Shown here: positions 1 to 64,000 of the stretch, piece by piece
How the letters are laid out: every line of letters starts with the position of its first letter
How positions within the stretch are numbered: position 1 is the first letter of the stretch
Source of the DNA: Janthinobacterium sp. 64
GTDB taxonomy: Bacteria > Pseudomonadota > Gammaproteobacteria > Burkholderiales > Burkholderiaceae_D
Assembly: GCF_002813325.1 (NCBI RefSeq)
Contig: NZ_PHUG01000001.1
Coordinates: 4,960,001-5,024,000 of the forward strand
Length of the DNA: 64,000 nucleotides
Direction: 5' to 3'
The notes under the pieces: generated by a model
The model's database searches: none
What the model saw: only the letters and a program-made list of their open reading frames with translations
Told to the model about the DNA's origin: nothing
Position numbers and translations under genes: made by a program

Positions 1-1082
<1,082 letters not shown>

Positions 1083-1096
1083 TCACAGCAGTATTG

Positions 1097-1169
1097 GCGC
1101 GGACATAGTGATGTCCGCGCAAACACGTGGGGCGCATTGGTCAACGGGCAACCGTTTGACCCATGCGCC
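1097..1169 (+). promoter_or_regulatory. Two strong consecutive hairpins in the infB-rbfA gap
   Basis: The first hairpin (1097-1120) is a perfect 10-bp stem, GCGCGGACAT with ATGTCCGCGC, closed by a 4-nt loop. The second (1131-1169) pairs GGCGCAT and GGTCAA with TTTGACC and ATGCGCC around a GCAA loop, with small mismatches. Neither is followed by a T-tract, so they do not look like intrinsic terminators. They end 27 nt before the rbfA ATG. They could be mRNA processing or stability elements, or REP-like repeats; the role is inferred. Confidence 0.55.
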
Positions 1170-1196
1170 CTGCGGCACTTAGGACAGCATAAAATC

Positions 1197-1619
1197 ATGG
1201 CTAAACATAGCAAAACCATGCCAGCGCGCGGCTTGCGCGTGGCCGACCAGATCCAGCGCGATCTGGCAGAAATCGTCGCCTACGAATTGAAAGACCCGCG
1301 CGTGGGCACGATGATCACCATCACCGAAGTGCAGATCACGCCCGATTACGCGCATGCCAAGGTGTTTTTCACGATGTTGAAAGACAGCAAGGAAGCCATC
1401 AAGAACACCACCGAAGGCCTGATGGCCGCGTCTGGCTTCATCCGTGGCTTGCTGGGCAAGCGCCTGCACATCCACACCCTGCCGATGCTGCATTTCGTGC
1501 ACGACAGCTCGACTTCGCGCGGCATGGAAATGTCCTTGTTGATCGATAAGGCCAACGCCACGCGCGCGGCCGACGCCGAGCCGGACGAAAAGCCAGCAGA
1601 CAAAGCGGACGAGCAATAA
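1197..1619 (+). CDS. rbfA: 30S ribosome-binding factor RbfA
   Basis: RbfA is a KH-fold factor that binds the 30S subunit for late 16S rRNA maturation and cold adaptation. The 140-residue product has the family pattern [26 protein letters not shown] followed by the [15 protein letters not shown] strand and the [23 protein letters not shown] segment. The C-terminal tail is acidic ([15 protein letters not shown]). I chose the ATG at 1197 because the upstream in-frame extension (from 1137) lies inside a hairpin and is not conserved-looking. It ends 2 nt before truB, suggesting translational coupling. Confidence 0.96.
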
Positions 1620-1621
1620 CA

Positions 1622-2557
1622 GTGGCAGGTCCGAAGAAACCACCGGGCATCAAACGGGTGCGCGACCTGGTCGATGGCGTCTTGCTGCTCGATAAGCCCG
1701 TGGGCTGGTCCAGCAACGATGCCCTGATCAAGGCCAAGCGTGTGCTGAACGCGAAAAAGGCGGGCCATACGGGCACGCTGGATCCGTTCGCCACGGGCTT
1801 GCTGCCGCTGTGCTTTGGCGAGGCCACGAAGTTCTCGCAGGACTTGCTGGAAGCCGACAAAACCTACGAAACCCTGGTGCACCTGGGGCAGACGACGGAT
1901 ACGGGCGATACCGAGGGCGAGGTGCTGGAAACGCGCGACGTCAACGTCACCGAAGAGCAGATCGAAGCCGTGCTGGCACAGTTCCGCGGGCCGATTTTGC
2001 AGACGCCGCCCATGTACTCGGCCTTGAAACGCGACGGCAAGCCCTTATATGAGTATGCAAGGGCAGGCATCACGCTGGAGCGCGAAGCGCGCCCGGTGAC
2101 CATCCATAAGCTCGAGTTCCTCGGCTATGAAGCCCCGTTCCTGAAATTGTCCGTGATGTGCAGCAAGGGCACGTATATCCGCGTGCTGGGCGAAGACATC
2201 GGCCACGCGCTCGGTTGCGGCGGCCATCTGAACGCCTTGCGCCGCACGCAGGTGGGCAGCCTGACCCTCGATGGCGTCGTTACGCTCGACGAGCTGACGG
2301 CGCATGCCGCGCCGCTGAGCTTGCTCGCGCCCGTCGATGCCTTGCTGTCGAGTTTCCCCGCCGTCCAGCTGACGCAAGAATTGGCCAAGCGTTTCCTGCA
2401 CGGCCAGCGCATCGCGCTGGGCAAGGAAGAGGTCGCCGTGCCAGCCGAACCGGGCAGGGTGCGTGTGTATCACGACAGCAAGCTGCTGGGCACGGGCCAG
2501 TTGCAGGAATACAGCATCCTGGCGCCGGAACGCTTGATCGCCACAGCGCACCAGTAA
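1622..2557 (+). CDS. truB: tRNA pseudouridine(55) synthase TruB
   Basis: TruB makes pseudouridine 55 in the T-loop of tRNAs. The 311-residue protein shows the signature [24 protein letters not shown], with the catalytic aspartate at residue 54, and the [13 protein letters not shown] segment of the thumb region. A C-terminal PUA-like part follows. The start is a GTG placed 2 nt after the rbfA stop codon, so translation is probably coupled. The gene is followed by an intrinsic terminator, which ends the infB-rbfA-truB unit. Confidence 0.96.
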
Positions 2558-2580
2558 GTCACAGCAACGTCATATTACCC

Positions 2581-2611
2581 AGCGACACTCGTTAAACAGT
2601 GTCGCTTTTTT
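2581..2611 (+). terminator. Rho-independent terminator after truB
   Basis: A perfect 9-bp stem (AGCGACACT / AGTGTCGCT) with an 8-nt loop is followed directly by a run of six T. It lies 23 nt after the truB stop codon. Confidence 0.9.
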
Positions 2612-2764
2612 AAACAAATCGTCCCCGACTGTGGGAGCCGCCAGCATTTTTAGATAGCGTTGCAACGCAACATGCTATACTACGCGGTTCCGGAAATAGA
2701 TTAGCATTCGGGTATCTCGTACATCTTGTACGCACTCCGCAGTTTTTCAGTAACTACTACGACC

Positions 2765-4597
2765 ATGTCAAATACAAAACGCGCAATTCGTAATATCGCC
2801 ATTATCGCCCACGTTGACCACGGCAAAACCACGCTGGTGGATCAGCTGCTGCGCCAGTCCGGCACCTTCCGTGAAAACCAAGCGGTCGACACCCGAGTCA
2901 TGGACTCGAACGACCTGGAAAAGGAGCGCGGCATTACGATTCTGTCGAAGAACTGCGCTGTTGAGTACGAAGGCACCCACATCAATATCGTCGACACCCC
3001 AGGCCACGCCGACTTCGGCGGCGAAGTGGAACGTGTTCTGTCGATGGTGGACTCGGTTCTGCTGCTGGTCGATGCACAAGAAGGCCCGATGCCGCAAACC
3101 CGTTTCGTCACGCGCAAAGCGCTGGCACTGGGTCTGAAGCCTATCGTTATCGTCAACAAGGTCGACCGTCCAGGCGCGCGCCCGGACTGGGCCATCAACC
3201 AGACGTTCGAACTGTTCGACAAGCTGGGCGCTACCGACGAACAACTGGATTTCCCTATCATTTACGCTTCGGGCCTGAACGGCTATGCCGGCCTGACCGA
3301 AGACGTGCGCAGCGGCGACATGAAGCCGATGTTTGACGCCATCCTGGAACACGTTCCAGTGCGCGACGACAATCCTGAAGGCCCGCTGCAAATGCAGATC
3401 ACCTCGCTGGATTACTCGTCGTACGTCGGCAAGATCGGCATTGGCCGCGTCAACCGCGGTACCGTCAAAGTTGGTCAAGACGTGCTGGTCATCAATGGTC
3501 CAGGCGCTACGCCAATCAAGGGCCGCATCAACCAGGTGCTGAACTTCAAGGGCCTGGAGCGCGTGCTGGTGGACGAAGCTGTTGCTGGCGACATCTGCCT
3601 GATCAACGGTATCGACGAAATCGGCATCGGTTCGACCCTGTGCGCAGTCGACACCCCGGACGCGTTGCCAATGCTGACCGTCGACGAGCCGACCCTGACC
3701 ATGAACTTCATGGTCAACAACTCGCCACTGGCTGGCCGCGAAGGCAAATTCGTGACATCGCGCCAACTGCGTGACCGTCTGGACCGCGAACTGAAAGCCA
3801 ACGTTGCTCTGCGCGTTTCGCCAACCGACGACGACACGATCTTTGAAGTCTCGGGCCGCGGCGAGCTGCACCTGACGATTCTGATCGAAAACATGCGTCG
3901 CGAAGGCTTCGAGCTGGCCGTATCGCGTCCACGCGTGGTCTTCAAAATGGTCGATGGCGTGCGCCACGAGCCGTTTGAAAACCTGTCCGTTGACGTGGAA
4001 GAAGTCAACCAGGGCGGCGTCATGGAAGAGCTGGGCCGTCGTCGTGGCGACCTGCAAAACATGGAATCGGATGGCAAGGGCCGCGTGCGTCTCGAGTACC
4101 TGATCCCGGCGCGTGGCCTGATCGGCTTCCAGGGTGAATTCATGACCCTGACCCGCGGCACCGGCCTGATGAGCCACGTATTCCATGAATACGCGCCAGT
4201 CGACAACACCCGTGGCGAAATGGCTGGCCGTCGCAACGGCGTGCTGATCTCGCAAGATGACGGCGCCGCTGTTGCCTACGCCATCTGGAAACTGCAAGAC
4301 CGCGGCCGCATGTTCGTGTCGCACAATGACCCAGTCTACGAAGGCATGGTCATCGGTATCCACTCGCGTGACAACGACCTGGTCGTCAACCCGATCAAGG
4401 GCAAGCAGCTGACCAACGTGCGTTCGTCGGGTACCGACGAAGCGGTGCGCCTGGTACCACCAATTCAGATGTCGCTGGAATACGCAGTCGAATTCATCGA
4501 GGACGACGAACTGGTGGAAATCACGCCTAAATCGATCCGTCTGCGCAAGCGCTTCCTGAAAGAGCACGAGCGTAAAAAAGCGTCGCGCGATTCGTAA
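2765..4597 (+). CDS. typA: Ribosome-associated translational GTPase TypA/BipA
   Basis: TypA (BipA) is a translational GTPase related to EF-G and LepA, involved in ribosome assembly and stress adaptation. The 610-residue product carries G1 AHVDHGKTT (about residues 15-23), the switch I element ERGITI, G3 DTPGH and G4 NKVD. Elongation-factor domains II, III and V follow, and the C-terminal domain includes [12 protein letters not shown]. The ATG at 2765 ([10 protein letters not shown]) gives the usual family length; an in-frame start at 2726 would add 13 unlikely residues. The upstream gap contains a TATACT hexamer at 2676-2681 that may be a -10 element, but I see no convincing -35. Confidence 0.96.
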
Positions 4598-4608
4598 TCT
4601 GTTGTAGC

Positions 4609-4683
4609 GCATGGCCTGCGGGCCATGCCACGCTCAAGCCCGTTGCTCCGCCTTTCCTTCACCGGTGAGGCGCGCAGCGGGTT
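4609..4683 (+). terminator. Hairpins after typA, probable terminator
   Basis: An 8-bp hairpin GCATGGCC / GGCCATGC (4609-4628) is followed by a longer imperfect stem pairing AGCCCG with CGGGTT (about 4636-4683), which ends in GGGTTTG. The short T-run makes termination probable rather than certain. Confidence 0.45.
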
Positions 4684-4716
4684 TGTCATTTGCAGCTCCT
4701 GTTTTTTGTAGACACC

Positions 4717-5712
4717 ATGACTTCCACTTCTTTGCCTTCCCGCCGCCTCTCCGTCGCCCCGATGATGGACTGGAGCGACCGCCATTGCCGCAAGTTCCAC
4801 CGCGAAATCACGCGCCACACCTGGCTCTACACCGAGATGGTGACGACGGGCGCGCTGGTGTACGGCGACGTGGAACGCCATTTGCGCTTCAACGAAGAAG
4901 AGCATCCGGTGGCGCTGCAGCTGGGCGGCAGCGACCCGAAAGACCTGGCCACCAGCGCCAGGCTGGGCCAGCAGTGGGGCTATGACGAAATCAACCTGAA
5001 CTGCGGCTGCCCGTCCGAGCGCGTGCAGAAGGGCGCGTTCGGCGCCTGCCTGATGGCCGAGCCGCAACTAGTGGCCGACTGCGTGAAAGCCATGCGCGAC
5101 GTGGTCGACATCGACGTCACGGTGAAGCACCGCATCGGCATCGATGACAGCGAGTCGTACGACTTCGTGCGCGACTTCGTCGGCACCGTGGCCGACGCCG
5201 GCTGCAAGACGTTCATCGTGCATGCGCGCAACGCCATCCTGAAAGGCCTGAGCCCGAAGGAAAACCGCGAAGTGCCGCCCCTGAAATACGATTATGCGTA
5301 TCGATTGAAACGCGATTTCCCCCAGTTCGAGTTCATCATCAACGGCGGCATCAAGACGCTCGACGAGATCGACCTGCACCTGCAGCACCTGGACGGCGTG
5401 ATGCTGGGCCGCGAGGCGTATCACAACCCGTACGTGATGGCGCAGTTCGACCAGCGCTACTACGGCGACGACACGCCCGTGAAAACGCGCGAACAGGTGC
5501 TCGAAGCGATGATTCCGTATATCAGTGCGCAGCTGGAAAAGGAAGCGGGACGGCTGAAGCTCAACAGCATCACGCGCCACATGCTGGGCCTGATGCAAAA
5601 CCTGCCCGGCGCGCGCGGTTTCCGCCAGACTTTGTCCGATTCCAAGAAGCTGGCCTCGGGCGACCCGCGCTTGCTGCTGGAAGCGGCGGCGCGCCTGTCT
5701 CTGCCCGCCTGA
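4717..5712 (+). CDS. dusA: tRNA-dihydrouridine(20/20a) synthase DusA
   Basis: This flavin enzyme reduces uridine 20/20a in the D-loop of tRNA using NADPH. The 331-residue product opens with LSVAPMMDWSDRHCR, the FMN-binding start of the TIM barrel. It contains NLNCGCPSERVQKGAFGACLM; the Cys in GCPS (residue 98) is the expected catalytic acid. VKHRIGID and the ARNAILKGLSPKENREVPPL stretch are typical of the DusA subgroup. ATG 4717 is chosen over 4690 because the latter adds a non-conserved leader. The stop codon overlaps the start of the next gene (TGATG). Confidence 0.95.
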   Translation: MTSTSLPSRRLSVAPMMDWSDRHCRKFHREITRHTWLYTEMVTTGALVYGDVERHLRFNEEEHPVALQLGGSDPKDLATSARLGQQWGYDEINLNCGCPSERVQKGAFGACLMAEPQLVADCVKAMRDVVDIDVTVKHRIGIDDSESYDFVRDFVGTVADAGCKTFIVHARNAILKGLSPKENREVPPLKYDYAYRLKRDFPQFEFIINGGIKTLDEIDLHLQHLDGVMLGREAYHNPYVMAQFDQRYYGDDTPVKTREQVLEAMIPYISAQLEKEAGRLKLNSITRHMLGLMQNLPGARGFRQTLSDSKKLASGDPRLLLEAAARLSLPA

Positions 5713-6176
5713 TGCGCGGTGACTGCCACAGCCTTGCGCGCCTGATCGACGGCTACCTGCTGGCCGTCAGCGCGCTCAAGGATGATGGCAGCCTCTTCGC
5801 GTGTACCTATCTGGGCGCGCTGCCGCCGCAGGCGTCCTTTGACGCGCTGTGCCGCGCGCTGGAGATAGCGCCGGATGGCCTGCGCCTGCAGCCCAGCGAA
5901 ACAGTCGTGTGCAGCGGCGCCTTGTGCACGCCGCGCCAGTGGCTGCTGGAACGTATCCGTCCCATGAGCGAGGCGGACCGCACGCCGCTCGATGCGCGTT
6001 TATTCGACGGTTTCGAGCGCGAACTGGCCGAACTGCTGGGCAGCGAGCCGCACTGGTATCAACTGGTATCATCGGGTCAGCGCAGCCTGGCCGGACAATT
6101 GGGCGCCATCTGGAGCGTCTTTGTCTTTGGCACAGAGTGCCACGCCTATGCGATGCATTGCAGCTGGGACAGCTGA
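5712..6176 (+). CDS. Hypothetical protein translationally coupled to dusA
   Basis: The 154-residue product is not a family I recognise. It starts on the last base of the dusA stop codon (TGATG), so it is probably translated by re-initiation after dusA. The sequence looks soluble, with no signal peptide or membrane segment. It has a conserved-looking alpha/beta part (LIDGYLLAVSALKDDGSLFACTYLG) and several tryptophans near the C-terminus. Codon use matches the neighbours, which supports a real gene. Confidence 0.7.
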   Translation: MRGDCHSLARLIDGYLLAVSALKDDGSLFACTYLGALPPQASFDALCRALEIAPDGLRLQPSETVVCSGALCTPRQWLLERIRPMSEADRTPLDARLFDGFERELAELLGSEPHWYQLVSSGQRSLAGQLGAIWSVFVFGTECHAYAMHCSWDS

Positions 6177-6694
6177 TCCAAGTTGTCTATACCGATGCCC
6201 CGGCGCAGTGGTATTGTCCGCACTCCCCCTTCCTCTGAGCACCTCTCCCCAAACGATGTCATATGGCTATGCCATGTGTTGTAAATGCGCTGTTTCGGCG
6301 CACGCGCGCACTGCCTTGGGGCATTTCTAAGGGGCAAGAATCGGCGTTGTTGCCATTTCCCCGAAGAAAGTTAATCAGCCATTTATTCGGGTACATATTG
6401 CTTGCTTTGAGGCAAAATTTACACCTATAATTGATTATAGACAAATATTTCTCATATGAATGTTTGATGTTGATCTCACATCAACGGTGTCAATTATTCA
6501 GCGTGCGGAACAAATTTGCATTCGCAGTCACTGGCGTTTTCAGGGCTGTTGTAGACCAGGAAGTACCCCAGGCTGCGTGCGGCCGGATACCGCCAGCATA
6601 CCAATGGGTAAGGGCGGATACCGGTGTCTCGCGGCCTTCGTCTTGTCGTGCCGGGCAAAATTCTTATCAATAGTTTCATTTACGAAGAGCCGAA
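6177..6694. other. 518-bp gene-free stretch before the chemoreceptor
   Basis: Short ORFs here lack a convincing start and look like noise. The middle (about 6340-6490) is AT-rich, the part after 6550 is GC-rich. I looked for a c-di-GMP (GEMM) riboswitch and a flagellar sigma-28 promoter upstream of the chemoreceptor and could not recognise either. It probably holds the 5' control region of the gene at 6695. Confidence 0.4.
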
Positions 6695-8452
6695 ATGAAT
6701 TTAGCAAAAATGAAGGTTGGTACCCGCCTGGGCCTGGGATTCGCCCTGGTACTGGTTCTGCTGGTGGCCGTGACCGTCCTCGGCATCGCGCGCATGGCGC
6801 AAATCCAGGAACGTCTCGATCACGTGATCAATGTCAACAACGTCGTCACCCGCCTGGTGATCGACATGCGTGGCAACGTCAGCGACCGCATCACCTCGCT
6901 GCGCATCCTCACCCTGATGACCGACGCGAGCGATATGGAGCCGGAAATGGCGCGTATCAAGACGCAGACCAGCGCCTATCAGGAAACGCAGAAAAAGCTC
7001 GAAGAGAAATTCGCCGTCGAGTCGACTGCCGAAGAAAAAACCTTGCTCGCTTCGATCAAGGAATATGAAGCGGCAGCCATGCCGGCCATCGCCAAGGCGT
7101 CGGCACTGTGGATGGCCAACGATGCGGAAGGCGCCACGCGCGTGATGATCAAGGAAATCCGCCCGGTACAGAAAAAATGGATGGAAGCACTGGAGCAGCT
7201 GGCCGTGCTGGAAGACAAGCTCAATGAGCAGATGCAATCGGATGCCCGCATGGCGTTCGACAGCGCGCGCCTGTTCATGATCATCCTCGGCGTACTGGCC
7301 GTGGCGATGGGCGTGGCGGCGGCACTGGTGATTACCCGCGGTCTGCTGAAACAGCTGGGCGGCGAGCCTGACTACACGGCATCGATCGCCGGCAGCATCG
7401 CCAATGGCGACCTGTCGATCGGCATCCACACCGAGCCGTCCGATACGTCCAGCCTGCTGGCGGAAATGAAGGAAATGCGCAACAGCCTGGTAGGCATCGT
7501 CGGCCAGGTACGCGTGGGCACGGAAACCATCGGCACGGCGTCGCGCGAGATCGCCGACGGCAATATCGACTTGTCGTCGCGCACGGAAATGCAGGCGAGT
7601 GCGCTGGAAAAAACGGCGTCGGCCATGGAAGAGCTGACCTCGACCGTGAAACAGAATGCGGACAATGCACGCGAAGCCAATAAACTGGCCGCCACCGCCT
7701 CGGACGTGGCCCTGAAGGGCGGCTCCGTGGTGTCGCAAGTGGTTGACACCATGAGCTCGATCAACGAATCGGCGAAGAAAATTGTCGACATCATCGGCGT
7801 CATCGATGGCATCGCCTTCCAGACCAACATCCTGGCGCTGAACGCGGCAGTGGAAGCGGCGCGTGCCGGCGAGCAAGGCCGCGGCTTTGCCGTGGTGGCC
7901 TCGGAAGTGCGCAACCTGGCCCAGCGCTCCGCTGGTGCGGCGAAAGAAATCAAGATCCTCATCGATGATTCGGCCGAGAAGACGGAACGCGGCACGCGCC
8001 TGGTGGGCCAGGCCGGCGTGACGATGGGCGAAGTGGTCGACAGCGTGCGCCGCGTGACCGACATCATGAGCGAGATCGCCAGTGCCAGCCAGGAGCAAAG
8101 CGCCGGCATCGAACAGGTCAACCTGTCGATCATCGAGATGGATGGCATGACGCAGCAAAATGCGGCCCTGGTGGAGCAGGCAGCCGCCGCGGCGCAAAGC
8201 TTGCAAGACCAGGCGGCCGAACTGGCCCATGTGGTCAGCATCTTCAAACTGGTCGAAGGCGAAGAGAAGCCGGCAGCGTATGTGCCGGCCCCGGTCGCCG
8301 CCGCGCCCGTCGCCGTGCGCAAGCCGGCGCCGGCATTGCGCCCGGTCAAGTCGCTGACCCGCAAGGTCGAAGCGGCCGCTCCCGCCGCGGCGGCGCCACG
8401 CAAGGCCGCTGCAGCGAACAGCACCAGCAATGACGAGTGGGAAGAGTTTTGA
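6695..8452 (+). CDS. Methyl-accepting chemotaxis protein
   Basis: This is a membrane chemoreceptor that controls CheA/CheW. The 585-residue protein has a first membrane helix at about residues 13-35, a periplasmic four-helix-bundle type sensor of about 155 residues and a second membrane helix at about 190-215. A HAMP-like linker and the cytoplasmic coiled coil follow. The signalling tip [43 protein letters not shown] is intact. An Ala/Pro-rich linker leads to the C-terminal EWEEF, which resembles the NWETF pentapeptide that tethers CheR/CheB. The ligand cannot be read from the sequence. The end overlaps the next gene. Confidence 0.95.
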
Positions 8453-8799
8453 ACGTTCTGTGTCAATGGCCTGGCGCGTTTCTGGTTGCCGCGCTGTTTT
8501 GCAGCGCGAGTGGCGCGGCCCTGGCGCAGGAGGTGCCACCAGTATTCGACGCGGAACAATGCAAGGTCGCCTATCCGGAGCGTGCCCGGCTGAACAAGGA
8601 AGAGGGCGACATCACCTTGTCCGTGCTGGTGACGGCGGAAGGCAAGGTCGCGGATGTGAAGATCGAAAAACGTAGCGGCTTCCGCGAGCTGGACAGGGCT
8701 GCGGTCATGACCGCAGCTCGCTGTCAATTTGTACCCGCGAGCAAAGATGGCCGCGCGGTGGAAAGCTGGACCACGGTTCACTATTCCTGGAAATTATAA
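8437..8799 (+). CDS. Small secreted protein with TonB C-terminal-like domain (copy 1)
   Basis: The product of up to 120 residues has a signal peptide ([17 protein letters not shown]) followed by one domain resembling the TonB C-terminal fold: [51 protein letters not shown] full-length TonB would also have a membrane anchor and a Pro-rich spacer; both are missing, so energy transduction is unlikely. The start is uncertain: GTG 8437 lies inside the chemoreceptor gene, and TTG 8449 overlaps its stop codon. It is paralogous to the next gene and is probably co-transcribed with the chemoreceptor. Confidence 0.8.
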
Positions 8800-8832
8800 C
8801 TACCGTATTTGATAATAATCATGGGGAAGCAT

Positions 8833-9180
8833 ATGTTTGAGAATAAGCGTTTGATGAGTGTTGCAGCAGCCTTGCTGGTGTCCGTTTCTTCCGCCGCCTT
8901 CGCGGCCGAGGTGCCGGCGTCGTTCGATGCCAAGAACTGCAAGGCCGACTATCCAAAAGCCTCGCTGATGAACGAAGAGCAGGGCACCGTATCGATGTCC
9001 TTCCTGGTCAATGCCGATGGCAGCGTTGCCGATTCGAAACTCGACAAGAGCAGCGGCTTCAAGAACCTGGACAAGGCCGCCATCAAGGCCCTGACCGCAT
9101 GCAAGTTCAAGCCGGGTACCAAGGACGGCGCCGCAGCGCAAACCTGGACCAAGGTCGATTACGCCTGGAAGCTGGACTGA
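8833..9180 (+). CDS. Small secreted protein with TonB C-terminal-like domain (copy 2)
   Basis: The 115-residue paralogue of the preceding protein has a signal peptide (LMSVAAALLVSVSSAAFAA) and the same domain: FDAKNCKADYP, VSMSFLVNADGSVADSKLDKSSGF, CKFKPGTKDG. ATG 8833 is preferred because GGGGAA sits 5-6 nt upstream; an in-frame ATG at 8821 lies within that Shine-Dalgarno sequence. Two conserved cysteines (in NCKADYP and ACKFKP) occur in both copies and could form a periplasmic disulfide. The function is unknown. Confidence 0.85.
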   Translation: MFENKRLMSVAAALLVSVSSAAFAAEVPASFDAKNCKADYPKASLMNEEQGTVSMSFLVNADGSVADSKLDKSSGFKNLDKAAIKALTACKFKPGTKDGAAAQTWTKVDYAWKLD

Positions 9181-9227
9181 TCCACCTGTCGCCGGGCGCG
9201 GGTCTCCCGGCATGGCCGCATCCGCTA

Positions 9228-9262
9228 CGGGCGGCACCTGCAACGGTGCCGCCCGTTCTGTT
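9228..9262 (+). terminator. Probable terminator after the TonB-domain pair
   Basis: A perfect 11-bp stem, CGGGCGGCACC with GGTGCCGCCCG, has a 6-nt loop and is followed by TTCTGTT. It ends the chemoreceptor and TonB-domain transcription unit. Confidence 0.75.
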
Positions 9263-9348
9263 ATGTGCGCCAGCCAACGGCACCGTCGCTGCCGATTCTG
9301 TTACCCTCGAAACATACCTTCGGGAAATCCCATCACAAGAGGCTTACC

Positions 9349-9921
9349 ATGCAGCGCATCCTGACACTTTCCTCGCTGGCCGCCAGCGGCTTGCTGCTTT
9401 CCGCTTGCGTATCGCTGGGCACGCCTGTGGGCTTGCAGGCGGGGCAGACCGTGGCCGTCGTGAATAGCCTGAGCTGGGACAATCCCCTGACGGGCAAGCG
9501 CGACGGCGTGCGTACCAGCTGGCCCATCAAGGATGGCAAGATTGCCCCGGAGTATTTTCCGCTGGCGCAATTGAAGCAATGCGATGCGGACGGCAAGCCT
9601 TGCGCCTGGGGCGTGATGCGGGCGCAGCGCGGCGCGCCCACGCTGGCCTATGTGGACGGCGGGGTCGAGCTGGCCGTGAATGTGTCGATCGACGTGGCGC
9701 GGCGCCAGGATGCGCGCCAGGGCGAGACGCAAACGGCGATGGCGATTCCCCAGGATGTGGCTGCGCTGGCCGGCAGGCAGCGCGTGCAGCCCGGCTGGAA
9801 ATTAAAGTATGGCAAGGTCGAGCAAGTCGAACTCGATTACGGCGTGCGCTACCAGGTGTGCGTGCAGCGCTACGATGCCGCAGGCAAGGCCATCGATAGC
9901 TGCGCGATTCCATTTATCTGA
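9349..9921 (+). CDS. Putative lipoprotein, hypothetical
   Basis: The 190-residue product has a lipoprotein signal peptide ending in LLSAC, with the lipidated Cys at about residue 20. The start at ATG 9349 is supported by AAGAGG about 7 nt upstream. The mature part is soluble and contains GKRDGVRTSWPIKDGKIAPEYFPLAQLKQC. I do not recognise the family. It is predicted to be anchored in the outer membrane facing the periplasm, since position +2 after the Cys is Val, not Asp. Confidence 0.75.
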   Translation: MQRILTLSSLAASGLLLSACVSLGTPVGLQAGQTVAVVNSLSWDNPLTGKRDGVRTSWPIKDGKIAPEYFPLAQLKQCDADGKPCAWGVMRAQRGAPTLAYVDGGVELAVNVSIDVARRQDARQGETQTAMAIPQDVAALAGRQRVQPGWKLKYGKVEQVELDYGVRYQVCVQRYDAAGKAIDSCAIPFI

Positions 9922-10064
9922 GGAAGCATGCCGCGCGGGCCGCTTGTAGCGGCATTGCCACATTTCATGTTGCGGCGTGCGTCGGGGTGTAACAATCGGT
10001 AAAAGCGCAGCAAAGCCCGGCGTAATTTCTTATAGTACTGGTAGTACACATTAGGAGAATTACG

Positions 10065-10448
10065 ATGAAAACCCTGTTGGCAGTAATCTCGCTGGCCGCC
10101 TTGGGTGGCTGCGCCGTGGCGCCCCCCGGTCCCGCGTATTACGGTTCGCGCGCGCCGCAGGGAGCCTACAATCCTTATGAATGGCATACGGTCTCGTCCG
10201 AGCCGGTGCAGTCGGGCCGCGTGATGAGCGCGCCGCGCGTGGAATACACGAATGAACCCGTCTACGTGCAGCAGCAACCTGTGTACGTGCAGCAACCTGT
10301 GTATGTGCCGGCGCCCGTGTACGCGCCACAACCGTATTACTACAATCCACCCGTATCGATCGGGCTGGACTTCATGTTTGGTTTTGGACGCCATGGTGGA
10401 CACCGTGGCGGCTGGGGCGGGCACGGCCGTTACTACGGCCGCCGCTAG
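10065..10448 (+). CDS. Putative lipoprotein with Tyr/Pro/Gln repeats
   Basis: The 127-residue product has a short lipoprotein signal (LLAVISLAALGGC). A low-complexity middle follows, built from VYVQQQPVYVQQPVYVPAPVYAPQP-like units. The C-terminus is Gly/His/Arg-rich (FGRHGGHRGGWGGHG). Such composition is common in small surface lipoproteins of Burkholderiales; no enzymatic motif is present. TAGGAGAA upstream of the ATG is a good ribosome binding site. Confidence 0.75.
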   Translation: MKTLLAVISLAALGGCAVAPPGPAYYGSRAPQGAYNPYEWHTVSSEPVQSGRVMSAPRVEYTNEPVYVQQQPVYVQQPVYVPAPVYAPQPYYYNPPVSIGLDFMFGFGRHGGHRGGWGGHGRYYGRR

Positions 10449-10492
10449 CGCTCATTGGCGATGACGATGGCGGGCAGCGCCGCGAAGCTGAA

Positions 10493-10609
10493 TCAGTGGA
10501 AATATACCGAACTCTGATGCAGCACATCCGCCGAGCACAGGATATACACCGCCGCCGCTGCCAGACCTATTTGCAAGGCGCCAAAGCTGATCGGGATGAG
10601 GCGGGACAT
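10493..10609 (-). CDS. 38-residue predicted membrane protein
   Basis: A small ORF starts at ATG 10609 with CAGGAG 6 nt upstream and encodes MSRLIPISFGALQIGLAAAAVYILCSADVLHQSSVYFH. One hydrophobic segment (about residues 8-25) could span the membrane. A longer in-frame extension upstream to 10711 has no ribosome binding site and is not supported. It stands alone between a plus-strand lipoprotein gene and a minus-strand hypothetical. No function can be given. Confidence 0.45.
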   Translation of the reverse strand: MSRLIPISFGALQIGLAAAAVYILCSADVLHQSSVYFH

Positions 10610-10755
10610 GTCGTACTCCTGAGTAGTATGAGGTGTGGTCAGGCTTTCATCATAGGATGAATTGATGCCTGTGGGCATCAGATGAATGTCCGCCATCATG
10701 TAGGACAACACCTCGTGCCTGCCACCCCCGCCTCGCTCTCCCGCCTGAGGATTAC

Positions 10756-11205
10756 TTAGCGGTTTTTCCAGCGCACCACGGGCTCTTCCGGCGCCGTGTC
10801 CGGCACGTTCGAGATCGCCAGCCAGTGCGTCAGGCGTTCCGGATGCTTGAGATTGATGCCCATGCCATCGATGATGCCGACCTGTTCCAGCATGCGCGCA
10901 TCGATTTTCGCCTTCGACACGGTAGGCGCGCCCATGACCATGCGGTCATACGCCTTGCGCGCCTTGTGTTCCCACTTGTGCAGATTGCTTTCGTCGAAGC
11001 GGTTCGCTTCGAAATACACGGTCAGGGTGCCATCGAGGTTGCCGAAGCCGACGATGCCCGCGCCCTTGCGGATGGTGGTGGTGTTGTCGAGGTCAAATTC
11101 CGCCGTGGGCACGAAAATGCCGGCGCGGCCATCGATATCGGGACGTCCCACGGGCGTTTCTTTGCCGTAGGAACTCGTTTCGGTAATGGGTTTCTCTGCA
11201 GACAT
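10756..11205 (-). CDS. Hypothetical protein, 149 residues
   Basis: The soluble product begins MSAEKPITETSSYG and contains FDLDNTTTIRKGAGIVGFGNLDGTLTVYFEANRF, a likely beta-rich segment. The C-terminus KHPERLTHWLAISNVPDTAPEEPVVRWKNR is basic. I do not recognise the family. ATG 11205 is chosen because the upstream extension to 11328 is Arg/Pro-rich and coding-unlike; the ribosome binding site is weak, so the start is uncertain. GC and codon use match the chromosome. Confidence 0.65.
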   Translation of the reverse strand: MSAEKPITETSSYGKETPVGRPDIDGRAGIFVPTAEFDLDNTTTIRKGAGIVGFGNLDGTLTVYFEANRFDESNLHKWEHKARKAYDRMVMGAPTVSKAKIDARMLEQVGIIDGMGINLKHPERLTHWLAISNVPDTAPEEPVVRWKNR

Positions 11206-11407
11206 GGTCCGTGTGTGGTGGCCGTACCGGGAGCGCAATCGGGCCCGGCAGCGCCAGTCATCCTGTTCAAAAAATGCGTGCTGATATTCAGGGCGGGGTA
11301 GGGGCCCTGGCGGAGCGATGCTTGGCATTGCTTGATACTCCGCTATTGTAGCGCCAATTTAATTCTTCCCTGCAACATTTCCTGATGCAATGCACCCGTT
11401 TGCCCAT

Positions 11408-11443
11408 GAAAAAAGCCGCCCGGCCAGGTGGCGGAGCGGCTGT
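11408..11443 (-). terminator. Terminator of the PEP-CTERM gene
   Basis: Read on the minus strand, AGCCGC pairs with GCGGCT around an inner partially paired CCGCC/GGCCGG region, followed by a run of six T. It lies just after the stop codon of the PEP-CTERM gene. Confidence 0.75.
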
Positions 11444-11462
11444 TGCGTAACGACGGCTGGAA

Positions 11463-12122
11463 TCAGGCGGCAGTCTTGCGGCGTGCGATGAAACCCAGCA
11501 AGCCCAGGCCCAGCAGCATCATGGCGTAGCTTTCCGGTTCCGGCACGGCGGCCATCACCGAGACATTGTCCAGGTAGGAGCCATAGGTTGGTGCGGAGAC
11601 GGGACCGATCGATTCGAAGCGCAACAGGGTGGACGAACCGAGCGCGGACACGTTCTGGCTGTAGGTTTGCCACACGCCGCTCGTGGTGCCGATCAGGGAC
11701 GTTGGCGTGAGCAGGGTGGAACCCCAGTAGACATTCATCAGGCTGCTCGCGCCGCCTGGCGTATCCGGGCGGCCCGAATAGGCAAACGACAGCGCATACG
11801 TGCCGCCGGCCGTGGTGGCGATCGATTGCGATACGGACGTCAGGCGCGCGGCGTTCAGTTCCAGGTATTGCGTGCCGGCGGCGGCGATGGGGTTGAAGCC
11901 GCCCTGGCCGCCTTGCGTGGCACCTTTCTGGATTTCAAAGGCCGAGTTGCCGCTGGCGGACGAGGTCCAGCCGGTCACGCTGCTGAGCGTAGCCCAGGAT
12001 GAGGAGATGACATTGTTTTCAAAACTGCCATTGACCACCAGTTCGGTTGCTGCGTTGGCTGTGCCAGCGGTGGCCAGGGTGACCAAGGCGGCAATCTTCA
12101 GGAGGGTGGCTGGCATTTTCAT
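11463..12122 (-). CDS. PEP-CTERM sorting domain protein
   Basis: The 219-residue exported protein has a signal peptide (KIAALVTLATAGTANA). A beta-sandwich-like part resembles DUF642/carbohydrate-binding domains (ELVVNGSFENN, TGWTSSASGNSAFEIQ, QYLELNAARLTSVSQSI). The C-terminus has the sorting signal VPEPESYAMMLLGLGLLGFIARRK: a VPEP motif, a hydrophobic helix and a basic tail. In this family the tail is recognised by exosortase, and the protein goes to the surface or exopolysaccharide matrix. No exosortase gene is in the window. The gene stands alone with its own terminator. Confidence 0.92.
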   Translation of the reverse strand: MKMPATLLKIAALVTLATAGTANAATELVVNGSFENNVISSSWATLSSVTGWTSSASGNSAFEIQKGATQGGQGGFNPIAAAGTQYLELNAARLTSVSQSIATTAGGTYALSFAYSGRPDTPGGASSLMNVYWGSTLLTPTSLIGTTSGVWQTYSQNVSALGSSTLLRFESIGPVSAPTYGSYLDNVSVMAAVPEPESYAMMLLGLGLLGFIARRKTAA

Positions 12123-12354
12123 GGTGTTCCAATTTAGTTGTTTATAGGATAATTTGATTTCTCAAATGACATTTAAATGATATCACCAAAACTCACACAA
12201 AAAACCAGGGCCGACTAAAAAAATTTGCAATTGTGAAATTATTTTTGTCTGTACTGCAATTAATTTTCATGGCGAAGCAATTACAGCCTTGGTGTAAGGC
12301 GAGCGCGACTTCGAACCTTCTTGCATGGCAGCATTTTTGTAACATCAGGGCGTT

Positions 12355-12394
12355 AAAAAACCTGCATCGCAACAACAACGAGGCAGGTTTTTTT
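12355..12394. terminator. Bidirectional terminator downstream of the FecA-like receptor
   Basis: AAAAAACCTGC (12355-12365) pairs with GCAGGTTTTTTT (12383-12394) around an 18-nt loop. The A-tract and T-tract on the two sides allow termination on either strand. It lies past the 3' end of the minus-strand receptor gene. The rest of 12123-12452 is AT-rich, including the control region of the PEP-CTERM gene, and shows no gene. Confidence 0.8.
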
Positions 12395-12452
12395 GAGGGC
12401 ATGTGCGTCTGCGGCGACATATTGATTCGATACGAACTGCCGCAGGCAATGG

Positions 12453-14558
12453 TCAGAACGCCAGGCGGCCCTGCAGATAGACCATGCGCGGCGCACCCAC
12501 CAGCTTGCCCAGGTTGCCATCCGAAGTGCGCGTAAAGTAGCGCTTGTCGGCGAGGTTGTTGACGCCGGCGACCAGTTCCAGGCCCTTTTGGCCCGGCACT
12601 TTCCATTTTACTTGCGTGTTCCAGGTGCGAAAGCCCGGGATGACGCCCAGGTTGCCGGCCGCGTTTTCCGCCACGGTGTTGGCTTCGTCGGCGAACTGGC
12701 GGCTCTGGTGGCTGCTCGACAAATCGACGCCCCAGGCGCCCAGCTGGTAGTGGGCGCCGACGGTATCCGTGGTGCGCGAATAGAAGGGCACGTCGTTGCC
12801 TGCGTTCGCGCCATCCTGCAAGGTCGCTTTGGTATAGGTGTAGGTGGCATAGGAGTTCAAGCCGGACAGCGGGCCGGACTGGTCGAAATGGTAGTCGATG
12901 GCCGATTCCAGGCCACGGTGGTGCGTGGCGCCCACGTTGTAGAAGACGACGTTCTCGCCGCTGCCGACGGACTGGATCTGGTTGTCGAACTTGATGTTGA
13001 ACAAGGTCGCCTCGGCCGACAACTGGGCGCTCTTCCAGCGCGCGCCCAGCTCGGCCGTCTTGGCCAGTTCCGGCTGCAGCGGGTTCTTGCTCGACTGGGC
13101 ATTGAGCTGCGTGTTTTGCACGGCGCCAAACGAGCTGTTGTAGTTGCCGAACAGGGTCACCTTGTTGCTCAGCAAGTAAGCCACGTTCAGCGAGGGCAGG
13201 GCCTTGTTGTTGAGCAATTCGATCTTTTGGTCGACCGGCAAGTGATTGTAGCGTTCCGTCTTGATGTGCTCGTAGCGCACGCCCGGCGTGATGCGCCAGG
13301 CGTCGATGGCGATCTTGTCGTCGATATACACGGCTTGCGCATCGGTGGCATTGTTGGCGAAGCGCGTCGGCTTTTGTTGCACGCCGCTGGCGATGACCAC
13401 GTTGTAGATGGTTTCATCGGCCCGCTCGGCCAGGTAGCGGTAGCCGACGGTGACGTCCTGCGATACCTTGCCCGTGATGAAGCGCTGCGTGTAGCGCGGT
13501 TCGATGGCCGTCGTTTCATAGTTGCGCGGCTGGTGGCCCAGGTTTTTTCCGCTGATCAGGGTGCTTTCGCGCGAGCTCTTGTTGTAATAGGCGCGCACCT
13601 CGAATTCCTGCGTGCCGGACAGGGCATTCAGGTAGCCGATATCGAAGGCTTTGCGCTCGCCGCTCCAGAAGTCGGTCGGACGCGTGTTCTGGAACGGGTC
13701 CTGTTTGTACTGGGCGGCGGTCAGGCCGCCCGGCGTGCGCGACGTCACGTCGTAGTAGGACAGCTTGCCGTACACCTCGGCCGTGGGGCTCAGGTCGTAG
13801 CGAAATTTCAGGGCGAAGTCGTTGACCTTTTCATCGCTGCCCACGCGCCAGTCGCTGCCGCGGATGCCCGAATACAGCACCGCCAGGCCCAGGCCGCTGT
13901 CGAGCTGGGTACCGGCAAAGACGCTCGCTTGCGTGTTGTGGCCCACTTCGCTGTACGAGTTGTAGCGCACGGTGGCGTCGCCCGTGATGCCTGGCGTGGT
14001 GGGTACGCGGCGCGTCTTGAAGTTGATGATGCCGCCCACGTTTTGCGGACCGAAGCGCACGGCGCCGCCGCCGCGCACCACGTCGACCGTCTCGACATTG
14101 GCCAGGCTGACGGGCGCGAACGACAGTTGCGGCTGGCCATATGGCGCCACCGACATCGGGATGCCGTCCAGCAAGACCGTGCTGCGTGGCGAATAGCGTC
14201 CGGCCAGTCCCCGCACGCCGATATTGAGCGATACGGCGCTGCCGGCGCTGCCCGAGTTGTCGCTGATCTGCACGCCGGGAATGCGGCGCATCACATCGCT
14301 GAGGCTGGTCGCGCCCGAATTCTCGATATCGTCCTTTTGCACCACCGTGCGGGCGCCGGCGAAATTTTTCGTGCTGGCGGCCATGCTGGTGCCCAGCAGG
14401 TTGCTGCTGACCTGAATCGATTCCAGGATGGGGCCGGCATTGTCAGCGGTGTTGGCTTGCTGAGCCTGCGCGGCAAGGGAAGTGCCCAGGCAGGCGAGGG
14501 CGATGGCCAGCGCGCACGGGCGCAGCGAAAACGGCAGTGTGGGAAGTGTGGCGGCCAT
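12453..14558 (-). CDS. TonB-dependent ferric-siderophore receptor, FecA-like
   Basis: This outer-membrane beta-barrel probably imports a ferric siderophore or ferric citrate using TonB energy. The 701-residue protein has a signal peptide (ALAIALACLGTSLAAQAQ) and a plug domain with DVMRRIPGVQISDNSGSAGSAVSLNIGVRGL and VETVDVVRGGGAVRFGPQNVGGIINF. The 22-strand barrel ends with an aromatic C-terminus (VYLQGRLAF). There is no N-terminal STN signalling domain, so it is not expected to act through a FecI/FecR pair. A Fur box lies about 90 nt upstream. The substrate is inferred only from the family. Confidence 0.9.
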   Translation of the reverse strand: MAATLPTLPFSLRPCALAIALACLGTSLAAQAQQANTADNAGPILESIQVSSNLLGTSMAASTKNFAGARTVVQKDDIENSGATSLSDVMRRIPGVQISDNSGSAGSAVSLNIGVRGLAGRYSPRSTVLLDGIPMSVAPYGQPQLSFAPVSLANVETVDVVRGGGAVRFGPQNVGGIINFKTRRVPTTPGITGDATVRYNSYSEVGHNTQASVFAGTQLDSGLGLAVLYSGIRGSDWRVGSDEKVNDFALKFRYDLSPTAEVYGKLSYYDVTSRTPGGLTAAQYKQDPFQNTRPTDFWSGERKAFDIGYLNALSGTQEFEVRAYYNKSSRESTLISGKNLGHQPRNYETTAIEPRYTQRFITGKVSQDVTVGYRYLAERADETIYNVVIASGVQQKPTRFANNATDAQAVYIDDKIAIDAWRITPGVRYEHIKTERYNHLPVDQKIELLNNKALPSLNVAYLLSNKVTLFGNYNSSFGAVQNTQLNAQSSKNPLQPELAKTAELGARWKSAQLSAEATLFNIKFDNQIQSVGSGENVVFYNVGATHHRGLESAIDYHFDQSGPLSGLNSYATYTYTKATLQDGANAGNDVPFYSRTTDTVGAHYQLGAWGVDLSSSHQSRQFADEANTVAENAAGNLGVIPGFRTWNTQVKWKVPGQKGLELVAGVNNLADKRYFTRTSDGNLGKLVGAPRMVYLQGRLAF

Positions 14559-14649
14559 GCATGGATCTCCGTAATGACAATGGTTGCGCGGGCAATCAGG
14601 CGGCGCGACAACGGCGTGGCGTGGGCATCCGGCGCAAGGGGATAGGAAT

Positions 14650-14668
14650 GATAATGATTCTCATTTTA
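14650..14668 (-). promoter_or_regulatory. Fur box upstream of the FecA-like receptor
   Basis: GATAATGATTCTCATTTTA matches 15 of 19 positions of the classical Fur box GATAATGATAATCATTATC. It sits about 92 nt upstream of the receptor start on the minus strand, which fits iron repression. The plus-strand response regulator gene starts about 180 nt on the other side and might also be affected. Confidence 0.8.
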
Positions 14669-14845
14669 TCCGTCAATTGCGCAAACTGCGTAGGGCAGGC
14701 TTTCTCCGCGCGCGGTGAGGAAGTGTTGCTGGCGCGGTACAGCGGGGCGCCTGGATTGCTGCTTGGCAGCATTGCTGGGGTGCGACGGCATTGCGCGCGC
14801 TTCTTGTATACTGCCGTTTTTGCAGCCGTCACACGTGAAGGTACA

Positions 14846-15292
14846 ATGAGCCAGACAACTGAAACGACACCAGGCAGTTCCTCCGTGGAACGCCGCCAGG
14901 GCGACCAGCCGGCAAGTGCTGCGCGCAAACTCAATCTGCTGGTGGTCGACGACAACCAGGAAGTGGGCGAATCGCTGGCCATGCTGCTCGAGGCGCTGGG
15001 CCACCACGCGGTGGTGGTGCGCAACTGGCAGATGGCCGTCGAGCAAGTCAAGCTGTGCGTGCCCGACGCCGTCTACCTCGACATCGAAATGCCCGGTATC
15101 AGCGGCATCGAAATCGGCCGCCGCCTGCATAACAATCCCGAGACGGCCAACGCCGTGCTGATCGCCGTCACCGGCCACAGCCTGCCCATGTACATGGACG
15201 ACGCGCTGGCCGTGGGCTTCCGCCACTTCCTCGTCAAACCCGTGCGCCTGGAAGACCTGGCGACGACGGTGCAGTCGGTGCTGGCGGGGTAG
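14846..15292 (+). CDS. Single-domain response regulator
   Basis: The 148-residue product is a receiver domain with a disordered N-terminal leader of about 28 residues. It shows the acidic pair DD (35-36), the phosphoacceptor in AVYLDIEMPG (Asp79), the conserved Thr in AVTGHS and the Lys in FLVKPV. No output domain is attached, so it may act as a phosphate sink, phosphorelay intermediate or protein-interaction regulator like CheY. ATG 14846 is chosen because the upstream extension to 14537 runs through the Fur box and the divergent promoter. No kinase gene is adjacent. Confidence 0.88.
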   Translation: MSQTTETTPGSSSVERRQGDQPASAARKLNLLVVDDNQEVGESLAMLLEALGHHAVVVRNWQMAVEQVKLCVPDAVYLDIEMPGISGIEIGRRLHNNPETANAVLIAVTGHSLPMYMDDALAVGFRHFLVKPVRLEDLATTVQSVLAG

Positions 15293-15320
15293 GTTTTCTG
15301 CTGCCTCGCCTGATCGGTGG

Positions 15321-15617
15321 TCAGGTGTTCAGCGCTGCGGCGCGAAATTGCAAGCCGAGTGCATGCGTCACCTTCAAAATGGTGTCGAAGCTCGGATTGC
15401 CTTCGCCGGACAGGGCCTTGTACAAGCTTTCCCGTCCCAGTCCCGTGTCTTTGGCAAGTTGCGTCATGCCGCGCGCCCTGGCAATGTTGCCGAGCGCTTT
15501 GGCGATGAACGATGCGTCGTCGCCAGCTTCTTCCAGGCAAGCTTCAAAGTAGGCGACGATATCTTCTTCGGTCTTGATGTGCTGCGCGCTATCCCATTTG
15601 CTGAGTTTTTGTACCAT
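15321..15617 (-). CDS. Antitoxin of HigBA type, HTH protein
   Basis: The 98-residue protein starts MVQKLSKWDSAQHIKTEEDI and contains a Cro/C1-type helix-turn-helix (MTQLAKDTGLGRESLYKALSGEGNPSFDTILKVTHALGL). This layout matches addiction-module antidote proteins of the HigA group, which neutralise the toxin and repress the operon. The ATG at 15617 shares a base with the toxin stop codon, so the two genes are co-translated, toxin first, the order typical of higBA. Confidence 0.88.
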   Translation of the reverse strand: MVQKLSKWDSAQHIKTEEDIVAYFEACLEEAGDDASFIAKALGNIARARGMTQLAKDTGLGRESLYKALSGEGNPSFDTILKVTHALGLQFRAAALNT

Positions 15618-15916
15618 CAGACCTCCTGGAGTGTTTGCGCGAGCCGCTGCGCCGTTTTGATATCTTTCGCTTGCGTTGATTTGTCGCCACCAGCGAGCAG
15701 GATGATTATTTCCATGCCTCGTTGGGTGAAATAAACGCGGTAACCGGGGCCACAATCAATTCGCATTTCCGAAACGCCGCCACCGACAGGTTTGCAATCG
15801 CCAAAGTTGCCATCTTCGGCGCGATCAATGCGGGCCTGGATACGGAAAAATGCTTTCCGATCTTTCAGCTGGCTGAACCAGTCATCGAACGTGGCCGTGG
15901 TATGGATGCTTTTCAC
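15617..15916 (-). CDS. Toxin of RelE/HigB (Gp49-like) type
   Basis: The product of about 99 residues contains FDDWFSQLKDRKAFFRIQARIDRAEDGNFGDCKPVGGGVSEMRID, GPGYRVYF and IILLAGGDKSTQAKDIKTA. This is the pattern of phage-derived Gp49-like RelE-fold toxins, which are usually ribosome-dependent mRNA endonucleases. I chose GTG 15916. An in-frame TTG at 15952 would add 12 residues, but it falls within a likely promoter (TTGATT, 17 bp, TACACT), so the shorter form is preferred. The start remains uncertain. Confidence 0.85.
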   Translation of the reverse strand: MKSIHTTATFDDWFSQLKDRKAFFRIQARIDRAEDGNFGDCKPVGGGVSEMRIDCGPGYRVYFTQRGMEIIILLAGGDKSTQAKDIKTAQRLAQTLQEV

Positions 15917-15917
15917 G

Positions 15918-15960
15918 CATACAAGTGTATTCTTTGGGATACGATAAATCAAGCGTATGC
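15918..15960 (-). promoter_or_regulatory. Promoter and inverted repeat of the toxin-antitoxin operon
   Basis: On the minus strand TTGATT (15952-15947) and TACACT are 17 bp apart, a plausible sigma-70 promoter just before the toxin start. The inverted repeat GCATAC ... GTATGC brackets this stretch. It is a candidate operator for the antitoxin, since toxin-antitoxin operons are commonly autoregulated. Confidence 0.45.
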
Positions 15961-16064
15961 GTCAAGTTTGACTGCGCGTACAGCTTGGATTTTTTCTGAT
16001 GTGCTCGCCTGACATGCTGCGGGAGAAGAGGGCTGATGTTGCCTCATGCATGTGTGCGGAAATG

Positions 16065-16099
16065 AAAAAAGGGTTACAAGCCGAAGCATGTAACCCTTT
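16065..16099 (-). terminator. Terminator downstream of tRNA-His
   Basis: AGGGTTACA pairs with TGTAACCCT, and on the minus strand the stem is followed by a run of T. It lies 20 bp past the tRNA-His 3' end. Confidence 0.8.
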
Positions 16100-16117
16100 A
16101 ATTTACCACTAATTCTG

Positions 16118-16194
16118 TGGGGTGGCTGATGGGGCTCGAACCCACGACAACAGGAATCACAATCCTGGACTCTACCAACTGAGCTACAGCCACC
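16118..16194 (-). tRNA. tRNA-His (anticodon GTG)
   Basis: The acceptor stem GTGGCTG / CAGCCAC, the D-arm AGCTCAGTTGGTAGAG, the anticodon loop TTGTGAT with anticodon GTG and the T-arm GTGGGTTCGAGCCCCAT are all present. The extra 5' G-1 typical of tRNA-His is encoded at 16194 opposite the discriminator C at 16121. The CCA end is encoded at 16118-16120. Confidence 0.95.
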
Positions 16195-16337
16195 ACTGTC
16201 TTACTTACCTGTTTAGCTGTTTTGCTGAACAGGTGCCGAATTATACAAAGAACTCGGCGAAGTGGCAAATCTAAATGCAGTCTTTTTTAAAGAATCGAAA
16301 GATTGCATGAAAACGGTCGCTTTTGCTCTCACACCGC

Positions 16338-17183
16338 TCACACGGACAGGTGTGTGACGGGCGGCTGCAAGTCCAGCAAGCCGGCGAAGGCTTGCGCCAA
16401 GGACTCGACCTTGGCCGTCGTGTAGCCCTGCAGCTGCGGGGCCTCGTTGTCGATGCGGCGCAGGCTTGCCGCGTCGAGCAAGCGGGTCAGCTGGCGCGCC
16501 ACGGCGTCGCCCGTGTCCACCAGGGTAATCATTTCCTGCGTATGCGCGCGCACCGTGCGGACGATGGCGTCCTGCACGAACGGGTAGTGCGTGCAGCCCA
16601 GCACCAGCGTGTCGACGCCTTGCGCCAGCATGGGAGCGATGTAGCGTTCCAGCATGGCGCTGGTAGCGTCCGTCGGATCATTGCCCAGCTCGCACTGCTC
16701 GATGCGGTCGGCCAAGCCGATGCAGGGCTGCAAGATGAACGTGGCGCCCGTGGCAGTGCTCACCTGTTCGCGCAGGGCCAGCAGCTTGTCGCCGCGCAAG
16801 GCGCGTTCCGTCGCCAGCACGGCGATCTTGCCGTTGCGGCTGATGCTTGCCGCCGGTTTCAGGCCCGGTTCGACGCCGACGATGGGCAGGTCCGGGTAGC
16901 GCGCGCGCAGCGCCTTGATGGCGGCGATGGTGGCCGTGTTGCACGCCACCACCAGCGCCTTCGCACCTTGCTGCAATAAAAAGGCGGTGATGGCCAGCGA
17001 ACGGTCGACCACTTGCTGTTCCGTCTTGTCGCCATACGGCGCATGGGCGGAATCGGCAAAGTACATCAAATCTTCCTGCGGCAGCTGTGCGCGGATATGG
17101 CGCAGCACCGACAGGCCGCCCACGCCGGAGTCAAAAATGCCGATGGGCGCGTTTGGGCGGGCAGTGCTTGCAGTAAAAGTCAT
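16338..17183 (-). CDS. murI: Glutamate racemase
   Basis: MurI interconverts L- and D-glutamate for peptidoglycan synthesis in the cytoplasm. The 281-residue protein has the family landmarks IGIFDSGVGGLSVL, the first catalytic Cys in VVACNTATIAAI and the second in LVLGCTHYPF. DTGDAVARQ lies near the end. It starts 18 bp after the terminator of the fumarase gene on the same strand, so it is likely expressed from its own promoter or by read-through. Confidence 0.95.
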   Translation of the reverse strand: MTFTASTARPNAPIGIFDSGVGGLSVLRHIRAQLPQEDLMYFADSAHAPYGDKTEQQVVDRSLAITAFLLQQGAKALVVACNTATIAAIKALRARYPDLPIVGVEPGLKPAASISRNGKIAVLATERALRGDKLLALREQVSTATGATFILQPCIGLADRIEQCELGNDPTDATSAMLERYIAPMLAQGVDTLVLGCTHYPFVQDAIVRTVRAHTQEMITLVDTGDAVARQLTRLLDAASLRRIDNEAPQLQGYTTAKVESLAQAFAGLLDLQPPVTHLSV

Positions 17184-17200
17184 AGGGAACCGTTGAAGAT

Positions 17201-17234
17201 AAAAAAACGCCGCGCTGGATTGCCGCGCGGCGTT
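17201..17234 (-). terminator. Terminator of the fumarase gene
   Basis: ACGCCGCGC pairs with GCGCGGCGT (9 bp), followed on the minus strand by seven T. It lies between the fumarase stop codon and the murI start. Confidence 0.9.
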
Positions 17235-17249
17235 AATGGTAGAGCTTGT

Positions 17250-18791
17250 TTAAGCAACCGTCACGGGAATCTTGCTGACGCTATTGAGTTGCTCGATCTT
17301 CGCCTGCCATTCTTTCGGGCCCGTGTTGTGCACCGAGGTGCCTTTCGCATCCACGGCTACCGTCACCGGCATGTCGACGACGTCGAATTCGTAGATCGCT
17401 TCCATGCCCATATCGGCAAAGCCCAGCACCTTGGCGTGCTTGATGGCTTTCGACACCAGGTAGGCGGCGCCGCCCACGGCCATCAGGTAAGCCGACTGGT
17501 GCTTCTGGATCGATTCGATGGCGACCGGGCCACGCTCGGCCTTGCCGATCATGGCGATCAGGCCGGTTTTTTCCAGCATCATGTCGGTGAACTTGTCCAT
17601 GCGCGTGGCGGTGGTCGGGCCGGCCGGGCCGACGGCTTCGTCGCGCACGGGGTCAACGGGACCGACGTAATAGATCACGCGGTTTTTGAAGTCGACCGGC
17701 AATTCTTCGCCCTTGGCCAGCATGTCCTGGATGCGTTTATGCGCGGCGTCGCGGCCCGTCAGCATCTTGCCGTTCAGCAGCAAGGTCTGGCCCGGCGTCC
17801 ACGAAGCGACTTCTTCTTTCGTCAGGGTGTTCAGGTCGACGCGCTTGGATTTTTCCGTGTCCGGCGTCCAGTGCACTTCCGGCCACGACGACAGCGATGG
17901 CGGCGTCATGTAGGCAGGGCCCGAGCCGTCCAGCACGAAGTGGCCGTGGCGCGTGGCGGCGCAGTTCGGGATCATGGCGACCGGCTTCGATGCGGCGTGC
18001 GTCGGGTGCATCATGATTTTTACGTCGAGCACGGTCGTCAGGCCGCCCAGGCCTTGCGCGCCGATGCCCAGCGAGTTGATCTTGTCGCACAGTTCGATAC
18101 GCAGTTCTTCCAGTTTGTTTTGCGGGCCGCGCTGTTTCAGCTCAAACATGTCGATGTCTTCCATCAACACCTCTTTTGCCATCAGCATGGCTTTCTCGGC
18201 CGTGCCGCCGATGCCGATGCCCAGCATGCCTGGCGGGCACCAGCCGGCACCCATCGTCGGCACCGTTTTCATGACCCAGTCCACCAGCGAGTCGGACGGG
18301 TTCATCATGATCATCTTGGATTTGTTTTCCGAGCCGCCGCCCTTGGCAGCGACTTTCACGTCGACGGTATTGCCTTCGACCAGTTCCATGTGCACCACGG
18401 CTGGCGTGTTGTCCTTGGTGTTCTTGCGGTCGAAATGCGGGTCGGCCACGATGGAAGCGCGCAGCTTGTTGTCGTCGAAATTGTACGCGCGGCGCACGCC
18501 TTCGTTGACGGCGTCGGTGACCGTGCCGCTGAAACCTTCGAAGCGCACGCCCATGCCGATTTTCAGGAAGACGTTGACGATACCCGTGTCCTGGCAGATA
18601 GGACGCTTGCCTTCCGCGCACATGCGCGAGTTGGTCAGGATTTGCGCGATCGCATCTTTTGCCGCCGGGCTTTGCTCGGCCGCGTAGGCGCGCGCCAGGT
18701 GCTCGATGTAATCAGCAGGGTGGTAGTAGCTAATGTACTGCAACGCTGCGGCGACGGATTCGATCAGGTCTTCTTGCTTTATGACAGTCAT
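17250..18791 (-). CDS. Fumarate hydratase class I (iron-sulfur)
   Basis: This TCA-cycle enzyme hydrates fumarate to L-malate using an oxygen-sensitive [4Fe-4S] cluster. The 513-residue protein is the fused type, with the N-terminal alpha part and the C-terminal beta part in one chain. Candidate cluster cysteines are in ICQDTGIV, GWCPPGMLGIGIGG and IPNCAATRHGHF. The C-terminal part has VIYYVGPVDPVRDEAVGPAGPTTATRMD. ATG 18791 (MTVIKQEDL) is preferred over upstream extensions, which overlap the preceding terminator. It belongs to the fumA/fumB group, distinct from class II FumC. Confidence 0.94.
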   Translation of the reverse strand: MTVIKQEDLIESVAAALQYISYYHPADYIEHLARAYAAEQSPAAKDAIAQILTNSRMCAEGKRPICQDTGIVNVFLKIGMGVRFEGFSGTVTDAVNEGVRRAYNFDDNKLRASIVADPHFDRKNTKDNTPAVVHMELVEGNTVDVKVAAKGGGSENKSKMIMMNPSDSLVDWVMKTVPTMGAGWCPPGMLGIGIGGTAEKAMLMAKEVLMEDIDMFELKQRGPQNKLEELRIELCDKINSLGIGAQGLGGLTTVLDVKIMMHPTHAASKPVAMIPNCAATRHGHFVLDGSGPAYMTPPSLSSWPEVHWTPDTEKSKRVDLNTLTKEEVASWTPGQTLLLNGKMLTGRDAAHKRIQDMLAKGEELPVDFKNRVIYYVGPVDPVRDEAVGPAGPTTATRMDKFTDMMLEKTGLIAMIGKAERGPVAIESIQKHQSAYLMAVGGAAYLVSKAIKHAKVLGFADMGMEAIYEFDVVDMPVTVAVDAKGTSVHNTGPKEWQAKIEQLNSVSKIPVTVA

Positions 18792-18830
18792 GGTGTTCTC
18801 GCGGTGGATAAGAAGGGTAGGACTCTTTGC

Positions 18831-18870
18831 TAAAAGCCCATGGCCGCCGCTGGCAGCCATGGGCTTCTTT
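18831..18870 (-). terminator. Terminator between the YqhA-like gene and fumarase
   Basis: AAGCCCATGGC (18834-18844) pairs with GCCATGGGCTT (18856-18866) around an 11-nt loop. On the minus strand it is followed by TTTTA. It lies 3' of the YqhA-like gene and 5' of the fumarase gene. Confidence 0.75.
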
Positions 18871-18873
18871 TCT

Positions 18874-19488
18874 TTAGTGGGGTGCTCTGGCCTGGTTCTG
18901 CGTGACGGTCATAATGCGGTCCGTGTACGCAATCGCCATCGCCGACAGGATGAAGACCATGTGGATCACCGTTTGCGCGATGATCACTTCGATCTTGTAC
19001 GAGTTGGCGTTGATGAAGGTCTTCAGCAGGTGGATGGACGAGATGCCGATGATGGCCATCGCCAGTTTCGTTTTCAGCACGGACGCATTCACATGCGACA
19101 GCCATTCCGGCTGGTCTGGGTGGTCATCGAGGTGCATGCGCGAAACGAAGGTTTCATAGCCGCCGATGATGACCATGATCAACAGATTCGAGATCATGAC
19201 CACATCGATCAAGCCCAGTACCACCAGCATGATGGTCGCTTCATTGAGCTTGGTCGGCAGGGCGCCGCCCGGTACGGCCACGGCCGTCAAGACGTGCTGC
19301 AGGGCCGCGTCATTGCCGAACACGGCGCCGATCAGGTCCGACAGTTCCACCCAGAAGTGAAATACATACACGCATTGCGCGAGGATCAGGCCCAGGTACA
19401 GCGGCAGCTGCAGCCAGCGCGACATGAAGATGAAGGCGGACAGGGGATGCAGTTTGCTATGTTTGGGTTTTTGTGAATGGTCGATCAT
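18874..19488 (-). CDS. UPF0114/YqhA-like membrane protein
   Basis: The 204-residue protein has about four hydrophobic segments: LPLYLGLILAQCVYVFHF, ATIMLVVLGLIDVVMISNLLIMVII, LAMAIIGISSIHLL and IAQTVIHMVFILSAMAIAYTD. The sequence, including VIIGGYETFVSRMHLDDHPDQPEWLSHV, matches the UPF0114 (YqhA, TIGR00645) family of inner-membrane proteins of unknown function. ATG 19488 is used; upstream codons overlap an inverted repeat. The gene diverges from acs across a 294-bp gap. Confidence 0.88.
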   Translation of the reverse strand: MIDHSQKPKHSKLHPLSAFIFMSRWLQLPLYLGLILAQCVYVFHFWVELSDLIGAVFGNDAALQHVLTAVAVPGGALPTKLNEATIMLVVLGLIDVVMISNLLIMVIIGGYETFVSRMHLDDHPDQPEWLSHVNASVLKTKLAMAIIGISSIHLLKTFINANSYKIEVIIAQTVIHMVFILSAMAIAYTDRIMTVTQNQARAPH

Positions 19489-19508
19489 CTGGAGTTTCCT
19501 GGGGGTAA

Positions 19509-19525
19509 ATACCAATTTTTGGTAT
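19509..19525 (-). promoter_or_regulatory. Inverted repeat upstream of the YqhA-like gene
   Basis: ATACCAA (19509-19515) and TTGGTAT (19519-19525) form a perfect 7-bp dyad with a 3-bp centre, 20 bp before the ATG. It is a candidate operator; there is no T-run that would make it a terminator. Confidence 0.4.
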
Positions 19526-19782
19526 GCCCGACATTTTACACTTGCTGCTGATCACTGCGCATGCCCTCGATCTGGATTCTTGGCCTTGATGAAACACAAA
19601 GCGACGCCAACTAATTGACTTGTTATCAGTTTTTCCATCCAGAATGCTGGGCGGCGTACGCTTGACGCCCGTCGCCGGTGGCGATTATGGTTAGAATGGA
19701 TCGAGGAAAACGCTGCATGTAAGGCGTCCGTAAGACAGCAGGAATATTGTATTAACAAACAATTACTACACTGGAGACTAGC

Positions 19783-21789
19783 ATGGCCGCTATAGAGAAC
19801 CAAGGGCAGGGCACTGAGCAGCAGGGACCGGAAGAGTCGCGCGTATTTGAACCGTCGGCAGCGTTTGCCGCACAGGCAACGATTTCCGGCATGGACGCCT
19901 ACCGCGCCATGGTGGCCGACGCCGAACGCGACTACGAAGGCTTCTGGGCCAAGCTGGCGCGCGAGAACCTGAGCTGGAAAAAGCCGTTTACCCGCACCCT
20001 GAACGAAGACAACGCCCCGTTCTACAAGTGGTTCGAAGACGGCCTGCTGAACGTGTCGTACAACTGTCTGGACCGCAACATCGAAAATGGACTGGGCGAC
20101 AAGACGGCCATCATTTTCGAAGCGGATGACGGCACCGTCACCAAGGCAACTTATACAGAGCTGCACGAAAAAGTCTGCAAGTTCGCCAATGGCCTGAAAG
20201 CCAAGGGCATCGCCAAGGGCGACCGCGTCATCATCTATATGTCGATGTCCGTCGAAGGCGTTGCCGCAATGCAAGCCTGCGCGCGCATCGGCGCCACGCA
20301 TTCCGTCGTGTTCGGCGGCTTCTCGGCGAAGTCCTTGCAGGAACGCATCATCGACGCCGGCGCCGTGGCCGTCATCACGGGCGACGAGCAATTGCGCGGC
20401 GGCAAGAAGCTGCCATTGAAATCCATCGTCGACGAAGCGCTGGCGCTGGGCGGCTGCGAGTGCGTGAAAAACGTCATCGTCTACAAACGCACGGGCAGCG
20501 ACTTGCCGATGGTGGCCGGTCGCGACACGTGGCTGCACGACCTGGTCGAAGGCCAGAGCGCGCAATGCGAGCCGGAATGGGTCGATGCCGAGCATCCACT
20601 GTTCATCTTGTACACCTCCGGTTCGACCGGCACGCCGAAGGGTGTGCAGCATTCGAGCGGCGGCTACCTGCTGTGGGCCGCGCTGACGATGAAGTGGAGT
20701 TTCGACATCAAGCCCGACGACGTGTTCTGGTGCACGGCCGACATCGGCTGGGTAACGGGCCACAGCTACATCGCGTATGGCCCGATGGCCGTGGGCGCCA
20801 CGCAAGTGGTATTCGAAGGCATCCCGACCTACCCGAACGCGGGCCGTTTCTGGGAAACCATCAAGAAGCACAACGTCAGCATCTTCTACACGGCGCCGAC
20901 GGCCATCCGTTCGCTGATCAAGGCGGCCGACGTGGACCCGAAAGTCCATCCAGGCAACTACGACCTGAGCAGCCTGCGTTTGCTGGGTACGGTTGGCGAG
21001 CCGATCAATCCGGAAGCGTGGATGTGGTACTACAAGCACATCGGCGGCGAGAAATGCCCGATTGTCGATACCTTCTGGCAAACGGAAACGGGCGGTCACA
21101 TGATCACCCCGTTGCCAGGCGCCACGCCGATGGTCCCCGGTTCCTGCACCCTGCCATTGCCTGGCATCATGGCCGCCATCGTCGACGAAGCGGGCCAGGA
21201 CGTGCCGAACGGCCAGGGCGGCATCCTGGTGGTGAAGCGTCCATGGCCATCGATGATCCGCACGATCTGGAACAACCCCGAGCGTTTCAAGTCCAGCTAC
21301 TTCCCGGAAGAACTGGGCGGCAAGATGTACCTGGCAGGCGACGGCGCCATCCGCAACAAGGAAACGGGCTACTTCACCATCACGGGCCGCATCGATGACG
21401 TCTTGAACGTGTCGGGCCACCGCATGGGCACGATGGAAATCGAATCGGCCCTGGTCGCCAACCCGCTGGTGGCCGAGGCGGCCGTGGTGGGCCGTCCGGA
21501 CGACACGACAGGCGAATCGATCTGCGCCTTCGTGGTGCTGAAGCAAGCGCGTCCGACGGGCGAGGAAGCGAAACGACTGGCGCTGGAGCTGCGCAACTGG
21601 GTCGGCAAGGAAATCGGCCCGATCGCCAAACCGAAGGAAATCCGTTTCGGCGACAACCTGCCAAAAACCCGCTCCGGCAAAATCATGCGCCGCCTGCTGC
21701 GCGTGCTGGCCAAGGGCGAGACGATCACGCAAGACGTGTCGACCCTGGAAAACCCGGCGATTCTGGATCAGCTGAAAGAAACGTCGTAA
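19783..21789 (+). CDS. acs: Acetyl-CoA synthetase (AMP-forming)
   Basis: Acs activates acetate to acetyl-CoA through acetyl-AMP. The 668-residue ANL-family enzyme has the phosphate-binding loop [26 protein letters not shown], the hinge region [20 protein letters not shown] and the C-terminal catalytic lysine in [13 protein letters not shown], the residue that Pat-type acetyltransferases modify. ATG 19783 follows CTGGAGAC. A possible promoter is TTGACG at 19662 with TATGGT at 19686 (18 bp). With aceA further downstream it supports growth on acetate through the glyoxylate shunt. Confidence 0.96.
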
Positions 21790-21797
21790 TAAGGTCA

Positions 21798-21855
21798 GTC
21801 CCTTCGGGATCGGCCTGCGCCCCACTGGGGCACAGGCCCCCGCCGGGCCTGACCC
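21798..21855 (+). terminator. Hairpin cluster after acs
   Basis: Several nested inverted repeats are present, including GCCTGCGCCCC paired with GGGGCACAGGC around a 3-nt loop (one mismatch), and an outer GGTCAG / CTGACC pair. No T-run follows, so it may be a Rho-type or structural end rather than an intrinsic terminator. Confidence 0.4.
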
Positions 21856-22002
21856 CAGCAGTTACTGGGCTGGGTGTTTCAAACTTTTACCCCAGGGTAA
21901 ATAACTTTGGCAGTCTGTAGAATCTTTGCTATAATCTGCGGCTTCGCGACAAGCGATATGCAGTACACAATGTGAGCAAGCAAGACGCGCGCATTGCCTT
22001 CA

Positions 22003-22093
22003 GGAGAGATGGCTGAGCGGCTGAAGGCGCACGCCTGGAAAGCGTGTATAGGGTAATACTCTATCGGGGGTTCGAATCCCCCTCTCTCCGCCA
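22003..22093 (+). tRNA. tRNA-Ser (anticodon GGA)
   Basis: A class II tRNA with acceptor stem GGAGAGA / TCTCTCC, a long variable arm (GTATAGGGTAATACTC region) and anticodon GGA in the loop CTGGAAA. The T-arm is GGGGGTTCGAATCCCCC and CCA is encoded at 22091-22093. Its 3' part contains the 16-bp sequence repeated at 36550, so it is the attachment site of the genomic island that follows. Confidence 0.95.
22071..22086 (+). repeat. attL: 16-bp direct repeat in the tRNA-Ser 3' end
   Basis: TTCGAATCCCCCTCTC lies in the T-arm and acceptor stem of tRNA-Ser and is repeated exactly at 36550-36565. The integrase gene lies 225 bp further in, as expected for tRNA-targeting islands. Confidence 0.8.
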
Positions 22094-22135
22094 AAGATAC
22101 AAATTGGCCAGTTCAAGGAAGTCCAAGAACGTCCA

Positions 22136-22172
22136 CAAAAAACCGTTTTAGCCCGTGCTAAAGCGGTTTTTT
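22136..22172 (+). terminator. Intrinsic terminator after tRNA-Ser
   Basis: AAAACCGTTTTAGC pairs with GCTAAAGCGGTTTT (one mismatch) around a short loop, followed by seven T. Confidence 0.85.
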
Positions 22173-22310
22173 TGTATTCTGGCGTCCAGTACTGTCCAGC
22201 TGCAGCCAAATTTTTTGGGTGTTTGTTTGGGATCAATACCTAGTTCACACTGGGGACCATTCCCTGGTTAGTCGCCTATAGTGGTTTCTGACGCTTACGC
22301 AGAGGAGACC

Positions 22311-23603
22311 ATGATGCCCAAGCTCATCCCACCCCTTACCGAACTCCAGGTCAAGAACGCCAAGCCCCGGCCCAAGCCGTACAAGATGTTCGACGGTGGC
22401 GGCCTGTACGTTGAAGTGATGCCCAGCGGATCGCGGATCTGGCGCTGGAGATTCCGTCATGCAGACGGCAAGGAAAACGCGCTGACGTTTGGCCCGTATC
22501 CGGAAATTTCAATGCAGGATGCGCGAGAAAAGCGCCTGGAGGCACGCCGCTTGCAGCTGCAGGGGATCGACCCTGCCAAGCATCGCGATGACGCCAAGCG
22601 GCTCGCCGCCGAAAAGGCCGCCAATACCTTCGAGAAGGTGGCACGCGAGTGGTACGCAAACAAGGTGCCAACCTGGAGCGAGCGCACTTCCAAGAACATG
22701 CTGCAGCGCCTGGAGGCCGATATCTTTCCAAAGATTGGCAGCAGGCCAATCGCGGAAATCAAGCACCGCGAACTGATTGTCATGCTGCGCAAGATCGAGG
22801 AGCGCGGCGCCACCGAGATCGCGCATCGCCTGAAGGCCGTCTGCTCGCAGATATTCAGCTACGCTATCCAATGCGGGCTGGCCGACCGCAACCTGATGGC
22901 GGACATGAAGGACGTCCTCAAGACCAAGCGCGCGTCGCATTACGCCGCCATCAGTGCTGATGAATTGCCGACTTTCCTGGACGTACTGTCGCGCAACGAG
23001 GCGCGCATGTTCGAGCCGACGCGCATCGCGCTGCGCCTGATGCTGCTGATTTTCGTTCGCACCAGCGAACTGATAGAAACGCCATGGAGCGAAGTTGATA
23101 TTGAGAACGGCGAGTGGATTATTCCCTGGCAGCGCATGAAACGCGGCAAGCTGACCGTCAATCCCGACATGACCAATCACCATGTCTGCCTTTCGCGCCA
23201 GGCGCTGGCCTTGCTGCGCCAGCTGCATACCATTACGGGCCATGGTATTTATCTGTTTCCAAACCAGCGCGACCACGACAAGCCTCTGAGCAACAACACG
23301 CTGCTGGTGGCGCTGGCCCGCATGGGGTACAAGGGCCGCATGACCGGCCACGGCTTTCGCGCGCTGGCCATGAGCACCATCAAGGAGCGCCTGGGCTACC
23401 GCCATGAAGTGGTGGACCGCCAGCTGGCGCACGCGCCGAAGGACAAGGTCGCCAGCGCCTACGACCGCGCCCAATTCCTGACGGAGCGCCGCAAGATGAT
23501 GCAGGAGTGGGCCGACTACCTGGAAGCCGTGGAGCGCGGCGATACGCCGCAGCCGGGCCATCATGGATCGCTGGAACTGGTGTGGCCAGTGCCGCATCGT
23601 TAA
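22311..23603 (+). CDS. P4-type tyrosine integrase
   Basis: This site-specific recombinase is expected to insert and excise the island at tRNA-Ser. The 430-residue protein has the N-terminal Arm DNA-binding domain (DUF4102-like: LTELQVKNAKPRPKPYKMFDGGGLYVEVMPSGSRIWRWRFRHADGK), a core-binding domain at about 95-200 and the catalytic domain. Active-site residues are Arg250 (VRTSEL), His347 and Arg350 (HGFRALAM), His374 (QLAHAPKD) and Tyr384 (SAYDRAQF), so it looks functional. ATG 22311 is set by AGAGGAGACC just upstream. The next gene repeats its Arm domain. Confidence 0.94.
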   Translation: MMPKLIPPLTELQVKNAKPRPKPYKMFDGGGLYVEVMPSGSRIWRWRFRHADGKENALTFGPYPEISMQDAREKRLEARRLQLQGIDPAKHRDDAKRLAAEKAANTFEKVAREWYANKVPTWSERTSKNMLQRLEADIFPKIGSRPIAEIKHRELIVMLRKIEERGATEIAHRLKAVCSQIFSYAIQCGLADRNLMADMKDVLKTKRASHYAAISADELPTFLDVLSRNEARMFEPTRIALRLMLLIFVRTSELIETPWSEVDIENGEWIIPWQRMKRGKLTVNPDMTNHHVCLSRQALALLRQLHTITGHGIYLFPNQRDHDKPLSNNTLLVALARMGYKGRMTGHGFRALAMSTIKERLGYRHEVVDRQLAHAPKDKVASAYDRAQFLTERRKMMQEWADYLEAVERGDTPQPGHHGSLELVWPVPHR

Positions 23604-23614
23604 TGGAGGCTGAT

Positions 23615-24238
23615 ATGGCAAAACTTATTGCACCTCTTACAGAACAACAAGTTGCCCAAGCTGAGCCTCGAAGCAAATCTCACAAGTTGTTCGATGGCTT
23701 AGGGCTGTATGTTGAAGTCATGCCAACTGGAACAAAGGTATGGCGGATGAAATTTCGTCAGCTAGATAGGAAGGAACAGACGTTGACCTTCGGCCACTAC
23801 CCGGAAGTGTCGCTGGATCTTGCGCGGAGCCGCCGTGTAGTTGCTCGCAAGATGCTTGATGAGGGAAAGGACCCGCGCCCAGAGTTCAAGGCCGCGCAGA
23901 CGCGCCCGTCAAAGCGGCTTCGGCAAAATCGACCGTTGCCTCCTGCCATAAATGCTAGAAACGTGGAGCGCTGCGCAACCCACATCGGTACGCAGGCGGT
24001 GGAGTGGATGTGGGCGCTGGTCTTTCCTGCACTGAGCCGCGTTTCCGCCGATGAAAGAATGCGAAGCGACATGTTGGCAATGCTGGAGAACGTCCAGAAA
24101 GAGCGCGCCGCCGAGGTAATTGATGTGCTGTATGACTACTGCGCCGACATAATCTTCGGCTGCCTTGAATTGGGCATGGATGAAGGTGACTTGATCGAGG
24201 CCATGAGAGATGCCAGGGTGATGCAGCGGCGCAGGTGA
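23615..24238 (+). CDS. Protein with integrase-type Arm domain and unrelated C-terminal part
   Basis: The first 85 or so residues of this 207-residue protein (LIAPLTEQQVAQAEPRSKSHKLFDGLGLYVEVMPTGTKVWRMKFRQLDRKEQTLTFGHYPEVSLDLAR) match the integrase's Arm DNA-binding domain, but there is no catalytic domain. A basic linker follows, then a helical C-terminal domain (VEWMWALVFPALSRVSADERMRSDMLAMLENVQKERAAEVIDVLYDYCADIIFG). ATG 23615 has GGAGG 5 nt upstream, 11 bp after the integrase stop, so the two are probably co-transcribed. It could bind the attachment-site arms and modulate integration; this is inference. Confidence 0.75.
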   Translation: MAKLIAPLTEQQVAQAEPRSKSHKLFDGLGLYVEVMPTGTKVWRMKFRQLDRKEQTLTFGHYPEVSLDLARSRRVVARKMLDEGKDPRPEFKAAQTRPSKRLRQNRPLPPAINARNVERCATHIGTQAVEWMWALVFPALSRVSADERMRSDMLAMLENVQKERAAEVIDVLYDYCADIIFGCLELGMDEGDLIEAMRDARVMQRRR

Positions 24239-24560
24239 GCGTGCGTTTAATGCTTAATATTAATAGTACTTGAGCAAATACTTGTGTTAGTGTTTGACGC
24301 ATGTGTGCCTGCTTGGCAGGCACTAGTTTTTATCACGGAAATTTCTCTTGTCAGAGTCGGTAATTATTCAAGCTTTGATGACAATCGCTACTTTTCGTTT
24401 CTGGCGTACTAATGCTGGAAACAGCCGTAATGGCCCTTCACGCTAACGTGATAATGTGCGTTTTTTTCGCATTGGACAAGTCGTTGTATTCTGGGATCGT
24501 CATATTGCAGTAGTATTTTTTGATAACTATAGTTTTCCTACTATCAGAAGGAGCCTCTTG
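24239..24560. other. 322-bp intergenic stretch before the AT-rich gene
   Basis: An inverted repeat TGTGCCTGC / GCAGGCAC-like near 24302-24322 could be a terminator for the integrase unit. The rest is AT-rich and probably holds the promoter of the gene at 24561. I see no gene. Confidence 0.4.
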
Positions 24561-25838
24561 TTGAAGATGCTTAGCGAACTTACCGATATACCGCCAGTAC
24601 TGCAGTTGCTAGTAAATGAGGTGTCTCAATGCGAAAGATGGAGCGATGCAAGGAAGCGCATCAAGAATATTCTACCAGAACTAAAATTGCAAGCCCGATC
24701 TTTTGAATTTCCAAATTCCAATGATGCGATTAAGGCAAGGGATCCTGGGAAGCTGGATATACATTTGCACGGTGCTCTCGATATTATTAGTGGGGATGGG
24801 TGCTCAGCATTTTCTTGTCGTATTTTGGCGGCGGATAGAATTGCACGAAGCGTGGGGTTGATAGCCGATAGGATTTGGCTAACAGATACAATATCATATA
24901 GGTTAGTAGATTTTGGTCGAGCAACTAATGAAAAAATTGATGGATTAATTGAAGATGCAAAAGTACTTTCTAGATTGGCTCCGTTAATAAATGCTGGATT
25001 GGTGAAATTTAGATCGCCGTTCTTTGCGATATGTGACTGTTGTTCGGATAAGTTGATCGGGGATATATCATCACTTTCTAAAATTTTATCGAAGAAATTC
25101 AAATCAGATTATAAATTGGAGCCTTGCGAAAAAGGCGGATATATTGCTCACACTGGAAAATGCTTCGAGCCACCACTGATATTGACAAATCCATATGCGG
25201 AAGAGCTGCCGAGACTACGTGATTTTCTTGAGCCTCATATAGAGCAAGAGTTACGATCTATTCTCTATGTCGCTCGCGAAGCATCATTGACAGGTGGTTC
25301 GATCGTCTCTAATTCCCGCCTCGGATTAGCCGGTTTACTGGAGCAAGACGGTCGTCTATTGAGTAGAAGGTCAATGCTACTCTTAGAACGAGAGCGTGAA
25401 ATTAATGTTCCTTGGGTGAGCGAATTGAGCCCTGAGCAAATTGTGCAACTTCGCGAAGAGGCCGCAATTGCACTGCCAGCATTTAGGTCCCAACTCACTA
25501 GAATTTTTTCTGCAGACGCAAGTAATGAAGCACTGACTTCCGCCTTGGTATCATTGGAATCCCTAAGAGATCAAGCGGAAGAAGTAAGGGCTGAATTGAA
25601 TGCAAAGAAAAAGCATTCCTCAAAGTATTGGAAAGTTACCTATGGTGTTCTTGGGCTCGGGCTGTCCGCTTATGGTGTTTCTACGGATAATGTTGCTGCC
25701 AGTATAGGTGGCCTTCTTCCTTTAATTCAGATGCTTATCAACCATCAAACTGGTTATGATTCTGAATTGACAAAAATAACATCGCGTCCTAGCTATGTGT
25801 TATTGAAAGCTCAGGATATATTGGCCCACGCGCACTAA
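24561..25838 (+). CDS. Unknown AT-rich island gene with hydrophobic C-terminus
   Basis: The product of about 425 residues is not a family I can name. It contains DIHLHGALDIISGDGCSAFSCRILAADRIARSVGLIADRIWLTDTISYRL, a central CDCCSDKLIGD cysteine cluster and a long helical part ending in a short coiled coil (LESLRDQAEEVRAELNAKKKHSS). Two hydrophobic stretches follow (VTYGVLGLGLSAYGV and AASIGGLLPLIQMLI), possibly membrane-associated. GC content is visibly lower than the chromosome, indicating transfer. TTG 24561 is chosen because AAGGAG lies 7 nt upstream; ATG 24567 is the alternative. Its island position makes a defense role possible but unproven. Confidence 0.75.
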   Translation: MKMLSELTDIPPVLQLLVNEVSQCERWSDARKRIKNILPELKLQARSFEFPNSNDAIKARDPGKLDIHLHGALDIISGDGCSAFSCRILAADRIARSVGLIADRIWLTDTISYRLVDFGRATNEKIDGLIEDAKVLSRLAPLINAGLVKFRSPFFAICDCCSDKLIGDISSLSKILSKKFKSDYKLEPCEKGGYIAHTGKCFEPPLILTNPYAEELPRLRDFLEPHIEQELRSILYVAREASLTGGSIVSNSRLGLAGLLEQDGRLLSRRSMLLLEREREINVPWVSELSPEQIVQLREEAAIALPAFRSQLTRIFSADASNEALTSALVSLESLRDQAEEVRAELNAKKKHSSKYWKVTYGVLGLGLSAYGVSTDNVAASIGGLLPLIQMLINHQTGYDSELTKITSRPSYVLLKAQDILAHAH

Positions 25839-26134
25839 AGATTTTATCCGGATTGAGTTGTTTTTAATTTTATTAGAAGTGATATTTGTAATGGATTATT
25901 GTTTTGTTTATTGGTCTTTTTTTTGCTTCATTGTTTTCTTTGTTTTATGGAAATAATTTCATAGTAGTTTACCATGTCGATTTTCGAATTAATGGGTGCT
26001 CTAATTTTTTTGAAAATTTTCCGAATCCTTGAGGGGTAAAGGATTGTGCTTTTTACTGTAATTTTTTTAAGGAAATAGAAATAGAATTTTTAAATATTCT
26101 TTAAAAAACTATTGAATCCGCTTTTTTGTTAATT

Positions 26135-26440
26135 CTATTTATCATTCGTGTGATTAATGTATGGGGAATTATTGATTATCGAGGATGCAGCGGTTGTAGT
26201 CGGTCTGCTTGCCTCGATGCATGCTTGCATCCACCGCAGCACTTCGCTTCTGAGCCAGGCAGACGAGCGGCCCTGCAGCTTCACGGGGGCAGGGAAGGTA
26301 CCTTCCCTGATGCCCGCATAAACGCTGCTGCGCGACTTGCCGCAGGTTGCCAGCACCTCGCCCAGGCGGATGAAGCGCTCTTCACCCATGCGAGGTTCCA
26401 CGCGGCGCTCTTTCAGGTATTCGGCTGTCGCTGGTTTCAT
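26135..26440 (-). CDS. AlpA-family regulator / excisionase-like protein
   Basis: The 101-residue protein contains ERFIRLGEVLATCGKSRSSVYAGIREGTFPAPVKLQGRSSAWLRSEVLRWMQACIEASR. This is the winged-helix pattern of AlpA/MerR-like prophage regulators, which activate integrase genes or act as excisionases on P4-type islands. AAGGGGGA upstream of ATG 26440 is a strong ribosome binding site. The C-terminal tail (PTTTAASSIINNSPYINHTNDK) runs into very AT-rich DNA. It converges with the AT-rich gene across a 296-bp gap that holds no gene. Confidence 0.88.
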   Translation of the reverse strand: MKPATAEYLKERRVEPRMGEERFIRLGEVLATCGKSRSSVYAGIREGTFPAPVKLQGRSSAWLRSEVLRWMQACIEASRPTTTAASSIINNSPYINHTNDK

Positions 26441-27275
26441 GGCGTCCCCCTTCGTGAATCAAAAATGCCAGCGGCAGCACCGGGGCGAATGGCATATGTG
26501 GCAGGCCTTGCCCTGTCACCGATTCGTCCTTCGTGGAAACGCGCTCGCAATCATTATTCCGAAAACACGTGTCCAGTATCGAATGCTGGAATCACTGGTG
26601 CAACAAGAATCGGTCTGCCATGCCACTTGGATCAAGCCTGTCGCGCACTTTGTGTGAGATCAAGGCTGGACACAGGGGCGGCTTCGTGGAAGCTTTAGCA
26701 GCTAAAAATTGGGCAATCGACAGCGCATTCTTCATGCGATAGATGCATTGGCGCAGCCCCGATTTCATTGGTCCTGTTGCTGTATCGCCGCCACATGTGC
26801 ATGCGACTGCTGGCATCTCACGCCATCAATACCTATCAGCAATTGTTTTGACCGCCTCCAGGGGGGAGCTCTTTCTGTCCACGCGGAAAGGCGCAGCCAT
26901 CGGAGGAGAAGCGCGCTATTGCCGTGTAGAACTCGTAAAGCAGACTATGAAAATTTGTTGCTGACATTGATCAAGGTCGGCCCAGATGCATGTCAAATGT
27001 TCCCACTTGGACGCTGCCAATTGCCGCTGATCAACCGTGCTACTTTCGGCATACATTCCTGCTAAATCTGCTCTCGTACCTGCAAAAAAATGGTTCGACC
27101 GAGGTATTACCCGGTGATTTAAGGGTTTCAGTCGCTGCACAGGGCGGAACTACCGTGCTAGTTTCGGCATACATTCCTGCTAAATTTGCTTTCGTATCTG
27201 TAAAAAAATGGTTTGGTCGAAGTTGTGTCCGACGATTTTTGTGGTTTAGTCGCTGCGCGAAGCGGGGCAGGATAG
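26441..27275. other. 835-bp region without a recognisable gene, upstream of the giant gene
   Basis: Short ORFs occur on both strands (for example 26743-26964), but none has a good ribosome binding site or a recognisable product. The last third holds the two tandem repeats listed separately. It may contain decayed mobile DNA, the promoter of the giant gene, or an unannotated RNA. Confidence 0.4.
27034..27270 (+). repeat. Two tandem copies of a ~118-bp repeat
   Basis: Copy 1 starts at 27034 and copy 2 at 27152. They share long identical runs such as TTTCGGCATACATTCCTGCT, then near-identical GCTCTCGTACCTGCAAAAAAATGG / GCTTTCGTATCTGTAAAAAAATGG type segments and AGTCGCTGC near the end. Reading frames are not preserved between copies, so the repeat is not coding. 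It lies about 450-690 bp upstream of the giant gene start. Confidence 0.7.
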
Positions 27276-27277
27276 GT

Positions 27278-27308
27278 GAAGTTAGCTAACCTGCGGTTAG
27301 CTAACTTC
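27278..27308 (+). repeat. Perfect 13-bp inverted repeat at the integrase-remnant border
   Basis: GAAGTTAGCTAAC and GTTAGCTAACTTC are separated by CTGCG. It marks the start of the integrase fragment and may be a remnant recombination site or a transcriptional hairpin. Confidence 0.6.
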
Positions 27309-27518
27309 CCACCTGCTTATTCGCACTTCGTGCTCAACGGTCATACGCGCCCGTCCTTGCAGCTGCAGGCAGCGTTTGGTTTGCGGCGCGAGGAAAGCAT
27401 CAAGATCAAGCCGGGGTGGGTCGATGGCGGGAACATCCTGCGGCTGCAGGATAGCTGGACCAAGGGCGGCAAATACCGGGAAGTGCCGATTGCCACCATG
27501 CAGCAGCGCGCCGTGCTC
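27309..27518 (+). pseudogene. Fragment of a second tyrosine recombinase (Integrase_1-like)
   Basis: About 70 residues (LQLQAAFGLRREESIKIKPGWVDGGNILRLQDSWTKGGKYREVPI) match the start of the catalytic domain of Integrase_1-type recombinases, including the first catalytic Arg in LRREE. The N-terminus and the HxxR...Y part are missing. Homology stops near QQRAVL at 27518. The fragment is in frame with the giant gene by chance, which makes that ORF look longer than it is. Confidence 0.75.
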
Positions 27519-27719
27519 TGGTTGAATCCAATTGTTACTGCCCCCCACTCTCATAAGTCGCAGCCAAGTGCAACCACTCAGCTAGTGAGATTTTGCGTAC
27601 TTTCCAGATCGGCAACATGTTATGCTCTATGGCTAATGGCCGACTTTTGCCATGCCGGACGCTCAGGGATTTTTGAGGCCTCCCATCTCAAAACAAGCTC
27701 GAAAAAATCTAGGAAATAC

Positions 27720-30700
27720 GTGGATCGATACGATATCAGTGACCTTCTGACCAAGGCACCACTGGAGGAAGTAGTAAGACGACTCGGTATAGACGCCGAG
27801 CGACGAGGCTCACAGACTCTGGTACTTTGCCCGTTTCACCAAGACACACGACCTTCGCTGACTCTGTATCGAGCTGATGGAACTTCTCCCGCGCACTTTC
27901 ATTGTTTTGCTTGTGGTACCCATGGCACTGCCATTGACCTAGTCAAGCAGGTTGAGGGACTGGAATTCCTGCCGGCGGTAGCGTGGCTAGCCCAGCAATT
28001 CGGCGCCAAGCCTTTGCGCCTGAGGTCCACGCGACGGGACGAGCGAAAGGTTACCAGTGAAACCGCACTGGACTTTGCGCTACGCACTTTTGACGCGCAA
28101 CACGACACCCAGCGATTCAAGTCTTGGTGCTTAGAACGTGATTTCAACGATGGATTTCTTTACCGCCAGGGGCTGCGTTGCATCACGCGCAGTGTCTTGG
28201 TTGAGGCCTTGCAGGGCAAGGATGTAGGCGAACGTATCGAACTACTTGATGGACTGGAGAACCTTGGGCTGATCAAACGCTTGCGCTCCCGATCCTCTTC
28301 CAGCCAATGGAAGCTGGATTTGCTCGATCAGTTTCAAGACTGCTTTCATGATGGACGCGTGATCATCCCCATTCGTGGCCCCGATGCCAATAAGCCCAAA
28401 GTAAGCGGCTTTGCGGGTCGCGCGCTACAGAGTGTACCCCCAGAAGGTGTGGCGAAATACCTGCTAACGTCGGGTTTCGATAAGAGCAATCATCTATTCA
28501 ATGCGACAGATGCATTCAATGCTATCAAAGAAGCATTAAAGAACAACCAACAGGCAAAGCTTTATTTGGTTGAGGGCTTTCTGGATGCGCTACGACTTTT
28601 GGAGCTGGGCCAACCTGCAGTGGCGCTGATGGGGATCAGCCTGAGCAATCAACAACTTGGTCTGCTGAAAGCGCTAGCAGAGAGCGCACCCGGCAAAGGT
28701 GAATTGGTATACAGCGTTTTTTTAGACAGCGACTCTGCCGGTTTCGGTGGTGCCGGTCGCTTGGTGCGGAGGCTGCTTGACCTCCAAGGCGTGGACCTGC
28801 GCTGGATAGGTCTGCCCTGGCGAACTGATCCGACCTTGGGGAAAGACCCCGACACGAGTCTGCGCAGCTTGGCCTCATCCGAGCAGGCCACCGATTGGCT
28901 GCAGAGATTCGAGCTGCCGGCCGAAGGTCTGCTTCTTGCAGGTGAACTGGGAAGTCAAGACGCATCGGAACTTCAAGCATCCCGATGGAATCAGTTAGCT
29001 GCGACCATCCGCGAAAGGGCTTTATTTAGAACTGCTCTCACCGTTAAGCGGCTCTACGGCCACCGCTTGCCTGACCTGCCGGCGATGAGGCTCAGTGACA
29101 GCCAGTTGCCATGGGCGCAACAGCTTCATTGGATGCTAGTAGCATCCAATGAAGCAAAGCAGCCGATACAACGCAGCGTATACCTCGACGATGTTCTTCC
29201 GCGCGCAGCATTGGCTAGGAGGCTTGCCTATCACGGTGCGCATCGTGGCGAACTGCCTTGCGATGAAGAGGCTTGGCAAATTTTAAATAGTAATGAGTAC
29301 CTGTTTGACCAGACAGCGTTGGATCGCCTAAAGGCCACTCTTCAGAAAAATTCATGGCACCAGGGAGCACCCTTCGATGCTGTGCATTTGCCACGCAAGC
29401 TCACTGGGGACAAAAACGTACTGGACGATCCGCGTCTAAAGGTGATGCCTCACCCGGCTGACTTGCATGCGCAACAGCTGCTTCTCAACGAGTTGCTCAC
29501 CGAGCGACATGATCGCTTAAGCGCCGGGGGCCAGACATTCTCAGCGTGCATTCCCGCCGTGCGCTGGTACGCATCTCGGCAGGAAGTGGTGGTTAGCGGC
29601 ACTTATGAAGAACTCAATGAACCTGATCTTGAATGGGATGAGCCGAAGACCTTAAGCTTCGGCTACCAGATCGACATGGACGTTCTGGAGGGCGATAGAA
29701 TCCCAACGGACCAGGGCATGTTCCGGCCGTTCGGTCAATGCTGGCGTGACTTCATGGCGAGCTTGGCGCATCAGTGCCACGCCATCGGTCCCCGAGTGCA
29801 TGTGCTGCGCCTGGATGCCAAGCGCTACTATGATTCCATCCAGCGCTACGTGGTAAGAGATGAGTTACTCAAGCCGCTGTCAGCCGCATTACGCGACCAC
29901 AATCCGGAGGGCTTCAAGAGCATGTTCGGCTTAGCGGCCGATTCGCCTGTACCGGATGGCGCACTGGAGCGCCTTTTGACTGGACTCATATTTGGATACG
30001 AATATCACGATCCCGAGTTAGTGGAGCAAACCCGACAGAGCAAAGAGGCGATCGGCATTCCTCAGGGACCGGTGCTGTCTGCATACATTGGCACCATTGC
30101 GCTATTTCCTGTGGACCATGCAGCTCGCAATTTCATCCGTCGCACTCGCACCGAAGAAACCGGCTCAGACAGCAAGCGCCGCCCGCGCGCCGGTTATGCG
30201 CGCTACGTGGACGATGTCGTGATATTTGCCGATAGCGAGGAGCTGCTGAAGGAGCTGCGCGAAGTGCTGCAAGCGAAGGCCGCTGAGCTTTCTATCGCAT
30301 TGATCCACAAAGGTGAACGTGTGCGCTCAGGCACGCCCATTCAGGTCATGCGTCAGCTCAACGACGGGCGGGGCCTAGCAGCGTCTGTACCGGCTTGGGC
30401 TCACCCCATCGTAGGTGACGGTGAGGCTGATTGGAGTCTCGGGGACGACCTACCCAAGGTTGATCGTCAGTGTGCCCTTCAGATGCTGCGAGACCCAGCG
30501 CTCATGGAGCGTCCTGAGGACATTGTCAAGCACGTGAAAGCGGCAATGACCGCATCCGATCTGCGAGCCAATGACTTGGGCCTCTGTGCGCGGTGGCTAT
30601 GGTGGTATGTGGCGGCCGTGAGCCAACCGGTCGATCCCGAGGCGGCTTGGACCTCCTTCCGAACGCATTGGGACGACGTGTGTGAGAACCACGATTGGGC

Positions 30701-33700
30701 AGCAGCTTTTGCTGAGCGTGGCTACGACATGCTCTTTGCGGTCGAAGGACTAGACAGGCTGCTCGATCCCAACCCTTGGCAGGCGAACGGTCAGTTCTTG
30801 GCTGAAGTTGACAAGAACCGGAACCACCGCATTGCTCTGGCACGCTTGGTTTGCAAGGATGATTTCTTCCGAAGCGTAAGACCGGCCACGAACCGTGACC
30901 ACGTAGCACGGCGGACGCGGCTGATAGCCCGCAAAGCTCGGCGTTTGGCTGGTAATGGCCCGGTGCTCCCGGCGGTGACGCCGCAAAGCGAGCGTAGGGT
31001 GACCGCCATCGAGTGGCTGTGTCTGGCAGGTACGGTTTTGATGAGCGCGGCAGTTGATCGACCGCTGGCTGCACTTCAAGACCGCGAAATTATTCCACTT
31101 GATGAGCTAGAGCTCGCACATGGCGTCATTGAGCAGCTGAGGGAGAACGATAGTGCTGTAAGGACTCGTGCCGAGGCTGGTCTGGCTATCGATTTTATCG
31201 TGAGAAGCGCACCTCCCCAAGAGCGACTGAGCGTACTGTCCAAATTCCGCGGGCTGCTTTCGAACCTCGGCAGTGAACAGAAACGGAGGCTGATTCCGCA
31301 CCTGCCAGTCCTCAATCACCAGACCGCCTCGTTCTATGAGATCGACGAAGAGCTGGGAACTGGCGGCAGGTATCTTTACCGTTGCGCTCTGCGCGAGGCG
31401 ACGCAAGACCTGAATGAAGTGGCGTCCCAATTCGTACAGGCGGCCTTGGGTTCAGGGCCCTCAAGCGTCACTGAAACAATGCAAGTCCGGTTCAAGTTGG
31501 AAGGAGCCGAAGCGTTCACTGTTTGCTGGGGCAAGAGCCTGACCTCTCAGGTGTGGAGCGACTTGGCTGCACTAGGAAAAACGGGCCCAGAAGCTCGAAC
31601 CCATTTAGCGGCACGCCTGTTCCTAGCACTCCTCTCCATGCACCAATTGCGGGAGGACGAGAAAGGGGAAATGACCTATGTTCCGTTCTTGCCTCAGTTG
31701 TTCCTCGAAGTTGAGGGCGATCAGACGACACTCCATCTGGTAGCTGACCCCGTCCCGCGCAATCTTTTGGGAGTAAGCGCTTGGTACCACGACCGCGATG
31801 AAAGAGTTCAGTCGGAAAACGTGCCGCTGGCTGATGCAGATCTTTGGCGCGTAGGTTGGGCTGTCGCCGATGTACTAGGTGTGGCCACTGATATGGCGGG
31901 TGAAACCGGCGTGCGTGACGAGCTACTCGATGAAAGCGAGGAGTTTGATAACGAAGCGCATGCCAAGCAGGCACTGGAAGGCTATGTGCTGCGACAGCAA
32001 CTGCGCAAGTTGCAGGGGAGCTTCCTGTCCGGGGTGCCGACCGCCGTTGTAAGCGACACGGCCGTTTCGTTGCCGGGCACCGTCAAGCGGGCGTTGAAGT
32101 TGTTGCTGGACTTCCCTTCGAACCAAGGGTTGGACGCGCAGGTGCGCCACGCAATTCTGGTGGAAGCCGAGACCCGAGCCATGGCCATGCGGATGCAAGC
32201 GCGCAGCGGCGACGACTTGCGACACGTTCTGCATCGTGCGTTTCCCGATGCGTTGAACCGATTGCCATTATGGGCTCTTGGGGGCCTTAAGTTGCGGCGC
32301 CCCACGAACCAATCAAGCGAATTGCGCCCAGATTTGGCACTGATGTTGGCCCTGTACCGAGCGCTATATCCTGAAGTGGTGGAAACTGATATTGACGTGA
32401 CGGCACCGTCACTGCGCATAGCGCTGGCATTGGCGGCTGTCGGTGTAGGCCTGCGCGGCAGCGTGGCAGCGCTTTGGGGATACACTGCGGATCTCGGCTC
32501 GCGCCGCATGGAAGAAAACCTGAACCTGCCGACGAAATGGGCAATGCCCGATATGGCCCGCCTAGATCCGCAGGGGGATTACAAGGCCATGCGGAAACTG
32601 TTGTTCGATGGTAATTGGCCGGAACTGTGCAAGGCCAGTCCCTGGAAATGGATGTTGGGCTTGATCGGTCTGTTGAATAGCAGCTTTGCGCAGGCTTTCG
32701 AGCTTCCGTCATTGGAAGCGCTCTACAAAACCCTCAGTGCCTGGCAGACCACACCCGCACGCGTCGATGACTCTGCCCCCGCACATGAGCCCTGGCCGTT
32801 CGACGCTTTGCCTAGATTTACGTTGCAGCAATGCGAGGACTTGATGCGGGCACTACCAGCAGCGATGTGCGACCTCGATCTGAAACGGGGTATGCGCGTG
32901 GTATGCGTTCAAGGCCGGACGTTCGGTCGCAGCCGAGACACCAATGAGTTTACGGATGTTACGGGCGCCGGCTGGCAAATGACCAAGCCGCAATACACCA
33001 GCCTTTACGCCAATTCGCTAGAAGAGCACCGTCCGTCTGACGGCAACCGGATACTCAAAGTCTGGACCGAGACACGCCGTATTGCTGACAATGATCTACT
33101 GGCCGTACACACTCTAGATAACAAGCTCGGGAAATGGCTGCCATCTCAACCGGAGGCGGTCCTAGTGATTCCAGCGAGTGCGGTAGTTTCCTTGCAAACC
33201 GTTCGGCAAGACGATTTTCCGGAAGTGATAGATAGCGTAGCCGGAAACCCTGAAATACTGGCGGATTCTCAGCTAGAGCCAGCAGAGGGGCAGCCTCCAG
33301 CCACTCAGGAAAATGATGCGCTACCCAATGAAGCCTCTTCCCAGTCTAGATCCGGTGGGGCGGATAGTGTGGAAGCAGGCACGACTAAATCAATGCCGTT
33401 ATCAGATGGAAACGAATCGTCGATGCATACGGATCGCTCGGCCGACGACTCGATGATCCCACCGCCTCCCCCATCGGACGTGCAAGAAAAACTCGATGTA
33501 GCCCAGAAAGCTAGTAAGTCGGACCACGAAATCTCAACCTTGCAGCTTCTCGACAGGTTGAGCGAATGGCAAAGTGAGTCGTGGAAAAATCGTCTTGGAG
33601 GCGAGACTAGCCACGACCAGGAAGCACGTATTAGCTCCCATTTTCGCGTTGCGTTATTCCAGTGCCGCGTAGAGGAAAGTTACAGTCATCCGTTAGCAGA

Positions 33701-35372
33701 AGTCGGGTTAGGCGGTTTGCCTTTATCCAAGTCGTCGCAAGAAGCACTCCGAGCCCATCTTAAGGACAAAGGTCAGCTCAAGGACTTGAGTAAGGCCGTC
33801 CAGCGACATTCTGAATTTCGTTGGCAAGATGAACTGCGAGTCATCTCGTGGCCCGAGCATCGGCGGCGGACACTTTTACGGCAAGCGTTGAAAGCGTGCC
33901 GAGACCTCAAGGTGCAACTTCTCGTCTTGCCTGAGGTATCAGTACGACCGGATACGGTCGTGTGGTTGAAGGAGCAGCTTCGAAACTATCCCGGATTGGC
34001 TGTACTGGCGGGGACCTACCGGCAATTTGAGGAAGCCGACAGTAGCAATCACTTGGCGGAGAAACTGACCTTGTTATGGCAACCGGATAAAGCTTTGGAA
34101 GTGCCATTTGGCTTAGAGGGCGACACTGGAGTAATTGAACTGCAGCGCGGCAAGAAGTACCGCGCCGTCGCAGCTCATGAGCTGTTCCGGCCTGATGTCA
34201 AGAAGTTGGAACCGCTGTACACCGAAGAGAAGGTGGTAGAGGCCTTACGCGGTATTCGAAGTCGCGCGAAGAAGGGAGAATGGTCACCAGAGCAGCTAAT
34301 TCCGTTGCTTAGGGCGTTGATCCATGGCCCCCAGAAGCTGCGTTACTGTATGGAATTGGTTTGCTCCGAGCTATTTATGCTGACAAGTCCCGCCAACCGC
34401 TCGCCGCTAGAGCACGAATTGGCCAAGATGCTGCAACTGTTTGGAGGAAATCCTTCCGAAGCTAAGAAGCATGTCGATGAAGACATTAGCGCACTTGGCG
34501 AACTACTGACGTCCGCTCAGCGCAATCGTGAGCGGCGATCCGTGCTGCTAGTTCCTGCCTGTACAAGCCGTAGCAACGATTATTGGCATGCAGGCCAAGC
34601 CAGCGTCTTAGCATCGGGTACAGCTACTGTATTTTGCAATGCTGCCAACAAAAAGCTTAGCGTTGGAGGTAGTTGTTTTATAGGTATTGACTCTGTCAGC
34701 CACGTGAAACCTGACCACGCCGGCACCGTACGCCTGTTGACGCCTTATCACGGCTGGAGTAAGGGAATCCTCCAGCCTGACTGCAAGGGGGCCTTGTCCG
34801 CAGCTGATCAAGCCTTAGTGGTTGTAGATCTCGATCCTGTTCACGTAGTTAGTGGCAAGCCTCGCCCACAATTACTTCCCGAACCTATGTCGCTGGTAGC
34901 GTATCTACCTATAGTGGAAGTTATAGACAAGATGAAGAATGCCAGGGGACTGGAGAATGCGTTGAGCGACCAATTGACGTCGGATGGATGCAAGCGGTTG
35001 CATGAGATGTTGACGAATGAAGCCTTTCCCGAAGCATGCGGACCATTGCACAAGCGCGACAATTTCGCGGAAGCGTTCAAGATGCTGCTCGACGCAAAAG
35101 CGAACAGCAGCTTGAGTCTGGAGACAGGCGGAGCGACAGTCGAAATATTCAAGGATTTTTTTGGTGATCCTAGCGCCGTACGCGAGCGCATCTTGGCATG
35201 GATCAGAGACCGTCATCAGCAGCCTGCACCAAAGGCTGGTGAGCGGAATCTGGAGCCGGTTTGGCTGGATTTTTTGATCGCGGATCTGACGTGGAGGTAT
35301 AGCGATGAGCCGCCAAAAATCCGGGTCCCGCAATGGCTTGGCGAGTTGCCACGTGCTTTCAGCAAAAAGTAA
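27720..35372 (+). CDS. Giant DnaG-like primase / reverse transcriptase / nitrilase fusion (DRT1-like candidate)
   Basis: From GTG 27720 the product has 2,550 residues. An N-terminal CHC2-type zinc ribbon has Cys37-x2-His40 and Cys62-x2-Cys65. A TOPRIM domain follows, with Glu285 (LVEGFLDAL) and the Asp336-x-Asp338 pair (FLDSDSAG). The reverse transcriptase has RLDAKRYYDSI (Asp699), IPQGP (780-784) and YVDD (829-832). A long, mostly helical region follows, then a Pro-rich linker (PPPPPSD) and a nitrilase-like domain with LLVLPEV (Glu2072) and VCSEL (Cys2215). RT plus nitrilase is the layout of UG1/DRT1 antiphage proteins; the primase-like front is additional. AGGAA 5 nt before GTG 27720 supports that start. 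The upstream frame to 27276 is an integrase remnant. Defense function is inferred. Confidence 0.85.
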   Translation: MDRYDISDLLTKAPLEEVVRRLGIDAERRGSQTLVLCPFHQDTRPSLTLYRADGTSPAHFHCFACGTHGTAIDLVKQVEGLEFLPAVAWLAQQFGAKPLRLRSTRRDERKVTSETALDFALRTFDAQHDTQRFKSWCLERDFNDGFLYRQGLRCITRSVLVEALQGKDVGERIELLDGLENLGLIKRLRSRSSSSQWKLDLLDQFQDCFHDGRVIIPIRGPDANKPKVSGFAGRALQSVPPEGVAKYLLTSGFDKSNHLFNATDAFNAIKEALKNNQQAKLYLVEGFLDALRLLELGQPAVALMGISLSNQQLGLLKALAESAPGKGELVYSVFLDSDSAGFGGAGRLVRRLLDLQGVDLRWIGLPWRTDPTLGKDPDTSLRSLASSEQATDWLQRFELPAEGLLLAGELGSQDASELQASRWNQLAATIRERALFRTALTVKRLYGHRLPDLPAMRLSDSQLPWAQQLHWMLVASNEAKQPIQRSVYLDDVLPRAALARRLAYHGAHRGELPCDEEAWQILNSNEYLFDQTALDRLKATLQKNSWHQGAPFDAVHLPRKLTGDKNVLDDPRLKVMPHPADLHAQQLLLNELLTERHDRLSAGGQTFSACIPAVRWYASRQEVVVSGTYEELNEPDLEWDEPKTLSFGYQIDMDVLEGDRIPTDQGMFRPFGQCWRDFMASLAHQCHAIGPRVHVLRLDAKRYYDSIQRYVVRDELLKPLSAALRDHNPEGFKSMFGLAADSPVPDGALERLLTGLIFGYEYHDPELVEQTRQSKEAIGIPQGPVLSAYIGTIALFPVDHAARNFIRRTRTEETGSDSKRRPRAGYARYVDDVVIFADSEELLKELREVLQAKAAELSIALIHKGERVRSGTPIQVMRQLNDGRGLAASVPAWAHPIVGDGEADWSLGDDLPKVDRQCALQMLRDPALMERPEDIVKHVKAAMTASDLRANDLGLCARWLWWYVAAVSQPVDPEAAWTSFRTHWDDVCENHDWAAAFAERGYDMLFAVEGLDRLLDPNPWQANGQFLAEVDKNRNHRIALARLVCKDDFFRSVRPATNRDHVARRTRLIARKARRLAGNGPVLPAVTPQSERRVTAIEWLCLAGTVLMSAAVDRPLAALQDREIIPLDELELAHGVIEQLRENDSAVRTRAEAGLAIDFIVRSAPPQERLSVLSKFRGLLSNLGSEQKRRLIPHLPVLNHQTASFYEIDEELGTGGRYLYRCALREATQDLNEVASQFVQAALGSGPSSVTETMQVRFKLEGAEAFTVCWGKSLTSQVWSDLAALGKTGPEARTHLAARLFLALLSMHQLREDEKGEMTYVPFLPQLFLEVEGDQTTLHLVADPVPRNLLGVSAWYHDRDERVQSENVPLADADLWRVGWAVADVLGVATDMAGETGVRDELLDESEEFDNEAHAKQALEGYVLRQQLRKLQGSFLSGVPTAVVSDTAVSLPGTVKRALKLLLDFPSNQGLDAQVRHAILVEAETRAMAMRMQARSGDDLRHVLHRAFPDALNRLPLWALGGLKLRRPTNQSSELRPDLALMLALYRALYPEVVETDIDVTAPSLRIALALAAVGVGLRGSVAALWGYTADLGSRRMEENLNLPTKWAMPDMARLDPQGDYKAMRKLLFDGNWPELCKASPWKWMLGLIGLLNSSFAQAFELPSLEALYKTLSAWQTTPARVDDSAPAHEPWPFDALPRFTLQQCEDLMRALPAAMCDLDLKRGMRVVCVQGRTFGRSRDTNEFTDVTGAGWQMTKPQYTSLYANSLEEHRPSDGNRILKVWTETRRIADNDLLAVHTLDNKLGKWLPSQPEAVLVIPASAVVSLQTVRQDDFPEVIDSVAGNPEILADSQLEPAEGQPPATQENDALPNEASSQSRSGGADSVEAGTTKSMPLSDGNESSMHTDRSADDSMIPPPPPSDVQEKLDVAQKASKSDHEISTLQLLDRLSEWQSESWKNRLGGETSHDQEARISSHFRVALFQCRVEESYSHPLAEVGLGGLPLSKSSQEALRAHLKDKGQLKDLSKAVQRHSEFRWQDELRVISWPEHRRRTLLRQALKACRDLKVQLLVLPEVSVRPDTVVWLKEQLRNYPGLAVLAGTYRQFEEADSSNHLAEKLTLLWQPDKALEVPFGLEGDTGVIELQRGKKYRAVAAHELFRPDVKKLEPLYTEEKVVEALRGIRSRAKKGEWSPEQLIPLLRALIHGPQKLRYCMELVCSELFMLTSPANRSPLEHELAKMLQLFGGNPSEAKKHVDEDISALGELLTSAQRNRERRSVLLVPACTSRSNDYWHAGQASVLASGTATVFCNAANKKLSVGGSCFIGIDSVSHVKPDHAGTVRLLTPYHGWSKGILQPDCKGALSAADQALVVVDLDPVHVVSGKPRPQLLPEPMSLVAYLPIVEVIDKMKNARGLENALSDQLTSDGCKRLHEMLTNEAFPEACGPLHKRDNFAEAFKMLLDAKANSSLSLETGGATVEIFKDFFGDPSAVRERILAWIRDRHQQPAPKAGERNLEPVWLDFLIADLTWRYSDEPPKIRVPQWLGELPRAFSKK

Positions 35373-35499
35373 ATTGGCGTCGATTACTCTACGCCGCTTT
35401 TGCGGCTATGCTACCGACCGTTATTGAACGGCCGTACCTCTTCGGCTACTTGCGGAGAGTAATTCTAATCACCACACAGATGCCGTTACCCCTGAGCAT

Positions 35500-35784
35500 G
35501 GCTTTGTTGCACAAAATCCCGAGGCGCGCGTGAATCGCGACTCGGTAAACTTTCAGCATGAATGCACCGAGCAAACCGAAGTATCGAACGACCAACTGGA
35601 AGGAGGACAACGGGGCGCTGAAGGTGCATGGTTCGCGACTCACCTGGCTCGACCAGGACATGTGCTGGCACGGCAGTGGGGGGAGCCGGAAGTACAGCGA
35701 GACGGCGATTCAGTTTGCCTGTCCATAAAGGCTCTGTTTGGCATTCCCCCAGCAGTACGGACACTTCCGCTAGGCCCATTTTAG
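35500..35784 (+). pseudogene. IS5-family transposase remnant
   Basis: GGCTTTGTTGCACAAA at 35500-35515 resembles an IS5-group terminal repeat. From ATG 35558 the frame reads NAPSKPKYRTTNWKEDNGALKVHGSRLTWLDQDMCW...RKYSETAIQF, the N-terminus of IS5-type transposases. A frameshift near 35718 moves the sequence to CLSIKALFGIPPAVR in another frame, and homology then ends. No right terminal repeat is seen. It lies about 130 bp after the giant gene. Confidence 0.8.
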
Positions 35785-35788
35785 ATTT

Positions 35789-36380
35789 TCAAAGTGAATT
35801 AGACTGAACTAGCCGATTGTTGAATGCACGGCGCAGTGCATTGTAGAATCTTTTTATGTTAGTCGAACAATCGGCGCGAAGTTCGTCCCTGGTTCGGTAG
35901 TGCTTCTCGCTGAGCCATTGGTTTTTGACCTCGAGAAGAAGCTTTTCATTGCGGTGTTGTCTCAGCAATTCCCACGATGGCTCATGCTGAAGGAAATGTC
36001 GTGCGATGCCACCAAGTGCTGAAAGTTCTCGCTCGTGTATTGCGAACCCTGGCTCCGAGAGATGCCGCACCGCGCAGGGCTTGCCGTGCCTAACAATGGC
36101 GATCATGAGCGCATCAATCATCAACTGGGGCATCGTTGGCTGCATTGAACATCGATCAACACGTCGGGAATACAGGTCTGATACAACGGCAACAAACAGC
36201 CGGCCCTCACCGATCCCAATATAAGTAAAGTCAGTAGTATATGAACTCTAGTGTAGATGATGAAATCGCTGGCGCAGCGGAAATAGCATAAATGGATCGC
36301 CACACGGACTTTGTGTCTTTAAAAAAATGCCAACTTGCATGTGTTGGCGTTCTCGCTGAATCATTCTTGGTGGTCCGGTG
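35789..36380 (-). pseudogene. IS3-family OrfB transposase remnant, frameshifted
   Basis: Minus-strand translations in different frames give DFTYIGIGEGRLFVAVVSDLYSRRVDRCSMQ, MIDALMIAIVRHGKP, GSQYTSENFQHLVASHDISFSMSHRGNC and HYRTRDELRADCSTNIKRFYNALRR. Together these are the DDE catalytic core of an IS3-family OrfB. Several frameshifts and stops separate them, so it is dead. The N-terminal part before about 36300 is barely recognisable. Confidence 0.75.
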
Positions 36381-36549
36381 CGGAATCGAAACACCGACAG
36401 AAGGATTCTCAATCCTTTGTTCGAATGGATGTTCTTGTTGCACTAATTCTTGACCCAGGTAGGCAACTTTTTGGTAAGGGCATAGTTGGAGGCATTCTTT
36501 AATTTACCATCTGTTGAAATCGCCTATCCATGCGCGTTACCAGGCATGA

Positions 36550-36565
36550 TTCGAATCCCCCTCTC
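36550..36565 (+). repeat. attR: 16-bp direct repeat matching tRNA-Ser
   Basis: TTCGAATCCCCCTCTC is identical to 22071-22086. The next bases (GGGCAGCC) differ from the rest of the tRNA acceptor stem, so either the core is limited to these 16 bp or the right junction has been altered. Confidence 0.7.
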
Positions 36566-36720
36566 GGGCAGCCATCTTCACCCCCAGCCCCGTCAACACG
36601 CCCACCATCATCCACCGCTACACGGCCACCCAAGTTGGCGGCAGGGTCAGGAATCCTGCAATCGACCCCAGCATCATTGCAATCACCTAATTCACGGCGA
36701 TGCTGACGATGGTCTGCATG
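36555..36720 (-). pseudogene. LysE-family exporter C-terminal remnant
   Basis: One minus-strand frame reads QTIVSIAVN-stop-VIAMMLGSIAGFLTLPPTWVAV-stop-RWMMVGVLTGLGVKMAARE. This resembles the last membrane helices of LysE-type amino-acid exporters, interrupted by two in-frame stop codons. It abuts and slightly overlaps attR, so it probably belongs to the chromosome next to the integration site. Confidence 0.5.
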
Positions 36721-36783
36721 TATCCAAGTTACGCGTGCTGCTAACCCGACCTACAAAACTACCACCTGTCAACAACGAAGACG

Positions 36784-36809
36784 CAAAAAAACCCGCCGAA
36801 GCGGGTTTT
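36784..36809 (-). terminator. Terminator of the isocitrate lyase gene
   Basis: On the minus strand AACCCGC / GCGGGTT with a TTCG tetraloop is followed by seven T, 26 bp after the stop codon. Confidence 0.9.
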
Positions 36810-36834
36810 CTCACTCTACAGCCAAACCAAAAAC

Positions 36835-38415
36835 TTAGAACTGGTTCATGGTGTTGTCTTTGCCAGCCGCCTTCAGTGCCGCTTCGCCGCTGAAGTAATC
36901 CTTGTGATCGTCGCCGATGTCCGAGCCGGACATGTTTTGATGTTTCACGCAGGCGATGCCCTGGCGGATTTCCTTGCGCTGCACGCCCGCCACGTAGCCC
37001 AGCATTCCCTGGTCGCCGAAGTATTCCTTGGCCAGGTTGTCGGTCGACAAGGCTGCCGTGTGGTAAGTCGGCAGGGTGATCAGGTGGTGGAAGATGCCGG
37101 CTTCGCGGGCCGAGTCGGCCTGGAAGGTGCGGATCTTTTCGTCGGCGGCGATCGCCAGTTCCGTCTGGTCGTATTCCACGCTCATCAACTGGGCGCGGTC
37201 GTAGGCGGACACGTCCTTGCCTGCCGCTTTCATGCCGTCAAAGATTTGCTGGCGGAAGTTCAGGGTCCAGTTGAACGATGGGCTGTTGTTGTACACCAGC
37301 TTGGCGTTCGGGATGACCTTGCGGATTTCGCTGACCATGCCGCCGATTTGCGCGATATGCGGTTTTTCCGTTTCGATCCACAGCAGGTCGGCGCCGTTTT
37401 GCAGCGAGGTGATGCAATCCAGGACGCAACGCTCTTCGCCGGAACCGGCGCGGAACTGGAACAGGTTGCTCGGCAGGCGTTTTGGACGCAGCAGCTTGCC
37501 TTCGCGCTTGAGGATGACGTCGCCATTGCCCAGCGCGTCGGCCGACACTTCTTCGCAGTCGAGGAAGGCATTGTATTGGTCGCCCAGGTCGCCTGGTTCA
37601 TTCGTGACGGCGATCTGCTTGGTCAGGCCGGCGCCCAGCGAATCGGTGCGGGCGACGATGATGCCGTCGTCCACGCCCAGTTCCAGGAAGGCGTAGCGGA
37701 TGGCGCGGATCTTGGCCAGGAAGTCTTCGTGCGGCACCGTGACTTTGCCGTCCTGGTGGCCGCATTGTTTCTCGTCGGACACTTGGTTTTCGATCTGGAT
37801 GCAGCAGGCGCCCGCTTCGATGAACTGTTTCGCCAGCAAATAGGTGGCTTCGGCATTGCCGAAACCGGCGTCGATGTCGGCGATGATGGGCACGACGTGG
37901 GTGATGTGGCCATCGATCTTGGCCTGGATCGCTTGCTTCTCAGCACCTTGGGCAGCGTCCAGCTGGCGGAACAGGCCGCCCAGTTCGCGGGCATCGGCCT
38001 GGCGCAGGAAGGTGTAGAGTTCGCGGATCAAGCTGGTGACGGCGGTTTTTTCATGCATCGACTGGTCTGGCAGCGGGCCGAACTCGGAGCGCAGGGCGGC
38101 GACCATCCAGCCGGACAGGTAGAGGTAACGGCGGTCGGTGCTGTTGAAGTGCTTCTTGATCGAGATCATCTTCTGTTGACCGATGAAACCGTGCCAGCAA
38201 CCGAGCGACTGGGTGTACTTGGATGGGTCCGCATCGTAGGCAGCCATGTCGTTGCGCATGATCTTGGCCGTGTAGCGGGCAATGTCCAGGCCGGTCTTGA
38301 ACTTGTTCTGGGCGCGCATGCGGGCGGCGGACTCGGGATTGATGGCGTTCCAGGCGCTGCCTTGTTGCTCTTTCAAACCAGCAACAGCTTTGATGTCGTC
38401 TTGATATTGGGACAT
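36835..38415 (-). CDS. aceA: Isocitrate lyase
   Basis: AceA cleaves isocitrate to glyoxylate and succinate, the first step of the glyoxylate shunt. The 526-residue protein is the long isoform, longer than the ~430-residue enterobacterial type. It contains the Mg-binding VPIIADIDAGFGNAEATYLLAKQFIEAGACCIQIENQVSDEKQCGHQDGK, where the CGH holds the catalytic Cys; the usual KKCGH reads KQCGH here. VARTDSLGAG and LVYNNSPSFNW also match. A good promoter and two palindromes lie upstream. Together with acs it indicates growth on acetate or fatty acids. Confidence 0.95.
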   Translation of the reverse strand: MSQYQDDIKAVAGLKEQQGSAWNAINPESAARMRAQNKFKTGLDIARYTAKIMRNDMAAYDADPSKYTQSLGCWHGFIGQQKMISIKKHFNSTDRRYLYLSGWMVAALRSEFGPLPDQSMHEKTAVTSLIRELYTFLRQADARELGGLFRQLDAAQGAEKQAIQAKIDGHITHVVPIIADIDAGFGNAEATYLLAKQFIEAGACCIQIENQVSDEKQCGHQDGKVTVPHEDFLAKIRAIRYAFLELGVDDGIIVARTDSLGAGLTKQIAVTNEPGDLGDQYNAFLDCEEVSADALGNGDVILKREGKLLRPKRLPSNLFQFRAGSGEERCVLDCITSLQNGADLLWIETEKPHIAQIGGMVSEIRKVIPNAKLVYNNSPSFNWTLNFRQQIFDGMKAAGKDVSAYDRAQLMSVEYDQTELAIAADEKIRTFQADSAREAGIFHHLITLPTYHTAALSTDNLAKEYFGDQGMLGYVAGVQRKEIRQGIACVKHQNMSGSDIGDDHKDYFSGEAALKAAGKDNTMNQF

Positions 38416-38499
38416 GTGAATCTCCTAAAAAGAAAAGCTATGTTTGAGAAAATCGCCGAGTGCGCCACAACGTCTTGTCGAAGCAAACTGCATGACTAA

Positions 38500-38528
38500 A
38501 TAGTAGGCCGATTCGCGCCAATGTTCAA
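38500..38528 (-). promoter_or_regulatory. Sigma-70 promoter of the isocitrate lyase gene
   Basis: On the minus strand TTGAAC (-35, at 38528-38523) and TACTAT (-10, at 38505-38500) are exactly 17 bp apart, about 85 bp upstream of the start codon. Confidence 0.65.
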
Positions 38529-38560
38529 GTCTTATATAAGACATATAACTTAAATTAAGT
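38529..38560 (-). promoter_or_regulatory. Paired palindromes next to the aceA promoter
   Basis: GTCTTATATAAGAC (38529-38542) is a perfect 14-bp palindrome directly beside the -35 element. ACTTAAATTAAGT (38548-38560) is a second dyad 5 bp further out. They look like operator sites of a transcription factor controlling aceA; its identity is unknown. Confidence 0.55.
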
Positions 38561-38659
38561 CTTTGTTTTTCAATGGATTAATTATGATTTTTCATGATAT
38601 GAAATGAATTTTCAAAAAGTGAGAGCATAAATGGCTGAGTCTGCTGTTTGAAATTTCGT

Positions 38660-38731
38660 GATGTGAAACGCCTTTTCAGAATTTGGTGCAGCGCGACATA
38701 TCGGGACGAAAAAAACCACCCGAAGGTGGCG
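38660..38731 (+). repeat. 72-bp direct repeat, left copy
   Basis: The sequence from GATGTGAAACGCCTTTTCAG to CACCCGAAGGTGGCG recurs at 39236-39307 with roughly 80% or better identity. The copies flank the SUKH-type gene. Each contains a small hairpin (CACC-CGAA-GGTG). In the left copy, on the minus strand, the hairpin is followed by seven T, so it can also act as a terminator. Confidence 0.75.
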
Positions 38732-38785
38732 TAGAAGCAATTTTGTTTTAATATCATGATCCAATTGTGAAAGGTAAAGTCAGCG

Positions 38786-39214
38786 ATGCAGATGAACGGT
38801 TTGGATTTACCCGTCGAGTATGTTGCTTTTGCAGCAAGGTATCGGGATGTGGAAGGATTTTGCAATTTGAGACTGAAAGAAGAGCTCGATTCTTTCGGTG
38901 GCGTCTTGCAGACGGAACTGGCTCAAATCTATACGGATGTCGTCGAATTGACTGCCCAGACAGCGAAGCTTGGCGCGTGTTTCGTCGGCGATGGCTGCTA
39001 TGGGGAGCCTGGAAGTGTCAGTGCCGGGCCGGGAGCCATTCCGGACATCGTTGATTTTACAGAAATCATTTGTTTCGGCATGGCCGGTGACGGGAGTCAA
39101 TTCTGTTTCGATTTCAGGGGCGCCCGAAGCGCGCCATCTGTCATCGTATGGGACGATGATTACTGGCGAAAGATTTCAAACTCCTTTGAAGAGTTCCTAT
39201 TGCTATTTTCTTGA
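38786..39214 (+). CDS. SMI1/KNR4 (SUKH) family protein
   Basis: The 142-residue protein ends in GDGSQFCFDFRGARSAPSVIVWDDDYWRKISNSFEEFLLLF, the SUKH pattern found in many immunity proteins against contact-dependent and polymorphic toxins. The N-terminal half (GLDLPVEYVAFAARYRDVEGFCNL) is less conserved. No matching toxin gene is adjacent. It lies alone between two 72-bp direct repeats, as an exchanged cassette might. AAAGG occurs upstream of ATG 38786. Confidence 0.8.
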   Translation: MQMNGLDLPVEYVAFAARYRDVEGFCNLRLKEELDSFGGVLQTELAQIYTDVVELTAQTAKLGACFVGDGCYGEPGSVSAGPGAIPDIVDFTEIICFGMAGDGSQFCFDFRGARSAPSVIVWDDDYWRKISNSFEEFLLLFS

Positions 39215-39235
39215 TAGCTTGCCGGGGCAGCTGCT

Positions 39236-39307
39236 GATGTGAAACGCCTTTTCAGAATGTGGTGCGGCGCGACATATCGTGGCGAAAGGAGTCACCCGAA
39301 GGTGGCG
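39236..39307 (+). repeat. 72-bp direct repeat, right copy
   Basis: This is the partner of 38660-38731. It begins GATGTGAAACGCCTTTTCAG and ends CACCCGAAGGTGGCG, with scattered substitutions (for example the run of A is replaced by GGAGT). It starts 22 bp after the SUKH stop codon. Confidence 0.75.
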
Positions 39308-39388
39308 CTGGCTTGTACACCTGCTGGCAATGTGTGGAGGACCTTGCGGGGTGCTTTTTCAGCGCAGATGTCGTATGCCGGCCACAGC

Positions 39389-39982
39389 TTAGCGGACAAG
39401 GTGGGGCGCTGGCGCTGGGCAAGGGCGGGACAGTGCGTTGATCACGTCCGCCGTTGCCACCACTTGCGCATACTCGCCATGCAAATTGGCCAGCGCCATC
39501 ACATGCACCTCGTCCGCCGTTCTTGGCGTGCCCGCATAATCGACTTGAGCAAACGCAAAGCACGCATCGGCGACGACTTGCGTGGCAAAGCCCAGATTGC
39601 CCGCCGTGCGCGCGCTCGATTCCACGGAATTGTTGGTGCTGACGCCCACGATGACCAGCTTGCTGATGCTGCGCACGCGCAACCAGCGTTCCAATCCCGA
39701 GTGGATGAAGGCATCCGGCACATTTTTTTCCACGACATGCTCTTCCGGTAAAGGGGCCAGTGCTGCCTGAAATTCCACACCGGGCTGGCCGGGCCAGAAG
39801 GGCGATCCTGGCGTTCTGGAAATGTGGCGCACATGTACGACGGTGGCGTCCGCTGCGCGCCAGGCTTGCAGCAGGGTGGCGATCTGGTGTTCCGCAGCGG
39901 GATTGTTGCGGCTTCCGGCAGCGGGGCTGGCCATGCCTTGTTGCATGTCGATGATGATCAGTGCGGGATGGTGGGCATGCAT
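39389..39982 (-). CDS. Isochorismatase-fold protein lacking the usual catalytic Cys
   Basis: The 197-residue protein has the family's catalytic Asp in ALIIIDMQQGM and Lys in HVVEKNVPDAF. The expected nucleophile region, normally T-x-x-C-V, reads VSTNNSVESSARTAGNLGF, with Ser in the Cys position. Cysteine hydrolases of this superfamily (nicotinamidase, N-carbamoylsarcosine amidase) need that Cys; vinyl-ether hydrolysing isochorismatases (PhzD, EntB) do without it. The reaction is therefore uncertain. It lies 84 bp downstream of the MFS carrier on the same strand, suggesting a shared operon. Confidence 0.82.
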   Translation of the reverse strand: MHAHHPALIIIDMQQGMASPAAGSRNNPAAEHQIATLLQAWRAADATVVHVRHISRTPGSPFWPGQPGVEFQAALAPLPEEHVVEKNVPDAFIHSGLERWLRVRSISKLVIVGVSTNNSVESSARTAGNLGFATQVVADACFAFAQVDYAGTPRTADEVHVMALANLHGEYAQVVATADVINALSRPCPAPAPHLVR

Positions 39983-40066
39983 GTTGGTAGCCTGGGAGGG
40001 ATGGCAGGCGCACCTGGCGCCTGCCTGGGGAAATCGTGCTGCAGTGATTGCCGCAGGGGCGCGAAT

Positions 40067-41371
40067 CTAGCGTCCCACGGTCTGCCGCTGATCCTTGATA
40101 AACAGCGCCGTCAGCATGCCCACCACGCACACGCCGATCACGTAATAGGCGGGACCGAGCACGTTGTTTTTCAGCATCAGGGTCACGACCACGGGCGTCA
40201 GGCCGCCGAAAATCGCGTACGACAAGTTGTAGGAAAACGACAGTCCCGAGAAACGCACCTGGGCCGGGAATGCCTGCACCAGCACGTAGGGTACGGCGCC
40301 GACGACGCCGACGAACAGGCCCGTCATGGCGTACAGGGGCAGCAGCAGGTCGGGGCGGCTGCCGACGGTGGTGTAGAAGATATATGTACTGATGGCCAGC
40401 AGAACGGAGCCGGTGAAGATCACGCGCTTGCCGCCCAGGCGGTCGGCCAGCATGCCGGCGATGATGCAGCCGAAGGCCAGGCACAGCGTGGCCACGGTAT
40501 TGGCCACCAGGGTGGTGCGCGGCGCGATGTGGTGGATCTTTTGCAGCAGGGCAGGCGTCATCAAAATGACGACGACGATGCCGGCCGACAGCATCCAGGT
40601 CAGCAGCATCGACACGGCGACGGCGCCGCGGTGGCTGCGCAGCACGGATTTCAACGGCATTTCCGTCGCCAACGCCTTGCGCTGCTGCATTTCCGCAAAC
40701 ACGGGCGTTTCATGCAGCCAGCGGCGCAGATACATGGCGCCAAAGCCGAAGAGGCCGCCCAGCAGGAACGGATAGCGCCAGGCGCCATCGGTGATTTCTG
40801 CCGGCGTGTAGACGGTGTTCAAGCCCGTCGCGACGAGCGAACCCAACAAAATACCGACAGTCAGGCCGGCCGTCAGCACGCCGCAGGCAAAGCCCGTGAA
40901 ACGGCTCGGTACGTGTTCGGACACAAATACCCAGGCGCCAGGCACTTCGCCGCCCACGGCAGCGCCCTGGAAGACGCGCATCAAGAGCAGCAGCAGCGGG
41001 GCGGCCAGGCCGATGGTGGCGTAGGTCGGCAGCAAGCCGATCAGCAGGGTCGGCACGGCCATCATCAGGATGGACAGCGTGAACATGCGCTTGCGGCCCA
41101 GCAAGTCGCCGAAGTGGGCCATGACGATGCCGCCCAGCGGACGCACCACGTAGCCGGCGGCGAAGATGCCGAAGGTTTGCAGCAAACGCAGCCATTCCGG
41201 CATTTCTGGCGGGAAGAACAACTGGCCGATGGCGTTGGCAAAGAAGACGAAGATGATGAAATCGTAGAATTCCAGCGCGCCGCCGAGGGCGGCCAGCGAC
41301 AGGGTCTTGTAGTCTTGTTTGGTGAGGGGACGGCTTGCGGCGTTGATTGCGGCGGTGTTGGAAGTAGGCAT
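40067..41371 (-). CDS. MFS transporter, metabolite:H+ symporter type
   Basis: The 434-residue inner-membrane protein has about 12 hydrophobic segments. It shows the MHS-type landmarks ALGGALEFYDFIIFVFFANAIG in the first helix and RPLGGIVMAHFGDLLGRKRMF in loop 2-3, plus MRVFQGAAVGGEVPGAWVFVSEH. Such carriers import organic acids or related small metabolites with protons. The substrate cannot be read from the sequence. It precedes the isochorismatase-fold gene, whose product may act on the imported compound. Confidence 0.9.
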   Translation of the reverse strand: MPTSNTAAINAASRPLTKQDYKTLSLAALGGALEFYDFIIFVFFANAIGQLFFPPEMPEWLRLLQTFGIFAAGYVVRPLGGIVMAHFGDLLGRKRMFTLSILMMAVPTLLIGLLPTYATIGLAAPLLLLLMRVFQGAAVGGEVPGAWVFVSEHVPSRFTGFACGVLTAGLTVGILLGSLVATGLNTVYTPAEITDGAWRYPFLLGGLFGFGAMYLRRWLHETPVFAEMQQRKALATEMPLKSVLRSHRGAVAVSMLLTWMLSAGIVVVILMTPALLQKIHHIAPRTTLVANTVATLCLAFGCIIAGMLADRLGGKRVIFTGSVLLAISTYIFYTTVGSRPDLLLPLYAMTGLFVGVVGAVPYVLVQAFPAQVRFSGLSFSYNLSYAIFGGLTPVVVTLMLKNNVLGPAYYVIGVCVVGMLTALFIKDQRQTVGR

Positions 41372-41523
41372 GTGTCTCGTTCTTGTGTGTTATCGGAGAT
41401 TGCCAGATCTAGCATACGCATTTCCGCCGCGTGAGTAAATGCGGTGCGTATGCGCAGACGCCTCAGCTGTGCTTAATACAACGCCGCTATCATCAGCGTT
41501 GACTTCATTGGAAAGGACACACA

Positions 41524-42240
41524 ATGCATATCATGATCGTGGGCGCCAGCCGGGGCCTGGGACGCGCGCTGGTGGACGGTTTGCTCGCTGAGGGCCATGC
41601 CGTCATCGGCGTATCGCGCCAGCAACCCGCCGACTTGCCTGCCGGCCAGGACACACAGCTGCAATGGATAGAGGCGGACCTGGCCGCACCGGCCGAGGCC
41701 GTCGAACGCATCGCGCGTGTCGCGCCGGCCGTGCTGGACGCGGTGATCTACAACCTGGGCGTGTGGGAAGAAAAGGCCTTCAGCGATGACTACGCTTTCC
41801 TTGGCGATGCGGACGAGGCCATCGTCGACATGGTCAATACCAACATCACGGCGACGATATTGCTGCTCAAGCGCCTGGTGCCGCGCTTGCTGGCCAGCAG
41901 CAAACCGCAGCTGATACTCACGGGGTCGACGTCCGGTCTGCGCCAGAGCGGCCGGCCGGAAGTGACGTTCAGCGCTTCGAAATTCGCCCTGAACGGCATC
42001 GCCGACGCCTTGCGTGAAGGATTCCGCGCACAGGGACTGGCCGTGACGGCGCTGCAACTGGGCTATCTGAATACCTACGATGGCTTGTCGGTGCCGCTGG
42101 CGGACGCCGCCGCGCGGGGCGAGGGCGAGCTGATCCCCGTGCATGACGTCGTTGCCGTCGTGCGCATGCTGCTGAGCCTGTCGAATGCCTCGTTCGTGCG
42201 CGAGCTGGTGCTGCCGGCGCTGCGCGACGAGCGTTTTTAG
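41524..42240 (+). CDS. SDR-family NAD(P)-dependent oxidoreductase
   Basis: The 238-residue Rossmann-fold protein starts MHIMIVGASRGLGRALVDGLL, the nucleotide-binding TGxxxGxG variant. It contains YNLGVWEE in place of NNAG. The catalytic Ser is in LTGSTSGL. The Tyr-x3-Lys motif appears as FSASKFAL: Phe replaces the Tyr and the Lys is kept. That change could lower or alter activity. AAAGGACAC is the ribosome binding site. The substrate is unknown. Confidence 0.85.
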   Translation: MHIMIVGASRGLGRALVDGLLAEGHAVIGVSRQQPADLPAGQDTQLQWIEADLAAPAEAVERIARVAPAVLDAVIYNLGVWEEKAFSDDYAFLGDADEAIVDMVNTNITATILLLKRLVPRLLASSKPQLILTGSTSGLRQSGRPEVTFSASKFALNGIADALREGFRAQGLAVTALQLGYLNTYDGLSVPLADAAARGEGELIPVHDVVAVVRMLLSLSNASFVRELVLPALRDERF

Positions 42241-42314
42241 GCTTTTCGCCGGAAACAGCGCCCCGGCTTGCCGCAGGTTGGCAGGCGTGACGAGCTGGGG
42301 TAGCGCTTGCTGCG

Positions 42315-42503
42315 TCAGCCGACGCACGGCTTCCTGCGCCAGGGTGCAGCCAAGGTATGCATGTCGGGTGCCAAACGCACATCGAGCAGGTGTTGCGCAT
42401 CGAAACCCAGCGCCTGGGCGCGTTCTTCGCCTTTAATTAACAGCGTCGTCAGGGAGCGCAGCATCTGTGCAAAGCAGGGAATGGTAACGGCGTAGACCGA
42501 CAT
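42315..42503 (-). pseudogene. Truncated DUF1993-like gene
   Basis: From ATG 42503, with GAGGAA just upstream, the frame reads MSVYAVTIPCFAQMLRSLTTLLIKGEERAQALGFDAQHLLDVRLAPDMHTL. This matches the N-terminus of DUF1993 proteins, which are usually about 170 residues. The frame then loses homology and stops after 62 residues, so the 3' two thirds appear lost, possibly by deletion next to the SDR gene. Confidence 0.6.
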
Positions 42504-42637
42504 GGATTTCCTCAAGTAAAGGGTCGAGAGCGATGCCGGCAGTATGCCCGGCCCAGCCGTGTTTCAGCGTGCCACTTGAACATGCTACAGTCCGCCTTTG
42601 CCGCCGGCGTGGAGCGGCTTTGCCTGGATCAAGATTG

Positions 42638-43066
42638 ATGCCCACCTGGATTTCCCCGCCGCAACTCGTTGCCCTGGCCGCCTTCTATGCGCAGGCGCAA
42701 GCCCATCCTGAAGCAATCAGTGACGCTGCCTTCCTGGACAAGGTGAAAAACGCCCACTGGCCCACCAATTGCTGGAGCTACGTGGAAGCATCGTTCGCCA
42801 TCATCGCGCCCGCATGCCTGCTGCGTCCGCATCTGACCGCCGAGCTGATCGCTTTCCCCATCGATGCCATGATCGCGGGTGGCCTGGACGATGCTGCGCA
42901 GGTCATCGCCATCGGCCTGGCCTGCGCCACGCGCGACGCGCCATATGTGGCGCCGAGCGAGGAGGGCAAGCGCTGGCTGACGCAGGTGTGGCCGGGATTG
43001 GGGGAGGTGGTCGAGACTGTGTTTGAGGCCAGGCTGCAAGTGGCGCTGGCCGATGATGAGGACTAG
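42638..43066 (+). CDS. Hypothetical protein, 142 residues
   Basis: The soluble product (MPTWISPPQLVALAAFYAQAQAHPEAISDAAFLDKVKNAHWPTNCWSYVEASF...) is predicted mostly helical and belongs to no family I recognise. ATG 42638 is preferred because the upstream extension to 42533 is low-quality coding sequence. It stands alone, 73 bp before the MarR-GNAT gene. Codon use is normal for the chromosome. Confidence 0.65.
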   Translation: MPTWISPPQLVALAAFYAQAQAHPEAISDAAFLDKVKNAHWPTNCWSYVEASFAIIAPACLLRPHLTAELIAFPIDAMIAGGLDDAAQVIAIGLACATRDAPYVAPSEEGKRWLTQVWPGLGEVVETVFEARLQVALADDED

Positions 43067-43104
43067 GCAAGCCTGTGCTTGACCTGGAAAGACGGTTTAC
43101 GTTA

Positions 43105-43133
43105 GGGTATACGTAACTACTTACATATATCCC
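43105..43133 (+). promoter_or_regulatory. Dyad upstream of the MarR-GNAT gene
   Basis: GGGTATACGTAA faces TTACATATATCCC around CTAC, an imperfect 12-13 bp dyad ending 6 bp before the start codon. This is a likely autoregulatory operator, since MarR proteins commonly bind such sites in their own promoters. Confidence 0.5.
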
Positions 43134-43139
43134 GATCTC

Positions 43140-44096
43140 ATGTCCTCCAACTTGCAAACCTACGGCTCCCTGATGCTGGCCAGCCGCCTGCGCCGTCTTT
43201 CCGATCAACTGTATGCCGGTGTCGATACCAGTTATCTGGTGGCCGGCGTCGAACTGACGTCGCGCTGTTTCCCCTTGTTATTGCTGCTGCGCGACAACGG
43301 CCCCACGGCGATCACGGCCCTGGCCGCGCAGATCGGCCAGACGCATCCGGTGGTGGTGCAACTGGGGCGCAAGCTGCTCGATGCTGGCGTGGTGGCGGAG
43401 TTGCCGGACGCCAAGGATGAGCGGCGCCGCCTGCTGGCGCTGACCGACGCGGGGCAAGCCTTGCTGCGCAACATGGCGCCGCTGTGGGACGATGTGCGTG
43501 CGGCCGTCGATATGGTCTTCGAGCAAGGCACGCCGCAGTTGATGGCCAGCCTGGACCGGGCGGAAGCGCGCTTGCAATCGCAAGGCTTTGGCGAAACGAT
43601 CGCCGCCTGCCGGCGCCAGCGCGAGCGGGCCGCCGTAGAGATCATCGATTACGCCGACCAATATGCACCCGACTTCAAGCGCCTGAATATCGCATGGCTG
43701 GAGCGCTATTTCTATGTCGAGGCGCTCGATGACAAGGTGCTGTCCGATCCGCAACGTTCGATCCTCGATGACGGCGGGCAGATCTTCCTGGCGCGCCGGG
43801 ACGGCAAGATCGTTGGCACTTGCGCGCTGATCCGCGCCGATGACGCCAACATCGAATTGTCGAAGATGGCCGTCACGCCAGAATGCCAGGGCCTGGGCAT
43901 CGCGCGCCGCCTGATCGAACGGGCCTTCGACGCCTTCGAGGCCAGCGGCGCGCAACTGCTGTTCCTGGAGTCGAACAGCAAGCTGGCGCCCGCCATCCGC
44001 CTGTATGAAAGCAGCGGTTTTAGCCACGTGGCGCGGCCCGCCGGCGACGCGCATTACCAGCGCGCCGACGTCTATATGGAGTGGCAGGGCAGGTAG
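43140..44096 (+). CDS. MarR-type regulator fused to GNAT acetyltransferase
   Basis: Residues about 1-150 form a MarR winged helix (ITALAAQIGQTHPVVVQLGRKLLDAGVVAELPDAKDERRRLLALTDAGQALL). Residues about 165-318 form a GNAT domain, with the acetyl-CoA loop in LSKMAVTPECQGLGIARRLIERAF and NSKLAPAIRLYESSGF near the end. This bifunctional architecture is known in proteobacteria; ligand and acetyl acceptor are unknown. A dyad directly upstream suggests autoregulation. The following TetR gene starts 108 bp later. Confidence 0.92.
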   Translation: MSSNLQTYGSLMLASRLRRLSDQLYAGVDTSYLVAGVELTSRCFPLLLLLRDNGPTAITALAAQIGQTHPVVVQLGRKLLDAGVVAELPDAKDERRRLLALTDAGQALLRNMAPLWDDVRAAVDMVFEQGTPQLMASLDRAEARLQSQGFGETIAACRRQRERAAVEIIDYADQYAPDFKRLNIAWLERYFYVEALDDKVLSDPQRSILDDGGQIFLARRDGKIVGTCALIRADDANIELSKMAVTPECQGLGIARRLIERAFDAFEASGAQLLFLESNSKLAPAIRLYESSGFSHVARPAGDAHYQRADVYMEWQGR

Positions 44097-44203
44097 CACG
44101 CGCGAGGGCGCCATGCGGCGCTCCCCATCGGCCGTCTCCCGCGTTACAATACGCGCACCCCATAACGGAACTTAGGTTCCACTATTCGAGACGCCGACGC
44201 CGC

Positions 44204-44842
44204 ATGCCTTCCTTTCCGATGCCCTTCCCGCAGATGATCGTTCCCCCGGAACCCACCCAGGCGCGCAGCAAGCAAGCGTTCGAGCGCCTGCTGCAGGTCG
44301 GTGAACAGTTGCTGGCGGAAAACCGTTTCGATGAAATCGGCGTGGCTGACCTGGCGAAACTGGCGGAAACCTCGGTGGGCACCTTTTACCGTTTATTGGG
44401 CGACAAGGACACCCTGAGCCGCTTGCTGCTGCAGCGCTTTTTTTCCGACATGGTGGAAAAGGTCGAGACCCTGACGGAGCTGCGCCAGTGGGAAGGGCGC
44501 AGCCTGGAAGACTTCATCCGCGCCATGGTAGCGATGTTCGTGGCCGTGAATGGCGGGCGCAGCGGTGTGTTGCGCGCCCTGATCACGCGCGCGTCGCAGG
44601 ATGCGCAATTTCGCGACAGGGTGCACCAGATCAATCATTTGATTTCGCAACGCACGGTGGCCGTACTGGCCAGCAAGTCGTCCAGCATCCGCCACCCGAA
44701 CCCGACGCAGGCGATGATGGTGGTGCCCCCCGTGCTGCTGGGCATCCTGAACCAACATACCCTGACGGGTTCGCTGTCCTTTTTGTCGGGCGCGGCACTG
44801 GAAGATGAACTGGTGCGTGTTGCTTTAAATTACCTGACCTAA
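44204..44842 (+). CDS. TetR/AcrR-family transcriptional regulator
   Basis: The 212-residue protein has an N-terminal TetR helix-turn-helix at about residues 18-65: ARSKQAFERLLQVGEQLLAENRFDEIGVADLAKLAETSVGTFYRLLGDKDTL. The C-terminal ligand domain is helical. ATG 44204 excludes an Arg-rich upstream extension. It is followed after 116 bp by an alpha/beta hydrolase gene whose promoter contains an inverted repeat, a plausible target of this repressor. Confidence 0.9.
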   Translation: MPSFPMPFPQMIVPPEPTQARSKQAFERLLQVGEQLLAENRFDEIGVADLAKLAETSVGTFYRLLGDKDTLSRLLLQRFFSDMVEKVETLTELRQWEGRSLEDFIRAMVAMFVAVNGGRSGVLRALITRASQDAQFRDRVHQINHLISQRTVAVLASKSSSIRHPNPTQAMMVVPPVLLGILNQHTLTGSLSFLSGAALEDELVRVALNYLT

Positions 44843-44860
44843 ACTATTTAGCGATTTAAC

Positions 44861-44909
44861 TTGAAATCGGAATTCGGATTCCGTATTATGTTTTCCAACA
44901 GCAGGAAAA
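44861..44909 (+). promoter_or_regulatory. Promoter with inverted repeat upstream of the alpha/beta hydrolase
   Basis: TTGAAA (44861-44866) and TATTAT (44884-44889) are 17 bp apart, a near-consensus sigma-70 promoter. The spacer carries the inverted repeat CGGAAT-TCGG-ATTCCG, placed to block RNA polymerase if bound. Just downstream GTTTTCC / GGAAAAC forms a small 5' UTR hairpin. The adjacent TetR protein is the obvious candidate to bind here. Confidence 0.65.
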
Positions 44910-44958
44910 CATATTCCTGCACCTGAACACAAAGCATGTTCAACAGCAAGGAGACAAA

Positions 44959-45765
44959 ATGCGGCGTCACACGACATCCGATGTTCCATTGCATTACCTC
45001 GACCTCGATCCCGGCACTGAGACAGGGCAGGGCGAGCCTGTGTTTCTGCTGCACGGCCTCGGTTCTTGCGCCGAAGACTGGCGCCCGCAAGTCGACGCCC
45101 TCGGCAGCACCTTTCGCCTGATCGTGCCCGACCTGCGCGGCCATGGTGCCAGTCCCGCACCGGGCGGCGACTGGCAGATCGGCGACTTCGCCAACGACCT
45201 TTTCAACCTGATGGACCAGCTCGACGTGCCGCGCGCGCACATCGTCGGCTTTTCCCTGGGCGGCATGGTGGGCCTGGAAATGGCCAACCGCGCGCCCGGC
45301 CGGGTGGCCAGTTTATGTCTGATCAACTCGCAGCCGTTTCAGGGCCGCAAGCCGGCGTCGTTGCTGTTTGCCTACTGGCTGCGGCGCACGGTGATCGCCA
45401 CTTTCGGCTTGAAAGCCATGGGCAAGATCATCGGCAAGAAGCTGTTTCCCGATCCGCCCCAGCAAGCGCTGGTCGAGCGCTTCGCCACGCAAATGGCAGG
45501 CATGGACAAGCGCGCCTACCTGGCCGCGCTGGACGCCATTTTCCACTGGAATATCGACATTCATTTCCAGACCCTGGCCATGCCCGTCTTCATCATGGCG
45601 GCCGATCAGGATTACACGCCCGTCGCCAGCAAGCGGGCCTTTGCCGCACAGTTTCAGCAGTGCGAGTTCGAGATCATCGCGAACTCGCGCCATGCCACGC
45701 CCCTGGACCAGGCGCAGCGTGTGAATACCTTGTTGCAGTCCTTCCTCGCCACACATTCAAAATAA
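44959..45765 (+). CDS. Alpha/beta-fold hydrolase
   Basis: The 268-residue protein has the oxyanion-loop motif FLLHGLGSCAEDW, the DLRGHGAS segment and the nucleophile elbow GFSLGGMVG, whose Ser is catalytic. The likely acid is in AADQDYTPV and the His in ANSRHATPL. It has no signal peptide, so it acts in the cytoplasm. The substrate is an ester, lactone or similar compound that cannot be specified. AAGGAG lies upstream of ATG 44959. Confidence 0.9.
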   Translation: MRRHTTSDVPLHYLDLDPGTETGQGEPVFLLHGLGSCAEDWRPQVDALGSTFRLIVPDLRGHGASPAPGGDWQIGDFANDLFNLMDQLDVPRAHIVGFSLGGMVGLEMANRAPGRVASLCLINSQPFQGRKPASLLFAYWLRRTVIATFGLKAMGKIIGKKLFPDPPQQALVERFATQMAGMDKRAYLAALDAIFHWNIDIHFQTLAMPVFIMAADQDYTPVASKRAFAAQFQQCEFEIIANSRHATPLDQAQRVNTLLQSFLATHSK

Positions 45766-45913
45766 ACAGGCCACTCGCCGCACGGGACGAGGGCCGGGAA
45801 ACAGTCATCGCAGGGCAGGTGCTCGCATTGCGCGCGCCGGTACCGTGACGTCTTGCGAATCTGCAAACCGGCCGTCTTCCCTGGTGGTAAGCAAGCCTGA
45901 CATTGGAGACGCT

Positions 45914-48118
45914 ATGAAACTTGCTTTGAAATTGATGCCCGCCGCCCTCGCCGTTGCCGGCGCTTTTGCCACCCAGGCCCAGGCGCAGGAAGCCATCCCG
46001 GCTACTGCTGCCAGCGCCCAGGAAGCCAGCGATGCGAAAGAGCGCATGGAAACCGTGACGGTCTCCGCCCGCCGCCGCGAAGAGCGCCTGCAGGACGTGC
46101 CGCTGGCCGTCACGGCGTTTTCCGCCAAGGCCCTGGAACGGGCGAATATCCAGAACCTGGCCGACTTGCAGGAGCGCGTGCCGAACCTGACCGTGTACGC
46201 CTCGCGCGGCACGAATACCACCCTGACGGCGTTTATCCGCGGCGTGGGCCAGGCCGACCCCGTCTGGGGCGTGGACCCGGGCGTGGGCATTTATTTCGAC
46301 GACGTCTACATGGCCAGGCCGCAAGGCGCGCTGCTCGACGTGTTCGACGTGCAGCGCATCGAAGTGCTGCGCGGCCCGCAAGGGACCCTGTACGGCAAGA
46401 ACACCATCGGCGGCGCCATCAAGTACATTTCGCGCCCCTTGGCGAAGGAAAACGGCGCCTCGGCGGAAGTGGGTATCGGCAACTACAACCAGCGCAACTT
46501 CAAGGCCGCCTTCAACCTGGCCAACGAGAGCGGCACCTGGCGCGCGCGCCTGGCCGCTGCCAAGCTGGACCGCGACGGTTTCGGCCGCAACACTTTCAAT
46601 GGCGAACAGGTCAGCGACCAGGACAGCACTGCCGCGCGCCTGTCCGTCGGCTATTTTCCGCAAGATATTCCGCTTACCGTCGTGCTGAGCCTGGACGCCA
46701 CGGACGACAAATCGGGCGTGCGCGGCTTCCAGCGCATGGGCGTGAGCGCCTTTGACCCGCTCAAGCGGCCCGCCAGCAAGGATGCGTACGACATCCAGAG
46801 CGGCATGCCAGGAAACAATTTCACGCATAACCGGGGCGGCTCGCTGGTGGCCAATTACACCTTGTCGGACGACTGGTCCGTGAAAGTGATCGGCGCCAAG
46901 CGGCGCAGCACGTCCGAGCAAACCATCGACTTCGACGGCTTGCCGCAACCGATTGCCGACGTGTTCGGCGACTCGCGCGACGAGCAGAAAAGCCTGGAAT
47001 TGCAGGCCTCGTACAGCGGCGACTATGGCGCCGGCGTGATCGGCCTGTACCGCTTCGAAGGCACGGCCGGCGGCGGCATTTACAACAACTTTCTGGGACG
47101 CCAGTTCACGGCCGCCGTCAGCACGGTGGAGACGGACAGCACGGCGCTGTACACGGACTGGACCTGGCCGCTGGGCAAGGTGTGGAGCATCAATGCGGGC
47201 TTGCGCCACACGCGCGAGGAAAAGCGCGCCATCGTGCTCAACCGTGCTTTTGCCGACGTGGGCTTTACGCGGCCCATCCAGACGGCAGCCGACTTCGACA
47301 AGTCTTTGTCCGTCAGCAATACCTCGCCGAAAATCTCCGTGCGCTACGAAGCGTCGAAGACGACGAATTTCTACAGCAACCTGTCGCGCGGTTTCAAGTC
47401 GGGTGGCTACAACGTGCGCGCCAACAACCTGGTGGTGCCCGATTCCGCGCGCCCGTACAAGGATGAAAAACTCGATGCGCTGGAAGTGGGCATGAAATAC
47501 GCGGCGCCCGACGATACCTTCGACGCCAACGTGGCCCTGTTTTACAACCGCTACAAGGATATCCAGTTGTCGGTGTTCACCAGCTACGTGCAGCCGGGTG
47601 GCGTGCCGGGCTTCTATGGCGACTTCACGAATGCGGGCAAGGCGACCGTGAAAGGCGCGGAATTCGAATTCTCGTGGCGGCCGAACCGCCAGTGGGAAGT
47701 CAACGGTTTCCTCGCCTTGCTGAGCGCCGGCTATGACGAGTTCATGAGCGGTGGCAAGAACATTGCGGCTACGCAAAAGTTCAGCAATACGCCAGCCCGG
47801 CAAGTGGGTTTGAACCTGACGCGCACGGACCGCGACGTCTTCGGCGGCGCCTTGCGCAGCATGGTCGGCTATGGCTACCGCAGCAAGGTCTACCCGACCA
47901 CGGACTTGAGCGAAACCCTGGCGCAGGGCGGCTACAGCATCTGGACGGCCGGCGTCGTGTGGGAAGCGCCGAAGAACTGGACCTTCAGTCTGCACGGCAG
48001 CAACCTGGGCAACAAGCGCTACCGCACGGATGGCTACAACATTCCGGCCGTGTTCATCCTCGACGGTTTCTACGGCCCGCCGCGCCAGATCATCGCCAAG
48101 GCTGGCTACAAATTCTAA
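45914..48118 (+). CDS. TonB-dependent receptor
   Basis: The 734-residue outer-membrane transporter has a signal peptide (LMPAALAVAGAFATQAQAQ), a TonB-box-like METVTVSARRREERLQDVPLAVTAFS and the plug motifs LADLQERVPNLTVYAS and VFDVQRIEVLRGPQGTLYGKNTIGGAI. The beta-barrel ends in an aromatic residue (IIAKAGYKF). This VTVSARRREE...LQDVP type is common among receptors for complex carbon sources in Gram-negative bacteria. The ligand is unknown. ATG 45914 follows TTGGAGAC. The next gene encodes an exported esterase that may work with it. Confidence 0.92.
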   Translation: MKLALKLMPAALAVAGAFATQAQAQEAIPATAASAQEASDAKERMETVTVSARRREERLQDVPLAVTAFSAKALERANIQNLADLQERVPNLTVYASRGTNTTLTAFIRGVGQADPVWGVDPGVGIYFDDVYMARPQGALLDVFDVQRIEVLRGPQGTLYGKNTIGGAIKYISRPLAKENGASAEVGIGNYNQRNFKAAFNLANESGTWRARLAAAKLDRDGFGRNTFNGEQVSDQDSTAARLSVGYFPQDIPLTVVLSLDATDDKSGVRGFQRMGVSAFDPLKRPASKDAYDIQSGMPGNNFTHNRGGSLVANYTLSDDWSVKVIGAKRRSTSEQTIDFDGLPQPIADVFGDSRDEQKSLELQASYSGDYGAGVIGLYRFEGTAGGGIYNNFLGRQFTAAVSTVETDSTALYTDWTWPLGKVWSINAGLRHTREEKRAIVLNRAFADVGFTRPIQTAADFDKSLSVSNTSPKISVRYEASKTTNFYSNLSRGFKSGGYNVRANNLVVPDSARPYKDEKLDALEVGMKYAAPDDTFDANVALFYNRYKDIQLSVFTSYVQPGGVPGFYGDFTNAGKATVKGAEFEFSWRPNRQWEVNGFLALLSAGYDEFMSGGKNIAATQKFSNTPARQVGLNLTRTDRDVFGGALRSMVGYGYRSKVYPTTDLSETLAQGGYSIWTAGVVWEAPKNWTFSLHGSNLGNKRYRTDGYNIPAVFILDGFYGPPRQIIAKAGYKF

Positions 48119-48133
48119 AAGCTTGTTGAAGTG

Positions 48134-48157
48134 CCAGCCTGGTGAGCGCCAGGCTGG
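48134..48157 (+). terminator. Hairpin after the TonB-dependent receptor
   Basis: CCAGCCTGG pairs perfectly with CCAGGCTGG around TGAGCG and is followed by TTCGTTGT, a weak T-tract. Confidence 0.6.
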
Positions 48158-48202
48158 TTCGTTGTCGCTGTTTTCGTGGTGAATAATAATCAGGAGACTG
48201 GC

Positions 48203-49198
48203 ATGGCACATCTGCATCAGCAACTGCGTCACTTCTTATCCGCAATCATCGCCGCCTGCGGCTTGCTGGCTGCACTGCCGGCCTTTGCTGGCCAGTGGGA
48301 TTTCGGCCTGTACGCGAGCCTGTGGGGTTCGCGTGAATACCAGGTCTGGCTACCGAGCAATTACAATCCGAACACGCCGCTGCCCGTGGTACTGATGCTG
48401 CACGGCTGCGGTTCCGAGCCCAACAGTATGGCCGCCGTCAGCCGCTACAACCAGCTGGCCGACAGCGAGAATTTCATCGTCGTCTATCCGCGCCAGAACG
48501 CCACGGCCAACCCCATGCGCTGCTGGAATTTCATGTTGCCGCTGAATCAGGAGCGGGGTACGGGCGAGCCGGCCGTGCTGATGGGTATCTTGAACAAGGT
48601 CAAGAACAAGTATGCGGTGCAGGACAGCCGCGTGTACGTGACGGGCATCTCGGCGGGCGGCGCCATGGCCTCCATCATGGCCGCCTGTTATTCCGACGTG
48701 TTCGCTGCCGTGATGGTGCATTCGGGCGGCATGTACAAGGGCGCCATCGGCATGCTCACGGCCGCCGATTCGCTGTTCAACGGCAGCGCGTTCGATCCGA
48801 AAGTGCGCGGCAAGGATGCCTGGCGCTGCTCCGGTTCGCCGCGTCGGCTGATGCCGACGATGGTGTTCCACGGTACTTCCGACATCGTCGTCAACCCCGT
48901 CAACGGCGAGCAAACCATCGAGCAATTCCTGCAGACCAGCGATGTTGGCGACGATGGCCTCGACAATGACAGCGTGCGCTACCGTGCCGACAGCATCGTG
49001 CGCCAGACGGTGCCCTACGGCCGCAGTTACTCCATCGACACGTATCTGCACAACGGCGCCGTCATCGCGCAAAAATACACGGTCGAAGGCATGAACCACG
49101 CGTGGAGCGGCGGCCCTCCCGGCTGGCCCTTCAGCGATGAGCTGGGCCCGGACGCCACCGTGATCAGCTGGAATTTCTTCAAGCATTACCAGCGCTGA
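48203..49198 (+). CDS. PHB depolymerase-family esterase, secreted
   Basis: The 331-residue exported protein has a signal peptide (FLSAIIAACGLLAALPAFA). The catalytic domain shows PVVLMLHGCGSEPNSMAAVSRYNQLADSENFIVVYPRQ, the lipase box GISAGGAMA with the nucleophile Ser, the Asp in FHGTSDIVV and the His in EGMNHAWSGG. This matches the extracellular PHB depolymerase / feruloyl-esterase group of alpha/beta hydrolases. No substrate-binding domain is attached, so short-chain polyester or phenolic esters are both possible. Confidence 0.9.
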   Translation: MAHLHQQLRHFLSAIIAACGLLAALPAFAGQWDFGLYASLWGSREYQVWLPSNYNPNTPLPVVLMLHGCGSEPNSMAAVSRYNQLADSENFIVVYPRQNATANPMRCWNFMLPLNQERGTGEPAVLMGILNKVKNKYAVQDSRVYVTGISAGGAMASIMAACYSDVFAAVMVHSGGMYKGAIGMLTAADSLFNGSAFDPKVRGKDAWRCSGSPRRLMPTMVFHGTSDIVVNPVNGEQTIEQFLQTSDVGDDGLDNDSVRYRADSIVRQTVPYGRSYSIDTYLHNGAVIAQKYTVEGMNHAWSGGPPGWPFSDELGPDATVISWNFFKHYQR

Positions 49199-49226
49199 TG
49201 GCGTGAGGAAGTTGCAGCTTGGATAG

Positions 49227-49249
49227 TGGGGCGCAGCGATTGCGCCCCA
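49227..49249 (+). terminator. Hairpin after the PHB-depolymerase-like gene
   Basis: TGGGGCGCA pairs with TGCGCCCCA (9 bp, 5-nt loop), followed by TTGTGCT. It separates the esterase from the type VI module. Confidence 0.55.
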
Positions 49250-49411
49250 TTGTGCTGCTCAAGGCCCGCCCTGCTGGCCAAGCGGAAAAGGTTGATGGAA
49301 GTAGTGGGAACCTTGGCGGATTCTTACTAAATATCAAGTATTTCCCTGCCATCCCATGGCATTGTCGGTTCTCCAGCTTGATTCGATGCAAGTGCGAACG
49401 AGGAGAATACC

Positions 49412-52207
49412 ATGGACGGTGACGAGTCGATATCGGGTGCCGAGCGACCGCTGCGCCTGCGCCTGGGTGTTTCGCCCAAGGTGCCTGCCGGCGTGCTGAT
49501 ACCGCAGCGTATCGCCGGCAGCGAGGCCATCTGTGGCGGCATCGAATACCGCATCTTGTGTGTCTCGACGCATGCCGACTTGCCGCTCAGTAGTTTGATT
49601 GCCTTGCCCGCGGCACTCGATATCGTCACCGACCAAGGCCAGCTGCGCAGCATCTGCGGCATCGTCACGCAAGCCAGTGCAGGTGACAGCGATGGCGCGC
49701 TGGCCAGCTACCAGCTGGTGCTGACGGACGCCTTCGCCATCATGGAAAAACGCTGCAATACGCGTGTCTTCCGGCGCCTGACGGATATCGAGATCGTCAA
49801 GACCTTGCTCGATGAATGGATACGCAGCAATACCGTGCTGGCGCATGCCTTCCAGTATGCGTTTGCCGATTTCTTTGAGGCGCAGACGTATCCGCAGCGC
49901 GAGTTTGTCATGCAGCATAATGAGTCCGATGCAGCCTTCGTGCGGCGCCTGCTCAAGCGCAGCGGCGTCGCCTGGTTTTTTCGTGCCGAGGGCAATACGG
50001 ATGCACATGCCGAACCGGCGCACACGCTGGTGCTGTTCAACCACGCCGATGGCTTGCGAAAGAACGTGGCCGATACCGTGCGCTATCACGCGGACCGCGC
50101 GACGGAACAGCGTGACACCCTGACGTCGTGGAACGAAGTGCGCAAGCTGCAGGCGGGCAAGGTGACGCGCCATAGCTGGAACGAGGAACATCCGCGCGCG
50201 CGGCCATTCATGACCGCCGATGCCTTGGGGCAGGGGCAGCAGGGCATGCATGGCAATGCCATTGCCGCCACTCTTGATGATTATCGTGTGCTGCCGCCGC
50301 GCGCGGGCATGGATCATGATGCCTTGTGTCAGCTGGGCATGCTGGCCATGCAGCAGCACGATTACGAGAGCCATTGCTTCCATGCCGAAGGCAGCGTACG
50401 CGACCTGTGTCCGGGTGAATATTTTACGCTGGCCGAGCATCCGGACGTTGACGCCTTGCCAGCGGCCGCGCGCGATTTTGTCGTCACGTCGCTGCACGTG
50501 GCGGCGCAAAATAATTTACCCAGGGAGCTGGCCGCCCGGGTGGCACGCCTGTTTGCGCGCAACCGCTGGCTGGCCGATGACGCATCGCTGCCGCAGCGCG
50601 AACTGGCGGCTGCCGTGGACGGTGGCCCCTTGCGCATGCATATCGAACTGACGGCAGTGCGGCGCGGCGTGGCCATCGTGCCGGCCTACGACACGCGCAG
50701 TGATTTGCCGCCAGTTCCCATGCAAAGCGCCATGGTGGTGGGGCCGGCGAATGAGGAAGTCCATTGCGACGCGATGGGCCGGGTCAAGGTGCGCTTTCCC
50801 GCCACGCGCAAGCTGGACCATGAGCATGCAGGCGGCACGGGCGCCTCCGACACAGATGCCGATTCGGCCTGGGTGCGGGTCGCGTCGAGCTGGGCGGGAA
50901 ACGGACCTGGCAGCATGCAGCAATGCGGCTACCTGGGCTTGCCCCGCGTGGGCAGCGAAGTCCTGCTGGCCTTTCTTGGAGGCGATCCGGACCGGCCCAT
51001 CATCGTGGGACAGTTGTACAACCATAATGCGCAGCCGGTTGCCTTGAGCAAGGTGGGCGACCTGCCCGGCAACCGTTATTTGTCCGGCATCAAGAGCCGC
51101 GAGATCAAGGGCTCGCGTGGCAACCAGCTGCGCTTTGACGATGTGCATGGGCAAATCAACGCCCAGCTTGCCAGCGACCATGGTTCTACCCAGCTCAACC
51201 TGGGCTGGCTGACGCAGGACCGGCGCAATGGCCAAGGCGAGGCGCGCGGCGAGGGCGCCGAGCTGCGCACCGATGAGCAACTGGCCATGCGGGCGGGCAA
51301 GGGCATGCTGATTTCGGCCTGGAAGCGCCTGAACGGCGAGGGTAGCCACATGGCGCGCAGCGAATATCTGGGCCTGATGGAAAACTGCCTGGAATTGTTT
51401 CGCTCGCTGGGCAGCTATGCTGCCACGCATCAGGGGCTGGAGCACGCGGACGAAGCGCAGCAGGAATTGCAGCACAGCTTGAAAGGCTGGGAAGGCGGCA
51501 GCAATACGCAGCCCCGTGCCGAACTGGGCGGTGCGGCGGCGATTGCTGTCACGGCGCCCGCCGGCATCAGCTTTGCCAGTTCGAAGGCCATCGTCAGCTA
51601 TGCCGTCAGCAATATCGATACCGTGGCGCAGCAGCACCTGCAAGCGGTGGCAGGCCAGCGCTACAGCGTGAATGCGGGCAAGGGCATCTCGCTGTTTGCC
51701 CATGCGGATGGCATCCGCGCCATCGCCCATCATGGCAAGTTCCTGCTGCAAAGCCAGCATGACGACATGGACCTTAACGCGGCGAAAAACCTGAAGCTCA
51801 CCGCCAGCGAAGGCAAGCTGACGGGCATGGCCGATGAAATCGTGTTGATCTCCAAGCACGGCGCTTTCATCCGCATCGCCGACGGCATCACCTTCGGCAG
51901 CAAGTCGCCGCTGAACTTCAATGCGCCCAATTTCATCTTCAATGACCCGCAAAGCATGGAGGTGCAATTGCCAAGCTTTGCCGAGGGCAAGGCCGACCAG
52001 CAATTCATCTTTCAATATGAAGGCGACGACAGCGCCGTCGATGGCGTGCCGCAACAACCGCAGTTGGCACCGCAGGCGCACTTTGCCGTGAAGCTGGGCG
52101 ATGGCTCGTCGGCCAATGGGCGCAGCGATGGAGGCGGCAAGACGGATGTGCTGGAGCGCGCAGCGATGCACCTGGCCGCCATCGAAGTGTTCAACAACAA
52201 GGATTGA
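49412..52207 (+). CDS. Type VI secretion tip protein VgrG
   Basis: VgrG trimers form the puncturing spike of the type VI machine and carry effectors. The 931-residue protein has the gp27-like hub (FVMQHNESDAAFVRRLLKRSGVAWFF), the OB-fold gp5-like part (MQSAMVVGPANEEVHCDAMGRVKVRFPATRK; SWAGNGPGSMQ; PRVGSEVLLAFLGGDPDRPIIVGQLYN) and a DUF2345-like extension (KGMLISAW...KNLKLTASEG). The C-terminal ~60 residues are low in complexity and may dock the effector. GAGGAGAATACC gives a strong ribosome binding site. No tss core genes are in the window, so this is an orphan module. Confidence 0.95.
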   Translation: MDGDESISGAERPLRLRLGVSPKVPAGVLIPQRIAGSEAICGGIEYRILCVSTHADLPLSSLIALPAALDIVTDQGQLRSICGIVTQASAGDSDGALASYQLVLTDAFAIMEKRCNTRVFRRLTDIEIVKTLLDEWIRSNTVLAHAFQYAFADFFEAQTYPQREFVMQHNESDAAFVRRLLKRSGVAWFFRAEGNTDAHAEPAHTLVLFNHADGLRKNVADTVRYHADRATEQRDTLTSWNEVRKLQAGKVTRHSWNEEHPRARPFMTADALGQGQQGMHGNAIAATLDDYRVLPPRAGMDHDALCQLGMLAMQQHDYESHCFHAEGSVRDLCPGEYFTLAEHPDVDALPAAARDFVVTSLHVAAQNNLPRELAARVARLFARNRWLADDASLPQRELAAAVDGGPLRMHIELTAVRRGVAIVPAYDTRSDLPPVPMQSAMVVGPANEEVHCDAMGRVKVRFPATRKLDHEHAGGTGASDTDADSAWVRVASSWAGNGPGSMQQCGYLGLPRVGSEVLLAFLGGDPDRPIIVGQLYNHNAQPVALSKVGDLPGNRYLSGIKSREIKGSRGNQLRFDDVHGQINAQLASDHGSTQLNLGWLTQDRRNGQGEARGEGAELRTDEQLAMRAGKGMLISAWKRLNGEGSHMARSEYLGLMENCLELFRSLGSYAATHQGLEHADEAQQELQHSLKGWEGGSNTQPRAELGGAAAIAVTAPAGISFASSKAIVSYAVSNIDTVAQQHLQAVAGQRYSVNAGKGISLFAHADGIRAIAHHGKFLLQSQHDDMDLNAAKNLKLTASEGKLTGMADEIVLISKHGAFIRIADGITFGSKSPLNFNAPNFIFNDPQSMEVQLPSFAEGKADQQFIFQYEGDDSAVDGVPQQPQLAPQAHFAVKLGDGSSANGRSDGGGKTDVLERAAMHLAAIEVFNNKD

Positions 52208-52225
52208 TGACGCCAGGAGAGTGCG

Positions 52226-54517
52226 ATGGGCAGCTATCCGAAAGTACCGTACGTGGTGGGCGAGGAAGTGGCACTCCTGCATTGCGAACGCAGCGTGTGC
52301 AAGAAGGTCAAGATACGCCGCAACCTGCCGGGCAATATCATCGTCATCCATGGCGTCAACGATGTGGGCGTCAGCTACAAGGCGGTGGAGCATGGCTTGT
52401 GCGAGGGCTTGACGAAAAGGCTGGGACGCGGCTTTACGCCAGCTTCTTACCGCATGCCTGTGGCAGCGGACAAGGACAAGCTGGAAGATGACCCCGATGC
52501 CGTTTTCTTCAAGCGCACGATCGCCAAGGACACCAACAGCCCCGTGATTCCCTTCTATTGGGGCTACCGCGAAGTTGAAGGTAAGACGACTACCATCCAT
52601 GGTCAGTTCGTTGACCGTTACGGCAACCGGCTGGACAAGGATCTGTCCAAGGAAGGTGGGCCGTTTGGCAACGCCACCAGCAGCTTGCCCGACATGTGGC
52701 GTCCGGGCATGTATGCGCCTGCGGACCCCATGGGCGATGCCTTGAGGCCACTGAAAACGGCGCCCGGACGCATGTATATGGTGCTGGCGGCGCAGCGGCT
52801 GGCCGCACTGATTTCCATGATCCGCGATTACGACGCGGATGATACCGTCAGCATCGTTGCGCACAGCCAGGGCTGCCTGCTGTCGCTGCTGGCGCAAGCC
52901 ATGCTGATGGAGAAAGGGTTGGCGCCAGCCGATAATTTGATACTCACGCATCCGCCGTACAGCCTGGTGGATAGCCTGCCTCTGTTGATGCGAGGTGCTG
53001 CCTGGTTCGATGGCGGTGAGGATGCGGCGATGAAGCCCTATTACCATTTGCTCAGTGGTGCGCAGACCATGGGAGCGCGCCTGAAGACATTGGTGAACAT
53101 AGTTTCCGGCGTGGCGAAGGGCAACGGCCAGGCTTGCCAGCCGCCGTTTGCCGAGCTGAAGAAGGACGAACATCGCGGCATGGTTGGCAGCCGCTGGCAG
53201 AGCGCCGAAGACCGCGACAACCGCCGCAAGGTTTATCTGTATTTTTGTCCTGAAGACATGACGGTGGCGCTCGATAACATCCAGGGCATAGGGTGGGATG
53301 GCGTGCCCGATCATGCATTGGGAAGTGAATTGGTGGAAGAAGAGGAGACATCCAGTCTTGATGGGTACAGTATTTCCTCCGGTCATACCAAGATGGTGGA
53401 ACACAAGCAGGTACGCGGCGCTCTGGTGGAACTGGGTGGCAGATTTTATCAGCGGGTATTCAGCAACAAGATCCGGCTGGATCCAGCCACGGGAAAGACC
53501 ACGGTGTCGTTGGTAGGCAAGCCGCCACCGTTTGACTTTCCGTTGCGCCTGTCGACGGAAACGGAGCAATCGCACGTGGAGGTTTCTCTGCGAAAACACC
53601 GCGCACAACATCAAGCGGTGGCCTGGCCTGTCAATACCCGGTTGAGCAAGATGGAGCAGCGCAATGGCATTCGTACCATCACGGGCGAAGCATTGAAGCT
53701 GCCCGTAGCCGCCGACTTGCGCGGCACATCGCAAATCGATCCGGAGAATATCCCGGCTACGTCCATGATGAGAAATCGTCCTGTTGCCGATCAGGGACCA
53801 GCGGAAGAAGTCGATCCTTGCGATGCGTCAGTGGCACCGACCAGCGGGAGCGGCATGCAGCTACGCAGCGAATTTCGTCCTGATCCTGGCGGTTATCAAA
53901 AGTTTCCCGAACGGGCAGAATACCTGAGTTTACGAGAGCTGGCATTGATGACGGCAAGCTACAACAAGGAAAAAGGACTGGACGTGAAAGACAAGCTGGA
54001 TCAACGCGAAATTGTCTCGGCGCAACGCTACCCTGACAGCAATGTCGTGGCGAAAATTCAGGAAAGCCCGAACGAGGCGCGCTTGCGCTGGCAGCGGGAA
54101 GTCAGTGCCAAGTCTTTCCACAGTTCCATTATCGGTAGCGCAAAAAATCATAGCCAGGTGACCGCGTATGACGTGGCGATTGGCAGCGGCAAGGCGTCGT
54201 CGGATCCGCAGTTTTATGCGTATCTGTGCGCGGTGGCGGATTGGCGGGTGAAGATTCTGAAGAAAGGTGAGCAACCGAGAGACGGAATACTATTAATGCA
54301 TCGATTTCGTGCTTTGTATTCTTCTTATCTGGATGTTGAGCCAGCATGGCGGCAATCCATTATTGAAGGAAATATTGGCTATTACAACAGCGGAAGTTTA
54401 CCTGCAGGACTTCCATTGCTGTCGGGCGCCTTATGGAAGATTGTCGTATCGCAAACAAAAAATATGAAAGTAGTGGCTGAAGAAAAGGTAAGTAGCGTGT
54501 CCAAGACGCATCGATAA
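52226..54517 (+). CDS. Type VI lipase effector, Tle3-like (DUF3274)
   Basis: The 763-residue protein has an alpha/beta hydrolase domain with IIVIHGVNDVGVSYKAVEHG near the N-terminus and the nucleophile elbow VSIVAHSQGCLLSLLA (Ser214). The long C-terminal half matches DUF3274-type sequence (LMTASYNKEKGLDVKDKLDQREIVSAQRYPDSNVVAKIQ). This is the Tle3 family of phospholipases injected into the periplasm of rival cells. It lies 18 bp after vgrG and 58 bp before a Tla3-like gene, the same partners as in the Pseudomonas Tle3 system. Confidence 0.9.
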   Translation: MGSYPKVPYVVGEEVALLHCERSVCKKVKIRRNLPGNIIVIHGVNDVGVSYKAVEHGLCEGLTKRLGRGFTPASYRMPVAADKDKLEDDPDAVFFKRTIAKDTNSPVIPFYWGYREVEGKTTTIHGQFVDRYGNRLDKDLSKEGGPFGNATSSLPDMWRPGMYAPADPMGDALRPLKTAPGRMYMVLAAQRLAALISMIRDYDADDTVSIVAHSQGCLLSLLAQAMLMEKGLAPADNLILTHPPYSLVDSLPLLMRGAAWFDGGEDAAMKPYYHLLSGAQTMGARLKTLVNIVSGVAKGNGQACQPPFAELKKDEHRGMVGSRWQSAEDRDNRRKVYLYFCPEDMTVALDNIQGIGWDGVPDHALGSELVEEEETSSLDGYSISSGHTKMVEHKQVRGALVELGGRFYQRVFSNKIRLDPATGKTTVSLVGKPPPFDFPLRLSTETEQSHVEVSLRKHRAQHQAVAWPVNTRLSKMEQRNGIRTITGEALKLPVAADLRGTSQIDPENIPATSMMRNRPVADQGPAEEVDPCDASVAPTSGSGMQLRSEFRPDPGGYQKFPERAEYLSLRELALMTASYNKEKGLDVKDKLDQREIVSAQRYPDSNVVAKIQESPNEARLRWQREVSAKSFHSSIIGSAKNHSQVTAYDVAIGSGKASSDPQFYAYLCAVADWRVKILKKGEQPRDGILLMHRFRALYSSYLDVEPAWRQSIIEGNIGYYNSGSLPAGLPLLSGALWKIVVSQTKNMKVVAEEKVSSVSKTHR

Positions 54518-54575
54518 CAGCTTACTTGGACTGATTGTGCATCCTTCGGAATTGCAGACCTAAAAGGTGAGAACT

Positions 54576-56192
54576 ATGATGATGCTTCGTTGGTTGGGGA
54601 TATCGATAGTTGTTGTAATTTTATTTGCTGGCTGGTTATGGCTAGGCGCCGCAACTAAGAGTCAGGCCCGTGAAATTGCGTCACAGTTGCAGGCGAAACA
54701 GCCAAAGGTACCTGTGGAACCGGTGCGGGAGTATGTACTGGAGGTGATTGGACTTGGCGTTACTCTGGATAAGTATCGGCAAGGAAAGCTGTGGGATGTC
54801 TTACAAAAAGGAAGTTCTTACACCAGCATACGCGAACAAGACCCCAGGAAATACCCGTGGACAGGCGATGACAAGGATGGGGAAGGCGGTAGCAGGGCCT
54901 ATGATGCGCTGGAAAATGGCATCAATTCCACTCCGATGCATTGGAACCTGCCGTCATTTTATGCGGGTACCCCCATTCTTGACCCGGCTGCACAACCGAG
55001 CTTGATAGAGCCGATGGCGGGACTCGTGGCTGGCGCTGGTACGGGGGGCATGCCCTTGCATCTATTTTCCGTGGCTTCCTGGAAGCTGGATGAACATCCC
55101 GACCAATTGCTGATTGATGTGTTTGATTTTTTCGATAAGCATCCTGACGTACCTTACGTCGCCTTACACTCCGAGGATAGCGTTGGCACGCGAGATGGCA
55201 ACCGGAAGCCAGGCACTGCAAGGAAATTGGTAAACGGATATTTCATTCCTGATATGCCTGATGCCACGGCAGTATTTATCCTGGCGCGCCGCGAACGAGT
55301 AGAACCGTTGCGCCCTTTTGTCTGGGACGACCCGGAGAATAACTTCGTCCAGGAAAAACTGCGGGCCATGTATTACAACGTCATGCAGTCGCTGCCTTCG
55401 CGCGCGAAACAGCAGCGACCTGAAGCCTTCAGCGAACGTCAACCCACCGTCGCCGAATGGCTCGCCGCTGCCGCCGCTTTTGCCCAGCGGCCCGATATCC
55501 GTGGCGTGGGCTTGCATACGTTCGACAAGCTCAATCCCTGGGAAAATCGTCCCCCGCGCGACTGGAAGCCGACGCCGTGGTTTCCCATTCCGTGGAACCG
55601 GGAGCAGATGGAAACCTTTGACCGCCTGCCCTCGTTCGGTTTCGTGCACCGACCCGTATTCGTCAAGTTCGCGGATGAGGAAGGCAAGCCCGTCACGCGG
55701 CGCGACGCGCGCCAGAAGATATTCAATGCAGGCTGGCAGCAGGCACTGCAGACCTTGCCGGAAGCGGAGCGCGGCAAGGGGCCGGCGCGCATCGTGGCCG
55801 GCACGGGAAACCAGCCGGAACAGTTGCTGATGCTCGAAGGCCTGTTGCATGACTATGCGTCACAAGGCGGACCGGAAATCGACAGCGGCAAGAGCGCGCA
55901 GTTCATCAATACCGATCTTCGCCTGGGCAACACGGGTGCCGCCACCTGGTTCATGCAGATGGCCATCGGCGTGCTGGGCAGCTATCGCGACGGGGGCGCC
56001 AGTGCCGCGATTAATATGCGCGACGGCAATGAGGCCAGCATCATTTTTATTACGCCACCATCGGATGCGAAACGCCAGCAGCAGGATGCCAGCGGCGATA
56101 TCTTCCGCAGCCGCGTCACGCCCGCCGTCGACCCGGCCAACTACGCGGCGCCATCGGTGGAAGCCATCCTGGAAAGCTCGGTGGGCAAGTAA
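54576..56192 (+). CDS. Type VI lipase adaptor Tla3-like protein (DUF2875)
   Basis: The 538-residue protein has one N-terminal membrane anchor (LRWLGISIVVVILFAGWLWLGAA) and a large domain with YVLEVIGLGVTLDKYRQGKLWDVLQ, PYVALHSEDS, WTPxxxxP-like DWKPTPWFPIPWNREQMETFDRLPSFGFVHRPV and ATWFMQMAIGVLGSYRDGG. It matches the DUF2875 / Tla3 adaptors that help load Tle3 onto VgrG. ATG 54576 is preferred over GTG 54567 because AAAGGTGA lies 5 nt upstream of it. A frame shared with Tle3 context strengthens the assignment. Confidence 0.88.
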   Translation: MMMLRWLGISIVVVILFAGWLWLGAATKSQAREIASQLQAKQPKVPVEPVREYVLEVIGLGVTLDKYRQGKLWDVLQKGSSYTSIREQDPRKYPWTGDDKDGEGGSRAYDALENGINSTPMHWNLPSFYAGTPILDPAAQPSLIEPMAGLVAGAGTGGMPLHLFSVASWKLDEHPDQLLIDVFDFFDKHPDVPYVALHSEDSVGTRDGNRKPGTARKLVNGYFIPDMPDATAVFILARRERVEPLRPFVWDDPENNFVQEKLRAMYYNVMQSLPSRAKQQRPEAFSERQPTVAEWLAAAAAFAQRPDIRGVGLHTFDKLNPWENRPPRDWKPTPWFPIPWNREQMETFDRLPSFGFVHRPVFVKFADEEGKPVTRRDARQKIFNAGWQQALQTLPEAERGKGPARIVAGTGNQPEQLLMLEGLLHDYASQGGPEIDSGKSAQFINTDLRLGNTGAATWFMQMAIGVLGSYRDGGASAAINMRDGNEASIIFITPPSDAKRQQQDASGDIFRSRVTPAVDPANYAAPSVEAILESSVGK

Positions 56193-56205
56193 AACGGGAG
56201 GCAGC

Positions 56206-56472
56206 ATGCGCAAAGTCATCCGTTTGGGCGACGCCACTTCACATGGTGGCAAGGTGCTCAGTTGTGCCGCCACGCACTTCACGGTCAATGGCATTGCGGT
56301 CGCCTGCGTCGGGGACCTATGCAGTTGCCCCATCAAGGGGCATCAGGGCTGCAAGATTGCCAGCGGCTCGTCCCGGCACACCATCAACGGAATTGCCATC
56401 GCCTTTGAAGGCGATACCACCACCTGCGGTGCCAGGCTGCTCGCTGGTGGTGTCAACTTCCGCACGTCCTGA
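56206..56472 (+). CDS. PAAR-domain protein, type VI spike tip
   Basis: The 88-residue protein is essentially one PAAR domain: VIRLGDATSHGGKVLSCAATHFTVNGIAVACVGDLCSCPIKGHQGCKIASGSSRHTINGIAIAFEGDTTTCGARL. The conserved His and Cys residues would bind the zinc that shapes the conical tip on VgrG. GGGAGG lies 7 nt upstream of ATG 56206, 13 bp after the adaptor gene, so it is the last clear member of the operon. Confidence 0.93.
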   Translation: MRKVIRLGDATSHGGKVLSCAATHFTVNGIAVACVGDLCSCPIKGHQGCKIASGSSRHTINGIAIAFEGDTTTCGARLLAGGVNFRTS

Positions 56473-56557
56473 CGCCGTACACTCCTGGTATTTCCTGGTA
56501 ACTATATAATCTGCGCTTGGGCGATACCCGCCCCTGAACGTCGATTGAAGGAATGCC

Positions 56558-57220
56558 ATGCCAGGATATTTCATGCGCTCTGTAGCGCTTTTTACCGTAT
56601 CGGCCGTGTGCATCTCAGCCAGCGCCGCCGAGGTGGTGGCGGTGGATGCGCAGCAGCGCGCGTCCTTGCTGGAATTTTATGCGCAGCAATATCCGGGCGA
56701 GCCCGCTGCGCGCACCGTGTTCGAGAGCGTAGCCGTGGTGGGCAGCCGGGGCCGCGAAGTGGTGGGCAGCGTGGAAACGCCGCCGTATCGCGGTCATGGC
56801 GTGCTGTGCCGCACGCAGCGCACCAAGTTCGTGCTGCACGGCGAGGGCAAGCAGGCGCGCTGGCAGGAGGCGGGCATGGAGTATTACGCCTGGCTCGACC
56901 GTGGCACCTGCCGCGCGGTGGCCGAACCCGTGCGCATGCTGCAACGGATACCCGATGTGGAGCTGGAAGGTGTGTTGCTGTACCAGAAGCCGCTGCTGGA
57001 GCGGGCGCGATTATTGATGGCGGGTAACACGGCCTGCGCGCCGCTGCGCGCGCTGAAGTTTACGCTGGCGGCCGTCGACGTGGGCGCCGCCGCACCGCGT
57101 GCAGAAGAGCGTTATGCACTGGTGTTCAAGAGCGACCGCGACAGCTACGCCCGCGTCTGGCTGCGCAAGAGCGGTGCCCAGTATGACGCCTGGAATGTGA
57201 CTTGCCCGCCCGTGCTGTAA
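56558..57220 (+). CDS. Secreted hypothetical protein, possible immunity partner
   Basis: The 220-residue product has a signal peptide (SVALFTVSAVCISASAA) and a soluble periplasmic part with EFYAQQYPGEPAARTVFESVAVVGS, paired cysteines (LCRTQ, TCRAV, TACAP, TCPPV) and YALVFKSDRDSYARVWLRKSG. I do not recognise the family. It follows the PAAR gene by 85 bp on the same strand. Tle3 lipases act in the periplasm, and their immunity proteins are periplasmic, so this is a candidate immunity protein by position and localisation only; it has no lipobox. Confidence 0.65.
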   Translation: MPGYFMRSVALFTVSAVCISASAAEVVAVDAQQRASLLEFYAQQYPGEPAARTVFESVAVVGSRGREVVGSVETPPYRGHGVLCRTQRTKFVLHGEGKQARWQEAGMEYYAWLDRGTCRAVAEPVRMLQRIPDVELEGVLLYQKPLLERARLLMAGNTACAPLRALKFTLAAVDVGAAAPRAEERYALVFKSDRDSYARVWLRKSGAQYDAWNVTCPPVL

Positions 57221-57259
57221 GCTGCGCCCCCTCGATTGATTTTTTTGACTGTTGCAACC

Positions 57260-57694
57260 ATGAACGAAAATTCCACTTCCGCCCGCAGCTGGGGCACCAT
57301 CGTCACGCATAGCGACGAGATGGCCATCATCTACCGCTATGTCGACACCTTCCATGACGACTGGGACCTGTCGTCGCAGCCGGACCGCATCATCATCGCC
57401 TGGCGTTATGAAGATGAAACGGGCATGCCCGCACCGAACGAGCGCGAGCATATGGAAGAGCTGGAAGCGGCGCTGGCACCCGTGGTGGAAGAGGGCGGCT
57501 TCGCCACCTTGGCGCTGGTGTCGACCGGTGAAAACCTGCGCGAATGGATTTATTACACGCAGTCGGGCGAAGAGTTTTTCAATCGCCTGAACACGGCGCT
57601 GGCGCCGCGTCCGAAATTCCCGATTGAAATTCGCAGCGCGGCCGACCCCGCCTGGTCGACTTACGCGGGTTTCATGGCGGCCTTACCGAAATAA
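57260..57694 (+). CDS. DUF695-like protein
   Basis: The 144-residue soluble protein has the pattern of DUF695 proteins: SWGTIVTHSDEMAIIYRYVDTF, QPDRIIIAWRYEDETGMPAPNEREHMEELEAALAPVVEEGGFATLALVSTGENLREWIYYT and KFPIEIRSAADPAWSTY. The function of this family is unknown. ATG 57260 is chosen; the upstream extension to 57236 has no ribosome binding site. It converges with the beta-lactamase gene, its stop codon ending on the base next to that gene's end. Confidence 0.8.
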   Translation: MNENSTSARSWGTIVTHSDEMAIIYRYVDTFHDDWDLSSQPDRIIIAWRYEDETGMPAPNEREHMEELEAALAPVVEEGGFATLALVSTGENLREWIYYTQSGEEFFNRLNTALAPRPKFPIEIRSAADPAWSTYAGFMAALPK

Positions 57695-58588
57695 TCAGAC
57701 CAACGCGGCCGTCACGATGCGCGTGGCGGCCGTGATGATGTCCTGATTCGTGTCCGCTTTTTTCTGTTCGCGCGTGTAGTACACGGCGATGACCAGCGGC
57801 GCGCCGCTGGGCGGGTAGGCCACGCCGATATCGTTGACGCTGCCATACGCGCCCGAGCCCGTTTTATCGGCCACTTTCCAGCCGGCCGGCACGCCGGCGC
57901 GGATGCGTTTGTCGCCCGTCGTGTTGCCGCGCATCCAGGCGTCCAGTTGCTGGCGCTGCGCCGCCGGCAAGCTATTTCCTAATAACACTTGCTGTAAGCT
58001 GTGCGCCATCGACGCAGGGCTGGCCGTGTCGCGCACTTCGCCGGGGATAGCGCTATTGAGTTCCGTTTCCCAGCGTTCCAGCTGGAACATGGTGTTGCCG
58101 ATGCTGCGCGCAAACGCCGTCACGGCTTGCGGCCCGCCTAATAAGGTCATCAAGAAATTGGCTGCGCTATTGTCGCTGTACTGCAAGGTGGCGGCGCACA
58201 GGTCGGCGACCGTCATGCCGTCGGCCAGATGCTTTTCCGTGATGGGCGAATAGGTGACCAGTTCCTTTTTCTCGTAACGCACGTGCTGGTCCAGCAAGCC
58301 CGGCTGGCTGACACTGCGGGCCAGTACGGCGGCTGCCAGCATGGCCTTGAAGGTGCTGGCCAGGGGGAAGCGTTCGTCGGCGCGGTAGGCAACGCGCAGC
58401 TCGCTGCCCTGGCGCCAGGCGGCAACGCCGAGGCGTCCGCCTGCGGCTTGTTCCAGCGCGGCCAGTTGCGTGTGGCCGGCGGCAAGGCTGGTGGCGGGCG
58501 CGGCAAACAGCAGCGGTGCCGGGCACAGCATGGCGGCGCCGCCGGCCAGCAGGAGATGGCGGCGGACGTGGTTCGTGGATTCAGGCAT
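57695..58588 (-). CDS. Class A beta-lactamase
   Basis: This serine beta-lactamase hydrolyses the beta-lactam ring in the periplasm. The 297-residue protein has the STFK motif (Ser78, Lys81), SDN (138-140), RWETELN with the general base Glu174 and KTG (242-244). The signal peptide begins NHVRRHLLLAGGAAML; the twin-arginine-like RR and a hydrophobic core suggest Tat export. Its start overlaps the last codons of the hybrid kinase gene by 8 nt, so expression is probably tied to that gene. No AmpR-type regulator is adjacent. The spectrum cannot be told from sequence alone. Confidence 0.93.
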   Translation of the reverse strand: MPESTNHVRRHLLLAGGAAMLCPAPLLFAAPATSLAAGHTQLAALEQAAGGRLGVAAWRQGSELRVAYRADERFPLASTFKAMLAAAVLARSVSQPGLLDQHVRYEKKELVTYSPITEKHLADGMTVADLCAATLQYSDNSAANFLMTLLGGPQAVTAFARSIGNTMFQLERWETELNSAIPGEVRDTASPASMAHSLQQVLLGNSLPAAQRQQLDAWMRGNTTGDKRIRAGVPAGWKVADKTGSGAYGSVNDIGVAYPPSGAPLVIAVYYTREQKKADTNQDIITAATRIVTAALV

Positions 58589-61265
58589 GGTTTGTCGGTG
58601 TAGTTGGTGTTGTTGGTGTGGCGAGGGTGGCCAGCAGTTCGCCGATGGCGAGCAGGTTGGCCGGTTTGGTCAGATGGTGGTCGAAACCGGCCGCGCTCGA
58701 TTGGCTGCGGTCGTTTTCGGCGCCCCAGCCCGTCAATGCGACGAGCACGACGTTGGCGCCGGCCGGTATCCGGCGCAGCGCGCGCGCCACCTCGTAGCCG
58801 TTCATGCCGGGCAAGCCGATGTCGAGGAAGATAACGTCTGGCAAGAATTGCGGCGCCACGGCCAGCGCCTGCGCGCCGTCGTGGGCCACTTGCGTGGCGT
58901 GGCCCATCATGTCGAGCACGGCGGCGAGGGTGTCGGCCGCATCGACATTGTCGTCGACCACCAGCACGCGGAAGTGCGCGCCGCTGGCGGGGCTGGCAGG
59001 CGCGGCCGGTGCGGCGGACACTTTCGCTGCTTCCTCCAGCAGGGGCAGGCGCACGCTGAAGGTACTGCCCAGGCCGGCGCCTGGACTGGCCACCGTGGCG
59101 CTGCCGCCATGCAGCTCGGCCAGGCGCCGCACCAGCGACAGGCCGATGCCCAGGCCGCCTTGCGCGCGGCCCATGTTTTGTCCCACCTGGGTAAACATGT
59201 CGAAGACGGTGGCGATCGACTCGGCGGGGATGCCCACGCCGCTGTCCCTGACCTCGATCAAGGCTTCGTTGCCATCGCGTACCGCGCGCAAGCTGATATG
59301 GCCGCCCGCGGGTGTGTATTTGGCGGCATTGTTGAGCAAATTGCCCAGTACTTGCGCCAGGCGCGTGGGGTCGGCCTTGAGCGGCAGCGGGTCTTCAGCG
59401 AGTTGCACCTGGAACTGGTGGCGGCCCGCTTCGATCAGCGGCATGCTCGTTTCCACGGCGTTGGCGATGATGGCTTTCAAGTCCGTGCGCTCGGGCTTGA
59501 GTTCGATCTGGCCCCGCGTGATGCGGGCCACGTCGAGCAAATCATTGACCAGATGCACCATCTGATTGACTTGCCGTTCCATCACGTCGCGCACTCTCGC
59601 CACGGTGGCGGGCTTGTCGGCGGCCAGGCGCATGATCTGCAAGCCGTTGCGGATGGGCGCCAGCGGGTTGCGCAGTTCGTGCGCCAGGGTGGCCAGGAAT
59701 TCCGTCTTGCGCCGGTCCATCTCGGACAGGTTGTCGGCCAGCTGGCGCAATTGCTGCTCTGAGCGCTTGCGTTCGCTGATGTCGCTGAACAGCACCGTCA
59801 GCAGGCGGCTGCCGGGGCCGCCCAGGCGCGCGGCGAAGACTTCGAACCAGCGTTCCATGGCGACGGCTTCGTTTTCGTAGCGCACGGGTTCGCCCGTCTT
59901 GACGACCTGGTCGTACAGGTCAAACCAGTGCTGATCGTGGTCGGGCACGAAGCTGCGGATGGTCTTGCCGATGGCGTTTTCCAGTCCCGACTGCTTGACG
60001 AAGGAGGGATTGCCTTCCAGGTAGCGGAAATCCACGGGGCGGCCTTGTTCGTCGTACAGCATTTCGATCACGCAAAAGGCCTGGTCCATCAGCTCGATCA
60101 GGGTGCGGTAGCGTTCCTCGCTGCGGCGCAGCGCATCTTCCACCTGTTTCTGGCGCGTGATGTCGAGCAGGACGCCGGGCAATTGCAAGGGCGTGCCATC
60201 GGGCGCGTATTCCGCGCGGCCCCGCGCGATGACCGAACGGTACTGGCCATCGCCGGCAGTGACGCGGTAGCTGGCCTCGAACGGCGTGTGCGCCTGCAGC
60301 GCCTGGGCAATCTGCGTGCTGACTTGCTCGCGGTCATCGGGATGGATGATGTCCAGGTAGCGCGCCAGCGGCGCCGCCGTGGCCGTATCGGCATTGACGG
60401 GGAACAAGCGCGCCATATTGCTGTCGGCCGTGACCCGGTCGGCCACGATGTCCCAGTTCCAGGTGGCCACTTCGCCGGCCGCCAGGGTCAGGCGCAGGGT
60501 TTCTTCGTTCTGTTTGCTGGCCGTCAGGTCGAGCGAGATGCCGGACAGGCCGATCACGTTGCCGGCGCCATCGCTGGTGCAGGTGCCGCGCATGTGCGCC
60601 CAGTGCAGCGATCCATCGGGCCAGCGCACGCGGATGTCGATCTCGAAATCGCTGGCGCTGGCGATGGCGGCATGCACCACCGTTTGCCAGTGCTGCAGCT
60701 CGCCGTCGAGCATGGCACCGGTCAGCTGCGCGTAGTCGATGTGGCTGGCAGGCGGCAGGCCCAGATTGGCCTTGAATGCGTCGGAGCAGGCCATGCTGCC
60801 GCTGCCCAGGTCGATCTCCCACGTGCCCATGCGGCCGCCTTGCATGGCCAGACGCAGCCGCTGTTCCGTCTGCCGTTGCTGCGTGACGTCGCAATGCGAA
60901 CCCAGCCATTCAACGATGCTGCCGTCGGGCGCCAGCACGGGCAGCATGCGCACGAGCATGTTGCGGTAGGCGCCGCTGACGTGGCGCAGCCGGTATTCCG
61001 CTTCGAACACGCTCGTCAGATGTGACGGCATAACGTAAGGCAAGTTGCGGTCGTCCGGATGCAGCGCATTGACCCAGCCACGGCCCAGCAGTTCGGCCTC
61101 GGTCTGGCCCGTGAAGGCGCGCCAGGATGGCTGGTCGGCATCGAACTGGCCGAAGGTTTTCGTGCTCCAGACGATGTCGCAATGGGCGCTCAGCAGCAGA
61201 TGCGCCGCCTGGGCGGCGACGGTGGAGGACGGGACGGCGTTGCTGGGCTGGCTCGGTTCTGGCAT
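58581..61265 (-). CDS. Hybrid sensor histidine kinase / response regulator with PAS domains
   Basis: The 894-residue protein has about four PAS/PAC sensor repeats (for example WRAFTGQTEAELLGRGWVNALHPDDR, MQGGRMGTWEIDLGSGSMACSDAF, TWNWDIVADRVTADSN and RTLIELMDQAFCVIEM) and no clear membrane segment. A HisKA domain has the phospho-His529 in FLATLAHELRNPL, and the ATPase domain has LGNLLNNAAKYT and GGLGIGLSLVRRLAELHGG. A C-terminal receiver has Asp815 (VIFLDIGLPG). The tail ends in Thr-Pro repeats. ATG 61265 is preferred; the extension to 61481 is not PAS-like. Its 3' end overlaps the beta-lactamase gene. Confidence 0.92.
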   Translation of the reverse strand: MPEPSQPSNAVPSSTVAAQAAHLLLSAHCDIVWSTKTFGQFDADQPSWRAFTGQTEAELLGRGWVNALHPDDRNLPYVMPSHLTSVFEAEYRLRHVSGAYRNMLVRMLPVLAPDGSIVEWLGSHCDVTQQRQTEQRLRLAMQGGRMGTWEIDLGSGSMACSDAFKANLGLPPASHIDYAQLTGAMLDGELQHWQTVVHAAIASASDFEIDIRVRWPDGSLHWAHMRGTCTSDGAGNVIGLSGISLDLTASKQNEETLRLTLAAGEVATWNWDIVADRVTADSNMARLFPVNADTATAAPLARYLDIIHPDDREQVSTQIAQALQAHTPFEASYRVTAGDGQYRSVIARGRAEYAPDGTPLQLPGVLLDITRQKQVEDALRRSEERYRTLIELMDQAFCVIEMLYDEQGRPVDFRYLEGNPSFVKQSGLENAIGKTIRSFVPDHDQHWFDLYDQVVKTGEPVRYENEAVAMERWFEVFAARLGGPGSRLLTVLFSDISERKRSEQQLRQLADNLSEMDRRKTEFLATLAHELRNPLAPIRNGLQIMRLAADKPATVARVRDVMERQVNQMVHLVNDLLDVARITRGQIELKPERTDLKAIIANAVETSMPLIEAGRHQFQVQLAEDPLPLKADPTRLAQVLGNLLNNAAKYTPAGGHISLRAVRDGNEALIEVRDSGVGIPAESIATVFDMFTQVGQNMGRAQGGLGIGLSLVRRLAELHGGSATVASPGAGLGSTFSVRLPLLEEAAKVSAAPAAPASPASGAHFRVLVVDDNVDAADTLAAVLDMMGHATQVAHDGAQALAVAPQFLPDVIFLDIGLPGMNGYEVARALRRIPAGANVVLVALTGWGAENDRSQSSAAGFDHHLTKPANLLAIGELLATLATPTTPTTPTNHA

Positions 61266-61775
61266 GGAGGCGATCGACGATGGTGCAGGGGGGCTGCCGC
61301 CGCACTGGAATGGGGCGGCTTGGCAACTCAATTCTGGCGATATTACAACTATTTTTACCGCCGGGGCTGTCTTGCTGGACGCCAATTCCGCTTTCGCGGG
61401 CCAGGCAAAAAAAGTCGCGCCGTGCGGCAAATCATCGGGTGAAACAGCCAGGCAAGCGCGCTGTTGTGGCTGAATAACCACTAGTCAGCCCTTTATGTTG
61501 ATGAATGAATATTTTACATAACAATATTCTTGCAGCGCACAAGGTGCTTGAATTAAATTGGCGCCTTACTCAAAAGTTGGTGTTCATCAGACATCCCAGA
61601 GATGCGGCCGCCATCGCTGTCAGCTAGCACGACAGCCAAGGCAGAGCCAGTGACGCCAGGAGCGGAGAAACATCCGCTCGCGCTGCTGCACCGTGATGGT
61701 GCAGACGATCATCCAGCGCCGTACATAAGCCGGAGACAGGTTTCGCAATTCTTTTTTAAACTTCTGGGAAACAAC
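61266..61775. other. 510-bp divergent control region
   Basis: This gap separates the minus-strand kinase from the plus-strand TonB-dependent receptor. The part from 61480 to 61570 is AT-rich and likely contains both promoters; TTGCAG and TAAATT with an 18-bp spacer at about 61530-61559 is one weak candidate. The part from 61590 to 61775 would form a long 5' leader of the receptor mRNA. I see no gene. Confidence 0.4.
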
Positions 61776-64000
61776 ATGATCAAGATGTCCAAGATGCACC
61801 AGCGTTTGTGCGCCAAAAGCGCCGCCATGCTGGCACTGTCCGCTGCCTTGCCTATCGGCTCGGCGTATGCTGATGAAGTCGCTGCTGATACGACCCCTGC
61901 CGCCAGCCAGCTGGAAACCGTGACCGTGACGGCGCAGCGCCGCAAGGAAAATATCCGCGACGTGCCCGTTTCCGTATCGCTGCTGCGCGACGAGAAGCTC
62001 GACGTGCTGGTATCGGGCGGACAAGACATTCGCGTGCTGGCCGGCAAAGTGCCGAGCCTGAACGTGGAATCGTCGAATGGTCGCACCTTTCCCCGCTTCT
62101 ACATCCGCGGCTACGGCAATACGGATTTCAATACGTTTGCATCGCAACCTGTTTCCCTGATTTACGACGATGTCGTGCAAGAAAATCCCATTTTGAAGGG
62201 TTTCCCGATTTTTGACGTGGCCGGCGTGGAAGTATTGCGCGGCCCGCAAGGTACCCTGTTCGGGCGCAACACGCCGGCCGGCGTCGTGAAATTCGAATCG
62301 GCCAAGCCCACGCTGGAGAAGGTCGAAGGTTATTACAACGTTTCCACCGCCACGCATAACACCAGCAACTTCGATGGTGCCGTCAACGTCCCCTTGAGCA
62401 ATGAATGGGCCTTGCGTTTTTCGACCCTGCGCCAGCACCGTGACAATTACGTCGACAACACGTTTACGGGCAAGAAAGATGCGCTGGACGGCTACAACGA
62501 ACACGCCGAGCGCGTGCAACTGCTGTACGCACCGAACACCACGTTCAACGCCCTGTTCAATGTGCATCAGCGCACCACGACGGGCAGCGCGCGCCTGTTC
62601 TTCGCCAATGCAATCAAGCAGGGCACGAATGACCTGGTCGATGGTTTCGACCCGCAAAAATCGTACACCAATGGCCAGAACTTCCAGCGCCTGCGCACCA
62701 GCGGCGCCAGCGCCCGCCTGAGCTGGGACCTGGACAGCGTCAAGCTGTTCTCGATCACCGGCTATGAAAAGGTCAACAATTACCTGAGCCATGGCGACAT
62801 CGACGGCGGCGTACCTGGCCCTTCGAATAATTTGCCATTCCAGGTAGAAACGGCTGGCGGCATCAGCGGCGTCACCCAGTACAGCCAGGAATTCCGCGTC
62901 GAATCGAAAAACGCCGGTCCTTTGAACTGGCAGTCGGGCCTGTACTTCTTCGATGAAGATGCCAACGGTTTCACCGACAACTTCGACAGCGACACGGGCG
63001 CGCTGACCTCGCACGTGGCCAGCCATCAGAAAAACAAGGCCTGGGCCGCCTTCGGTTCCGTCAACTACGCCGTCAACGAAGACTTCATGCTGCGCGGCGG
63101 CTTGCGCTATACCAAGGACAAGAAGGATTTCAACACGGTCGAAGCGGACCGCGTGAAGCAAATCTCCCCCACCAGCGCCGATGTCAGCAAGGGCAAGGTC
63201 AACTGGGACTTGAGCGGCACCTATAAATACAATAAGGACGTGAACTTCTACGCCCGCATCGCCACCGGCTTCCGCGCGCCGAGTATCGCGCCAGCTGGCG
63301 ACAAGGTGCCTGTCACCATCGCTGATGCGGAAACCATCCTGTCCTACGAGGCCGGCATCAAGGCTGACTTGTTCAACCGCCGCGCTCGCGTCGCCTTCAG
63401 CATTTACGACTACGAGATCAAGAACCAGCAACTGACCGTGGTCGGCGGCAGCTCGAACGTCAACCGCCTGATCAATGCTGCCAAGACCAGCGGCCGCGGC
63501 GTTGAGCTGGACCTGGAAGGCTTCGTGACGCCTAGCCTGAAAATGTCCCTGGGCGGCAGCTACAACTTCACCCAGATCAATGACGCTGGCCTGGCCGTCA
63601 GCAAATGCGGTTTTGCTTCCTGCACCATTCTTGATCCGATCAATGCCGCCGGCAACGTCGTCATCAACGGCAATCCGCTGCCACAGGCGCCAAAATGGAT
63701 CGTCACGGCCACCGGCCGCTATTCGATCCCGCTGGAAAACGGCGAACTGTTCCTGTTCACGGACTGGGCATACCGCAGCAAGATAAATTTCTTCCTGTAC
63801 GAAGCGGCCGAATACACGGGCAAATCGTTGCTGGAAGGCGGCTTGCGCGTAGGCTATACCTGGGATGCTGGCAAGTATGAAGTGGCTGCCTTTGGCCGCA
63901 ACATCACCGATACCCGCCGCATCACGGGCGCCATCGACTTCAACAACCGCACGGGCTTCATCAATGAGCCGCGTCAGTTTGGCGTGCAGTTCAAGGGCAA
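61776..64000 (+). CDS. TonB-dependent receptor (3' end just outside window)
   Basis: The frame is open from ATG 61776 to the window end, 741 codons. It has a signal peptide (MLALSAALPIGSAYADE), the TonB-box region LETVTVTAQRRKENIRDVPVSVSLL, and the plug motifs IRVLAGKVPSLNVESSNGR and VEVLRGPQGTLFGRNTPAGVV. The barrel ends near EPRQFGVQFKG, so only a few residues are missing. It resembles the receptor at 45914 in type but is not a close copy. The ligand is unknown. GGGAAACAAC precedes the start. Confidence 0.92.
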   Translation, partial: MIKMSKMHQRLCAKSAAMLALSAALPIGSAYADEVAADTTPAASQLETVTVTAQRRKENIRDVPVSVSLLRDEKLDVLVSGGQDIRVLAGKVPSLNVESSNGRTFPRFYIRGYGNTDFNTFASQPVSLIYDDVVQENPILKGFPIFDVAGVEVLRGPQGTLFGRNTPAGVVKFESAKPTLEKVEGYYNVSTATHNTSNFDGAVNVPLSNEWALRFSTLRQHRDNYVDNTFTGKKDALDGYNEHAERVQLLYAPNTTFNALFNVHQRTTTGSARLFFANAIKQGTNDLVDGFDPQKSYTNGQNFQRLRTSGASARLSWDLDSVKLFSITGYEKVNNYLSHGDIDGGVPGPSNNLPFQVETAGGISGVTQYSQEFRVESKNAGPLNWQSGLYFFDEDANGFTDNFDSDTGALTSHVASHQKNKAWAAFGSVNYAVNEDFMLRGGLRYTKDKKDFNTVEADRVKQISPTSADVSKGKVNWDLSGTYKYNKDVNFYARIATGFRAPSIAPAGDKVPVTIADAETILSYEAGIKADLFNRRARVAFSIYDYEIKNQQLTVVGGSSNVNRLINAAKTSGRGVELDLEGFVTPSLKMSLGGSYNFTQINDAGLAVSKCGFASCTILDPINAAGNVVINGNPLPQAPKWIVTATGRYSIPLENGELFLFTDWAYRSKINFFLYEAAEYTGKSLLEGGLRVGYTWDAGKYEVAAFGRNITDTRRITGAIDFNNRTGFINEPRQFGVQFKG

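Follow-up and report, generated by a model that had tools for sequence, protein, structure and literature searches.

UG29, a predicted antiphage fusion of DnaG-type primase, reverse transcriptase and nitrilase fold, and its candidate protein-priming residue

The described systems closest in architecture to the protein analyzed here are the defense-associated reverse transcriptases (RTs) DRT7 (UG10) and DRT1 (UG1) and the bacterial primase DnaG. Cellular DnaG enzymes make RNA on single-stranded DNA. The DRT7 group is not known to have a nitrilase. In DRT7, an RT is fused to a primase in one chain, and the primase is described as belonging to the archaeo-eukaryotic type, AE_Prim_S_like (PMC8934634). 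DRT1 is an RT-helical-nitrilase protein (9YFD), with a chain of 1,229 aa that lacks a primase; it assembles into tetramers or filaments with a nitrilase core. According to the report on this system (PMC13275509), DRT1 primes DNA on its own Ser402, which lies 77 residues past the catalytic Asp pair, where cryo-EM did not resolve the chain; the priming peptide is INEIQNEVGTS*SIPER and the adduct ...GTS[dA]SIPER, and the S402A substitution abolishes immunity. Tyrosine is described as the primer in Abi RTs and, probably, in DRT9 (PMC12483538).

The window, that is, the whole 64,000-nucleotide stretch of the Janthinobacterium sp. 64 genome that was analyzed, contains a single intact open reading frame (ORF) for a protein in which a CHC2 zinc ribbon, a DnaG-type TOPRIM core, an RT and a nitrilase fold follow one another from the N- to the C-terminus, as established by fold prediction and comparison (Table 1). 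The protein matches the RT_UG29 profile of PADLOC-DB (PDLC03767) end to end, with a score of 2,778.7 bits (residues 2-2540 against positions 2-2278 of 2,280), this being the longest among the 25 profiles listed for it, and no difference from that model was found in whole length or domain order. Three distant relatives (P0123, P0195 and P0216) score 1,591-2,317 bits with the same model. By sequence comparison, the window protein thus belongs to UG29, a catalogued group of defense-associated RTs, the name of which we take to come from Mestre et al. 2022. The NCBI label of many relatives, 'CHC2 zinc finger domain-containing protein', gives no hint of the RT and the nitrilase. In the literature searched, we found no paper that uses UG29 as an RT name (the word occurs only in plant papers) and no function, mechanism or experiment for it; given that the PADLOC-DB model exists, the architecture looks catalogued but apparently uncharacterized. 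A database form of 2,698 aa is probably over-long because the in-frame 5' extension of the ORF (27276-27719) holds a weakly matching integrase remnant (PF12835, 21.3 bits). A possible transposase remnant (weak PF13737 match, 14 bits) lies immediately downstream of the gene, at 35558-35728.

Table 1. Features of the UG29 gene and of the island that carries it (window coordinates; residue numbers refer to the 2,550-aa protein)
Feature	Coordinates	Strand	Details
tRNA-Ser, island insertion site	22003..22093	+	
Left attachment repeat, 16 bp	22071..22086	+	
Tyrosine integrase of island	22281..23603	+	PF00589, PF13356, PF22022
UG29 gene	27720..35372	+	2,550 aa, GTG start
CHC2 zinc ribbon	27732..28007	+	residues 5-96
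DnaG-type RNA polymerase core with TOPRIM	28059..29150	+	residues 114-477; E285, D289, D336, D338, D376
Reverse transcriptase fingers and palm	29190..30359	+	residues 491-880; D699, D831, D832
YVDD catalytic motif	30204..30215	+	residues 829-832; 218/218 aligned proteins
Post-RT loop, predicted disordered	30366..30458	+	residues 883-913; pLDDT ~26-36, blocks 881-910
Ser889 codon, proposed protein-priming residue	30384..30386	+	Ser 210/218, Tyr 8/218
Middle region, mostly helical	30459..33119	+	residues 914-1800; secondary structure in models, which cover residues other than 1201-1350
Nitrilase-fold domain	33621..34868	+	residues 1968-2383; E2072, K2145, E2154, C2215
Right attachment repeat, 16 bp	36550..36565	+	

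The first-pass annotation of this DNA had recognized one gene for the whole fusion, with a DnaG-like front end, an RT with a YVDD motif and a nitrilase domain, and had related the protein to DRT-type RTs. These assignments agree with our results: Pfam, fold prediction and comparison concur on the front end, for which structure prediction gives both the zinc-ribbon and the TOPRIM folds, the RT and nitrilase folds are likewise predicted, and the profile scores bear out the relation to DRT-type RTs. Two further statements have to be revised, namely, that the architecture had no described match, which RT_UG29 provides, and that the combination of RT and nitrilase points to UG1/DRT1, given the end-to-end match to RT_UG29 and the short one to Drt1a. 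In the profile scores, by which the kinship of UG29 to other RT groups was compared, the next RT model after UG29 is UG10 for P0123 (69.3 bits) and Drt1a for P0216 (53.7 bits) and for the window protein (35.9 bits, residues 682-851 only).

UG29 resembles DRT1 in the Asp pair of the RT, the C-terminal nitrilase with a catalytic Cys (the complete catalytic tetrad is present) and a conserved hydroxyl residue in a flexible stretch past the RT, but differs from it in the much shorter match to Drt1a and in the presence of the primase. With DRT7, it shares the fusion of RT and primase in one chain, whereas its primase is of the CHC2/TOPRIM and not of the archaeo-eukaryotic type. The likeness to bacterial DnaG extends to the CHC2 ribbon with its zinc ligands, the polymerase core and the TOPRIM domain with its catalytic acidic residues; however, where DnaG has its helicase-binding end, UG29 has an RT. 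The RT fold starts straight after the end of the DnaG core, Pfam scored no helicase-binding domain in the UG29 protein, and the score with the replicative DnaG equivalog TIGR01391 is 129.3 bits, against a cut-off of 283.6 bits. A further DnaG-like match in this genome lies in a separate frame of 599 aa.

To assess the conservation of the active sites, we aligned 218 proteins of at least 2,400 aa, the window protein included; in a 38-row subset, identities reach as low as ~23%. The five TOPRIM acidic residues and the three RT aspartates listed in Table 1 are present in all 218 proteins, as are R213, R234 and Y247 of the primase core, which the profile aligns with 1dd9 and other catalytic cores of DnaG. 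All four zinc ligands occur in 208 of the 218; the other 10 rows have gaps, 9 of them from a late row start. In the nitrilase part, which had no sequence-level match among solved nitrilases and no nitrilase match by Foldseek alone, E2072, E2154 and C2215 are invariant and K2145 is present in 217 of the 218 proteins. The earlier reading that the key catalytic residues are intact thus holds well beyond the window protein, and it is a new finding of the present analysis that, as seen in this alignment, three active sites are invariant throughout the family.

With both the TOPRIM and the primase-core residues invariant, the alignment indicates that the primase has been kept as a catalyst and is not a relic. 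This bears on two alternative roles of the DnaG module. It might only stabilize or regulate an oligomer, with DNA synthesis and nitrilase action proceeding as in DRT1 and no RNA being made; DRT1, as it is described, works with an RT and a nitrilase only, but we consider such a role of the module quite improbable because the primase catalytic residues are absent from none of the aligned UG29 proteins. The module might also act as a sensor, triggering the RT-nitrilase part once it has bound or primed phage single-stranded DNA at a replication fork. The zinc ribbon and the primase core of DnaG bind single-stranded DNA. The T4 single-strand helicase Dda is reported to be required for DRT1 activity (PMC13275509). 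Sensing alone, however, would need no set of five acidic TOPRIM residues retained in every row, and this role appears unlikely.

One position stands out among the Ser/Thr/Tyr columns of the alignment, residue 889, which is Ser in 210 of the 218 proteins, Tyr in 8 and nothing else. It lies 57 residues past the YVDD motif, in a loop predicted to be disordered (residues 883-913), which is longer than any other low-confidence stretch in the first model. The conservation of this loop is 0.56, with 0.72 in its core (883-891), compared to 0.22-0.37 in four of the other six stretches of low confidence. A quick RT tree with 132 rows requires 4 changes to account for the 8 Tyr rows, at least 3 of which are forced by well-supported branches, and nearly identical loops differ precisely at this position: ALPASGPREEA (P0212) and ALPAYGPREEA (P0216), or ALAASGPAWEP (P0239) and ALAAYGPAWEP (P0236). 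In P0207, which is among the 8 Tyr rows, the loop fits the motif poorly. As a control, we examined 15 other Ser-dominant columns, in which Tyr accounts for 13 of the 503 exceptions, 10 of these in a single column, and Thr, Ala and Gly dominate.

A protein-priming hydroxyl, such as that of Ser402 in DRT1, is expected to show just this pattern of Ser or Tyr without any Ala, Gly or Thr. Thus, protein priming at the candidate residue Ser889 appears likely, judging from the alignment, and the recognition of the Ser/Tyr889 site in this family is the second novel element of the analysis. The equivalence of Ser889 and Ser402 would be one of position and context only: the contexts are AAS-V-P in the window protein and GTS-SIPER in DRT1, and the comparison of DRT1 (9YFD) with the UG29 profile gave a match only with an E value of 0.26 over profile positions 764-842, leaving the two loops without a sequence alignment. 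According to the DRT1 authors, the other class 3 DRTs do not conserve Ser402 (PMC13275509), which counts against the parallel.

The first-pass annotation had proposed a different use of the primase, namely, that the RT extends, as cDNA, an RNA primer which the DnaG module has synthesized on a nucleic-acid template. Primer synthesis is the role of DnaG in replication, the primase active site of UG29 is complete, and the RT is fused directly behind it. Concerted priming and reverse transcription has been put forward as an idea for class 10 RTs in the myRT paper (PMC8934634). Nevertheless, this model is disfavored, and we regard it as improbable, because only Ser and Tyr occur at position 889, where DRT1 has its priming serine, and because, among eight loci, no flanking RNA common to more than one close pair was seen. 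Purified DRT1 and DRT5 are also reported to make DNA covalently attached to protein without an added RNA template (PMC13275509). The RNA result covers only these few loci and their adjacent flanks, so that an RNA elsewhere is possible: when 1 kb on each side was compared on the plus strand for the window and seven loci, nothing common was found downstream, and the upstream matches were limited to one close pair (L005 and L009) and a 20-base match between L006 and the window. Two tandem 118-nt copies, 77% identical, lie upstream of the gene (27026-27261); this repeat was discarded as an RNA candidate, given that neither copy folds better than shuffled sequences on either strand (z from -0.23 to 0.81), and it had no significant match upstream of six relatives (L005-L010).

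Protein priming suggests a different division of labor between the two polymerases. A protein-primed RT could start without the primase, and the order in which the RT acts first, the primase second and the product then controls the nitrilase appears to be the most economical because a protein-primed RT would yield single-stranded DNA, the template of DnaG. We tentatively propose that UG29 is a two-polymerase abortive-infection enzyme with an RT that likely uses its own Ser889 to begin untemplated DNA. The RT would write untemplated DNA that remains joined to the protein, and the DnaG-type primase would then lay RNA on this self-made strand, resulting in a primed or hybrid duplex. This nucleic-acid product could set the assembly and the activity of the nitrilase, and phage infection, by disturbing the product, would cause the nitrilase to attack a cell metabolite. 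Copying of the RT product by the DnaG module is suggested by analogy with second-strand synthesis in DRT3, where two RTs are reported to produce double-stranded DNA, and in the DRT7/UG10 RT-primase, for which protein-primed duplex-like DNA has been reported (PMC13213688, for DRT7 citing a preprint). An effector role of the nitrilase in UG29 would agree with DRT1, in which the C1116A substitution of the nitrilase cysteine is reported to abolish immunity while DNA is still made (PMC13275509). UG29 is thus predicted to protect cells against viruses. Accepting all these steps, it would be a self-contained DNA-writing immune machine with two unrelated polymerases in its chain: the RT would be primed by Ser/Tyr889, a captured bacterial primase of the replicative type would turn the strand into an RNA-primed or RNA:DNA duplex, and a nitrilase toxin would be gated by this duplex; in this complete form, the proposal is somewhat doubtful. 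If true, it would be a second, independent case of immunity by RT and primase, with a primase fold unlike that of DRT7, in which a replicative-type primase has been recruited to immunity beside an RT, linking the nitrilase branch (DRT1) with the RT-primase idea (DRT7). The Ser/Tyr889 site and the three invariant active sites make the mechanism testable with one point mutant per active site.

The UG29 gene is cargo of a 14.5-kb island inserted at a tRNA-Ser gene, bounded by 16-bp repeats and encoding an integrase (Table 1), in line with the tRNA island seen at first pass. When relatives from the genus were examined for an empty insertion site, the isocitrate lyase flank was matched over the gene end or more in 24 of 25 cases, no tRNA was found in the 21 short loci scanned, and no empty site was seen. 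Another island ORF (24456-25838, 460 aa) has no Pfam or PADLOC match. Outside the island, a 73-nt direct repeat (38659-38731 and 39235-39307, 89%) flanks a SUKH-family (SMI1/KNR4) ORF at 38786-39214 that looks like a small inserted immunity-type gene.

The search for homologs and their neighborhoods that the first-pass annotation called for yielded numerous homologs and no regular partner gene. No defense model matched near the window gene among 10 ORFs, not all of which are likely genes. Defense-type genes were detected near 3 of 7 other loci, among 22 neighbors picked by hand for size and nearness (20 of the 72 ORFs of at least 120 aa in L005-L010 and 2 of L013), which is suggestive but not a statistic; ten of the 22 had no PADLOC match. 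NACHT-type genes score with PDC-M54A in L008 and L013 and with Avs4 in L013 only, where the gene is also annotated as NACHT; L008 further encodes an AlbA/Schlafen-domain protein and L009 an HsdR. L007 and L009 have transposases, and L005 has housekeeping genes. An all-against-all comparison of the ORFs of the window (15001-50000) and 8 loci did not support a conserved partner gene, recovering outside the UG29 region only two pairs above 50 bits, a weak one between L009 and L010 (28%) and the NACHT-type one between L008 and L013. The NACHT-type pair consists of related large genes (L008:4094-9412 and L013:2754-8183, 37% identity) located upstream of UG29 on the opposite strand, in a Rhodoferax MAG and on a Polaromonas plasmid, respectively. 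Because no gene regularly accompanies UG29, it is likely to be a one-gene system. The presence of the gene on an integrative island and on a plasmid could also signify a non-defense role, as a replication or mobility enzyme of the carrier, but the nitrilase has no obvious place in replication, and the island and the Polaromonas plasmid have recombinase genes of their own; we consider such a role very unlikely.

The UG29 gene is rare. Two protein searches gave 187 and 131 matches, the second using as the query the RT-nitrilase half of a Sphingomonas protein, with scoring limited to the 7,994 candidates of ~1,030-3,270 aa that had the most words in common with it. Most of the named minority among the matches listed belong to Burkholderiales, Xanthomonadaceae and Alphaproteobacteria, one being from a Verrucomicrobium (Haloferula luteola), and the nearest named relative among them is from Janthinobacterium (88%). 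Among 369 genomes of the class (E 1e-60), the full gene was found only in the window's own genome, a second match covering only profile positions 6-405, the DnaG part; among 392 family genomes, one other contains just a fragment, which has an internal stop and is located close to the start of a contig. The scan that located 7 loci in genomes employed exact short patterns, which find close relatives only, and the same kind of scan gave no match in 4 stretches of viral contigs. Separate DnaG partners of the RTasDnaG-like kind (PDLC03800) were found in 0 of 398 genomes (E 1e-80) and Drt1a in 0 of 274; in neither case did a control match, so that absence is not implied. One of 72,556 plasmid records, Polaromonas pPNAP05, matched over 80% of the query, a Sphingomonas aerolata plasmid has a UG29 gene cut by the start of the record, and no phage record covers 80% of the query. 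A 2,438-base record labelled cyanophage AS-1 (DQ115810.1, 1-1340) contains a UG29 fragment that is 55% identical to residues 764-1201 and ends in a stop; it is possibly a mislabelled or contaminating clone. Finally, among the 22 proteins shorter than 2,400 aa from both searches, 3 start inside the TOPRIM part by profile position (P0025, P0185 and P0238) and 5 start after it (P0034, P0036, P0103, P0232 and P0234); these short proteins may be natural DnaG-less forms or cuts at contig ends.
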